Under the pieces are notes generated by a model. It was given only the letters and a program-made list of their open reading frames with translations, did not search any database and was not told where the DNA came from. Positions 1 through 39,388 of a stretch of DNA of 39,388 nucleotides are shown one piece after another. This stretch comes from a virus, in the IMG/VR virus record IMGVR_UViG_3300047652_000012, positions 1 through 39,388 of that record. One strand, written 5' to 3'. Within the stretch, counting starts at the first letter, position 1, and every line of letters starts with the position of its first letter. Both the position numbers and the translations under genes were made by a program.

Positions 1-694
1 GATCAGAATTGATAATGCTCAGCCGCAGCTTAATTGCACGTTCAGTGAGTCCCTCATAGGTGATGCATTTAAATTCAAATGCCACCGGCATAATTTCCTG
101 CGTTTTTGCCTCAACACTTTCCATGAGTGAGCGTTTGCCGCTGAAATCGTTGTCCTCATAGTCGGCTTTCTGGTTGGCCTCAATAGTGATTTTTCGCAGT
201 GCGGCGGCCGATTTTTTGGCATCAATAGCGTCGCCGTTCGAGGCGAAACCGATAATGTATTCCGACCAGTCCTCAATCCATTCGGCTAGTTCTTTTTGCG
301 ATTTCCGCTCGCCGTTAATATTCAATATCGCAGAGAACGGCGCAGTAGCCTTTAATGATAACGACGCGGTATTATCTGCATGCCCGGGAACTTCGATAGT
401 GCCGAGATTAAAAATCGACTCAGCTTTCATTTTTTCAGCATCGATAAAACACCGCGCCCCAATATCCGCGTATCCGGCAGAATATCGGGTAAAATCATCA
501 ATACTGGCCGTGGATAAATTCCCGCGAAAACGGGTCCGTCCGTCGAGAAATTGTTCCAGATTTCTCAGTACCACGCCTTCTGGCACCGCGACGACCGGGG
601 AGAATTGTACATCGGCCAATTTTTCGTTAACTTGCTGGCCTATGACAAGATTACGGATCTGGGTAATAGCGGATGAATCAACAGTCTGTGCCAT
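1..694 (-). CDS. DUF2303 (YfdQ-like) phage protein, 3' end cut by window
   Basis: An uninterrupted leftward frame opens at an ATG at 692-694 and runs off the left edge, giving 231 codons with no stop. An AAGGAA ribosome site lies just upstream on the minus strand. The N-terminus reads [19 protein letters not shown], followed by a stretch containing [13 protein letters not shown] and later [20 protein letters not shown]. This matches my memory of the DUF2303/YfdQ family found in early regions of enterobacterial lambdoid prophages such as CPS-53. The biochemical role of that family is not established; its members sit near recombination genes. It lies downstream of another leftward small gene with a 36-bp gap and is probably the distal part of the leftward early operon. 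The family assignment rests on recall, not on a search. Confidence 0.8.
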
Positions 695-730
695 TATTTT
701 TCCTTAATATGAATAGTTTGAACGGCTGGA

Positions 731-1102
731 TCAGTTGGTGCGGAGCTTGCCGTCAATATCCCCAGTGAGGGTAAGTAGTTGGCCCTGGTCTTTGGGTAAA
801 ATAGTCAGTTCGCCGCCGCGGTTGACATACATTGGGGTCTCAGTCGTGTCTTCTTCCGAGAATTTGCCGCGTGGCGTCGGGCGCACATAAGACATTTTGT
901 GCGTGATCATCACTCGTTTTTCTTCAAGAGATTTGCTGAGACGCGCCACTTTGAATTTGAGCGTGATCTCTCCGGTACTGCCATTATTCAGGACACCCAA
1001 AGCTACTTCATTTAGCGCGCTGGCTATTTTGGTTTCAAATACGCCACCGTCCAGCTCGCCCAGGAAATCAGGGACATTTGTTGCACGATTTGTTTCAGAC
1101 AT
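731..1102 (-). CDS. Small early phage protein (unknown function)
   Basis: This 123-residue protein begins MSETNRATNVPDFLGELDGG. The start at 1102 is chosen because GAGGT lies 5 bases upstream on the minus strand; the upstream extension of the open frame to 1195 reads like non-coding sequence. The protein is hydrophilic, with no signal peptide, membrane segment or Cys/His cluster. It sits immediately upstream of the DUF2303 gene and very likely shares its transcript. This gene pair recurs in enterobacterial prophages (compare yfdP-yfdQ in CPS-53), but I cannot confirm that this is a YfdP homologue. Function unknown. Confidence 0.75.
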   Translation of the reverse strand: MSETNRATNVPDFLGELDGGVFETKIASALNEVALGVLNNGSTGEITLKFKVARLSKSLEEKRVMITHKMSYVRPTPRGKFSEEDTTETPMYVNRGGELTILPKDQGQLLTLTGDIDGKLRTN

Positions 1103-1208
1103 GATTACCTCGCGTAAAAAGGGCGGTCTGCACCAATCAGAACACTGTCTTCTCCCCTTGTAGTGGAAGAATCGGTACAGCCGCCAAGGACTCACACAGC
1201 AAAATCGT

Positions 1209-1248
1209 GCCTGGCTAACTTTTCCACCTCAGGCGGCGGTGGTATCTT
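1209..1248 (+). promoter_or_regulatory. Cassette A: promoter/operator-like repeat upstream of the 1282 gene
   Basis: This is the first of three related copies. It has GCCTGG, then the interrupted palindrome CCACCTCAGGCGGCGGTGG at 1224-1242 (CCACC pairs with GGTGG), then TATCTT at 1243-1248, which can serve as a -10 box. CCACCTCAGG starts 58 bases before the downstream ATG, nearly the same as in the other two copies. A clean -35 box is not obvious; TTTCCA at 1221-1226 is the best candidate. Confidence 0.6.
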
Positions 1249-1281
1249 GGGAGTAACCACACAACCAAGAAGGGAAACTCT

Positions 1282-1728
1282 ATGAGTTCTTATTCCAATC
1301 TCTGGCAGGCCATTTGGCCCGGCGTTTGTGATTTTTACGGTGCCGCACAATACGATTTCGAAAATAATCCTGGCACCGTAAAAGCCTTGCAAGCCAGAGT
1401 TCATTCATATCAATTGCTTTTAGTCGAACTTTTGATACACGAACAAAGAAAGAAATTCGCTACCCCTTTTGAGCCCCTGGACGGCCAAAAGGCTCTTCAC
1501 TATATAGTTTTCAACAAAACACATTGGGAATTACCCAAAATAAGATCACTTAGTCTTCAGGATATTCTTTTCGTTTTACTTGACGATATTCGCCCGGATC
1601 ATCTTCCGGACGAAGCCCAGAAGTATTTAGAAACTCTTCGCATCCCTTCAAATCCTCCAGCAGTCGATTTAACGCAATATTCTGGCTGGCTGATAGGTGA
1701 AGGACAGCGTTATTTGAAAGATCAGTAG
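1282..1728 (+). CDS. Cassette-driven small phage protein (unknown function)
   Basis: A 148-residue protein beginning MSSYSNLWQAIWPGVCDFYG. The start has a GAAGGGAA ribosome site 6-7 bases upstream and lies 58 bases from cassette A. The sequence looks like a folded, mostly helical soluble protein, with a short leucine-rich stretch (QLLLVELLIHEQ) and no signal peptide. I do not recognise the family. It runs opposite to the leftward early genes, and its last 179 bases are antisense to the 3' end of the gene at 1550-1906, so transcription of one could affect the other. It appears to be a single-gene unit with its own promoter. Confidence 0.6.
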   Translation: MSSYSNLWQAIWPGVCDFYGAAQYDFENNPGTVKALQARVHSYQLLLVELLIHEQRKKFATPFEPLDGQKALHYIVFNKTHWELPKIRSLSLQDILFVLLDDIRPDHLPDEAQKYLETLRIPSNPPAVDLTQYSGWLIGEGQRYLKDQ

Positions 1729-1906
1729 TAGTCCCTTTTAAGGTTGCACATGCATTAGATAAATCTCGGGAAGCCCAGCCAATACGTGCCTGTGCTGCCT
1801 GCTGGGCTTTTAGCAATATTAATTGATTTTCTAACCACTCTATTAATTCCCGAGAGCCCAGATTACCGGCGTGAATATATGGCTCTGTTTCAATGTTAGA
1901 ATTCAT
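1550..1906 (-). CDS. Small leftward early protein, 3' end antisense to the 1282 gene
   Basis: A 118-residue protein beginning MNSNIETEPYIHAGNLGSRE. The ATG at 1906 has a strong GAGGTG ribosome site 6 bases upstream on the minus strand, which argues that this is a real gene. The middle is helical and rich in Ala, Leu and Gln (residues about 20-90); the C-terminus is charged. The last 60 residues are encoded antisense to the 1282-1728 gene, so one of the two C-termini may be poorly conserved. No family recognised. It would belong to the leftward early transcript together with the genes at 731 and 1. Confidence 0.5.
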   Translation of the reverse strand: MNSNIETEPYIHAGNLGSRELIEWLENQLILLKAQQAAQARIGWASRDLSNACATLKGTTTDLSNNAVLHLSASQNIALNRLLEDLKGCEEFLNTSGLRPEDDPGEYRQVKRKEYPED

Positions 1907-2185
1907 TTTATCACCTCATTTGTGGTTAGCCGGTTACCCATCGTCCGGCGCCACGCTACGCGGGTGGCGGGTGTGCCTGTTGTAATTCTCCACGGTTTAC
2001 AGGCCATATTGCCGCGGTACTTCTTCGCTCGCTCAGGTGTATAGGTTGCCACCTAACCAGAGGGTGGCGCGGCACGGTGTGACCGGCGTACATGCACCGG
2101 CATGGTTCACAGAGCTATCACGTATTTCCCGGTTTTACGGACCAATGCGGCATCACTCGCTTACCATGCGTTAGCATCTTGGGTG

Positions 2186-2222
2186 GCTGGAGTCGAACCA
2201 GCTGCAGGGGGCGGATAACCCC
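2186..2222 (-). other. tRNA-like double hairpin (T-arm plus anticodon-arm-like)
   Basis: On the minus strand, 2202-2186 folds as a textbook T-arm: 5-bp stem GCTGG/CCAGC closing the 7-base loop TTCGACT, which fits the GTTCRANYC consensus. About five bases upstream, 2222-2208 forms a GGGG/CCCC stem with a 7-base loop TTATCCG, as an anticodon arm would. No pairing acceptor 5' strand or clear D-arm is found and no CCA is encoded, so this is not an intact tRNA gene. It may be a tRNA remnant or a mimic. Confidence 0.35.
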
Positions 2223-2317
2223 AACAATCCCCGGATCACACAATCGGCTGAGCACTGAGGCGATATATAGCGGAGTGGGTTATGGGCCGGCCGCTACCAG
2301 TGCTCATGCGGTTGTGT

Positions 2318-2357
2318 GCCTGATATCACATATCCACCTCAGGCGCAGTGCTATCCT
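2318..2357 (+). promoter_or_regulatory. Cassette B: promoter/operator-like repeat upstream of the 2391 gene
   Basis: This second copy has GCCTGA, TCCACCTCAGGCGCAGTG and TATCCT (2352-2357). CCACCTCAGG begins at 2334, 57 bases before the ATG at 2391. The right palindrome arm is weaker (CAGTG) than in cassettes A and C. After TATCCT the leader resembles that of cassette C (CCTT..AA). Confidence 0.5.
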
Positions 2358-2390
2358 TTTAAAGCCCTTACATTTAAAAAAGGAAAATCA

Positions 2391-2699
2391 ATGCCAGAAT
2401 ATAGAAGCGTCATTGGCATGTTTTGCTATAAAGATGAGGCTCAATATTCGCAATTTTCAAAGCTCTTTACGGATTCAAGCCGACTTCTTGCCACCTTCAG
2501 TGCCTGGAAAGTCAAAGCTGATCGCGGCGTAAAACAACTCAGTAAGAACGGAAATTTGGTTATCCGTGTATATCCTGATAGCACCGAGGAATTCACCACT
2601 TGGTGTCGGATTAACGGTCGTGGTGTCGATTCCAAAGGACGCATGAGTTTCGCTAGTTCCAAGGCTTCCGAGACTCTCAAGACAAGTGCTAATAACTGA
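2391..2699 (+). CDS. Cassette-driven small phage protein (unknown function)
   Basis: A 102-residue protein beginning MPEYRSVIGMFCYKDEAQYS. The start at 2391 is preferred over the upstream ATG at 2316 because AAAAGGAAAA lies just before it and it keeps the 57-base distance from cassette B. The protein is basic and soluble, with two cysteines and no membrane segment. No family recognised. It is transcribed against the leftward early operon, and a weaker minus-strand candidate overlaps most of it. The shared upstream cassette places it in the same regulatory group as the genes at 1282 and 2864. Confidence 0.55.
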   Translation: MPEYRSVIGMFCYKDEAQYSQFSKLFTDSSRLLATFSAWKVKADRGVKQLSKNGNLVIRVYPDSTEEFTTWCRINGRGVDSKGRMSFASSKASETLKTSANN

Positions 2700-2767
2700 A
2701 GGTTTGATAAAGAAATAGTCAATGTTTCCCCACCAGTTGTGATTTCAATTCGCGCCTTCACCATCAT
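2441..2767 (-). CDS. Possible small leftward early protein
   Basis: An open frame of 108 codons begins with two ATGs, and GAGGA lies 6 bases upstream on the minus strand. The first 42 residues (MMVKARIEITTGGETLTISL onward) look like real protein: a beta-like start, then a Leu/Ala helix. The rest is antisense to the 2391 gene and looks like shadow sequence. It could be the first gene of the leftward transcript starting near 3254, or a spurious frame. I keep it because of its good start signal, with low confidence. Confidence 0.3.
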   Translation of the reverse strand: MMVKARIEITTGGETLTISLSNLQLLALVLRVSEALELAKLMRPLESTPRPLIRHQVVNSSVLSGYTRITKFPFLLSCFTPRSALTFQALKVARSRLESVKSFENCEY

Positions 2768-2789
2768 TAATTCCTCATTGTTAATCCTT

Positions 2790-2832
2790 GCCTGGTTTAC
2801 TTTTCCACCTCAGGAGGCGGTGGTGGTATCCT
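2790..2832 (+). promoter_or_regulatory. Cassette C: promoter/operator-like repeat upstream of the 2864 gene
   Basis: The third and clearest copy has GCCTGGTTTACTTTT, the palindrome CCACCTCAGGAGGCGGTGG (2805-2823), an extra TGG and TATCCT (2827-2832). CCACCTCAGG begins 59 bases before the ATG at 2864. It is nearly identical to cassette A over about 35 bases, apart from a 3-base insertion between palindrome and -10-like box. Confidence 0.6.
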
Positions 2833-2863
2833 TGAAGTCCCTACAACTATCAAGGAAATGCAA

Positions 2864-3118
2864 ATGCGCGGAGTCGTCGTATATCATGAACATCACCATG
2901 GTTTAATTGCCATCCACGACGACAGGGATGAATTCGCTGTCGTTGAACTCGTTGGTGGCCAAGTAGTTGAAAGAGGTGATGTCATATCTGGTGATATTGA
3001 AAATCACGGCTCACAAACTTTACTAAATGAAACCAAAAACGAGCAAATTAACGTTTTAATTCAAGGTATTGGAATGACCGAAACTCAGGTTATTCAGATG
3101 CTACAAAACACGCATTAA
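2864..3118 (+). CDS. Cassette-driven small phage protein, beta-rich
   Basis: An 84-residue protein beginning MRGVVVYHEHHHGLIAIHDD. The ATG at 2864 is chosen over 2858 because AAGGAA ends 6 bases before it and the cassette distance then matches the other two genes. The N-terminal 50 residues alternate hydrophobic and polar residues and contain a His run (HEHHH), suggesting a small beta-barrel such as an OB-fold. The end (GIGMTETQVIQMLQNTH) looks like a helix. The OB-fold idea is only an impression; no family is recognised. It stands alone on the plus strand, upstream of and facing the CI gene's 3' end. Confidence 0.6.
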   Translation: MRGVVVYHEHHHGLIAIHDDRDEFAVVELVGGQVVERGDVISGDIENHGSQTLLNETKNEQINVLIQGIGMTETQVIQMLQNTH

Positions 3119-3260
3119 TCCACCCACGGAAAACATCACAATCTTTCAAAATCTACTGGCACTACTCAGCTGAAATAATTTTTCCGGGTCCCATTTGTAG
3201 CTCTGGTTCTGCGGCGAAGTTATTTCCTCTGTTTGTTGCCTGTTCGCTGTTGGTAAAATT

Positions 3261-3289
3261 AGTTTATTAAATACTAAACACTTAGGCAA
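3261..3289 (-). promoter_or_regulatory. Leftward early promoter (PL-like) with repressor operator
   Basis: On the minus strand TTGCCT (3289-3284) and TAAACT (3266-3261) are 17 bases apart. The -10 overlaps an operator-like near-palindrome GTTTATTAAATACTAAAC (3262-3279). The 19-base string at 3261-3279 occurs again, perfectly inverted, at 4053-4071 over the Cro-side promoter, which has the same 17-base spacing and the same TAAACT. A further inverted repeat, AAAGTGAA (3294-3301) and TTCACTTT (3315-3322), lies just upstream. This is the expected position for OL/PL in a lambda-type switch. Confidence 0.65.
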
Positions 3290-3373
3290 GTAAAAAGTGA
3301 ACAAATTATAAGTATTCACTTTATTGAATTGATAAGTAAGGTTTTAAAGGGACTTTGAGGGGGAATTGTCAAC

Positions 3374-4003
3374 TCAAATAAAACGAACTTTAGCCTCAAC
3401 AACGACACCAACGATCTTGCAATTGCCATTGATGGTTTGCATTTTATAGTCAGGATTCAATGGTTTAAGATATTTCTGGCCAGCGTCAATAACCAGCTTT
3501 TTGAACGTGGCTTCATTTTCGTTAACTAGTTTGGCGACAACTAAGCTTCCGTTTATCGGTTCTCGCTCCGGGTCGACAAGAATCAGCATACCTTCGGGTA
3601 CGCTCTGACCCGAGGGTGATGTCATCGAATCACCTTTGACTGTGAGCCAAAAAGACTTATCACTGACTTTTTCGGTGGTTTCTGGCCAGTCTTCAATTTC
3701 ACTCAATCGGTAAGGTTCTATCGCTTCGTGCCAGGCACCAGCACTCACCCAACTAATCAGCGGGTAACTCCCTGAAACATGATGACTAGATGCATAGGCC
3801 ACATTACTCGTTTCCGCATCAAGTTTGGTATCAAGGCTACCTATCGGCATGCCGTAATCCAGTTCCAATCTGCGTGCAGCCCGTTCTCCGAAAGACCCCT
3901 TCCCATTAATGAGCTGAGATAGATAACTCTTCTCTTTTTCCGGCAAAGTCTTATTCGCAAACCAGTCTTTTAGGCGGATACGCCTGATCTCTTTTATATC
4001 CAT
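3374..4003 (-). CDS. CI-like phage repressor (S24 peptidase type)
   Basis: A 209-residue repressor. Residues 1-55 form a short DNA-binding part (SYLSQLINGKGSFGERAARR resembles a helix-turn-helix). The second half is a LexA/CI-type self-cleavage domain: Ala-Gly scissile site at 89-90 (VSAGAW), nucleophile Ser126 in GDSM and general base Lys168 in TFKKL. By analogy it keeps the prophage silent by binding operators on both sides of its gene, and is inactivated by RecA-stimulated self-cleavage after DNA damage. AGGGA precedes the ATG. The divergent gene at 4097 is the Cro counterpart. Domain architecture is clear; cognate operators are inferred from the inverted repeats at 3262-3279, 4015-4032 and 4053-4070. 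Confidence 0.92.
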   Translation of the reverse strand: MDIKEIRRIRLKDWFANKTLPEKEKSYLSQLINGKGSFGERAARRLELDYGMPIGSLDTKLDAETSNVAYASSHHVSGSYPLISWVSAGAWHEAIEPYRLSEIEDWPETTEKVSDKSFWLTVKGDSMTSPSGQSVPEGMLILVDPEREPINGSLVVAKLVNENEATFKKLVIDAGQKYLKPLNPDYKMQTINGNCKIVGVVVEAKVRFI

Positions 4004-4014
4004 TTCCCTATTGT

Positions 4015-4071
4015 GATTAGTAAAAGCTAAACAAGCAAATACTTGACGTTAAGTTTAGTATTTAATAAACT
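4015..4071 (+). promoter_or_regulatory. Rightward early promoter (PR-like) with operators
   Basis: TTGACG (4043-4048) and TAAACT (4066-4071) are 17 bases apart, a good sigma70 promoter for the Cro-side operon. The -10 overlaps operator-like GTTTAGTATTTAATAAAC (4053-4070), the exact inverse of the sequence at the PL side. A diverged third copy, GATTAGTAAAAGCTAAAC (4015-4032), lies just upstream of the CI start codon. ACTTGACGTTAAGT (4042-4055), a near-palindrome, covers the -35. This arrangement resembles OR1/OR3 around PR and PRM. Confidence 0.65.
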
Positions 4072-4096
4072 CACCTTTTAAATTATGAGGTGGCTT

Positions 4097-4330
4097 ATGA
4101 ATCTTAAAGACTACATCGAACAGCTTGAGCGAGGTGGTGTGAAAACTCTGGCTGATGCGATCGGCGTATCCAGTTCGTACCTTTCTCAGATGGCTTCAGG
4201 TCGTTGTCACATTTCGCCGGCCCGCTGTGTCGTTATCGAACAAGCAACGAGTGGCAAGGTTAGCCGTAAAGAATTACGACCAACTGACTGGATGAATATC
4301 TGGCCTGAACTCGTTTCAGATAAATCATAA
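4097..4330 (+). CDS. Cro-like regulator of the YdaS type
   Basis: A 77-residue protein beginning MNLKDYIEQLERGGVKTLAD. The ATG at 4097 is chosen over 4085 because GAGGTGG sits 4-5 bases upstream and the first ATG overlaps the ribosome site. Residues about 16-40 form a helix-turn-helix (TLADAIGVSSSYLSQMASGR) followed by the usual ISPARCVVIEQAT segment of YdaS/Cro-like proteins. It is divergent from the CI gene and first in the rightward early operon, the position of Cro. Its expected role is to bind the switch operators and favour lytic growth. Confidence 0.85.
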   Translation: MNLKDYIEQLERGGVKTLADAIGVSSSYLSQMASGRCHISPARCVVIEQATSGKVSRKELRPTDWMNIWPELVSDKS

Positions 4331-4370
4331 CAAAATAGCGAAGTAAACAAACTACCAAAGGGAAATCAAC

Positions 4371-4883
4371 ATGGTAGGCATAAAACACACTATCAAATTG
4401 ATGTGCCGCGCGTTCCCCGGCGGGCGATCCGCTTTAGCGGCAGCGCTGGGCATGGAACTCGAAACTTTTACCAACAATCTCTACGAAAAAAACGGTTGCC
4501 GGTTCTTTGAGATTGAGGAATTGGAAGCAATGGAAGACCTGACCGGCACAACACTACTGGCCGAATATTTTGCACGGCGCCGTGGTGGCATGTATGTCGA
4601 CATCCCCAAGTTTGAAGAATTGGACCAAGTAGAGCTTTTCCAGCGCGGTGTAATGGCTGGTGCTGAACGGGGTCGGGTGGACTTGATTATTCAGGAGGCG
4701 ATTAAGGACGGTTTTATCGACGAGAGCGAGGCGGCCGAAATCGAAGCGCACCACATTAAACATTTGGCGGCGCGTGAGGCCGAAGTACGAGCCATTTTAG
4801 CGCTATTTAGCCGCAAAAAAGTTGAGACCCAGGAGTCTGAAGCTCCCAGGCCTCGATGCGCACATATCAGTGGAGATAAATAA
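4371..4883 (+). CDS. CII/YmfL-like phage regulator
   Basis: A 170-residue protein directly after the Cro-like gene, the position of cII in lambdoid phages. The N-terminal half (TIKLMCRAFPGGRSALAAAL, then NLYEKNGCRFFEIEELEAM) matches the phage regulatory family that includes YmfL and Phage_CP76/CII proteins. The C-terminal half is charged and helical (about 100-150). It is probably a DNA-binding regulator of lysogeny or replication timing. GGGAAATCAAC lies before the ATG. Which promoter it acts on is not visible. Confidence 0.75.
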   Translation: MVGIKHTIKLMCRAFPGGRSALAAALGMELETFTNNLYEKNGCRFFEIEELEAMEDLTGTTLLAEYFARRRGGMYVDIPKFEELDQVELFQRGVMAGAERGRVDLIIQEAIKDGFIDESEAAEIEAHHIKHLAAREAEVRAILALFSRKKVETQESEAPRPRCAHISGDK

Positions 4884-4886
4884 CGC

Positions 4887-5090
4887 ATGGATAGTTTAAC
4901 CAATAAAGCGGGTTTCCCGCAAATGCGTTGTAAGGCTATTGCTGGCGGCGCTATTCCGGCAGCGTTTTCGTATGAGGTCAGGGTAATGGATCGGTGGATC
5001 CCGAGCAATTATCAATTTGCCCGCTGGGTATTAGACGGCGGCCGGTGGCTGGTTCGCCAAAGGAATTCAGGGATAAGTTTACGAGGCTAG
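4887..5090 (+). CDS. Small early phage protein (unknown function)
   Basis: A 67-residue protein beginning MDSLTNKAGFPQMRCKAIAG. The start 3 bases after the previous stop and the run into the replication gene (1-bp gap) argue for a translated member of the early operon. GGAG lies about 11 bases upstream, a weak ribosome site, so translational coupling is likely. The C-terminal half (MDRWIPSNYQFARWVLDGGR) is aromatic-rich and could be a small folded domain. No family recognised. Confidence 0.6.
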   Translation: MDSLTNKAGFPQMRCKAIAGGAIPAAFSYEVRVMDRWIPSNYQFARWVLDGGRWLVRQRNSGISLRG

Positions 5091-5091
5091 A

Positions 5092-6222
5092 ATGAGCGGG
5101 ATATTTGAGATTGTTCAGGCCATGTCAGGCCAAAAGAACTGCATAGTAATTCCTCGTCCATATCTGAAATATTTTGAGGGTGATCAACAGGTTTTCGCCT
5201 TGGCCGCTGTCCTGAACCAACTGGTATTTTGGTCCGGCAAATCATCCCAAGAAAATGACTGGTTTTATAAAAGTCACGATGAGCTTGGCAAGGAAGTAGG
5301 CGGTATGAGTGGGGACCAAATAAGACGTGTTGTTGAAAAGCTCAGCCATAAATATTTACCTGATGCAGTAGAGGTCACAACACGAAAAGTAAATGGCACC
5401 CCGGTTAAGCATTATCGCATCAACGGTGATGCCTTAATTGCCAAAATATTCCCGTCCGCTCTGGAAACGGCAGAATCGCCGAATGGAAAACGCGAAGATG
5501 CGGTTTCCAATCCGCAGAATCGCCGAATGGAAACGGTGAAGTCGCCGAATGAGAGCGGCGAAGTCGCCGAATCTATTCTTTATCCAGATCAGTACACAGA
5601 TCACTACTCACAGATCAATAAAACCCTCTTGTCGGAGAATTCTGGCGAATCCCCCGACGCGCAGTCAGATATTGATTTTCTTGTTGCCCACCCTGAAGCC
5701 GCTATCTATACCCCAAACGGTAACAAATGGGGCATTCAGCAAGATGTGGACTGCGCTAAGTGGCTTTTTGACAAGAAAAAAGAACTTTTCGAGCGCAATC
5801 AAGTCGCCTCACCAAAACAGCCGAACTGGACCGATTGGGCCAACGACATCCGACTGATGCGTACCATTGATGGACACTCCCACCGCGAAATCTGCGCAAT
5901 GTACCTGGCGGTCACCCGCGATGAATTCTGGTGCCGCAATGTACTGAGCACATCAAAGCTGCGTGAAAAATGGGACGAGTTAACTCTCAAATTGACCGCC
6001 GCAAAAGATGCTCCGATTGATGCCATAGAAAGAGACGCAGCCTTTAGGCGGTTTATCGGAAGTGGCCGTCCATTGAGAAACCCAAGTGAGACGGAGCAAA
6101 TGGCTATAAGAATGGCCAGTAAAGAGGGAGTTGGCCGGATGCGTGAGGGGGTTGGTGTTGCCCGATGGAATGCCATTTGGAAAGAATGCGCGCAGCGACA
6201 AACAGAGGAGCAGACGGCATGA
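5092..6222 (+). CDS. Phage replication initiation protein (lambda O-like) with internal origin
   Basis: A 376-residue protein. The N-terminal half (about residues 20-125) is a winged-helix-like DNA-binding domain of the phage replication protein type (GDQQVFALAAVLNQLVFWSG, then SHDELGKEVGGMSGDQIRRV). The linker (about 125-165) is encoded by tandem repeats that look like origin iterons, as in lambda O. The C-terminal half (from about 200) has WTDWANDIRLMRTIDG and CAMYLAVTRDEFWCRNVLST, typical of phage O-like proteins that hand over to a helicase loader. No separate lambda P or DnaC/DnaB-like gene follows, so the phage probably uses the host loader or this C-terminal domain does that job. It overlaps the next gene by ATGA. 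Confidence 0.8.
   Translation: MSGIFEIVQAMSGQKNCIVIPRPYLKYFEGDQQVFALAAVLNQLVFWSGKSSQENDWFYKSHDELGKEVGGMSGDQIRRVVEKLSHKYLPDAVEVTTRKVNGTPVKHYRINGDALIAKIFPSALETAESPNGKREDAVSNPQNRRMETVKSPNESGEVAESILYPDQYTDHYSQINKTLLSENSGESPDAQSDIDFLVAHPEAAIYTPNGNKWGIQQDVDCAKWLFDKKKELFERNQVASPKQPNWTDWANDIRLMRTIDGHSHREICAMYLAVTRDEFWCRNVLSTSKLREKWDELTLKLTAAKDAPIDAIERDAAFRRFIGSGRPLRNPSETEQMAIRMASKEGVGRMREGVGVARWNAIWKECAQRQTEEQTA
5472..5617 (+). repeat. Iterons: putative phage replication origin
   Basis: Four copies of TCGCCGAAT lie at 5476, 5520, 5542 and 5564, spaced 44, 22 and 22 bases; the longer unit is (A/G)AA(T/G)TCGCCGAAT. The 22-base period is about two helical turns, and the missing fifth position near 5498 is degenerate. 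They lie inside the replication gene, followed by a T-rich segment and three CAGATCA repeats (5585, 5597, 5611). This matches the layout of lambda ori within O. Confidence 0.7.
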
Positions 6223-6461
6223 GCTTTGAAAGTGAGTTGGCTTTGGCTGAAAAGTTGGAAGCGGCAGGTCTTTGGCGCCGGGCAGCGCGTCAATGGTTAA
6301 CGGTTCTTGATATTTTACCGACTTCACAAGAACAGCGGCGTTCTCACGTCATCGCCCGCCGAGCTGAATGCATCACAATGGGTAATTGCTTTTGCACTAA
6401 TTACTCAGGCATCAGTGAAGCGCGGCTTGTGGATCACTCCGATATGGGGGTGGCTGCATGA
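6219..6461 (+). CDS. PerC-like small regulator
   Basis: An 80-residue protein whose start at 6219 overlaps the replication gene stop as ATGA, with GAGGAG 8 bases upstream. Residues 6-50 (LAEKLEAAGLWRRAARQWLT, then SQEQRRSHVIARRAECI) match the conserved PerC family segment, in which a short helix pair with GLWRRAARQW is characteristic. PerC-like proteins in enterobacterial prophages act as transcription regulators; some influence host virulence genes. It ends in an ATGA overlap with the methyltransferase gene, so translation is probably coupled. Confidence 0.72.
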   Translation: MSFESELALAEKLEAAGLWRRAARQWLTVLDILPTSQEQRRSHVIARRAECITMGNCFCTNYSGISEARLVDHSDMGVAA

Positions 6462-8620
6462 TATACGGATCTGTTTGCAGCGGCATCGAGGCGGCAAGTT
6501 TGGCTTGGGAAACACTAGGCTGGACACCGGCATGGTTTGCAGAAATAGAGCCTTTCCCCAGTGCAGTCCTTGCGCATCATTGGCCGCAGGTAATCAACCT
6601 TGGTGACATGACAAAAATAGCCGCCAGGGTGACCGCCGGTGAGATTGAATGCCCGGATGTGCTGGTGGGCGGAACACCATGCCAGGCATTTTCCGTTGCT
6701 GGTCTGCGCGCCGGTCTTGAAGACGCCCGCGGCCAATTAACACTATCATATGTGGAATTAGCGAATGCAATCGACGCAAAACGCCGGGAACGCGGCGAAA
6801 AAGAAGCAATCATCGTCTGGGAAAACGTCCCCGGTGTCCTCTCATCAAGAGACAATGCCTTCGGATGCTTTTTGGCTGGACTTGCCGGAGAAAGCGAGGA
6901 ACTACAGCCGCCAGGGGGAAAATGGTCGGACACTGGTTGTGTGTATGGACCCCAAAGAACAATCGCGTGGGTCATCAAGGATGCCCAATATTTCGAAGTG
7001 GCCCAACGACGCTGCCGTGTGTTCGTTGTCGCAAGTGCTCGAAAGGACATCGATCCCGCAAAAATACTTTTTGAGTTCGAAGGCGTGCGCCGGGATACTC
7101 CGCCGAGCCGAGAAGCGGGGCAGACAGTTACCGGAACTCTTAGCAGCCGCACTCCGGCGGGTGGCGGACTTGGAACGGATTTCGATTGCGACGGAGGATT
7201 GACACCCGTTTCCGCGCTCACAGCGAATGGCGTCGGTACTTGCGGTGCAGATGACAATCAGGCGCTGGCTGGACATTTGATTGCTTACGGCGGAGGAAAT
7301 ACAACAGGTGAAATTGATGTTGCAGCATGCATAACAGCCCACGGCCAGCGGCTGGATTTTGATGTTGAAACATTCGCACTGGCATTCCCTGAGCGTATGA
7401 GCGGAACTCAAGTGGCGGCAATAGAAAACGTATCACCGGCCATAATGTCCCGTAATCCTACTGCGATCGCCTTTGCTGAAAACAATCGCTCCGAAATCCG
7501 GTTGCAAAATGGTGACGGGCTGATCACCGGCCCATTGTCTGCCGGCGGTGGGAAGCATGGACAAGGTTATCCAGCAGTGGCCACCAGCGAACCTTACACA
7601 TTGGCTATCCGTGGACGTGATGACGGTTCAACCGTTGAGGTTCGCAATGATGGTACCGCAAATGCTTTGCTCACGCCGAACGGTGGCCGGGCCGGTATGG
7701 GCGTCGGTGCTATCGGTTGGGGAATGCAGGTCCGCCGCCTGACTCCCCGCGAATGTGAGCGCCTGCAGGGAATGCCGGATAACTACACCCTAATCCCATG
7801 GCGAGGAAAAGAAGCCAGCGATTGCCCCGACGGCCCGCGTTATCGCGCTATCGGCAATAGCATGGCGGTACCAGTCATGCGCTGGATCGGCCAGCGCATC
7901 GATGCCGTAGTGGCGGATGTCGAACCAGCGCCGCCGGTCAACCAATACGTCGCGGCGTTAGATCTGCTGCGCAGCAAATCGGCTCACAAACTGAAAGAGA
8001 TTGGTGATCAATGGCGCACGCCAGACTCGCTTTTCTGGGGTATTAACGCCATGTTCGGGCCACTGGTACTTGATCTGTTTGCTGATGAGACCAACGCCAA
8101 ATGTGAAACATTTTATTCCCCCGTCAACAACGCATTGATGCAAGACTGGTCGGCCGCCCTGGCAGAGCTGAATGGTGCCGCGTTCGCCAATCCGCCTTAC
8201 TCTCGCGCTAGCCAGCACGATGGCCAATACATCACCGGCATGCGGCACATCATGACCTATGCAACAGAAATGCGCGCCCGTGGTGGCAGGTATGTCTTTC
8301 TCGTTAAAGCCGCTACCGGGGAAATATGGTGGCCCGAGGCGGCGGATCATATTTCGTTTATTCGTGGCCGCGTTGGCTACGAAGTTCCCAAATGGTATAA
8401 GCCTGCCGATGGGGAACCATTGGCTACCACCGCTGGGTTTTCCGCCGTGATCGTTGTGTTTGATAAAACGTGGCGTGGCCCAGCGATGGGCTATATCAAC
8501 CGGGACGATTTAATCACCCGCGGCGAAACGGCGCTGGCGCAAATGCGTTGGATGGCGCCGAGACTGATACAACAGCAAAACCAACCGCAAAACATTTCGA
8601 CGAGCGGGGTAGCAGCATGA
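6458..8620 (+). CDS. Fused DNA cytosine-C5 / adenine-N6 methyltransferase
   Basis: A 720-residue two-enzyme fusion. Residues 1-480 are a C5-cytosine methyltransferase: SAM motif I in GSVCSGIEAASLAWE (residues 4-18), catalytic Cys75 in the PCQ motif, ENV at 122-124, RLTPRECERLQGMPDNY at about 425-441 and RYRAIGNSMAVPVM near 463-476. An unusually long glycine-rich region (about 215-420) sits where the target-recognition domain belongs. Residues 510-700 are a phage Dam-type adenine methyltransferase (QWRTPDSLFWGINAMFG; catalytic NPPY at 578-581). No restriction partner is encoded, so it probably protects phage DNA from host restriction. The fusion is one unbroken frame. Target sites cannot be read from the sequence. 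Confidence 0.88.
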   Translation: MIYGSVCSGIEAASLAWETLGWTPAWFAEIEPFPSAVLAHHWPQVINLGDMTKIAARVTAGEIECPDVLVGGTPCQAFSVAGLRAGLEDARGQLTLSYVELANAIDAKRRERGEKEAIIVWENVPGVLSSRDNAFGCFLAGLAGESEELQPPGGKWSDTGCVYGPQRTIAWVIKDAQYFEVAQRRCRVFVVASARKDIDPAKILFEFEGVRRDTPPSREAGQTVTGTLSSRTPAGGGLGTDFDCDGGLTPVSALTANGVGTCGADDNQALAGHLIAYGGGNTTGEIDVAACITAHGQRLDFDVETFALAFPERMSGTQVAAIENVSPAIMSRNPTAIAFAENNRSEIRLQNGDGLITGPLSAGGGKHGQGYPAVATSEPYTLAIRGRDDGSTVEVRNDGTANALLTPNGGRAGMGVGAIGWGMQVRRLTPRECERLQGMPDNYTLIPWRGKEASDCPDGPRYRAIGNSMAVPVMRWIGQRIDAVVADVEPAPPVNQYVAALDLLRSKSAHKLKEIGDQWRTPDSLFWGINAMFGPLVLDLFADETNAKCETFYSPVNNALMQDWSAALAELNGAAFANPPYSRASQHDGQYITGMRHIMTYATEMRARGGRYVFLVKAATGEIWWPEAADHISFIRGRVGYEVPKWYKPADGEPLATTAGFSAVIVVFDKTWRGPAMGYINRDDLITRGETALAQMRWMAPRLIQQQNQPQNISTSGVAA

Positions 8621-9006
8621 TTTTAACGTTGCCATTCCCACCCAGCGTGAATAGTTACTGGCGGTCCCCTAATTCGGGGCCGCTGGCCGGTAGCCATTTA
8701 ATCAGCGCAAACGGGCGCCGGTACCGGACTGCCGTACTTATGACAATCATTGAAACGTTTGGCCGGTTTCCGGTTCCGCTGGTGGATGAAGTCAGCGTTT
8801 CCCTGGTGCTATCGCCGCCAGATAAACGTCGCCGGGATCTGGACAATTATTTCAAAGCTCTTTTTGACGCTCTCACGCACGCCAAAATCTGGAGTGATGA
8901 CGTCCAGATAAAACAGCTCAACGCCATTTGGGGACCGATAACCAAAGACGGCAAAGTTGAAATTTCTATCAGTGAATTTAGCCCGGAGGAAGTAGCCGAT
9001 GCATAA
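8617..9006 (+). CDS. rusA: RusA Holliday junction resolvase
   Basis: A 129-residue RusA-family endonuclease that cuts branched DNA during phage recombination and replication. Visible signatures are the N-terminal LPFPPSVNSYWR and the acidic metal site RRRDLDNYFKALFDAL (Asp74, Asp76), followed by SDD (Asp94/Asp95) and DVQIKQL. The length agrees with the family (about 120). The ATG at 8617 overlaps the methyltransferase stop (ATGA); the longer upstream frame from 8470 is shadow. Confidence 0.92.
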   Translation: MILTLPFPPSVNSYWRSPNSGPLAGSHLISANGRRYRTAVLMTIIETFGRFPVPLVDEVSVSLVLSPPDKRRRDLDNYFKALFDALTHAKIWSDDVQIKQLNAIWGPITKDGKVEISISEFSPEEVADA

Positions 9007-9676
9007 CTCAATCACTGCGGGGACAATCACAATGTCGAGCCGGGAGATCGCCGCGCTGGTTCATAGCAAACATGGTGATGTGAAACGGTCCGCTGAACGA
9101 TTGGTTTCCGCTGGAATTTTAACCGCGCCATTGGCGCAGTTCGATTTCGAGCACAACGGGAACAGTTATACCGAGTACCGGTTCAATAAGAGGGATTCGC
9201 TGGTGCTGGTGGCCCGGTTATCGCCAGAATTCACCGCCGCAGTTGTGGATCGCTGGCAAGAGCTGGAAAAGCTGGTTACCGTTCCCCAGTCATTGCCGGA
9301 AGCCCTGCGCCTGGCCGCCGATTTGGTCGAGGAAAAGCAAAAGCTCGAAAGTCAGCTATCCATTGCGGCGCCGAAGGCTGAGTTCGTTGATCGGTACGTG
9401 ACCGCCACTGGTTCGATGGGATTCCGTCAAGTGGCCAAGTTGCTCAACGCCAAAGAGCCCGAATTCCGCTTATTCCTGATCGACCGAAATATCATGTACC
9501 GGCTGGGCGGCACGTTGGCGCCATATCATCAACATACCGATGCCGGTCGTTTCGAAGTTAAAACAGGTACCAGTGATAACCAGCATGCTTATAGCCAAAC
9601 CCGGTTTACTCCCAAAGGGGTTAAGTGGATAGCGGGGATGTGGGCTGAACATATTACCAAGGGGGCCATGGCGTGA
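8999..9676 (+). CDS. Rha/KilAC-type phage antirepressor
   Basis: A 225-residue two-domain protein. Residues 1-95 match the phage Rha (pRha) domain (MSSREIAALVHSKHGDVKRS, then YRFNKRDSLVLVARLSPEF). Residues 125-220 match the KilAC/Ant C-terminal DNA-binding domain (GSMGFRQVAKLLNAKEPEFR, then TPKGVKWIAG). Such proteins antagonise repressors or block lysogeny in related phages. GGAGGA lies 8 bases before the ATG. It overlaps the end of rusA by 8 bases and the next gene by GTGA. Exact target unknown. Confidence 0.85.
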   Translation: MHNSITAGTITMSSREIAALVHSKHGDVKRSAERLVSAGILTAPLAQFDFEHNGNSYTEYRFNKRDSLVLVARLSPEFTAAVVDRWQELEKLVTVPQSLPEALRLAADLVEEKQKLESQLSIAAPKAEFVDRYVTATGSMGFRQVAKLLNAKEPEFRLFLIDRNIMYRLGGTLAPYHQHTDAGRFEVKTGTSDNQHAYSQTRFTPKGVKWIAGMWAEHITKGAMA

Positions 9677-10680
9677 GAGCTTTATTAACCCCGTGCATAC
9701 AGCGCGACCTCGGCCTGGTGATGTTCCGCCCCGGAGCTGAATTATTTCCGATGTTTATTTCCGGCCGGGTATTGATCAGCAACGAACCGGATTTTATGAA
9801 AACGTTGCCTGCCGGCGCGCTGGCAGAAACCAGTCAGGAATTGTCTGACGATCCAGCACTAACGAAGTTATTCACCGATGAACGCGTGATCTCCGCCGCC
9901 GGCGGTATTGATGTGCTGGAAAATTGGCTGTCTCGGCGTACTAGTGGCTGCCAATGGGCGGATGATGGCTATCACATGTCAGAAATGACCTTTCGCCGAC
10001 ACAGTGGCGGCTCTGTTCGTTTGTGCTGGCATCATGACAATTTGCTGAGGGATCAGGAGCCTAAATTGTTGGGGGAAATAGCGAAGCGCAACCGGGCGGA
10101 ATGGATTCTTTATACCGTCAGCCTCGCATTTCGATTCCCTGATCACCACCAGATTACGTTGCCAGAATTGTGCTGGTGGGCAGCAATAAACAATGTCATA
10201 GCAGCAATGCCAGAAGCGCCGGCACGACAAGTTCTACGCTGGAAACCAATAGAGATACCCCATGGCGTCATGCGTGAGTGTGATATCGAGCCGATCGTGT
10301 CAGCCACCAGCGAACTTGAGGAACGCGTTAAGCCTGTATTGGCGTTAAAAATAGACTCAGAGCCACCCGAGTCTTTCATGTTGCGCCCTAAGCGTCGTCG
10401 CTGGGCGAACGAGCACTATACCCGGTGGGTAAAAACTCAACCCTGTGCCGGATGCGGCAATCAGTCTGATGATCCACACCACCTCATAGGTTATGGACAA
10501 GGTGGGATGGGAACTAAGGCACACGATCTATTCACCATCCCGTTATGCCGAAAATGTCATAACGTGCTACACCGGGATACAAGGGCGTTTGAATCTGAAA
10601 ACGGAAACCAATTATTAATGTTGTTACGCACGCTGGATCATGCTCTGGCATTGGGCGTCATAGCCACCGGCAAAGAATAA
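9673..10680 (+). CDS. DUF968 (HNH-like) phage protein
   Basis: A 335-residue protein starting with GTG in a GTGA overlap with the antirepressor gene. The C-terminal 90 residues resemble the DUF968 family: RRRWANEHYTRWVKTQPCAG, paired CxxC sites (CAGCG and CRKCH), DPHHLIGYGQGG and LHRD. That pattern of Cys, His and Asn residues is typical of a zinc-supported HNH nuclease fold, so a nuclease role in recombination or DNA processing is a reasonable inference. The N-terminal 230 residues carry no motif I recognise. DUF968 proteins usually lie just before Q in enterobacterial prophages, as here. Confidence 0.8.
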   Translation: MRALLTPCIQRDLGLVMFRPGAELFPMFISGRVLISNEPDFMKTLPAGALAETSQELSDDPALTKLFTDERVISAAGGIDVLENWLSRRTSGCQWADDGYHMSEMTFRRHSGGSVRLCWHHDNLLRDQEPKLLGEIAKRNRAEWILYTVSLAFRFPDHHQITLPELCWWAAINNVIAAMPEAPARQVLRWKPIEIPHGVMRECDIEPIVSATSELEERVKPVLALKIDSEPPESFMLRPKRRRWANEHYTRWVKTQPCAGCGNQSDDPHHLIGYGQGGMGTKAHDLFTIPLCRKCHNVLHRDTRAFESENGNQLLMLLRTLDHALALGVIATGKE

Positions 10681-10695
10681 AAACGGGAGAAATCG

Positions 10696-11139
10696 ATGCG
10701 CGATATACAGTTAATACTTGAAGGTTGGGGAATCTGGGCGGCCGCTGATAATAGCCAAGTAGATTGGTCGCCAATCGCTGCCGGTTTCAAAGGGTTGTTG
10801 CCATACACGTCTAAAATTCGGAATGGTTGCTGTGATGATGATGGTATGGCCGTGGATGCCGCAATACTCAGATTGAAGCAAGTACGCCAGCAGGATGAGT
10901 TAAGCATGATTATGCTGCATTACGTTTATCGCATGTCGAAGCGCGCCATTGCCCGCTACTGGAGAATGTCAGAAAGCCGGGTTAGACAACAGATGCAAGT
11001 GGCCGAAACTTTTGTTGACGCATGTCTTTATATGGCTGGTGTCACCCTTGAAATGGACCGTTGGGCGCAAAAAGAAAAAATTTACGAACCTGATGAAAAA
11101 ACATTAGTGCGCTACGCAAAAAGTGTTGTAACGTGCTAA
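10696..11139 (+). CDS. Q: Late antitermination protein Q (QuuD type)
   Basis: A 147-residue protein. MRDIQLILEGWGIWAAADNS, IAAGFKGLLPYT, CCDDDG and YRMSKRAIARYWRMSESRVR are characteristic of the Q family of DLP12 (QuuD) and phage 82. These proteins bind near the late promoter and let RNA polymerase read through terminators. The helix-turn-helix near residues 85-105 fits DNA recognition. GGGAG precedes the start. A strong terminator follows 34 bases after the stop, as expected for a tR'-like element. Confidence 0.92.
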   Translation: MRDIQLILEGWGIWAAADNSQVDWSPIAAGFKGLLPYTSKIRNGCCDDDGMAVDAAILRLKQVRQQDELSMIMLHYVYRMSKRAIARYWRMSESRVRQQMQVAETFVDACLYMAGVTLEMDRWAQKEKIYEPDEKTLVRYAKSVVTC

Positions 11140-11172
11140 GAGTGGTTACTGAGTTAGGTAGCTTACACGATT

Positions 11173-11200
11173 AAAAAACCTCGTTTCGGCGGGGTTTTTT
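11173..11200 (+). terminator. Rho-independent terminator after Q
   Basis: AAAAAACCTCG pairs with CGGGGTTTTTT across a 6-base loop (TTTCGG), an 11-bp stem with one G-T pair ending in six Ts. It lies directly after Q, where lambdoid phages have the tR' terminator that Q overrides. The A-run on the left arm makes it usable in both directions. Confidence 0.85.
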
Positions 11201-11233
11201 GTTATGATTCCTCCCAGCTCAACGGAGGGTCAT

Positions 11234-11935
11234 ATGATTTGGCAAAGTCTGTCATTCTCGTCAATTGGTGGTTTTACATCAAATTTCAATTATTGGGATA
11301 TCTCAACCATACCTCAGCTAAGTGTTTTTACTCATCCCGATTTTGCTTGGGATACTTTAGTTGCTAGTGTTACAGCTGCAATTATAGCTTCGGCGATACC
11401 TGCATTTATAGCCTGGTGGTCAATCAGAAAAAATATTTCAACATTACGCGAAGACAGAGAAAAGCAATTACAGGGATTAGATAAAGATAGGAATGCCCAG
11501 GTTACTATCTCTTCTAACAACATTAGGGCTCAAATTGTTTCTGCCAATAGACAGGCATGGATTAATGAATTAAGAAACGCGTCATCAGAATTTGGTGCTG
11601 AAGTATTAAAAATAGTCTATAAAAGAAAGCAGTTATATAAAGAAATCGAAGCAAATCTTGATCATAATTATATTAAGCAATTACAATTAGAGAATATAGA
11701 TGAAGAATATAAAATGTTTTTATTGTTTAATAAAATTATTTTAATGATTAATCCAGAAGAAGAAGAAAGTAAAAAGGTCCTTTACTCTATGGGCAGGCTA
11801 AAAACAATGATAGATAACCTTTTGAAAACTGGTAATATCGACGTTGAAAGTCTAAATCGAGAACATGGACTATTTATACGCTGTATTCAATTTGTATTGA
11901 AGAAAGAATGGGTCAGAGTTAAAAATAATGAATAG
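11234..11935 (+). CDS. Membrane-anchored coiled-coil moron (unknown function)
   Basis: A 233-residue protein starting at 11234, with GGAGGG 6 bases upstream; the upstream ATG at 11204 lies in the terminator tail. A transmembrane segment spans about residues 43-63 (TAAIIASAIPAFIAWW), followed by a charged coiled coil (IRKNISTLREDREKQLQGLD). Then comes the motif ANRQAWINELRN (about 105-116), seen in many single-pass proteins of prophages and defence loci. The C-terminal 115 residues are helical, Lys/Glu/Ile-rich and very A+T-rich, unlike the neighbouring genes. It has its own terminator upstream and a likely promoter downstream for the next gene, the layout of a moron. Superinfection exclusion or defence is possible but unproven. 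Confidence 0.7.
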   Translation: MIWQSLSFSSIGGFTSNFNYWDISTIPQLSVFTHPDFAWDTLVASVTAAIIASAIPAFIAWWSIRKNISTLREDREKQLQGLDKDRNAQVTISSNNIRAQIVSANRQAWINELRNASSEFGAEVLKIVYKRKQLYKEIEANLDHNYIKQLQLENIDEEYKMFLLFNKIILMINPEEEESKKVLYSMGRLKTMIDNLLKTGNIDVESLNREHGLFIRCIQFVLKKEWVRVKNNE

Positions 11936-12269
11936 CTTAATTAATTTTATATTTTTGACTTTCTGAATTTTTAATTACAAAATATGAATAAAAAATTTTC
12001 TAAATTTATACTATTGCAAAAAGACGATACTTGCCATCAATTGTCACAGCGGTATCACATGTAATTCACACTGGGAATGATTATCATCCCGTCTTATTTG
12101 TAAGGTCGCGCTAATACGTGGCTTTTTTCATTGTGAAATGGGCGGCGGTATGGTGCGCTAACACCGGTACCGCCATTCGCCCGTAAACCAAGGATCACAG
12201 GCGAACCATGGCCCATTGCTGATGTGCACACAGCGGGAATGAGCCTATCAAAAAGGACGCTTCTGGTCT
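11936..12269 (+). promoter_or_regulatory. Intergenic region: promoter, Fur-like palindrome and long hairpin
   Basis: No gene lies in these 334 bases. TTGACT (11955-11960) and CAAAAT (11978-11983), 17 bases apart, form a possible promoter for the methyltransferase gene. A palindrome centred on ATGATTATCAT (12077-12087, flanked by GGG and CCC) resembles a partial Fur box. At 12140-12182 a long interrupted hairpin forms (GGGCGGCGGTA..GGTG against CACC..TACCGCC..CGCCC). The last 90 bases before the ATG have a weak ribosome site (AAGGA 13 bases away), so the leader may affect translation. Confidence 0.4.
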
Positions 12270-13355
12270 ATGAAAAATACTGTTAATTTAAACAGTGTTG
12301 CACTCGTCAACGCTGATTCCCTCGATTACATCAAAACGCTCCCTGATAACTGCATAGACCTGATAGCCACAGACCCGCCGTATTACCGGGTTAAGGCTTG
12401 CTCATGGGATCGGCAGTGGGATAGCGTTGAAAACTATCTTGCCTGGTTGGATGACATGCTGGCGCAGTTCTGGCGCGTGCTGAAACCGGCTGGCAGCTTG
12501 TATCTTTTTTGCGGTTCCCGTCTGGCGGCGGATACTGAATTGCTGGTTCGCCAGCGCTTCGATGTACTGAATCACATTATCTGGGCGAAACCTTCCGGTC
12601 CTTGGCGCCGGATGCGCAAAGAAGACTTACGGGCATATTTCCCTGCTACTGAGCGGATCATCTTTGCTGGGCATTATGGTGCCGAAGGTTTCGCCAAAGG
12701 GCAGCTCGGTTACGCAGTAAAATGCCAAGAACTAAAAGCTCAGGTGTTCAAGCCGCTGATTGATTATTTCAGCGATGCCCGCGCCATGCTGTCCGTTTCC
12801 GCTGCTGAAATCAATGCGGCGACCGGTACCCAGATGTGTTCGCACTGGTTTTCAGAGAGTCAATGGCAGTTGCCGAGCCCGGCGCAGTATGCCGCGTTGC
12901 AAAAGCTGTTCGCCGAAAAAGCGGCCGCCACCGGTAAAGACAGTCCGCTGGTGGATCCCCAATCGGGATTGACTGAACGTTATGACGCCCTGAGCAAAAC
13001 ATTTGCCGGGCTGGTGGTGGAATATGATGAACTGCGTCAGCAATACCAAAATATGCGACGGCCATTTGCTGTTACGGCAGAAGTCCCGCATACCGACGTT
13101 TGGACATTCCCGCCGGTCCAGTATTACCCTGGCAAGCATCCATGTGAAAAACCTGCTGACATGATGCGTCATATCATCCAGACCAGTAGTCGGCCGGGTG
13201 ATGTGGTAGCCGATTTCTTTATGGGTTCGGGCAGCACGATTAAAGAGGCGCTCAAGCTTGGCCGCGATGCCATTGGTGTTGAGTTGGAGGAAGAGCGGTT
13301 TTTAAAAACTGAATATGAAATTGCAGAATTAGCCCCTAACGGGGCATCATCTTAA
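12270..13355 (+). CDS. Site-specific DNA methyltransferase (N4-cytosine/N6-adenine class)
   Basis: A 361-residue amino-methyltransferase. The catalytic DPPY is at 35-38 near the N-terminus. The SAM-binding motif (DFFMGSGST, residues 315-323, then AIGVELEEERF) is near the C-terminus. This order, catalytic motif first and SAM motif last, is the beta class. The long middle (about 130-280) would hold the target-recognition domain. No restriction enzyme gene is adjacent, so it is probably a solitary phage methylase for anti-restriction or gene control. Its stop overlaps the end of the convergent antitoxin gene by 4 bases. Confidence 0.9.
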   Translation: MKNTVNLNSVALVNADSLDYIKTLPDNCIDLIATDPPYYRVKACSWDRQWDSVENYLAWLDDMLAQFWRVLKPAGSLYLFCGSRLAADTELLVRQRFDVLNHIIWAKPSGPWRRMRKEDLRAYFPATERIIFAGHYGAEGFAKGQLGYAVKCQELKAQVFKPLIDYFSDARAMLSVSAAEINAATGTQMCSHWFSESQWQLPSPAQYAALQKLFAEKAAATGKDSPLVDPQSGLTERYDALSKTFAGLVVEYDELRQQYQNMRRPFAVTAEVPHTDVWTFPPVQYYPGKHPCEKPADMMRHIIQTSSRPGDVVADFFMGSGSTIKEALKLGRDAIGVELEEERFLKTEYEIAELAPNGASS

Positions 13356-13711
13356 AGCGTTAGCTGTTCCGGACGACAACCGTATAGCGCTGCCAATTTT
13401 TCACGTGTTTTTTTCTGGGGCTTTGAGTCCACAGATTCCCACTGAGAAACGGCTGATTGAGTGGTATCGAGCTTTTCAGCAACATCATATTGTGACAGCC
13501 TTGAGTGAATACGCCAGGCAGCCAAAAGGCTGACATCTTGGCTCACCATGATGGAAACGATTTCGCCGGGAACTGTTTCGTCGTCGTGTGCGTCAGCTTG
13601 ATAGGGAACATCTTCCCAGCCGTCGCTTACCAGCTTTTCGTACTCGGCGATTGGCAGTACGACAAACTGAGGTTTGCCGGCTGTATCATTGATGTATTGG
13701 ATTTTAGACAT
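13352..13711 (-). CDS. XRE-family antitoxin with extra N-terminal segment
   Basis: A 119-residue protein downstream of the RelE-like gene on the same strand. Residues 60-112 are an XRE helix-turn-helix (AAWRIHSRLSQYDVAEKLDT, TQSAVSQWES), as in HigA-type antitoxins. Residues 1-30 (GKPQFVVLPIAEYEKL) resemble the GKP..LPIEEYE stretch of Phd/YefM antitoxins. The toxin-before-antitoxin order is that of HigBA. It would neutralise the toxin and repress the shared promoter. GAGAAA, a weak site, precedes the ATG. Its stop touches the convergent methyltransferase gene. Confidence 0.85.
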   Translation of the reverse strand: MSKIQYINDTAGKPQFVVLPIAEYEKLVSDGWEDVPYQADAHDDETVPGEIVSIMVSQDVSLLAAWRIHSRLSQYDVAEKLDTTQSAVSQWESVDSKPQKKTREKLAALYGCRPEQLTL

Positions 13712-13771
13712 ATTCGGGTTTCTCTGTTTTCGCGTTATGTCGTTGATGAGGAAACTGGCGGGTCTCCCCGC

Positions 13772-14032
13772 CTAATAGGTTGATGTGGTACGGCGCTTCA
13801 CTGTTTGGATCGTGCAGATAACGGGTTCTCCATCTTCAATCTGGAAAATAACTCTGTAATCGCCAACCCTCATTCGGTACTGATTATCCGCTGCTTGGAG
13901 CTTTTTGATATCGAGTTGGACCTGGGGGAATGCGGTGAGGCTATTTGCCTTTTCTTCGATGTTTTTCCGGTACCTAGTATCAATCGAAAGCAGCTGTTTC
14001 AATGCTTTCCTAGACCATCGGACCTTTACCAT
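13772..14032 (-). CDS. RelE/ParE-family toxin
   Basis: An 86-residue protein with the typical RelE fold sequence: MVKVRWSRKALKQLLSIDTR at the start, then YRMRVGDYRVIFQIEDGEPV and VKRRTTSTY at the end. RelE-family toxins cleave mRNA on the ribosome; the basic C-terminal residues fit that, but ParE-like gyrase poisons share the fold and cannot be excluded. GAGGAA precedes the ATG. It is first in a two-gene operon with the XRE antitoxin 60 bases downstream. The pair probably stabilises the prophage or acts as a defence module. Confidence 0.85.
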   Translation of the reverse strand: MVKVRWSRKALKQLLSIDTRYRKNIEEKANSLTAFPQVQLDIKKLQAADNQYRMRVGDYRVIFQIEDGEPVICTIQTVKRRTTSTY

Positions 14033-14069
14033 ATTTCCTCAAATTTTAAAGAACGTATCCGCGTGGGAT

Positions 14070-14127
14070 GATTAGATAATAAGATATTTATCTAATTTTT
14101 TCAAGCAATATCTAATCTATTGTCTAA
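14070..14127 (-). promoter_or_regulatory. Toxin-antitoxin promoter and operator
   Basis: On the minus strand TTGAAA (14104-14099) and TATTAT (14080-14075) are 18 bases apart, upstream of the toxin gene. A perfect 9-bp inverted repeat, ATTAGATAA (14070-14078) and TTATCTAAT (14087-14095), covers the -10 and spacer. Two more half-sites, ATCTAAT (14110-14116) and GTCTAAT (14122-14128), lie upstream. This is a typical autoregulated operator for the XRE antitoxin. Confidence 0.65.
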
Positions 14128-14134
14128 TTATATG

Positions 14135-14158
14135 GGCTGCCTTTTGGCGGCCTTTTTT
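14135..14158 (+). terminator. Rho-independent terminator before the lysis cassette
   Basis: GGCTGCC pairs with GGCGGCC (one G-T pair) across TTTT, followed by six Ts, on the plus strand. It would stop rightward transcription entering the lysis genes, so read-through would need Q-type antitermination or a late promoter downstream. Confidence 0.75.
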
Positions 14159-14261
14159 CATTTCGTCTCTTCGTCAAATCTGACGATCAAACAATCATCC
14201 ATATGCGCCTACGACGTGGAGACGAACCCTATCAACTAACACCTGCATTTTGAGGTGGAGC

Positions 14262-14621
14262 ATGAAACTGATGAATGACAGAGCAGATGTCGCGACACAC
14301 GGCGGGGCTTTGATCACGCTATTTTCTAGCCTGATAGGACTTTCGACGATGGAACTGGTTTATATCTTCATCGCGGTAACCGGCGCGATTATTTCATTGC
14401 TCGGCTATTTGGATAAACGGAAGACTGAAGCTCTTAATCGAAAATTAGCGCAAGAGCGCCTGACGTTCGATCAACAACGTACTGCCGCTATCGTTAATTT
14501 TTTGCAAGGTTCTCCAACCCATGATGTAAGCCAGACCGGTGAAGTCGTTCAAAAAGTCAACCGGATTTTGGTTGAAACGGAGCAGGCAGATAATGGCAAT
14601 GTCACCGCAACTGAGGAATAA
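14262..14621 (+). CDS. Holin with dual-start motif
   Basis: A 119-residue small membrane protein. Two hydrophobic segments (about 15-29 and 31-50) are followed by a charged tail (DKRKTEALNRKLAQER), as in class II holins. The start MKLMND carries two Met codons (14262 and 14271) separated by a Lys codon, the dual-start pattern of lambda S (MKM) and phage 21 S (MKSM), where the longer form is an inhibitor. GAGGTGG precedes it. The adjacent SAR-type endolysin suggests a pinholin system as in phage 21. It sets lysis timing in the inner membrane. Confidence 0.8.
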   Translation: MKLMNDRADVATHGGALITLFSSLIGLSTMELVYIFIAVTGAIISLLGYLDKRKTEALNRKLAQERLTFDQQRTAAIVNFLQGSPTHDVSQTGEVVQKVNRILVETEQADNGNVTATEE

Positions 14622-15090
14622 ACTTCTATCGGCGGCGGCCGGCGGCGCAATGGCGATCACGGTTGCCTACCTGCCTGGCCCTTATGGGGTGGAAGGGACT
14701 GAACATACACCTTATCGCGATGTGGCGGGTGTTTGGACCGTTTGCGACGGCCATACCGGCAAAGATATGATCCCTGGGAAATATTATTCCGATGAAGAAT
14801 GCGGAGCGTTGCTCGAACACGATTTAGCGCCGGTTAAAAAAGCGGTCGATTCCACGGTAAAAGTGGATATCGATAATTACACGCGCGCCGCGCTTTATTC
14901 ATTCGCGTTCAACGTTGGCATTACTGCGTATAAAAAATCATCGTTGTTGCGCCATCTTAATGCCGGCAATATCACTGAGGCATGCAACGACCTGCGCCAA
15001 TGGGTGAAGGTGAATGGCATAAGAAATAAGGGACTTGTCAACCGCCGCGAACTCGATCGCCAGCTTTGCTTTATGGGACAAACGACATGA
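14593..15090 (+). CDS. SAR endolysin (glycoside hydrolase 24 lysozyme)
   Basis: A 165-residue lysozyme of the R21/P1 Lyz type. The catalytic triad spacing Glu34-x8-Asp43-x5-Thr49 is intact. Residues 10-30 (Ala/Gly-rich LLSAAAGGAMAITVAYLPGP) form a weakly hydrophobic signal-arrest-release segment, so it is exported by Sec and held inactive until the membrane is depolarised. The start at 14593 has GGAG 10 bases upstream and lies inside the holin gene; the earlier in-frame ATG at 14539 is unlikely. It overlaps Rz by ATGA. It cuts peptidoglycan at lysis. Confidence 0.88.
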   Translation: MAMSPQLRNKLLSAAAGGAMAITVAYLPGPYGVEGTEHTPYRDVAGVWTVCDGHTGKDMIPGKYYSDEECGALLEHDLAPVKKAVDSTVKVDIDNYTRAALYSFAFNVGITAYKKSSLLRHLNAGNITEACNDLRQWVKVNGIRNKGLVNRRELDRQLCFMGQTT

Positions 15091-15617
15091 TCAATAAAGT
15101 GGCTGTCATTGTTACTGTTTTATTTGCGCTATTGATTGGCGTTCTGACCTGGGCGGCGTTTCATTATTACGGCAAAACCACGGCGTCCGATGTGACTATT
15201 TCGCAAATGCAGAGTGATACCGCTGAGCAATCCGCCGTTATCGCCAATCAATCTCTCGATTTCCAGAAATTTAATGACATTGCCGCCGCCGCTCTGCAAA
15301 ACGATAAGCAGAACGTCACAACCGTAGAGGTAAAACAAGTTGAATATCGCACCCTTCTTAAAAAAGAGCCGACTTGTGCTCTTAATGTTCCCGCTGATAT
15401 TGCTAACGGCCTGTACGACTACGCGAACCGTTTACGTGCCAGCGCCATCAACGCCGATCCCGGCGGAACTGACAGCACCAATTCTGGTCCCGCTGCCACC
15501 GGCACCCTGACGTATTGCCAAGCGGTTTTATGGATAACGCCGCTGCTGGCTGCTATTGAGACAGCTAATAACCATTTGACGAGCATCCGGCAAATCGAAG
15601 CCGAGAGGCAAAAATGA
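15087..15617 (+). CDS. Rz: Rz-like inner-membrane spanin
   Basis: A 176-residue protein with an N-terminal membrane anchor (residues 4-26, KVAVIVTVLFALLIGVLTWA) and a periplasmic helical domain (TISQMQSDTAEQSAVIANQS), the layout of i-spanins. The ATG overlaps the endolysin stop. The C-terminal part (LTYCQAVLWITPLLAAIETA, then ANNHLTSIRQIE) matches the Rz subfamily common in prophages. It would pair with the nested Rz1 lipoprotein and fuse inner and outer membranes in the last step of lysis. Confidence 0.82.
   Translation: MINKVAVIVTVLFALLIGVLTWAAFHYYGKTTASDVTISQMQSDTAEQSAVIANQSLDFQKFNDIAAAALQNDKQNVTTVEVKQVEYRTLLKKEPTCALNVPADIANGLYDYANRLRASAINADPGGTDSTNSGPAATGTLTYCQAVLWITPLLAAIETANNHLTSIRQIEAERQK
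15340..15510 (+). CDS. Rz1: Rz1-like outer-membrane lipoprotein spanin, nested in Rz
   Basis: A 56-codon gene lies in the +1 frame wholly inside Rz. A TTG start at 15340 has AGGT 9 bases upstream and gives MNIAPFLKKSRL, a hydrophobic stretch and the lipobox LTAC with Cys25. The mature part is short and proline-rich (VYVPAPSTPIPAEL to PLPPAP), just like known Rz1 proteins. GTG at 15376 and ATG at 15385 are alternative starts that would shorten the signal. It would be acylated, sorted to the outer membrane and bind Rz across the periplasm. Confidence 0.8.
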   Translation: MNIAPFLKKSRLVLLMFPLILLTACTTTRTVYVPAPSTPIPAELTAPILVPLPPAP

Positions 15618-15940
15618 AATTTTCTGATTATCCCAAACCATTAATCGAATGGCTTAGGAGCATTTATCTCAAACCAAAATCGGCCGCTATTTCCGTCGTG
15701 ATAGCACAACCAGAACCTGCCATGCCAGTCGCTGAGCTCATCAAACCCGTTTTATCAACACAGGAAGAATCAAAAATGTCTGCACCCATTTCCGATGTCA
15801 CTATTGTTAACCAACCTGCGCCCGACGCCGAATTGATATTGGCGAAGCTGAAGGCACTGATTGTTGCGGATGAGCATTATGTTGTTGAGGAAATTGAAAA
15901 ACTGATTGATGTCGCCAAGACTCTGGCTGCAAAAGTTTGA
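15614..15940 (+). CDS. Small protein at the end of the lysis cassette (unknown)
   Basis: A 108-residue protein whose ATG overlaps the Rz stop (ATGA), with GAGG upstream, so it is probably co-translated with the lysis genes. It has no signal peptide or lipobox. Residues 1-50 are Pro/Lys/Ile-rich; residues 65-105 (LILAKLKALIVADEHYVVEE) form an amphipathic helix pair. An internal ATG (MSAPISDV, residue 55) could make a shorter product. Not Rz1, and no family recognised. It ends just before a terminator. Confidence 0.6.
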   Translation: MKFSDYPKPLIEWLRSIYLKPKSAAISVVIAQPEPAMPVAELIKPVLSTQEESKMSAPISDVTIVNQPAPDAELILAKLKALIVADEHYVVEEIEKLIDVAKTLAAKV

Positions 15941-15976
15941 TTGGAATTTATTGCTAAAGAACTAGGCTCAAACAAC

Positions 15977-16020
15977 AAGTAGGGCGTCTATTTAAACGCT
16001 CTACTTAATCCTATTTTTTT
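15977..16020 (+). terminator. Terminator between lysis cassette and YfbU-like gene
   Basis: AAGTAGGGCGT (15977-15987) pairs with ACGCTCTACTT (15996-16006), an 11-bp stem with one G-T pair and an 8-base loop. A T-rich tail follows (seven Ts from about 16014). It lies between convergent genes; an A-rich left flank allows function in both directions. Confidence 0.7.
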
Positions 16021-16046
16021 CATTGCTATTGTTGTTAAGGTTTCTC

Positions 16047-16595
16047 TCATGAAGATTTTTTATGTGCTAGCATCACATCTTTTATTTCGCTGATGCTTAG
16101 ACTACGATTCGGCAGGATGTTTTCTCTGAGTGGTTTGAAAATAGCTAACATATTTTTGTATTTTTCAATCTTGGGCATATGCGAATTTAAGGAAATATCC
16201 CCAATATAATTGAATTGATCCATTTTTTTGAACATATCACAAATGCTGCCAAAATCTGTTTCATGATTTCCATCAAATCCGGGAAATTTGAAACTATGTT
16301 CGTCCCCGAAAGGTTCGGCTTCTTTTTTAAGCTGTTCTTTTTCTTGCTCTGTTAATAATTTATAGCTCGATTGCAATTGACCATACATATCGAGTACTTC
16401 CTGAACAAACATAACCTTATCTTCCGAGATAGGCTCATTATTTGTAAATTGATATCTAGATTTTATGGCCCAGTGATTGCCAGTTAGTATGGCTTGACTT
16501 ATAAAGTCTGGGTCAAATTCGTCCTTTATTTTCAGAGCTTTATAAATATCACATAACATAAGCAATTTAAGCTGTTCGAACATTGAAATTCCCAT
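16047..16595 (-). CDS. YfbU-like moron
   Basis: A 182-residue protein on the opposite strand to all late genes. It resembles the YfbU family: KVMFVQEVLDMYGQLQSSY, FPGFDGNHETDF, LNSHMPKIEKYKNMLAIFK and LSISEIKDVML follow the order of conserved blocks in host YfbU. The role of YfbU is poorly known; it has been reported as linked to cell death or stress. GGAG lies 5 bases before the ATG at 16595. The gene is more A+T-rich than its neighbours and is bracketed by its own terminator, so it is probably a lysogen-expressed moron. The family call rests on recalled motif order. Confidence 0.7.
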   Translation of the reverse strand: MGISMFEQLKLLMLCDIYKALKIKDEFDPDFISQAILTGNHWAIKSRYQFTNNEPISEDKVMFVQEVLDMYGQLQSSYKLLTEQEKEQLKKEAEPFGDEHSFKFPGFDGNHETDFGSICDMFKKMDQFNYIGDISLNSHMPKIEKYKNMLAIFKPLRENILPNRSLSISEIKDVMLAHKKSS

Positions 16596-16696
16596 GGTCT
16601 CTCCGATGATGACAGAAAATATATTGTTAACTTATCACTGCGAATATTACAGAAGTTGGCCTGACATCAAAATTTTAACAAAGATATGGTGAACAA

Positions 16697-17047
16697 ATGC
16701 CCGTTGCTATCCCGCGTGCCTGTCGTTCTGCCGGTTGCCGCAATACGACAACCGATCGCTCAGGCTACTGTGAGACGCACCGCAATTCCAACTGGGAAAA
16801 CCACCAGCAAGGCAAGAGCCGACACGAACGGGGTTATGGCCGCCTGTGGGATTCGATTCGTCCTCGCATACTGAAACGCGACAAACATCTTTGCCAAGAA
16901 TGCTTGCGTCACGGTCTAGTCACACCAGCAACCACAGTGGACCACATTACACCGAAAGCACACGGCGGCACCGATGTAGACGGCAACCTCGAAAGCCTGT
17001 GCTGGCCATGCCATCGCAGCAAGACGGCGACTGAACGCCTGCGCTGA
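16697..17047 (+). CDS. HNH endonuclease (packaging-associated)
   Basis: A 116-residue HNH nuclease. Cys pairs (CRSAGC near the start, then CQECL and CWPCH) surround the core VDHITPKAHGGTDVDGNLES (His, Asn and final His). Small HNH proteins of this kind lie just before terS in HK97-type cos phages and are needed together with terminase for cos cleavage and DNA packaging. GGTGA lies 6 bases before the ATG. Next come the likely cos region and terS. Confidence 0.88.
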   Translation: MPVAIPRACRSAGCRNTTTDRSGYCETHRNSNWENHQQGKSRHERGYGRLWDSIRPRILKRDKHLCQECLRHGLVTPATTVDHITPKAHGGTDVDGNLESLCWPCHRSKTATERLR

Positions 17048-17350
17048 CAATCGGCCGCGTAGTGGTTGGGGTCTGGTTTTCATCATGCAAATGCCGATTG
17101 ACCACCCCTGAGCAAAAAACAGTCGATGTGGGCGGCCTGGTTGGCATCAACGTTGCCGCAGACAGCCGAAAAGGGCGTCAAATGAGAATAAATATCAATC
17201 AGCCGTCGTTGAGAGCCGCTCGCGGCCAGGCCGGGAGGGCGGGTGCAATCTTCACCCCTCTCGCGACGCGGGACCGCCGCCTTGGGCCTATTTTTACGCG
17301 CCCGAAATAAGGAATTTTTTTTCGACATTTTTTAACATTTGGAGTGAGGC
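17048..17350 (+). other. Non-coding gap before terminase; probable cos region
   Basis: These 303 bases have no credible gene. GC-rich sequence at 17235-17285 (HEX-like runs such as CTCGCGACGCGGGACCGCCG) is followed by a T-rich stretch at 17308-17340 and a GGAG ribosome site. In HNH-terS-terL phages the cohesive-end site lies here. The exact cut cannot be read without a mature phage end or a homologous cos. Confidence 0.35.
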
Positions 17351-17806
17351 ATGGGAACGTCGGTGCGGGCGGCTGGCGGCGGCCGAAAAAGCAATTCGAC
17401 GGCCAAAAATAAAAGCAGTTTGACGCGGATCGCGCCACCGGATGAGTTGTTAAGTGATACCGCGATCAAAATCTGGAAAACCCAAAGCAAAATTTTAATC
17501 GAGCGGGGGACATTCGAACTTGAGGATGCGCCATTGCTGCTGGCTTACTGCAATTCGTTTCACCTGATGATCGTGGCGGAAAAAGTGATCACCAATCTAG
17601 CCAAGACTGATAAAGAAAATATGGGCCTGGCAGATCTTGGCGGTACCGGTGGTTTGAAAAAGCATCCCGCCATAGCCGTTCGTAATGACTGTGTTTCACA
17701 ACTGGCGCGCTTGGGTTCGTTACTCGGCCTAGATCCGCTGAGCCGGATACGCATGATCGGCGGCGGAAACGATGACGACAATGAGAACGAATTCGATGAG
17801 TTCTAA
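17351..17806 (+). CDS. Terminase small subunit (P27 family)
   Basis: A 151-residue protein with a basic N-terminus ([16 protein letters not shown]), then P27-type blocks: [56 protein letters not shown] and [10 protein letters not shown]. The C-terminus is acidic ([11 protein letters not shown]). The small subunit recognises phage DNA at cos and recruits the large subunit. It is followed 2 bases later by the large subunit gene. GGAGTGAGG precedes the ATG. Confidence 0.9.
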
Positions 17807-17808
17807 CC

Positions 17809-19530
17809 ATGGCATCTTACCCGAACGTGAACGCCGCCCAGCAATACGCTCGGGAGGTGATTAACGGGAAAATTCCCGCCTGTAAATATGTGAAAGCCGC
17901 TTGCCAGCGCCACTTTGATGATCTGGAAAAATCCAAAGATAAAGCCTGGCCATACCGGTTCGACAAAGACAAAGCCGAGCGGGCCTGCCGGTTTTTACAA
18001 AAACTGCCGCACATCAACGGCAAGTGGGCCAAACAAAAATTACTGATTGTGCTGGAGCCCTGGCAGCAGTTCATCTTCTCAATGGTGTTTGGCTGGGTTA
18101 AGAAAAAGAACAAGATGCGCCGGTTTCGTGAAGCGTATACCGAGGTTCCCCGGAAAAACGGCAAGTCGTTATTTGCCGCCGGCGTCGGGACATTTATGTT
18201 TTGCGCCGACGATGAGTACGGCGCCGAAGTGTATTGCGGCGCCACAACGGAGCGCCAGGCGTGGAAAGTTTTTAAACCCGCCTTGATGATGGCCCAGAAG
18301 CTGCCCAACCTGCGCAAGCGGTTTCAGGTAAAGCCCTGGGCGAAAAAGATGACTCGTCCGGATGGCTCGGTGTTTGAGCCTATCATCGGCGACCCCGGCG
18401 ATGGTGACTCGCCGTCTTGCGCCCTGATTGACGAATATCACGAACATCCTACGGACACACTCTATACCACGATGACCACCGGGATGGGTGCCCGCGCTCA
18501 GCCGTTGGCCTGGATCATTACCACCGCGGGTTTCACCTTGGACTGCCCTTGCTACGAAAAGCGCCGGCAGGTGACCGAAATGCTCGACAATATCCTGCCC
18601 AATGAGGAATTGTTCGGCATTATCTACACACTGGACGAAGGTGACGACTGGACCCAGCCCGAGGCGCTGGCGAAAGCCAACCCGAATATGGGGGTGTCGG
18701 TCGATGAAGATTATTTGCGGGCGCAGCAACAACTGGCCATCAGCGTTCCGTCGCAAACCAACAAAATAAAAACCAAGCATTTCAATTTATGGGTGTCGGC
18801 TAAATCCGCTTATTTCAATCTGGAAAAATGGAAGGCCTGCGCTGATCCGACGTTGAAGCTTGAGGATTTTAACGGTGAAGAATGTCATGTCGGTATAGAC
18901 CTGGCGTCAAAGCTCGATTTGAACTGTGCTTGCCCGTTATTTACCCGAATTATTGACGGTAAAACCCATTATTTTTGCGTCGCCCCGGCATTTTGGGTAC
19001 CGGAAGATACGATATTTTCGACCGATCCCGCCATAAAACGTACCGCTGAACGTTATTCGCGGTTCGTTAATATGGGAAAACTTATCGCCACCGATGGCGC
19101 TGAGGTCGATAACCGACAGATATTCGAGCATATCGTCGGGCTGAATCAACAGGTGAAGGTCATAAGCTGCCCCATTGACCCCCATGGCGCCACCAGTATT
19201 TCACATTCCCTGGCGGATGAGGGGCTGGAGCCCATCACCATTATCCAGAATTACACCAATATGAGTTCCCCCATGATGGAGCTTGAGGCCGCTATTGCCT
19301 CGGGCCGGTTTCATCATGACGGTAACCCGATTATGACCTGGTGTATCAGCAATGTGGTCGGCAAACATATTCCCGGCAGTGATGACAAAGTCCGCCCGAC
19401 CAAAGAAGGGAATGAAAATAAAATTGATGGTGCGGTGGCGCTGATTATGTCCATTAGCCGGGCAATGCTGCCTGATATGCGGCCGGATATTTCCGGCTTT
19501 TTAAATGATCCAATCATGGTGGGAATCTAA
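17809..19530 (+). CDS. Terminase large subunit (HK97-type)
   Basis: A 573-residue packaging motor. The ATPase domain has a Walker A-like loop at 113-120 (VPRKNGKS) and a Walker B with catalytic Glu near 203-209 (ALIDEYHEH). The C-terminal nuclease domain has acidic positions in [12 protein letters not shown] and [13 protein letters not shown], and a late Asp in [12 protein letters not shown]. It cuts concatemers at cos and pumps DNA into the prohead. Length matches the Terminase_1 family. Its TAATG overlap with the portal gene suggests coupling. Confidence 0.95.
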
Positions 19531-20834
19531 TGGCACGAAACAAAAAACCGGGCCGTGTGAAGTCCGCGCTGCTTAATTGGCTGGGTGTGCCGTTAAGCCT
19601 CACAACCGGCACCTTCTGGCAGGAATGGATCGGCACGAGTAGCAGCGGGCAGGTCGTCACCGCTGAAAAGGCCATGAGGCTGTCAGCGGTCTGGGCCTGC
19701 GTGCGGTTGTTAAGTGAATCGACTTCAACGTTGCCACTGAAAGTTTACCGCCGCCAGCCTGATGGCTCCCGGCAACTGGCGCAAGATCTGCCCGTCTTTC
19801 AAGTATTGTGTCGCCGGCCAAATCTGGAAATGACGCCGTCGCGTTTTATGTTGCTGCTGGTGGCCTGCATTTGCCTGCGAGGAAACGCTTTTGTCGAAAA
19901 ATTAATGATCGGCTCTAAGCTGGTGGCGCTCATGCCATTGTTGCCACAAAACATGGTTGTTAAAAGGCTCGACAGTGGCGCGCTGGAATACACCTATACA
20001 GACAGGGCGGGCAAGCGGGTTATTCCGCTCAATCGAATGATGCACATTCGTGGGTTTGGACTGGATGGCGTCTGCGGCATGATCCCCATGTCAACAGGTC
20101 GTAATGTGATGGGCGCCGCGATGTCCGTAGAGGAATCCGCCGCCAAAATCTTCGAAAATGGCATTCAAAATTCTGGATTTGTCAGTTCAAAAACTTCATT
20201 AGATAAAGACCAACGAGCGCGGCTTAAGGAAAATTTAAACAGATTCATCGGCTCTAAAAACGCCGGGAAGGTCATGGTGCTGGAAGGCGAGATGACCTAC
20301 CAGGGCGTGACGATGAACCCGGAAGCGGCGCAGATGTTGGAAAGCCGCGCCTTCAGCATTGAAGAGATCTGCCGTTGGTTCCGGGTACCGCCGTTTATGG
20401 TGGGCCATGTCACAAAACAAAGTAGTTGGGCGTCCAGTGTTGAGGGTATGAATCAGTTATTTCTGACTAATACACTGCGCCCTATGCTGGTCAATATTGA
20501 ACAGGAAATCTCACGCTGTCTCATGGATGGCGACGATGATTTGTTTGCCGAGTTTTCAGTTGAAGGCTTGTTGCGAGCCGACAGTGCAGGCCGGGCGGCG
20601 TATTACACCACGGCGCTGCAAAATGGCTGGATGAGTCGCAACGATGTCCGGCGCTTGGAAAATATGCCGCCTATCCCCGGCGGTGATATTTATACCGTCC
20701 AGCTCAATCTGGTTCCCTTGGAAGACTTGAGGGAAAACAATAAGGCGGCGCAAGCCAAAGCCCTCTTAGAACTTCACAATTTTGTTTTCCCTGACCTCCC
20801 TTATGAACAATCCCCGCTAAAAAAAGCGGCTTAG
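19530..20834 (+). CDS. Portal protein (HK97 family)
   Basis: A 434-residue portal. Typical blocks are AVWACVRLLSESTSTLPLKV, the stretch ending in FMLLLVACICLRGNAF, ENGIQNSGFVSS and FSIEEICRWFRVPPFMVGHV. It forms the ring through which DNA enters and leaves the capsid, and it docks terminase, then the head completion proteins. The start overlaps the terminase stop by one base. The C-terminus is slightly variable, as usual. Confidence 0.95.
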   Translation: MARNKKPGRVKSALLNWLGVPLSLTTGTFWQEWIGTSSSGQVVTAEKAMRLSAVWACVRLLSESTSTLPLKVYRRQPDGSRQLAQDLPVFQVLCRRPNLEMTPSRFMLLLVACICLRGNAFVEKLMIGSKLVALMPLLPQNMVVKRLDSGALEYTYTDRAGKRVIPLNRMMHIRGFGLDGVCGMIPMSTGRNVMGAAMSVEESAAKIFENGIQNSGFVSSKTSLDKDQRARLKENLNRFIGSKNAGKVMVLEGEMTYQGVTMNPEAAQMLESRAFSIEEICRWFRVPPFMVGHVTKQSSWASSVEGMNQLFLTNTLRPMLVNIEQEISRCLMDGDDDLFAEFSVEGLLRADSAGRAAYYTTALQNGWMSRNDVRRLENMPPIPGGDIYTVQLNLVPLEDLRENNKAAQAKALLELHNFVFPDLPYEQSPLKKAA

Positions 20835-20844
20835 GAGCAACCCT

Positions 20845-21699
20845 ATGTCTATCAGAAGCCTTCCGGCTGCGCCGGCGGGACGCCCTTGCGCGCGCGTTAC
20901 CTGTGAATTGTTGCCGGGTGCGATGGAACGCTGGAATGGCGGGATCAAAGCCGCAGCCAGCACGGAAAACACCATCACTATTTTTGATGTGATTGGCGCT
21001 GACTTCTGGGGTGAAGGGGTGACCGCTAACCGCATATCCGGCGCGTTGTACTCGCTGGACGGAGAGGACGTTACGGTCAATATCAATTCCCCTGGCGGCG
21101 ATATGTTCGAGGGGTTGGCGATTTATAACCTGCTGCGGCAATACAGCGGCAAGGTCACGGTAAAAGTGCTGGGTCTGGCGGCTTCCGCCGCGTCGATCAT
21201 TGCCATGGCGGGCGATGAGGTGCAAGTCGGCCGAGGGGCGTTTTTGATGATCCATAACTGCTGGGTGGCGGTGATGGGCAATCGCAACGACCTGATCCAG
21301 ACCGCGCAGGATATGGCGCCCTTTGATCAGGCGATGGCGGATATCTACGCCGCCCGCAGCGGCCAATCCGGTGATGACATTGCCGCCATGATGGACAACG
21401 AAACCTATATTTCCGGCAGCGACGCGGTGGACAAAGGTTTTGCCGATCGCCTGCTGCCCGCTGATGAAGTCCAAGACGGCGATGACAATCCCGCCGCCGC
21501 ATTAAGGAAGCTCGATGCGCTGCTGGCCAAGGCCAATACGCCGCGCTCCGAACGACGAAAATTATTGAAAGCTTTAACGGGTTACACGCCGGGCGCTGTA
21601 ACCGACCCTGCCGGTACGCCGAGCGCTACCATCATTGATAAAGAATCTGTAGCCAGTCTGGAAGCCGCGTTTAATGGGCTGAAAGCGGCTTGCCAATAA
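20845..21699 (+). CDS. ClpP-like prohead protease
   Basis: A 284-residue S14-type protease. SPGGDMFEGLAIYNLL leads to Ser114 in GLAAS and His137 in MIHN, the catalytic pair of ClpP-like enzymes. The first 45 residues and the Ala-rich C-terminal 80 are phage-specific extensions. It matures the capsid, cutting off the N-terminal scaffold region of the major capsid protein during assembly. GGAG precedes the ATG. It lies between portal and capsid genes as in HK97-like phages. Confidence 0.92.
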   Translation: MSIRSLPAAPAGRPCARVTCELLPGAMERWNGGIKAAASTENTITIFDVIGADFWGEGVTANRISGALYSLDGEDVTVNINSPGGDMFEGLAIYNLLRQYSGKVTVKVLGLAASAASIIAMAGDEVQVGRGAFLMIHNCWVAVMGNRNDLIQTAQDMAPFDQAMADIYAARSGQSGDDIAAMMDNETYISGSDAVDKGFADRLLPADEVQDGDDNPAAALRKLDALLAKANTPRSERRKLLKALTGYTPGAVTDPAGTPSATIIDKESVASLEAAFNGLKAACQ

Positions 21700-21711
21700 A
21701 TTGGAGTCACT

Positions 21712-22923
21712 ATGTCTGATGTAAATGAATTATTGAAAAAAGTCTCGGCGCAAATCGAAGAAACCAACGGTAAGTTCAGCACCCTGGCGGAAAATGCCTT
21801 GAAAGAAGCGCAAAAGGCCACTGGTTTGTCGGCTGAGACAAAAGAGTCGGTCGATAAAATGGCGACCGAGTTAAACGCCATGCGCGAGGCTGAAAAAACC
21901 CTCAAGGCTTCTTTGGGCGAACTGGAACAACACGTGGCGCAAATGCCGCTGGCCAATGCCAAAACCGTGATCGAAACGGTCGGCATGCAGGTCGTTTCAT
22001 CCGAAGCGTTGAAAACGTTTGCCTCAGGTATCGAAGGCGGTAAACGCCTTAGCATTCCGGTCAGCGCTTCGTTGCTGTCCACTGACGTCCCCGGAAATAT
22101 CGTGGCGCCGGATCGTCAGCCCGGCATTTTGGAACGCCTCAAACAACGGTTGTTTATCCGTGACCTGATTGCGCCGGGCCACACGAGTTCGAGCACCGTT
22201 TATTGGATACAGCAAACCGGCTTTACCAATAACGCGGCAGTGGTGGCGGAAAATACGACCAAGCCCTACAGCGATATCCAGTTTGCGGAAAAATATTCAC
22301 CGGTGCGCACCATTGCCCATATGTTCAAGGCGTCCAAACAGATCCTGGATGACTTCACGCAGTTGCAATCCGTGGTCAACAACGAGATGAACTACGGGCT
22401 GAAGTATGTCGAAGAGCAGGAAATTTTGTTCGGCGACGGCACTGGCGCGCATCTTGACGGCATCGTCCCCCAGGCAACGCCCTACGCGGCTAAATTTGCT
22501 GTGGCACAACAAAACGGCATCGATGACTTACGCCTGGCGATGCTGCAGGTGCAATTGGCGCGGGTTATCTGTTCCGGTCATGTGTTGAATTTCATCGACT
22601 GGGCCAAGGTTGAATTACTCAAGGACACCCTGGGACGGTATGTTCTGTCAAACCCCTCCAGCCTGACGGTACCCACCTTGTGGGGTATGCCGGTTGTGAC
22701 GACCGAAGCGGCGGCGTTTCAGGGCAAATTCTTGTGCGGCGCGTTCAATATGGCGGCGCAGATATTTGACCGTGAAGAAGCCAATATCGTGATCAGTACC
22801 GAGAACGCCGACGATTTCGAGAAGAACATGATCTCGATTCGTGGCGAAGAGCGCCTGGCGTTGACGGTGACCCGCCCGGAAGGCTTTATCTACGGTACCT
22901 TTACGCCGCCGGCTGCCAGTTAA
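21712..22923 (+). CDS. Major capsid protein (HK97 fold)
   Basis: A 403-residue capsid protein. Residues 1-100 form a charged coiled coil (the delta-like scaffold part), probably removed by the upstream protease near 100-120. The mature HK97-fold part has LFIRDLIAPGHTSSSTVYWI, then the stretch from SPVRTIAHMFKASKQILDD and the terminal stretch ending RPEGFIYGTF. GGAGT precedes the ATG. A terminator follows 14 bases after its stop, probably lowering expression of the next genes relative to capsid. Confidence 0.95.
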   Translation: MSDVNELLKKVSAQIEETNGKFSTLAENALKEAQKATGLSAETKESVDKMATELNAMREAEKTLKASLGELEQHVAQMPLANAKTVIETVGMQVVSSEALKTFASGIEGGKRLSIPVSASLLSTDVPGNIVAPDRQPGILERLKQRLFIRDLIAPGHTSSSTVYWIQQTGFTNNAAVVAENTTKPYSDIQFAEKYSPVRTIAHMFKASKQILDDFTQLQSVVNNEMNYGLKYVEEQEILFGDGTGAHLDGIVPQATPYAAKFAVAQQNGIDDLRLAMLQVQLARVICSGHVLNFIDWAKVELLKDTLGRYVLSNPSSLTVPTLWGMPVVTTEAAAFQGKFLCGAFNMAAQIFDREEANIVISTENADDFEKNMISIRGEERLALTVTRPEGFIYGTFTPPAAS

Positions 22924-22937
22924 TCCATCCTCTCTCT

Positions 22938-22961
22938 AGCAGCCTCCGGGCTGCTTTTTTT
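22938..22961 (+). terminator. Terminator after the capsid gene
   Basis: AGCAGCC pairs perfectly with GGCTGCT across a 4-base loop, followed by a run of Ts. It is inside the late operon and can act as a partial stop that keeps capsid mRNA more abundant than connector and tail mRNA. Confidence 0.75.
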
Positions 22962-22974
22962 ACGGGATAACATC

Positions 22975-23298
22975 ATGAAAATGACCGCAATAAAACCCAT
23001 TTATCTTAATCGTGACGTCGTGCTGGCGGGTCAGCAGTTCGACACCGCAGATCAGCATGGCCGTGAACTGATTAAAAAAGGCTATGCCGAGGCTGTGCCA
23101 GAACCAGCACAACCCACCGTTCAAACGGATGTGCCAACTGCGGGTGCTGAGGCTGAAACACCCGCGCTAACGACAGGCACGCAGACCGAAGCACCCGCGC
23201 CGGATGGCACTGCGTCGGTGGCCGATGCTGATGCCAGCGCACCGGCTGAGCCTCCCGCCCCGGCGGCTGATGCCACCACCAAGGCGAAAACCAAATAA
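22975..23298 (+). CDS. Small head-region protein with Ala/Pro-rich tail
   Basis: A 107-residue protein. The first 45 residues (TAIKPIYLNRDVVLAGQQFD, then HGRELIKKGYAEAV) look like a small beta domain common after HK97-type capsid genes. The remainder is low-complexity Ala/Pro/Thr/Glu sequence, perhaps disordered. Its position between capsid and connector suggests a head accessory or decoration role, but this is inference. The ribosome site (GGGATAA) is weak. Confidence 0.7.
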   Translation: MKMTAIKPIYLNRDVVLAGQQFDTADQHGRELIKKGYAEAVPEPAQPTVQTDVPTAGAEAETPALTTGTQTEAPAPDGTASVADADASAPAEPPAPAADATTKAKTK

Positions 23299-23307
23299 GG
23301 GACGCCC

Positions 23308-23643
23308 ATGGCCGCCATGCTTGACTTGTCACTCATCAAAAGTCACTGCCGCGTCGATCCGGATTTTACGGGCGATGATGCCCTGCTGACTATCTATGCT
23401 GGCGCGGCGGCGCGCTATGTTCAATCATGGACTCGGCGCACGCTGTATCAGAACGCAACCGATCCGGGGTTTGCTACCGATGAAGATGCGTTGCTGCTGG
23501 ATGACGATATCCGCGCCGCCATGTTGCTTTGCATCGGCAACTGGTACGCCAATCGAGAGGCCGCGGTGATTGGCGATACCGCCGTTGCATTGCCGCTGGC
23601 GGTGGAAGACTTATTGCAGCCCTATAGGATTTACGGACTATGA
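23308..23643 (+). CDS. Head-tail connector (gp6-like adaptor)
   Basis: A 111-residue helical protein of the gp6-like family: LDLSLIKSHCRVDPDFTGDD, LTIYAGAAARYVQSWTRRTL and DDIRAAMLLCIGNWYANREA are typical. It forms the adaptor ring under the portal. Its stop overlaps the next gene's start by 4 bases. Two possible starts (23308, 23317) are close together. Confidence 0.9.
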   Translation: MAAMLDLSLIKSHCRVDPDFTGDDALLTIYAGAAARYVQSWTRRTLYQNATDPGFATDEDALLLDDDIRAAMLLCIGNWYANREAAVIGDTAVALPLAVEDLLQPYRIYGL

Positions 23644-23978
23644 CCACACTGCGCGCGGGCGAACTGAATAAGCAGGTCACATTGCGGCGGGTTGATGTCG
23701 GAAGAGATCCACTGTCCGGCGGCAATAAGCGCACAGCAACGGATATCGCCACCGTTTGGGCGAAGGTCGAGCCTATCTCTAATCGCAAAATTCGCACCAT
23801 TGACCAGCAAGAAGTCGTCGAAACCCTGCAATTCACGTTACGGCCCCGGAGTGGTGTCGATATCGATTGGCAGGTTGTTTTCTTAGGCCGGGTCTTTACG
23901 GTACGGGCTGCCGACCGAACCCAATCCGACCGGGTGTTGCTCACGGCGGAGGCGGATGACCGTCATGATCGAGTATGA
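23640..23978 (+). CDS. Head-tail joining / closure protein
   Basis: A 112-residue protein of the phage head-tail joining family (SPP1 gp16/HK97 gp7 type): LRAGELNKQVTLRR at the start, SNRKIRTIDQQEVVETLQFT in the middle and FTVRAADRTQSDRVLLTAEA at the end. It seals the connector channel and provides the surface for tail attachment. It starts inside the previous gene's last codons and overlaps the next gene by 23 bases. Confidence 0.9.
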   Translation: MTTLRAGELNKQVTLRRVDVGRDPLSGGNKRTATDIATVWAKVEPISNRKIRTIDQQEVVETLQFTLRPRSGVDIDWQVVFLGRVFTVRAADRTQSDRVLLTAEADDRHDRV

Positions 23979-24354
23979 AATCAAAGCGGCGCTGGAGACG
24001 TTAACCGGCTTGCCCGCTTACCCGCTGTTATTGCCAGACCCGATTCAAGAAGGGGTGACCTATCAGCGCATCAGTGATCCACGTTTTGATACCGGGCTGG
24101 TCAAAACCGCTCTGATACAAGGTCGTTTTCAAATCTCGTTTTATGTCATTGATGATTACCCACGGCTGTTGTCATTGGACCAATCCGTCATTGAGGCATG
24201 GGAGTCCATTCGGCATGGCTATATCGGCGCGTGGCCGGTACAGACGGTAACGCGTGACGGCATCCAGCAAGACCAGATCACGCTGAGCAACAACAGCATC
24301 CAATACCGTTTGATCCGTGATTTTATCATCTGCTATCCGGAGAACGCTGCATGA
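23956..24354 (+). CDS. Tail completion/terminator-like protein (DUF3168-like)
   Basis: A 132-residue protein beginning MTVMIEYEIKAALETLTGLP. The pattern YEIKAALETL, PDPIQEGVTYQRI and ISFYVIDDYPRLLSL resembles the tail completion (gp17/DUF3168-like) family that caps the tail tube and joins head and tail. GGAGG is 3 bases before the first ATG and 12 before the second (23965), so the second start is possible. It overlaps the next gene by 4 bases. Confidence 0.75.
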   Translation: MTVMIEYEIKAALETLTGLPAYPLLLPDPIQEGVTYQRISDPRFDTGLVKTALIQGRFQISFYVIDDYPRLLSLDQSVIEAWESIRHGYIGAWPVQTVTRDGIQQDQITLSNNSIQYRLIRDFIICYPENAA

Positions 24355-24764
24355 AGGGGCTCATGACGATTGAGGTGCAGGGGCTGGCCGATCTGGAACG
24401 CCAGTTGATGGACCTGGCAGAAAATAAAATGGTCAAGGTTCTGCGTGATGCCGGGCGCGCTGCGCTGGCGCCGGTGCTTGATGATATGAAGCGTAATGCC
24501 GGTTATGACGCCAAAAGTCCCGGTCCGCATATGCGCGACAGCATCAAAATTACCAGCACCAATCGGATGAATGATGCGAAGTGGATAACGGTTGTCACGC
24601 TGCGTGTTGGTCCCAGCAAAGAACATCAGATGAAAGCCCTGGCACAGGAATTCGGCACGGTTAAACAGGTTGGCAGACCGTTTATCCGACCCGCCCTTGA
24701 TTACAACACATCCCAGGTCTTGCGCATTCTCGCCGTACAGATCCGCGCAGGACTATCGCAATAA
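24351..24764 (+). CDS. HK97 gp10-like neck/tail protein
   Basis: A 137-residue protein of the HK97-gp10 family: GLADLERQLMDLAENKMVKV, LRDAGRAALAPVLDDMKRNA, then the block ending FGTVKQVGRPFIRPAL near the end. It is thought to act in neck or tail assembly. Here it follows the DUF3168-like gene, whereas many HK97-type phages show the reverse order. It begins in an ATGA overlap. Confidence 0.9.
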   Translation: MKGLMTIEVQGLADLERQLMDLAENKMVKVLRDAGRAALAPVLDDMKRNAGYDAKSPGPHMRDSIKITSTNRMNDAKWITVVTLRVGPSKEHQMKALAQEFGTVKQVGRPFIRPALDYNTSQVLRILAVQIRAGLSQ

Positions 24765-24785
24765 ACAACACAGAGAGAAAAAATT

Positions 24786-25250
24786 ATGACAGATCCCGTC
24801 GTTAAAACCTCGCCGGAATACGCCATGCTGCCCGCCGGTACCGTCGTTAAGTGGGGCGCGGTGGGCGATGATGTGGCGACCCTAAAGGCGTTGGTTAACT
24901 GTAAAGCCATCGGCGCCACCGGCCAAACCAGTACCTTTGTCGATTGCACCACGCTCGTTGACACGCAAAAGCAGTTTATTGCGGATGTTCCTGAAGGTCC
25001 GGATAAGTCGCTGGGTTTTGTCGATGATCCGACCAACACGGATTACATGGATTTTCTGACCGCCGCCGCCGCCCATCAAACGGTGCAGCTTTATACCGAA
25101 CTGCCCAATGGGCGTATCGCTACCATGGTGCTGGCCCTCGGCGGCTGGGAAGTGGCCGAAATCACCGCGCCTTCCAGCGACGTTATTCAGATAACCGTAT
25201 CCGGTAAACAAAACAGTATTGTCTGGAGCGCGGCGCCGCCGGCAGCTTAA
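24786..25250 (+). CDS. Major tail tube protein
   Basis: A 154-residue protein beginning MTDPVVKTSPEYAMLPAGTV, of the tail tube family used with lambda-type tails. It has the beta-rich pattern of tube subunits (LYTELPNGRIATMVLALGGW, VIQITVSGKQNSIVW) and no Ig-like C-terminal domain. It stacks in rings around the tape measure. It precedes the frameshifted chaperone gene, the usual order. Confidence 0.85.
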   Translation: MTDPVVKTSPEYAMLPAGTVVKWGAVGDDVATLKALVNCKAIGATGQTSTFVDCTTLVDTQKQFIADVPEGPDKSLGFVDDPTNTDYMDFLTAAAAHQTVQLYTELPNGRIATMVLALGGWEVAEITAPSSDVIQITVSGKQNSIVWSAAPPAA

Positions 25251-25280
25251 GTCATCAACACAGTCTGATAAGGATTTGAC

Positions 25281-25640
25281 ATGTCGAAACAACACACAGC
25301 GTTAAGGGCGGCTTTGTTGCAGCCGATCAATACCGCCATTCCGGTAACCTTGCTCGGCGCTGAGGTGCATATCCGGCGTCTGACCGCGCAAGAATTGATG
25401 GATTATGACGACGCCATGGGCGCCGCGCGCGAAACCAATGACCAAAAGGCGACGGCGCAGTTGGGCGCCGGGCTGATTTTGTCCGTGCTGGTGGACGAAG
25501 AGGGGAATGCGGTACCGCCGACGGAATTGCCGACCGCCGCTGAATTGCTGGCGGTACACGACAATGCGTCGCTGATGGAGTCCCTCACCACCGTGATGCG
25601 CCACAGTTACGGCACGTTGGAGGAAGCCAAAAAAAACTAA
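25281..25640 (+). CDS. Tail assembly chaperone G-type product (pre-frameshift)
   Basis: A 119-residue protein that ends soon after the slippery heptamer A AAA AAC (25631-25637). It would hold the tape measure in position during tail tube assembly. The block VHIRRLTAQELMDYDDAMGA, then LSVLVDEEGNAVPPTELPTA, is typical of tail chaperones of this class. It makes the short product; about a few percent of ribosomes slip to make the longer one in relatives. Confidence 0.9.
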   Translation: MSKQHTALRAALLQPINTAIPVTLLGAEVHIRRLTAQELMDYDDAMGAARETNDQKATAQLGAGLILSVLVDEEGNAVPPTELPTAAELLAVHDNASLMESLTTVMRHSYGTLEEAKKN

Positions 25641-25861
25641 CTGACTCGCCGGGGCTGCAACTGATTTTTAACCTGGCTGACAGATTCGGCGAGCCAGATC
25701 CCCGAAAGATAGCCGCGTTGCCCGCCAATATCCTGCGGCACTGGCAGGCTTATTTTGAGTTGATTTCCACTACGCCGGCCGCGCCGGTTCCTTCTCAACC
25801 CGTCAGCGCTGTATCAGATATTGATCGACAGTGCGCCGACGTTATGCGAGCGCTTATGTAA
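25281..25861 (+). CDS. Tail assembly chaperone GT-type fusion by -1 frameshift
   Basis: After decoding AAC at 25635-25637, a -1 slip on A AAA AAC continues in the frame CTA ACT GAC from 25637 and runs 74 codons to a TAA at 25859-25861, giving about 193 residues. The extension (LTDSPGLQLIFNLADRFGEP and later CADVMRALM) is open throughout and has coding character, whereas the zero frame stops at once. This is the conserved gpG/gpGT arrangement of long-tailed phages. Its stop overlaps the tape measure start (TAATG). Confidence 0.85.
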
Positions 25862-28800
25862 TGGGTGATGTAGCAACTTTAGCGGTGGCGATGCACCTTA
25901 ATTCCGCCGGCCTTAAATCGGAATCGGTTGATGCCTTTAACAGCGTGGCATCCGCCGCCAAAAGCTTTACTGATACTGTTTCGCAGCAATCGACTAAAGC
26001 CGGCGCCGCTTTGACGAAGATCGGGAGCCAGGCCCGCGCCGCCGGTACGCAATTTGACGGGCTGCAGAGTCACGTTGCCCATACCAGCACCGGCTTAGAG
26101 CAATTCCGTTCGGTCATTAACGGCCTGGCCGGCGGCAGCAACATGGCGGCCAGCACTATTGCCAACGCCATGGTGCCGTCGCTGGATCGGTTGTTTGGGA
26201 GTTTGAATAATGCGACCAGCGGCTGGAAGGCGCAGCAGGCGGCTGCGCAAGAGGCCGCTAATGGGCTGGTTGATGCAGCCAATGATGCTATCGCCGTAGC
26301 GCAGGCGGCGCGAACTCAGTCATTAGCGCAAGCCGCCATTGCCGAGAAAACGTTGGCGACCGCCGCCGCACAGCGCGAGCAGGCCTTTGCGCTCGACGAA
26401 TATTATGAAAAACAGGCAATCGTTAATAAAGAATACGGGATCACGGTTGCCTATGACGAGGAACATGAGCAGAACGCCCGAGCTATCGCAGAAGCAAACC
26501 TGGCCGAGGCGGCCGCGCAAACCAAACTGGCGGCGGCCACCGAGGCCGTTTCGGCGGCCGATGCGGCAGAAATAGAAGGTAAGGCCCGATTAGTTGCCGC
26601 GCAGGAAGCGGTGGACCTCGCCAATCAAAAAGTCAGCCTTTCAAGCCGAGCCGCATCAGCGGCCGGCGGCGCGTTTAATGGGCTGCTTGGGCTGGTAGGT
26701 GGCGCGCCGGGCCTGGCCATCATGGCTGTGGTGACGTCGCTTACCGCGCTGTATTCGTGGTATGAGAAAACCAGCGACGAAACCAAGAAATTCAACGCCG
26801 CTATCATGGAAAACTACGGTTCCATGGGCCTGACGGCAAACCAGTTGCAGGGGTTGGCGGCGCAGTTAGGCAATACCGACGGCGCCATTAAATCGGTAAC
26901 CTCGGCCGCTAAAGCCGGTTTTACCGGTGATATGCTCGATCAGGTTGCGGCATTGGGTGCGCAGCTCAATGATCTGGGTGGTAATTCGGATGAACTGGTT
27001 AAACAGCTCTCCAGCCTCCGGGGTGATCCGCTCAAAGCGCTGCAAGAGCTCACCAACGCGGGTGTGGTTTTAAACGCTAACCAGATAGAGCAGATTGCCA
27101 GCCTGCAGCGCCAGGGGGATATTGCCGAGGCCACGGCGACGGCTGAGCAATATGCCATGGATGTCATCAGCCAAAAGATAAAAAGCCAGCAAACGGATCT
27201 ACAAAATAACGCGGGCTGGTGGGACAAATTAAAAGACTCGATCTCAGGCGCAATGACGGCGATTGGCCAGGCGGATATCGATAATGCCAGGCTTATGGGC
27301 AATGCGACCGGCACCGATATTGATCAGCCAGCTCGAAACGCTCAGGCCGTGGCCGACCAGCAAAAGAAACAGTTGGAGGCTCAACAAAAACAGGCCCAAG
27401 CCAACCAAAATGCCGCACTGGCGCGAATAAAGACTGAAACGGATATCAATACCGCGATTAAAGCCGGCGCCGACCCTAAAAAAGAAGCTGCTGCTATCAC
27501 GGCCAATATTAATGCCGAGTATAAATCGGGAAAACTGTCGGCTGATGATTATGCCGCTGCCCTCAGAGGCGTTGATAAGGAGTATGGCAATCACAAGAAA
27601 GCCTCGACCGCCGGTATCAATGACGGTCCCGACATGCTCGAGCAACTTCAGAAACAAGAAGCGGTGTTGCGGGCGCAAGGGGATGACAGCGATAAACTGA
27701 CTGACAGCCAGAAGAAACTGGCGGCATTCAATGCCGAGGTGGCCGGGTTTGACAAAAATCACCTGACCGCCGGCCAGAAAAGCATTTTGGCGGTTCAGGA
27801 TCAGGCACGAGCATTAATGCAAGTCAATGCTGGGCTGGAACAGGCCAACGCTCAGCACGAGCTAGCCGTTAAATTGAACCAGCAAAACGCCGAAATAACA
27901 GAGCAGACGGCACAAAAACAGCAAGAAGCCAATAATTCCTTGGCTGAAATGACCCTGTCATCGCCTGCCTACGAGCAGATGACCGCCGAGCAGCAGATCC
28001 GCAACGAATTCGCCGATAAGCGGATAAAACTGGATAAAGAGGTCACTGACCATTCCTCAACGCTCTATAGCCAGGAAACGGACTTTTTAGCGAGTGAACA
28101 ACAAAAGCAGCTCGATATCGTCTCCACCACCGCTGCTAAAAAAGCCGAGATTGACAGTAGCTATAGCCTCGGATTTAAAAAAGGGGTTACGGATTGGGTT
28201 ACGACTGCCAGCAATGCTTATGAGCAGATGAAAAGCTTTGCCGGAACCACGTTTGATACGATGGCCAGCGGCCTGGCGACGTTTGTCACCACCGGCAAAC
28301 TGAATTTTTCCACGATGGCGACCTCCATCATTGCCGATTTGATAAAAATCCAGTTGCAGGCGGCGGCATCCAGCGCGCTGCAATCCATTTTTGGCATTGG
28401 CGGCAGTTTATTGCCGGGCATTGTTGGCGGCGCAACCGGCGCGGCCGGCGCGTCCACCGGCAGTACAGGCGCAATGGGGTTACCGACCGGCATTAACGGT
28501 TATGCCAAGGGGGATGTGTTCAACTCGGCGGATTTGAGTGGCTACAGCAACAGCATCGTTAAACAGCCGACGTTTTTCGCATTTGCCAGCGGCGGCGGAG
28601 TGATGGGCGAGGCCGGACCCGAAGCCATTATGCCGCTCACCCGCGCGTCGGATGGTTCGCTGGGCGTGCGGGCAACAAACAATAATGTCAGCCAGGGCAA
28701 CACCACCACCGCGGCACCGCAGGTCAATATTTATATTTCTGATAGTGGCAGCACAACCACGCAGAGCACGCCGGCATATCAGCAGCTTGGCAGCAATATT

Positions 28801-28890
28801 GCCCAATATGTTCAGACACAATATCAGCAGCTTCTGCGTAAAGATCTCAATCCGGGCGGCGCCATCTGGCGCGCGGTTAAGGGGCAATAA
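25861..28890 (+). CDS. Tape measure protein
   Basis: A 1009-residue protein that sets tail length. The ATG at 25861 overlaps the frameshifted chaperone stop; the frame's upstream codons from 25831 belong to that gene. It is Ala/Gln/Lys-rich with long coiled coils (about 130-290 and 530-790) and two hydrophobic Gly/Ala stretches (near 275-295 and 835-880). The C-terminus contains GGGVMGEAGPEAIMPLTRAS, a hallmark of lambda H-like tape measures. It ends in a TAATG overlap with gene M. Confidence 0.95.
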   Translation: MGDVATLAVAMHLNSAGLKSESVDAFNSVASAAKSFTDTVSQQSTKAGAALTKIGSQARAAGTQFDGLQSHVAHTSTGLEQFRSVINGLAGGSNMAASTIANAMVPSLDRLFGSLNNATSGWKAQQAAAQEAANGLVDAANDAIAVAQAARTQSLAQAAIAEKTLATAAAQREQAFALDEYYEKQAIVNKEYGITVAYDEEHEQNARAIAEANLAEAAAQTKLAAATEAVSAADAAEIEGKARLVAAQEAVDLANQKVSLSSRAASAAGGAFNGLLGLVGGAPGLAIMAVVTSLTALYSWYEKTSDETKKFNAAIMENYGSMGLTANQLQGLAAQLGNTDGAIKSVTSAAKAGFTGDMLDQVAALGAQLNDLGGNSDELVKQLSSLRGDPLKALQELTNAGVVLNANQIEQIASLQRQGDIAEATATAEQYAMDVISQKIKSQQTDLQNNAGWWDKLKDSISGAMTAIGQADIDNARLMGNATGTDIDQPARNAQAVADQQKKQLEAQQKQAQANQNAALARIKTETDINTAIKAGADPKKEAAAITANINAEYKSGKLSADDYAAALRGVDKEYGNHKKASTAGINDGPDMLEQLQKQEAVLRAQGDDSDKLTDSQKKLAAFNAEVAGFDKNHLTAGQKSILAVQDQARALMQVNAGLEQANAQHELAVKLNQQNAEITEQTAQKQQEANNSLAEMTLSSPAYEQMTAEQQIRNEFADKRIKLDKEVTDHSSTLYSQETDFLASEQQKQLDIVSTTAAKKAEIDSSYSLGFKKGVTDWVTTASNAYEQMKSFAGTTFDTMASGLATFVTTGKLNFSTMATSIIADLIKIQLQAAASSALQSIFGIGGSLLPGIVGGATGAAGASTGSTGAMGLPTGINGYAKGDVFNSADLSGYSNSIVKQPTFFAFASGGGVMGEAGPEAIMPLTRASDGSLGVRATNNNVSQGNTTTAAPQVNIYISDSGSTTTQSTPAYQQLGSNIAQYVQTQYQQLLRKDLNPGGAIWRAVKGQ

Positions 28891-29228
28891 TGGCGTTAGC
28901 AACGTTCACGTGGTCACCACAAATTAAACCGACCGGCGACAGTACCTTTCGGGTCCGCACCGCGCAATTTGGTGACGGTTATTCGCAGGTCGCCGGCGAT
29001 GGCATTAACACGGAAACGCAATCCTGGGATCTGTCGTTTACCGGCGATACCGACTATATCAACCCTATCGTCGCCTTCTTGCGCGCTCAGGGGGGCATAA
29101 CCTCTTTCATCTGGACGCCGCCGCTCGGCGTTACCAGCTTGTGGCGCTGTGCTGAATTTAAACCCACCCCGCTGGGCGGCGGCAATTACACCTTGACGGC
29201 CACATTTACGCAGTCATTCCAACCGTAA
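28890..29228 (+). CDS. Minor tail protein M-like
   Basis: A 112-residue protein of the phage minor tail family: FTWSPQIKPTGDSTFRVRTA, FGDGYSQVAGDGINTETQSW and the GGGNYTLTATFTQSF end are typical of lambda gpM. It sits at the tail tip, linking tube and tip complex. It starts in a TAATG overlap with the tape measure gene, and the L-like gene follows after 11 bases. Confidence 0.92.
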   Translation: MALATFTWSPQIKPTGDSTFRVRTAQFGDGYSQVAGDGINTETQSWDLSFTGDTDYINPIVAFLRAQGGITSFIWTPPLGVTSLWRCAEFKPTPLGGGNYTLTATFTQSFQP

Positions 29229-29239
29229 CAGGAAAAATC

Positions 29240-30007
29240 ATGGCAATTAATGCAGATCTCCAACAACTGGAGCCGGGCAACTGCGTCCGTTTATTTGAAG
29301 TCGACGGGACGAAATTCGGTGCCGATGTGCTCCGGTTCCATAATCACACCATTCCCTATACTCAAGCCGAGATCGAACAACTGCAAACTGACGGCAATCC
29401 GATCGAAGCGGGCGCACCCTATGGCAAACCCATTTGGTGGCAGGGTGTGGAATACGGCGCGTGGCCGGTAGAAGTGTCTGATCTGGAAATGTCGACCGAC
29501 GGGCAGGCGGCAACACCGAAAATCACCGTGGCCAATCTTAATGGGCTAATTACCGCGTTGTGCCTTCAGTTTGAGGATATGGCCCAGGCGAAAGTTATCA
29601 TTCACGATACGTTCAGCCATTATCTGGATGCGGCCAATTTTCCTGCCGGCAACGCCGAGGCCGATCCGGAACAGGAAAAGCTGCAGGTCTGGTATATCGA
29701 CCGCAAATCCAGTGAGGATGACGAAACCGTCGAATTCGAGCTGGCCAGCCCGGCGGATCTGCGCGGGCAGAAAATCCCGACCCGCCAGATTACCTCTTTA
29801 TGCACCTGGTGCGCTCGTGGCTGGTACCGGACTGGCAATGGTTGCGATTACGCCGGTACCGCCTATTTCGACAAAAACGGCAACCCGGTTAGCGATCCGA
29901 GCCTGGACGTTTGCGGCGGACTCATGCCGGACTGTAAAAAACGTTATGGCGAAAATAACCCGCTGTCGTTCGGCGGTTTTCCCGGCTCCAGTTTAATCAG
30001 CCAATAA
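29240..30007 (+). CDS. Minor tail protein L-like (iron-sulfur tip protein)
   Basis: A 255-residue gpL-family protein. N-terminal QQLEPGNCVRLFEVDGTKFG and middle LEMSTDGQAATPKITVANLN are typical. The C-terminal third has a cluster of cysteines (CTWCARGWY, GCDYAG, DVCGG, DCKKRYG, about residues 188-236) that in lambda gpL binds a 4Fe-4S cluster. It forms part of the tail tip. It is followed 2 bases later by the K-like gene. Confidence 0.92.
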   Translation: MAINADLQQLEPGNCVRLFEVDGTKFGADVLRFHNHTIPYTQAEIEQLQTDGNPIEAGAPYGKPIWWQGVEYGAWPVEVSDLEMSTDGQAATPKITVANLNGLITALCLQFEDMAQAKVIIHDTFSHYLDAANFPAGNAEADPEQEKLQVWYIDRKSSEDDETVEFELASPADLRGQKIPTRQITSLCTWCARGWYRTGNGCDYAGTAYFDKNGNPVSDPSLDVCGGLMPDCKKRYGENNPLSFGGFPGSSLISQ

Positions 30008-30009
30008 TC

Positions 30010-30714
30010 ATGCGTGAAAAAACCATGCAGGCTATTTTCGCGCATGCCGCGCGCGATTATCCCCATGAATGCTGCGGCGTTATCTGCCAAAAATCGCGGG
30101 TTGAGCGTTATTTTCCTTGCCGGAATCTGGCCGACAAATCCACTGAACAATTCCACCTGGCACCGGAAGATTACGCGGCCGCCGAGGAATGGGGCGCTAT
30201 CATTGGCATTGCGCACAGTCACCCGGACGCCACCACGCAGCCCAGCGAACTGGATCGGGCGCAGTGTGACGCAACAGAATTACCCTGGCATATCGTGAGC
30301 TGGCCGGAAGGCGATTTTAGGACTCTTCAGCCGCGGGGCGAATTGCCATTGATTGGCCGGCCATTCGTGTTAGGGGTTTACGATTGCTGGGGGCTGGTCA
30401 TGAGCTACTATCGGCAGACTCATGGCATCGATCTACCCGACTATCGGGTTGATTATTGCTGGTGGGAGAAAGGCGAAAACCGGTACATGGATAACTGGTC
30501 AGCTTGTGGCTTTTGTGAATTCATCGGGCCGCCGCGCGCCGGCGATGTGGTGATGATGCAATGGTCGGCGCCGGTGGTGAACCATGCCGGTATTTTGCTG
30601 GACGGCAATATGCTGCTGCACCATAAATACGGCCACTTGAGCCAGAAAGAACCCTACGGCGGGTATTGGAAAGACCGAACGGTAAAGGTAGTAAGGTATA
30701 GAAATTTAATGTAG
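30010..30714 (+). CDS. Tail tip protein K-like (JAB plus NlpC/P60)
   Basis: A 234-residue protein with two enzyme-like domains. Residues 1-100 are a JAB/MPN metalloprotease domain with HSHPDATTQPSELD (His71, His73, Asp84) and Glu in HECCG. Residues 105-234 are an NlpC/P60 peptidase with Cys126 in YDCWGLV and His in NHAGILL. In lambda, gpK is needed for tail tip assembly and may cut peptidoglycan at entry. The next gene in lambda is I; here about 1.1 kb of unrelated genes intervenes. Confidence 0.92.
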   Translation: MREKTMQAIFAHAARDYPHECCGVICQKSRVERYFPCRNLADKSTEQFHLAPEDYAAAEEWGAIIGIAHSHPDATTQPSELDRAQCDATELPWHIVSWPEGDFRTLQPRGELPLIGRPFVLGVYDCWGLVMSYYRQTHGIDLPDYRVDYCWWEKGENRYMDNWSACGFCEFIGPPRAGDVVMMQWSAPVVNHAGILLDGNMLLHHKYGHLSQKEPYGGYWKDRTVKVVRYRNLM

Positions 30715-30781
30715 AAGGATTTTTATAAAAAATTTTTGGTGCTAAGATATTTCTACGTGTTTTTCTATAGGAAATGGAAAA

Positions 30782-31408
30782 ATGAAGCATATTCGTCTAT
30801 TTTTGCTTCTCTCCTTATTTTTACTAGGCTGCACTTCTCATAATCGGTCATATGTAACCATTAACGCACTTTCGGCTAATGCTTATTTACCTAAAACATA
30901 TTGGATAATGCCAGGTGAGAATTTATCAAAAAATGATCAAATATATTATAATAAGATCATGGGGATCACTGAAAATGTATTGTCGCAGCATGGATTTGTC
31001 TTAGCAAAGAATGTCAAACAGGCGTCTCAGGTAATATATATAAATTATTCAAAAACAGGCCCTTTAACTCAGACGAACAACGTAACAATTCCTATTTTTG
31101 GAAACAATAGTAGCTATAGTGTTTCGAATTCTGTGACAACCTATAATCAAAGTTACGGAATAACAGGTGTGTATAATAAGCAAATAACAAGCACGTCTTA
31201 CGGTGTTGTACTAACAATGAAATCTTTTGATTTTCAAAAATATTTGCAAGATAAAGAAGTAAGGGAGATCTGGAATGTTCAAATAATATTTACTTCTGAC
31301 AAGCAAGATAGTTTGGCTACTTTTAGTTATATTATGCATACTGCGGGTGATTATATAGATATGACCCTCGATAAAAATTTTGAATACATGGCTAATGAAG
31401 AACTCTAA
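30782..31408 (+). CDS. Lipoprotein moron 1 (unknown function)
   Basis: A 208-residue protein with a signal peptide (RLFLLLSLFLLGC) and lipobox LLGC, Cys17, so it should be a lipid-anchored envelope protein. The mature part is beta-rich, with Tyr/Asn/Ser-rich repeats (NNVTIPIFGNNSSYSVSNSV). It is clearly more A+T-rich than the flanking tail genes and interrupts the K-I order, so it looks like a late insertion. AGGAAATGGA precedes the ATG. Related prophage lipoproteins often block receptors or adsorption, but no family is recognised here. Confidence 0.75.
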   Translation: MKHIRLFLLLSLFLLGCTSHNRSYVTINALSANAYLPKTYWIMPGENLSKNDQIYYNKIMGITENVLSQHGFVLAKNVKQASQVIYINYSKTGPLTQTNNVTIPIFGNNSSYSVSNSVTTYNQSYGITGVYNKQITSTSYGVVLTMKSFDFQKYLQDKEVREIWNVQIIFTSDKQDSLATFSYIMHTAGDYIDMTLDKNFEYMANEEL

Positions 31409-31432
31409 TCATAATGATGAAAAGGACTCTTT

Positions 31433-31792
31433 ATGAGAAAAATTTATTTTATTGCTTTATTTGTACTTGTAGGTTGTGGTATGACACCTAGTCAAATAAA
31501 AAGCAACCCAACAAAAATTTTTGAAAGTAATAAGTCGCAATCAGAATTAATATCTTGTCTTGTACCGAGATTAGATGAAAGAACGTTTAATGGAACAAGA
31601 ATCGATACAATTATAAAACCAATCCCTGGAGGAATGTCACTTTCACCAATCCAAGGGAATATTGAATTCATTGACATAACGACTAACAATAACAAATCTA
31701 ATATTATATATTATGGCGAGGGAACTAAAAGGCTTTTTATGGAATACACAAGAATAAATGAAGTAAATGAAGATATAAAGTCCTGTTTATAA
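31433..31792 (+). CDS. Lipoprotein moron 2 (unknown function)
   Basis: A 119-residue protein with signal peptide MRKIYFIALFVLVGC and lipobox LVGC, Cys15. It has two further cysteines (SELISCL and the C-terminal KSCL) and no recognised domain. It lies 24 bases after the first lipoprotein gene, with AAGGA before its ATG, and is equally A+T-rich. The pair is closed by a terminator, so it forms a small independent unit expressed as a moron, probably in the lysogen. Confidence 0.72.
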   Translation: MRKIYFIALFVLVGCGMTPSQIKSNPTKIFESNKSQSELISCLVPRLDERTFNGTRIDTIIKPIPGGMSLSPIQGNIEFIDITTNNNKSNIIYYGEGTKRLFMEYTRINEVNEDIKSCL

Positions 31793-31815
31793 GTCATTCG
31801 TTCTAATTAACTTAC

Positions 31816-31841
31816 AACCCGCTTAGGCGGGTTTAATTTCA
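31816..31841 (+). terminator. Terminator after the lipoprotein pair
   Basis: AACCCGC pairs perfectly with GCGGGTT (7 bp, 4-base loop TTAG), then a T-rich tail (TTTAATTT). It separates the lipoprotein unit from the tail assembly gene that follows 16 bases later. Confidence 0.7.
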
Positions 31842-31855
31842 TTAAGGTTTATAAA

Positions 31856-32488
31856 ATGGCATTTATAGAGGCCCCTATGCGCCGCATGATATTTCATGGA
31901 CCATTAATTGCACGCTTCGGTCGTGAATTTAAATTTCGAGCGCATAATGCGAAAAAAATGTTAAACGCTGCTAGACATTTGTTAACTGGATTCGAAAAAT
32001 ATATGATGGAAGCACAAAAACGAGGTTTGACTTTTGCCGTATTTGTTGGTGACAAAAAAAAGCGCAATATAACTAAGGAAGAATTAGAGGTAGATGCTAG
32101 CGTTTTAGATATTCATCTTTTGCCGGTAATTATTGGAAGTAAACGCGGTGGCCTTTTTCAAACGATTCTTGGAGTGGCGCTTATGGGTGCGGCAATAGCA
32201 TTTGCTCCCGCTAGTATCAGTGTGTTGGGCGCTTTTAGCGCTGGTGGATTAACTGGATTCACTGCTTTGACGGGTGCATCCCTCGCCCTCGGCGGTATCG
32301 TGCAAATGATTTCACCCCAACAAACGGGCCTACGGACAAGTCAAGACCCGGACAATAAGCCCAGCTATGCCTTTGGTAGCCCGGTGAACTCAACGGCCCA
32401 GGGGAATCCGGTGCCGGTGTTATACGGTAGCCGCGAAATCGGTGGTGCGATTATTTCAGCCGGTATTTATACGGAAGATCAGCAATAA
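31856..32488 (+). CDS. Tail assembly protein I-like
   Basis: A 210-residue protein of the lambda gpI family: the N-terminal FHGPLIARFGREFKFRAHNA and the C-terminal stretch from VNSTAQGNPVPVLYGSREIG are characteristic, with a Gly/Ala-rich hydrophobic middle (LGVALMGAAIAFAPASISVL). It takes part in tail tip assembly with K and J. It follows the lipoprotein terminator and precedes another terminator before J. The first 60 codons are more A+T-rich than the rest, perhaps marking the recombination edge of the inserted morons. Confidence 0.9.
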   Translation: MAFIEAPMRRMIFHGPLIARFGREFKFRAHNAKKMLNAARHLLTGFEKYMMEAQKRGLTFAVFVGDKKKRNITKEELEVDASVLDIHLLPVIIGSKRGGLFQTILGVALMGAAIAFAPASISVLGAFSAGGLTGFTALTGASLALGGIVQMISPQQTGLRTSQDPDNKPSYAFGSPVNSTAQGNPVPVLYGSREIGGAIISAGIYTEDQQ

Positions 32489-32508
32489 ACCTCCGATTGA
32501 TAATTATC

Positions 32509-32532
32509 GGCTCGCCTCGGCGGGCCTTTTTT
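32509..32532 (+). terminator. Terminator between I and J
   Basis: GGCTCGC pairs with GCGGGCC (one G-T pair) across a 4-base loop, followed by six Ts. J begins 12 bases later, so late transcription must read through. Confidence 0.75.
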
Positions 32533-32543
32533 ATAGGCGCAAT

Positions 32544-35500
32544 ATGGCAACGAAAGCAATCAAGGGCAAAAAAGGCGGGAGCAGCAGCAGCTCAACCCCC
32601 ACCGAATCCCCGGACAGCATCCAGTCGATCGCCCGCGCTAAAATTCTGGTGGCGCTGGGTGAGGGCGAATTCGCCGGCGGTCTGAACGGCACCAATATAT
32701 TTTTAGGTGACGGCTCGACAACGACAGCCTTGGCGAACGCTGATGGCTCACTTAACTTTACGGGCGTGACATGGGATTTTCGGCCTGGCACACAATCGCA
32801 GGACTTTATTGCGGGCCTGCCGGTGGTCGAGAATGAAGTCGCGATTGGTGTCACCTTAAAAAGTGACTCCCCGTGGATCCGTGCGATATCTGATACCGAT
32901 TTAACCGCTGTGCGTATCCGTTTAGGCTGGCCGACACTTCAACAAGAACAGTCCAATGGTGACGTCACCGGCTACCGGATTGAATATGCCATAGATCTGG
33001 CAACGGACGGTGGCGCCTATCAGCAAGTTATCGACGCGGCGATAGACGGCAAAACGACGACGCTTTATGAGCGGTCGCACCGTGTTGATTTACCTAAAGC
33101 GACCACTGGCTGGCAAATTCGAGTACGCCGTATCACCGCGGACTCAACCAGTAGCCTGATTGCCGACACCATGAACGTTGAGGCGATCACTGAGGTTATC
33201 GATGCAAAGCTGCGTTACCCCAACACGGCGCTGCTGTATGTCGAATTTGATGCCCAGCAATTCACCGATATACCGAAGATTTCCTGTAAACCCCAGGGCC
33301 GGATTATCCGGGTGCCGGATACCTATGATCCGGTGGCGCGCACCTATACCGGAACCTGGACCGGTAATTTCAAATGGGCCTACAGCAATAACCCGGCGTG
33401 GGTGTTTTACGACCTGGTGTTATCGAATGTGTTTGGTCTGGGTAATCGCATTGATTCAACGCAGATTGACGAGACCGCGCTCTATCAGATCGCACAATAT
33501 TGCGATCAACAGGTACCGGACGGTTTGGGTGGCAGCGGCACGGAGCCGCGTTTTCTCTGTGATGTGTATATCCAGGCACAAGAGGACGCCTGGACAGTTC
33601 TGAGCGACGTTGCAGCGATTTACCGGGGCATGACTTACTGGGGCCAGAATCAACTGGTGGCGCTGGCGGATATGCCGCGGGATTTGGATTACACCATCAC
33701 CCGGGCGAATGTCGTCAACGGTAAATTTACCTACTCATCGTCGAGCGAAAAAACGGTCTATACGACGGCAATGGTGAGCTATGGCGATCCGGATAATCAT
33801 TACGCCGATATTATCGAACCGGTGTTCGATAACAATCTGATCCAGCGGTACGGTATCAACCAGACAGACATCACCGCCATCGGCTGTGTGCGGCGCTCCG
33901 AGGCCAACCGGCGCGGCCGCTGGGCGTTATTATCCAATGTTAAAAATCGGGTGGTCGATTTTTCCATGGGACTGGATGGCATCATCCCACTACCGGGCCG
34001 CATCATTGGCCTGGCTGATCAGAATCTGGCAGGGAAAATCACCGGCGGCCGGGTCAGTGCCGTGGATGGCCGCAATATCTCACTTGACCGGGTAGCCGAT
34101 GTGGCAGCTGGCGACCGGCTCATATTGAACCTGCCAAGCGGAGTCACCCAGGCGCGAACCGTCCAAACGGTCAACGGTAAAATCGCCACAGTGACCGCCG
34201 CGTACAGTGAAACGCCTGAGGCTCAGGCTGTTTGGGCGATTGATTCGGATACATTGGCCATCCAGCAATACCGGGTCACCCGCGTGGCGGACAACGGCGA
34301 CGGAACCTATGCCATCACCGGCACGCAGTACGACGAGAGCAAATACGCCGCCATTGATACTGGCGCCCGCCTCGATGACCGGCCGGTGTCAGTTATCCCG
34401 CCAGGCGTGCAGGCGCCTCCGGCCAACGTTGCGATTACCAGCTATACCGCCATTGTCCAGGGTTTGGCCGTTACCACTCTGCGGGTCACCTGGAATAAAG
34501 CTATCAACGCAATTGCCTATGAGGCTGAATGGCGCCGTGACAGCGGCAACTGGGTTAATGCAGCGCGTACCTCGGCGCTGGGGTTTGAGGTTCCCGGCAT
34601 TTATGCCGGCACGTATCAGGCGCGGGTGCGGGCAGTTAACGCCTCTGATATTTCCAGCGTCTGGGCGAATGCCGACGAAACCCAGCTTAACGGCAAGGAA
34701 GGTAACCCGCCGAAGCCGGTCGGCTTTTCGGCATCAAACGATATTGTTTTCGGCATCATTCTCAATTGGGGTTTTCCGGATGGCACCGAAGACACGCTGA
34801 AAACTGAAATTCAATACAGCCCAAGCTCTGACGGTACCGGCGCAATATTGCTGGCCGATGTGCCCTATCCACAGCGGAATTATCAACAGATGGGTCTGGC
34901 CGCCGGCGTGACTTTTTATTACCGCGCGCAACTGGTCGATAAAACCGGTAATGAATCAGGTTACACGGACTGGGTCGAGGGTTCATCGTCCAGTGACGCC
35001 AGCGCCATTTTGGCGGCGATCGGCGCCGATATCATGACCACGGAAGCCGGCCAGGAACTGGTGAGCCAAATAGACACCAATACCGATGCGTTGGTGACCA
35101 CCGCGCTGGCGAACCATGCCAACGTTCTCCAGCAATGGGCTAATTACGGCACTAACCGCGCCGGGATCATTAGCATCAACACCACCATAGCGAATGATCA
35201 GCAATCGCTGGCTGAATATCAGCAGGATGTGACGGCCCGTTTTCAAAATAATGAATCAACCATTCAAACCACTGAAACGGCACTGGCTGACCTTTCAGGC
35301 GACGTGTCAGCACAATATAGCGTCAAATTGGGCGTGACGGTTGATGGCCATTATTATGCTGCGGGGATGGGGATCGGCATTCAAAACACCCCCGAGGGTA
35401 TGCAGAGCGAAGTTTTGTTTCTTGCTGACCGGTTCGCCTTCCTCAATGAGACCAACAATGTTATCTCAACACCTTTTGCTATCCAAGGCGGACAAACTTT

Positions 35501-36140
35501 CATCAATAGTGCATTTATCGAGGATGCCTCAATCACTAATGAAAAAATCGGCAATTACATCCAATCGGCTAATTATGTGGCCGGTTCAGCAGGTTGGTAT
35601 ATCGGGAAGGATGGCACAGCGGAATTTAATAATGTTACTGTTCGGGGCACAGTTTATGCCACCGATGGCGATTTTTCTGGCACTGTTTATGCCAATAAGA
35701 TTGATGGAGAAATTGTTAACGGGTTTGTGTTAAATACTATAGCCGTTGATGAAAGCAATTCCGACTATTCATACACAAATAATTATATTATTACGGTAAA
35801 TCAGAACTATTCATATCCGATGGTCGCGAGTATTTCTGTCCCTATTACGATAACACAAGTTTCAAATTATAGTGGTGTCACAGGAACAACGTTGCAATTT
35901 AAAATTCTGGATACCAATGGAAATACAGTATCATCGTTAAGTGTGTTTGCCGATAATACGGCCAATGTTTTCCCGATGTATAATACGCTAACTGTGGGGA
36001 TCCCTCTAGCGCAGGGCGTTGCATCACAATCATTTCAAATACAGATATCTCACAATTTACATGGGTTTATTAAATATACCATTCAGGGTGCGGTTGTCAT
36101 GGTAATGCGAAAACTCGGATCAATAACAGCGTCATGGTAA
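32544..36140 (+). CDS. Host specificity protein J-like central tail fibre
   Basis: A 1198-residue protein with a start at 32544 (MATKAIKGKKGG); the longer frame from 32442 is shadow of gene I. Domains in order: conserved J N-terminal (about 20-220, ARAKILVALGEGEFAGGLNG), a ring/central part with WAYSNNPAWVFYDLVLSNVF near 270-290, fibronectin III-like units (about 640-840), a coiled region (about 850-920) and a variable C-terminal tip (from about 930). It binds the host receptor. The last 200 codons are more A+T-rich than the rest, consistent with swapping of the receptor-binding end. Confidence 0.95.
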   Translation: MATKAIKGKKGGSSSSSTPTESPDSIQSIARAKILVALGEGEFAGGLNGTNIFLGDGSTTTALANADGSLNFTGVTWDFRPGTQSQDFIAGLPVVENEVAIGVTLKSDSPWIRAISDTDLTAVRIRLGWPTLQQEQSNGDVTGYRIEYAIDLATDGGAYQQVIDAAIDGKTTTLYERSHRVDLPKATTGWQIRVRRITADSTSSLIADTMNVEAITEVIDAKLRYPNTALLYVEFDAQQFTDIPKISCKPQGRIIRVPDTYDPVARTYTGTWTGNFKWAYSNNPAWVFYDLVLSNVFGLGNRIDSTQIDETALYQIAQYCDQQVPDGLGGSGTEPRFLCDVYIQAQEDAWTVLSDVAAIYRGMTYWGQNQLVALADMPRDLDYTITRANVVNGKFTYSSSSEKTVYTTAMVSYGDPDNHYADIIEPVFDNNLIQRYGINQTDITAIGCVRRSEANRRGRWALLSNVKNRVVDFSMGLDGIIPLPGRIIGLADQNLAGKITGGRVSAVDGRNISLDRVADVAAGDRLILNLPSGVTQARTVQTVNGKIATVTAAYSETPEAQAVWAIDSDTLAIQQYRVTRVADNGDGTYAITGTQYDESKYAAIDTGARLDDRPVSVIPPGVQAPPANVAITSYTAIVQGLAVTTLRVTWNKAINAIAYEAEWRRDSGNWVNAARTSALGFEVPGIYAGTYQARVRAVNASDISSVWANADETQLNGKEGNPPKPVGFSASNDIVFGIILNWGFPDGTEDTLKTEIQYSPSSDGTGAILLADVPYPQRNYQQMGLAAGVTFYYRAQLVDKTGNESGYTDWVEGSSSSDASAILAAIGADIMTTEAGQELVSQIDTNTDALVTTALANHANVLQQWANYGTNRAGIISINTTIANDQQSLAEYQQDVTARFQNNESTIQTTETALADLSGDVSAQYSVKLGVTVDGHYYAAGMGIGIQNTPEGMQSEVLFLADRFAFLNETNNVISTPFAIQGGQTFINSAFIEDASITNEKIGNYIQSANYVAGSAGWYIGKDGTAEFNNVTVRGTVYATDGDFSGTVYANKIDGEIVNGFVLNTIAVDESNSDYSYTNNYIITVNQNYSYPMVASISVPITITQVSNYSGVTGTTLQFKILDTNGNTVSSLSVFADNTANVFPMYNTLTVGIPLAQGVASQSFQIQISHNLHGFIKYTIQGAVVMVMRKLGSITASW

Positions 36141-36156
36141 AATAAGAGGTTAATTT

Positions 36157-37947
36157 ATGGCATGGTATAAAACAGGCACTGTGACGGCTAGTGGTAATAT
36201 TGTGGTTGGTAATGGAACAAGCTGGAGTCGTTCTATTTATGGCATCGGGCCAGGACAGATATTTCTTATCCCCGGTGCTGGTACTGTCCAAATGTTTGAA
36301 ATCGCCAGTGTTGACAGTGACACACAAATAACACTGGTGGCAGGGCCCGCCGAGCCCATCAATAATTCAGCCTATGGTATTTTGACTTTTTATGGCGGCT
36401 CCTATGCGGATTTCGGTCGTCAGTTATCCGCATTTCTGGCTGAGTATCAAGCCCTCTTGGGCGTATGGCAGCAATTTTTGACGGGAACGCAGGATATCAA
36501 CTTAACGCTACCCGATGGTTCCGTCATGGTTTTGAAAACATTGGCTGAGATTGAATCTGCGGCCACCAATGCGGTTGAGGCGGCAACCTGGTACGCAAAT
36601 AATAAGACTTACCTCGAACAATCCGGCGCCAATGCCACCGCTGCCCATACCTCAGAAGTGAATGCTGCAGCAAGCGCCGCCCTCGCTCAGCAGATTGACA
36701 CTGAAACGTTAAAGATTGCCAACAATCTCTCAGAAATAAAGGACGCTGGCCCGATAGCGCAGTTATCTGCGCGGACGAATTTAGGCATAACAGGCACGGG
36801 TGGCGGTGGCGGTGGTGTGCAATTTGTTGACGCAGGTACTCTCAATGAGGTCGTAATAACTGGACCGGCATTAACGGCTGGTGAAATTGTTACCGTCGCC
36901 GGCATAGTTGCAACAAATACTGGTCCAGTGACAATAGCAATCAATGGTGCCGCACCGGTGCCAATTACCGCAATGGGTGGCGGCGCGCTGCAGGGTAACG
37001 AGCTGGTGGCGAGTAGTGAAATTGTATTAGTCATCACTGCAACCGGCGCGACGCTCATCGCTACTTCCGGAGGTAATTTACCGGTCGCACCTGGTATTAA
37101 TCCAGGCCATGCCGCGACTTTGGGGCAATTGAATGATCTCAAGTCTGATACCTTACAAATTACCAATAATCTTTCAGAAATAGCTGCTGAGGGACCCGCA
37201 AGCCAGGCTATCGCGCAGGCTAATTTAGGTATTCCCGGCGGTGGGAAGGGTCGCTTCTTAGGCACAATATTAGTTACCGCTTCGGGAACCTATCCGTTGC
37301 CAACTGGAACAACAACTATTCTTGCTGAGGTGGTTGGCGGCGGCGGAGGAAGTTACGGCACTCCGGCGACTAGTGCCAGTGCTTTTTGTTTAACATTACC
37401 CGGTTTACCTGGATCATGGGCGCTAGTTCAGATTCCGGTCTCTCAATTATCTACCGCAGCAGATAATGAAATTATCATTTCGATTGGCGCTGGGGGTGTT
37501 TTTGGTCCTTCAGCATCGCCTTATGCTGGGGGAGCAGGTGGCAATACCACAATTGATACGAATGTCGTGATTGCCCCTGGCGGTGCTGCCGGACCAATCT
37601 ATACAAGTTATACTGCCGCAACAGGTAAATTTTTCCAACCGTCAGGAGTAATAGGATCGGTTTCTGTCGCTGCCCCCTCTATTTTATTGAGCACTAAATT
37701 CACTCAGGATTATTATCGCGAGCAACCAGTTATAGGGACTATTAGCGCAACTGTTGGTATTTTACAAACACAGCTTTCAAGTGTTCAGCAAGGTGTTAGT
37801 AGCTATGGAACAACCTTCTTTACTTCTAGAGACGTGCTTCTTATGTATGGCGCGGGGGGATCAGGCCGATGGGTAAATGTCAGTCAAACGGTTTACCCTG
37901 GGTCTGGCGGAAATCAAGGCGCAGCTAGATTATGGTTTTATTCATAA
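36157..37947 (+). CDS. Tail fibre with glycine-rich tip
   Basis: A 596-residue fibre protein. The N-terminal 90 residues (ASGNIVVGNGTSWSRSIYGI) match the attachment part of prophage fibres. Two related units occur at about 190-212 and 335-357 (NNLSEIKDAG and NNLSEIAAEG, each ending NLGI). A glycine-rich stalk and tip follow (GGGGG runs near 215 and 395, then AGGAGGNTTIDTNVVIAPGG and GAGGSGRW at the end), as in fibres ending in polyglycine-sandwich tips. It is the last late gene and faces the integrase gene convergently. No separate fibre-assembly chaperone follows it. Confidence 0.85.
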   Translation: MAWYKTGTVTASGNIVVGNGTSWSRSIYGIGPGQIFLIPGAGTVQMFEIASVDSDTQITLVAGPAEPINNSAYGILTFYGGSYADFGRQLSAFLAEYQALLGVWQQFLTGTQDINLTLPDGSVMVLKTLAEIESAATNAVEAATWYANNKTYLEQSGANATAAHTSEVNAAASAALAQQIDTETLKIANNLSEIKDAGPIAQLSARTNLGITGTGGGGGGVQFVDAGTLNEVVITGPALTAGEIVTVAGIVATNTGPVTIAINGAAPVPITAMGGGALQGNELVASSEIVLVITATGATLIATSGGNLPVAPGINPGHAATLGQLNDLKSDTLQITNNLSEIAAEGPASQAIAQANLGIPGGGKGRFLGTILVTASGTYPLPTGTTTILAEVVGGGGGSYGTPATSASAFCLTLPGLPGSWALVQIPVSQLSTAADNEIIISIGAGGVFGPSASPYAGGAGGNTTIDTNVVIAPGGAAGPIYTSYTAATGKFFQPSGVIGSVSVAAPSILLSTKFTQDYYREQPVIGTISATVGILQTQLSSVQQGVSSYGTTFFTSRDVLLMYGAGGSGRWVNVSQTVYPGSGGNQGAARLWFYS

Positions 37948-37961
37948 TTTGGGGGATTATA

Positions 37962-37981
37962 AAGGGCCACTGCTGGCCCTT
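37962..37981. terminator. Hairpin between tail fibre and integrase (possible terminator)
   Basis: AAGGGCCA and TGGCCCTT form a perfect 8-bp hairpin with a 4-base loop (CTGC), 15 bases after the fibre stop. No T-run follows, so termination may be weak. It separates convergent genes. Confidence 0.5.
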
Positions 37982-38085
37982 GATGTTCACAATAGAGACT
38001 TCGACAAGGAGGTTGCACTTTATCCGTGGGCATTACTGATGACAACTCTACCTCTCAGCTTTGCTAAACGCGCCGCATAATTTAC

Positions 38086-39189
38086 CTAAGCTAAAAGCTT
38101 GGCATTGCTGTTTGAATTTAAGGTGGCCAATTTATCATGTAGGGACTTTGGATAAAGCTCAGTATAAACTTGCCACAATACATTCAACGACCGATGACCC
38201 GTCACCTGCGCCACTTCCTCAATGGAAAATCCCGCCTCAAAAAGCCGGCTGGCGCCTTCTCGGCGTAAATCATGATATCTCAAATCCTTTATACCGAGCT
38301 GATCACGCACACGCTGAAAACCTGCCGTAACCGATCTTGAATTGAAAGGGAAAATACATTCCGATGATTTGGGTTGCCGCTGCACAATTTCCCAGGCATC
38401 ACCCAATAATGGAACCAGCATATGGTTCCCCGTTTTCTTGCGCGGATCTTTTCTATCGCGGACTAATACTGCCCGTTGCGGCTCATTGATATCATCCCAC
38501 CGAATTTTACAGACTTCCCCGATCCGCATGCAGGACAGAATGGAAAAGTTAAGGATATCTTCGTATGGAATTATCGCCCCGGCGTGGGATGACCGGACGC
38601 GCAAAGCCGCCAACAAACGCTCTACCTCATCACCAATTGGGCGACGAGAGCGACGTTGCGATTTACCAACCAGCCCCATGTTGACCAATATCGGCCGTGC
38701 CACCACTACCGGATTATCGGTATAATCGATACCATAAATGGGTTTAGCCGCTGCCAGCACTGAGGATAAATAACTTAGGTCGTGGCCAACCGTAGACGGC
38801 CCGGCCCCGGAACCCGCTCTAAAACGACAATGTTCGATGATGTGGCTTGATGTCAGATTGGTTAATTTCAGCTCTGCGATATCACAGTCTGCCAGCATAT
38901 TAAGAACGTATAATTTTGTTCTGCCCGCTTTGCCGCCCAGGCCCGGATCGGCAATGTATCGTCGGATTAGTTCCCCCACAGTAATATCTGTGGCATCGTT
39001 GGCGTCGGGAACCCCGTTAAGCTCGAGCTCGGCAACCCGGCCAGCACCCCATGTTTTTGCATGGGCTTGTTTGCCGAAGGTACGGTTCTCGCGGTAGATA
39101 TATTTGCCGGCCTCTTTAACGCCGACCGTGCAGCGGTAGCGGGCTGTGCCGTCAGCTCGCAGTCTTTTTTCTATGCTATAGTAGGCCAT
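38086..39189 (-). CDS. int: Tyrosine-family phage integrase
   Basis: A 367-residue tyrosine recombinase. The start at 39189 (MAYYSIEKRLRADGTARYRC) is chosen over 39267 because AGGGA lies 6 bases upstream and the extension reads as leader sequence. Catalytic residues are visible: Arg222 (LSCMRIGEVCKI), Lys near 252, His306 and Arg309 (HDLRR), His332 (GHRS) and Tyr342 (VYTEL). A SAM-like N-terminal core-binding domain precedes. It would catalyse integration into and excision from the dusA site. The gene's 5' end faces dusA, unlike lambda where the 3' end faces att. No excisionase gene is found in the window. Confidence 0.92.
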   Translation of the reverse strand: MAYYSIEKRLRADGTARYRCTVGVKEAGKYIYRENRTFGKQAHAKTWGAGRVAELELNGVPDANDATDITVGELIRRYIADPGLGGKAGRTKLYVLNMLADCDIAELKLTNLTSSHIIEHCRFRAGSGAGPSTVGHDLSYLSSVLAAAKPIYGIDYTDNPVVVARPILVNMGLVGKSQRRSRRPIGDEVERLLAALRVRSSHAGAIIPYEDILNFSILSCMRIGEVCKIRWDDINEPQRAVLVRDRKDPRKKTGNHMLVPLLGDAWEIVQRQPKSSECIFPFNSRSVTAGFQRVRDQLGIKDLRYHDLRREGASRLFEAGFSIEEVAQVTGHRSLNVLWQVYTELYPKSLHDKLATLNSNSNAKLLA

Positions 39190-39210
39190 GATTTCCCTTT
39201 CGCGACTCCA

Positions 39211-39234
39211 AGCACCCCTCGTTTTAGGGGTGCT
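39211..39234 (-). other. Hairpin in integrase leader
   Basis: AGCACCCCT (39211-39219) and AGGGGTGCT (39226-39234) are perfect inverted repeats with a 6-base loop, 21 bases upstream of the integrase ATG. Part of the motif recurs just outside as GGGGTGCT at 39240-39247. It could be an att arm-type or recombinase site, a dusA-side terminator or a translation control element; no T-run follows on either strand. Confidence 0.5.
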
Positions 39235-39278
39235 GCATGGGGTGCTGATAAAGAAAAAATACGGCAAAACGAGTCAGA

Positions 39279-39388
39279 ATGCACGATAATAATGCTTCAC
39301 TACAAACGCACGAAACCCAGGCACAGCCTGCGATTGCTGGCAATTTCCCCTCCCAACGCTTCTCCGTTGCGCCGATGCTCGATGGGAT
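39279..39388 (+). CDS. dusA: 5' end of dusA (tRNA-dihydrouridine synthase A), cut by window
   Basis: The frame opens at 39279 (MHDNNASLQTHETQAQPA) and reaches FPSQRFSVAPMLD, the conserved start of DusA, before the window ends. DusA reduces uridines in the tRNA D-loop. A dusA-targeted family of phage integrases is known, with crossover within the first codons of the gene. The residue after APMLD reads Gly here, where DusA normally has Trp, so the final bases may be an att-core variant or a junction. Everything upstream of the core may be phage-supplied. Only 36 codons are visible. Confidence 0.75.
   Translation, partial: MHDNNASLQTHETQAQPAIAGNFPSQRFSVAPMLDG

Follow-up and report, generated by a model that had tools for sequence, protein, structure and literature searches.

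To our knowledge, the sas RNA of phage P22 has been regarded since 1993 as the regulator of a sole gene, sieB, a superinfection-exclusion gene that it silences; it is said to have been described at the sieB/esc locus by Ranade and Poteete in that year (Genes Dev 7:1498). In an RNA-seq study, sas is a 127-nt RNA of the minus strand that occurs only in infected cells (PMC13397905), and two reviews report that it acts on the translation of sieB (PMC12197685; PMC7067206). The published RNA is the exact reverse complement of P22 positions 29636-29762, a stretch which comprises the helices P1, P2, P3, and P4 through the start codon/codon 2 of sieB. In the P22 sieB record the annotated promoter is TGTACCCCTACAGCGAGAAATCGGATAAACT, and the RNA start falls at the second ACCCCTACAG, within the second loop.

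Three repeats occur in the window, the whole stretch of 39,388 nucleotides analyzed here (IMG/VR record IMGVR_UViG_3300047652_000012), and their coordinates are given in Table 1. The first-pass annotation had described a promoter/operator unit in three copies, each ahead of one small gene. The units indeed start at 1209, 2318, and 2790, a covariance model detected no further copy in the 39 kb, and CCACCTCAGG is found at 1224, 2334, and 2805, which puts it 58, 57, and 59 bases ahead of the start codons at 1282, 2391, and 2864. The exact core TCCACCTCAGG has three occurrences in the whole record. Units 1 and 3 preserve the 19-bp palindrome proposed as common to all units, and unit 2 has a degenerate version, CCACCTCAGGCGCAGTGC; the 19-mer CCACCTCAGGNGGCGGTGG, with up to three mismatches allowed, matches units 1 and 3 only (chance expectation 0.01). 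The covariance model, R1, was built from 18 relatives, unit 1 among them, with neither P22 nor lambda sequence in the input, and its E-values are rough. On the window it returned the three units and nothing else. Variants resembling element 2, of the type GGCAGTGC, occur at two other loci (L007 and L089), and the P2 helix of this unit is weak. Positions 1916-2317 form about 400 bp with no clear gene and contain a long imperfect inverted repeat (CACACAATCGGCTGAGCACTG ... CAGTGCTCATGCGGTTGTGTG) that ends immediately ahead of element 2; in many relatives, too, the element is preceded by repeats of this kind, whose differences are compensatory. A hairpin resembling a tRNA T-arm lies near 2185, and the tRNA-like hairpins near 2190 were ruled out as a tRNA, since ARAGORN calls none.

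Table 1. Observed and predicted features of the window (positions from its first letter; CM, covariance model R1)
Feature	Positions	Strand	Details
phrog_204 gene	731..1102	-	first recognized leftward early gene after element 1
Element 1, class A	1209..1276	-	CM E=9e-23; covariation across relatives; minus-strand wobble bias
Element 1, P1 arms	1209-1213/1230-1234		GCCTG/CAGGC
Element 1, P2 arms	1224-1228/1238-1242		CCACC/GGTGG
Element 1, P3 arms	1245-1250/1265-1270		TCTTGG/CCAAGA
Gene 1 putative extended -10, TGG-TATCTT	1240..1248	+	predicted start near 1255, predicted mRNA 5' end AACCACACAACCAAGAAGGG; conserved motif and P22 analogy
Gene 1	1282..1728	+	148 aa; ECs1072 family phage protein NF033230 (NCBIfam E=5.8e-41); phrog_5286
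Candidate leftward ORF	1550..1906	-	overlaps gene 1 3' end
Element 2, most diverged	2318..2385	-	CM E=6.6e-6
Element 2, P1 arms	2318-2322/2340-2344		
Element 2, P2 arms			shrunk to CAC/GTG
Element 2, P3 arms			TCCTTTT/AAAAGGA
Gene 2 putative extended -10, TGC-TATCCT	2349..2357	+	predicted start near 2364
Gene 2	2391..2699	+	102 aa; phrog_4753
Candidate leftward ORF	2441..2767	-	begins 23 bp past element 3, overlaps gene 2 end
Element 3	2790..2858	-	CM E=2.9e-11
Element 3, P1 arms	from 2790		3' arm with 3-base insertion
Element 3, P2 arms	2805-2809/2819-2823		
Element 3, P3 arms			TCCTTG/CAAGGA
Gene 3 putative extended -10, TGG-TATCCT	2824..2832	+	predicted start near 2839, predicted mRNA 5' end CCCTACAACTATCAAGGAAATG
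Gene 3	2864..3118	+	84 aa
Predicted PL, TTGCCT-17-TAAACT	3261..3289	-	overlaps operator GTTTAGTATTTAATAAAC (3262-3279)
CI/LexA-type repressor (Peptidase S24)	3374..4003	-	
Predicted PR, TTGACG-17-TAAACT	4043..4071	+	same operator at 4053-4070

Beyond the window, the core pattern alone matched 111 IMG/VR stretches, all but about six of which share one layout (GCCTGRTTACTTYT-CCACC-T-CAGGC-GGC-GGTGG-TATNYT-hairpin-SD-ATG), and R1 gave 121 matches from 100 sources. Hosts and phages that could be named include Xenorhabdus, Yersinia, Ewingella, Serratia, Proteus, Edwardsiella, Rahnella, and Aeromonas phage pAEv1818. The distance from the element to the sense ATG is fixed among relatives, and the downstream proteins, mostly of 40-190 aa, fall into at least 31 families with no detectable mutual similarity; the guess that related phages would carry the element ahead of small orphan genes was thus borne out. 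By comparison of these loci, the element is a large covarying family, with dozens of unrelated small genes behind it in phages of gut bacteria and their relatives. Neighboring ORFs run in the opposite orientation in 55 cases vs. the same in 31, by a crude ORF rule. Apparently decayed cassettes were also seen, in which P1 is intact, P2 is mutated, and P3 and the gene are missing (L144, L147, L154, and L155).

Two classes can be distinguished. Class A, with at least 100 loci in IMG/VR, has TATNYT located between P2 and P3, directly after P2. In class B, whose counts are those among the matches listed, the C-rich motif occurs twice, mostly with 34 bp between copies and the -10 in between; the two copies co-vary (0/5000 shuffles, a count that ignores kinship), and P1/P2 lie upstream in 228 of the 234 double-motif matches listed (202 by script, the rest by eye). 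Members of class B stand ahead of sieB and include the annotated promoter of P22 sieB. R1 matched sieB of P22 (1.6e-6) and of lambda (9.5e-7) in 23.5 kb, as well as ymfI of the E. coli e14 prophage (1.3e-14), and also finds the HK140 and SfIV copies; in phages P1 and P4 it gave only chance-level matches (E about 0.8-1.3). The HK140 class B element has matches in 1,772 of 5,426 E. coli genomes. A megablast search of E. coli with the Yersinia-type class A element gave no match, a result that, in view of the HK140 matches, reflects the limit of sensitivity.

Among the genes of the window, relatives of gene 2 (L050) and gene 3 (L019 and L134) were found behind the element at other loci. The gene 3 protein has no match in Pfam, NCBIfam, or PHROG, and the two candidate leftward ORFs likewise have no family match in these collections; their overlap with the 3' ends of genes 1 and 2 resembles that of ymfJ over ymfI in e14. 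Positions 4085-4883 carry a YdaS-like gene in the Cro position and a YmfL/CII-type regulator, as in an e14-like immunity region. An ECs1072-like gene is present in ST64B; the moron STMMW_20121 of this phage is independently transcribed according to PMC7067206, and its promoter looks unlike that of the element. SieB is the sole downstream family with an established role. A search of Pfam/PHROGs and PADLOC for known defense families among the downstream proteins, SieB aside, gave only weak PADLOC matches (best 1e-4), and exclusion or defense roles for the other genes are a guess by association. Small zinc-ribbon proteins of the ECs_2282 family, weakly Lar-like, stand behind the element at four loci (L074 9006, L101 440, L148 957, and L363) and are possible anti-restriction genes. 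Nominally unrelated downstream proteins of seven loci (L045, L094, L011, L016, L028, L032, and L139) have in common a short helical L-T/S-x-E-Q pattern, and may be one very diverged superfamily.

The proposal that TATCYT acts as a -10 box is well supported by the alignment: a TG is kept at the extended -10 position, and the T, the A, and the last T are nearly invariant amid varying neighbors in a stem, with TATCTT, TATCCT, TATTCT, TATACT, TATGCT, TAATCT, and TATCAT as the hexamers in 70 elements. This conservation strongly suggests that the element is a plus-strand promoter of the sigma-70 type with an extended -10, TGG-TATNYT. With regard to the -35, a consensus scan does not call the element a promoter, and the annotated start is that of P22 only.

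Compensatory changes are found in each of the three helices P1 (GCCTG/CAGGC), P2 (CCACC/GGTGG), and P3, of which the second is interlocked with the first and the third encloses the C-rich motif. In the 121 matches, 11 of 13 pairs vary on both sides with pairing kept, the covariation score is 0.233 vs. 0.075 in shuffled alignments (0/500), and 96% of paired cells can pair vs. at most 59% in slid controls. Compensatory variants include GCCCG/CGGGC, GCCGGG/CCCGGC, and GCUGGG/CCCAGC for P1, and CCACG/CGUGG, CCACA/UGUGG, CCUC/GAGG, and CCGC/GCGG for P2, which pairs with its own partner in 80 of 89 cores vs. 61 +/- 2.4 after partner swap. Since the joining segments have only 0-3 nt, the geometry suggests that P1 and P2 are probably alternative helices rather than simultaneous ones. 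Mismatches in the stems, read on the plus strand, are A.C in 33 cases vs. G.T in 5 (from the covariance-model alignment, in a count that ignores relatedness), and 17 vs. 3 when P1 and P3 were counted again in a neutral way. An A.C on the plus strand is a G.U on the minus strand, thus identifying the minus strand as the paired one; the sixth P1 position is often a plus-strand G.T and points in the opposite direction if that position pairs. The minus strand also folds better in 81 of 99 elements, to which composition contributes, and single-sequence folds of the antisense strands of the window show no unusual stability (z -0.4 to -1.1). Judged by the compensatory changes and the minus-strand wobble bias together, the helices form on the antisense strand.

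These observations bear on the other ways in which the repeats could be read. Binding of a phage or host regulator to the C-rich motif and the palindromes near -34 and +1, as protein operators of one regulon, would fit the presence in class B of that motif at both -34 and +1, its near-fixed 34-bp spacing and co-variation, and a promoter lying within the element. It is nevertheless unlikely: the three inverted repeats change their arms freely and compensatorily, which sequence-specific protein sites do not, the mismatches are biased toward minus-strand wobble, and a stable RNA is known from exactly this stretch of P22 (PMC13397905). The shared operator for CI, Cro, or YmfL considered in the first-pass annotation had to be given up on the same variation of the arms and minus-strand pairing of the tolerated mismatches, and the palindrome taken there for a protein site is, in P22, part of the template of the sas antisense RNA. 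Matches to the phage's own OL/OR site, GTTTAGTATTTAATAAAC, are confined to 3262 and 4053, outside the elements; these two identical 18-bp copies lie on either side of the CI gene (0.05 matches expected).

A leader of the sense strand, riboswitch-like or translational, with P1/P2 as a sensor and the Shine-Dalgarno sequence hidden by P3, was an earlier working model, dropped on the P22 RNA start and the wobble bias. The 3' arm of P3 does contain the Shine-Dalgarno sequence and covaries, and P1/P2 look mutually exclusive. The RNA start of P22 sieB inside the element, however, would leave the mRNA with neither P1 nor P2 nor the hairpin's 5' arm, the -10 hexamer sits between P2 and P3, and the wobble bias favors the other strand, so that such a leader is very unlikely. 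A sense pairing of L1 with the SD was tried separately and rejected (-3.05 vs. -2.65 kcal/mol in swapped pairs; likely relatedness). Scarcely probable at all is a structure serving the leftward transcript itself, by HK022 put-like antitermination or RNA processing, with the sense effect secondary. The parts of the PL operon in which the elements lie are indeed long, antisense, and for the most part untranslated, and in the leftward operon an rrn-like boxA (CGCTCTTTAACAA, minus strand) stands upstream of, and close to, five copies (L001, L022, L026, L068, and L074); none was seen in positions 1-4400 of the window. Against this role stand the fixed distance of the elements from sense start codons, their occurrence also in lambda and P22, which use N/nut, and the P22 role in sieB translation reported in PMC12197685.

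The reading we prefer, and hold to be probable, is that of a two-faced element of the P22 sieB/sas type, with PL-borne antisense RNAs that shut the small genes. By analogy with P22, each repeat is very probably the promoter of a gene in one direction and the source of a sas-like antisense RNA in the other; that the antisense RNAs of the window are made and repress is inferred from the same analogy. The mRNA would have a C-rich 5' end (CCCUACAAC or CUCACACAAC) and start some 28-31 nt ahead of the ATG. The minus-strand RNA would consist of the hairpin P3' (two such hairpins in class B) followed by the overlapping P2'/P1' helices; the sense mRNA would find the complement of its 5' end in the P3' loop, and its Shine-Dalgarno sequence would be covered by the arm next to that loop. 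In IS10, the loop of the antisense hairpin, RNA-OUT, is complementary to the extreme 5' end of the mRNA, RNA-IN, which starts within the loop region. Likewise, pairing here would begin between loop and 5' tail and lead to a block of translation. The mRNA would hold the loop complement and the SD and lack the other arm, the antisense RNA holding the entire hairpin, an arrangement that would account at once for the strand bias, the free variation of the stem, and the conservation of the 5' end. In class B, where the upstream copy of the motif co-varies with that at the mRNA start, the antisense RNA would have two matching loops.

With regard to regulation, the PL transcript would run antisense through cassettes 3, 2, and 1, ahead of the leftward gene that begins at 1102, and the shared control of the three is most likely this early transcript, with one antisense RNA per cassette. 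With PL on, minus-strand RNA would be expected at 2772-2866, 2300-2393, and about 1190-1284, the last of which would be the antisense RNA of element 1 by analogy with P22 sas. In a lysogen, CI repression would keep PL off and the three small genes on; upon infection or induction, PL would be on and the sas-like RNAs would turn the genes off. The suggestion that the three genes are regulated together and on in the lysogen is very likely, and the promoter and regulon idea of the first-pass annotation was right. Pairing energies of the three antisense RNAs are -45 to -54 kcal/mol with their own leaders and -13 to -19 with foreign ones, a difference that leads one to expect that, within this phage, the RNAs act mostly in cis. 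A search of the window for separate trans antisense RNAs complementary to the conserved loops gave no excess of matches.

More tentatively, with the balance somewhat against it, the element could be a portable cassette for lysogeny-only expression of exclusion or defense genes in temperate phages of Enterobacterales and relatives, and an infecting phage might silence the exclusion genes of a resident prophage in trans. Such silencing by the leftward transcript is suggested by the C-rich motif common to antisense loops and mRNA 5' ends; if true, it would constitute a device of self-protection and counter-exclusion, and the element would be a sequence tag for unknown anti-phage genes. If the sieB logic is general, the element marks small genes that must stay off in lytic growth, likely ones for exclusion or defense, and offers a simple rule for the time of their expression. 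Its presence in lambda and in E. coli e14 makes these ideas testable at once.

Among known systems, no match to Rfam was found in the window, including E-values up to 5 on bases 1-5000, and sas and the elements of P22, lambda, HK140, SfIV, and e14 are not represented in that database. C4 (RF01695, from P1/P4) and isrK (RF01394) are likewise phage antisense or regulatory RNAs, encoded in immunity regions, that control small phage genes; C4, isrK, and the P4 CI RNA were rejected as the identity of the elements, the P1 and P4 controls matching Rfam and the window not. IS10 RNA-OUT/RNA-IN shares the complementarity of loop and mRNA 5' end, with no known sequence relation; the antisense RNA of the element differs in riding on a phage early transcript and in its added P2'/P1' domain. 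The e14 layout ymfH(-)/element/ymfI(+)/ymfJ(-) is that of the window, down to the candidate leftward ORF over the end of gene 2; the region upstream of ymfI carries a class A element, that upstream of lambda sieB one of class B, and the literature searched yielded nothing on antisense control of ymfI. The closest likeness is to P22 sas, which has the same P1/P2/P3 helices in the same order, as found by a model trained without P22. Both in P22 and in the window, the promoter lies inside the element, and in the leftward early region the element covers, in antisense, the start of a small sense gene, 5' end and start codon included, all three units of the window being placed over SD and AUG; the step from P22 to this phage is by homology. 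The targets differ, being sieB/esc in P22, with a nested Esc-like product, and in the window the ECs1072 family, phrog_4753, and the gene 3 protein. In class A the C-rich motif occurs once, where the mRNA is predicted to begin, and the -10 comes right after P2, whereas P22, of class B, has two copies with the -10 between them, and, unlike P22, this one phage carries three copies. The comparison widens sas from a one-gene regulator to a family of wide occurrence that includes a compact form, class A, and is attached to at least 31 unrelated small genes.
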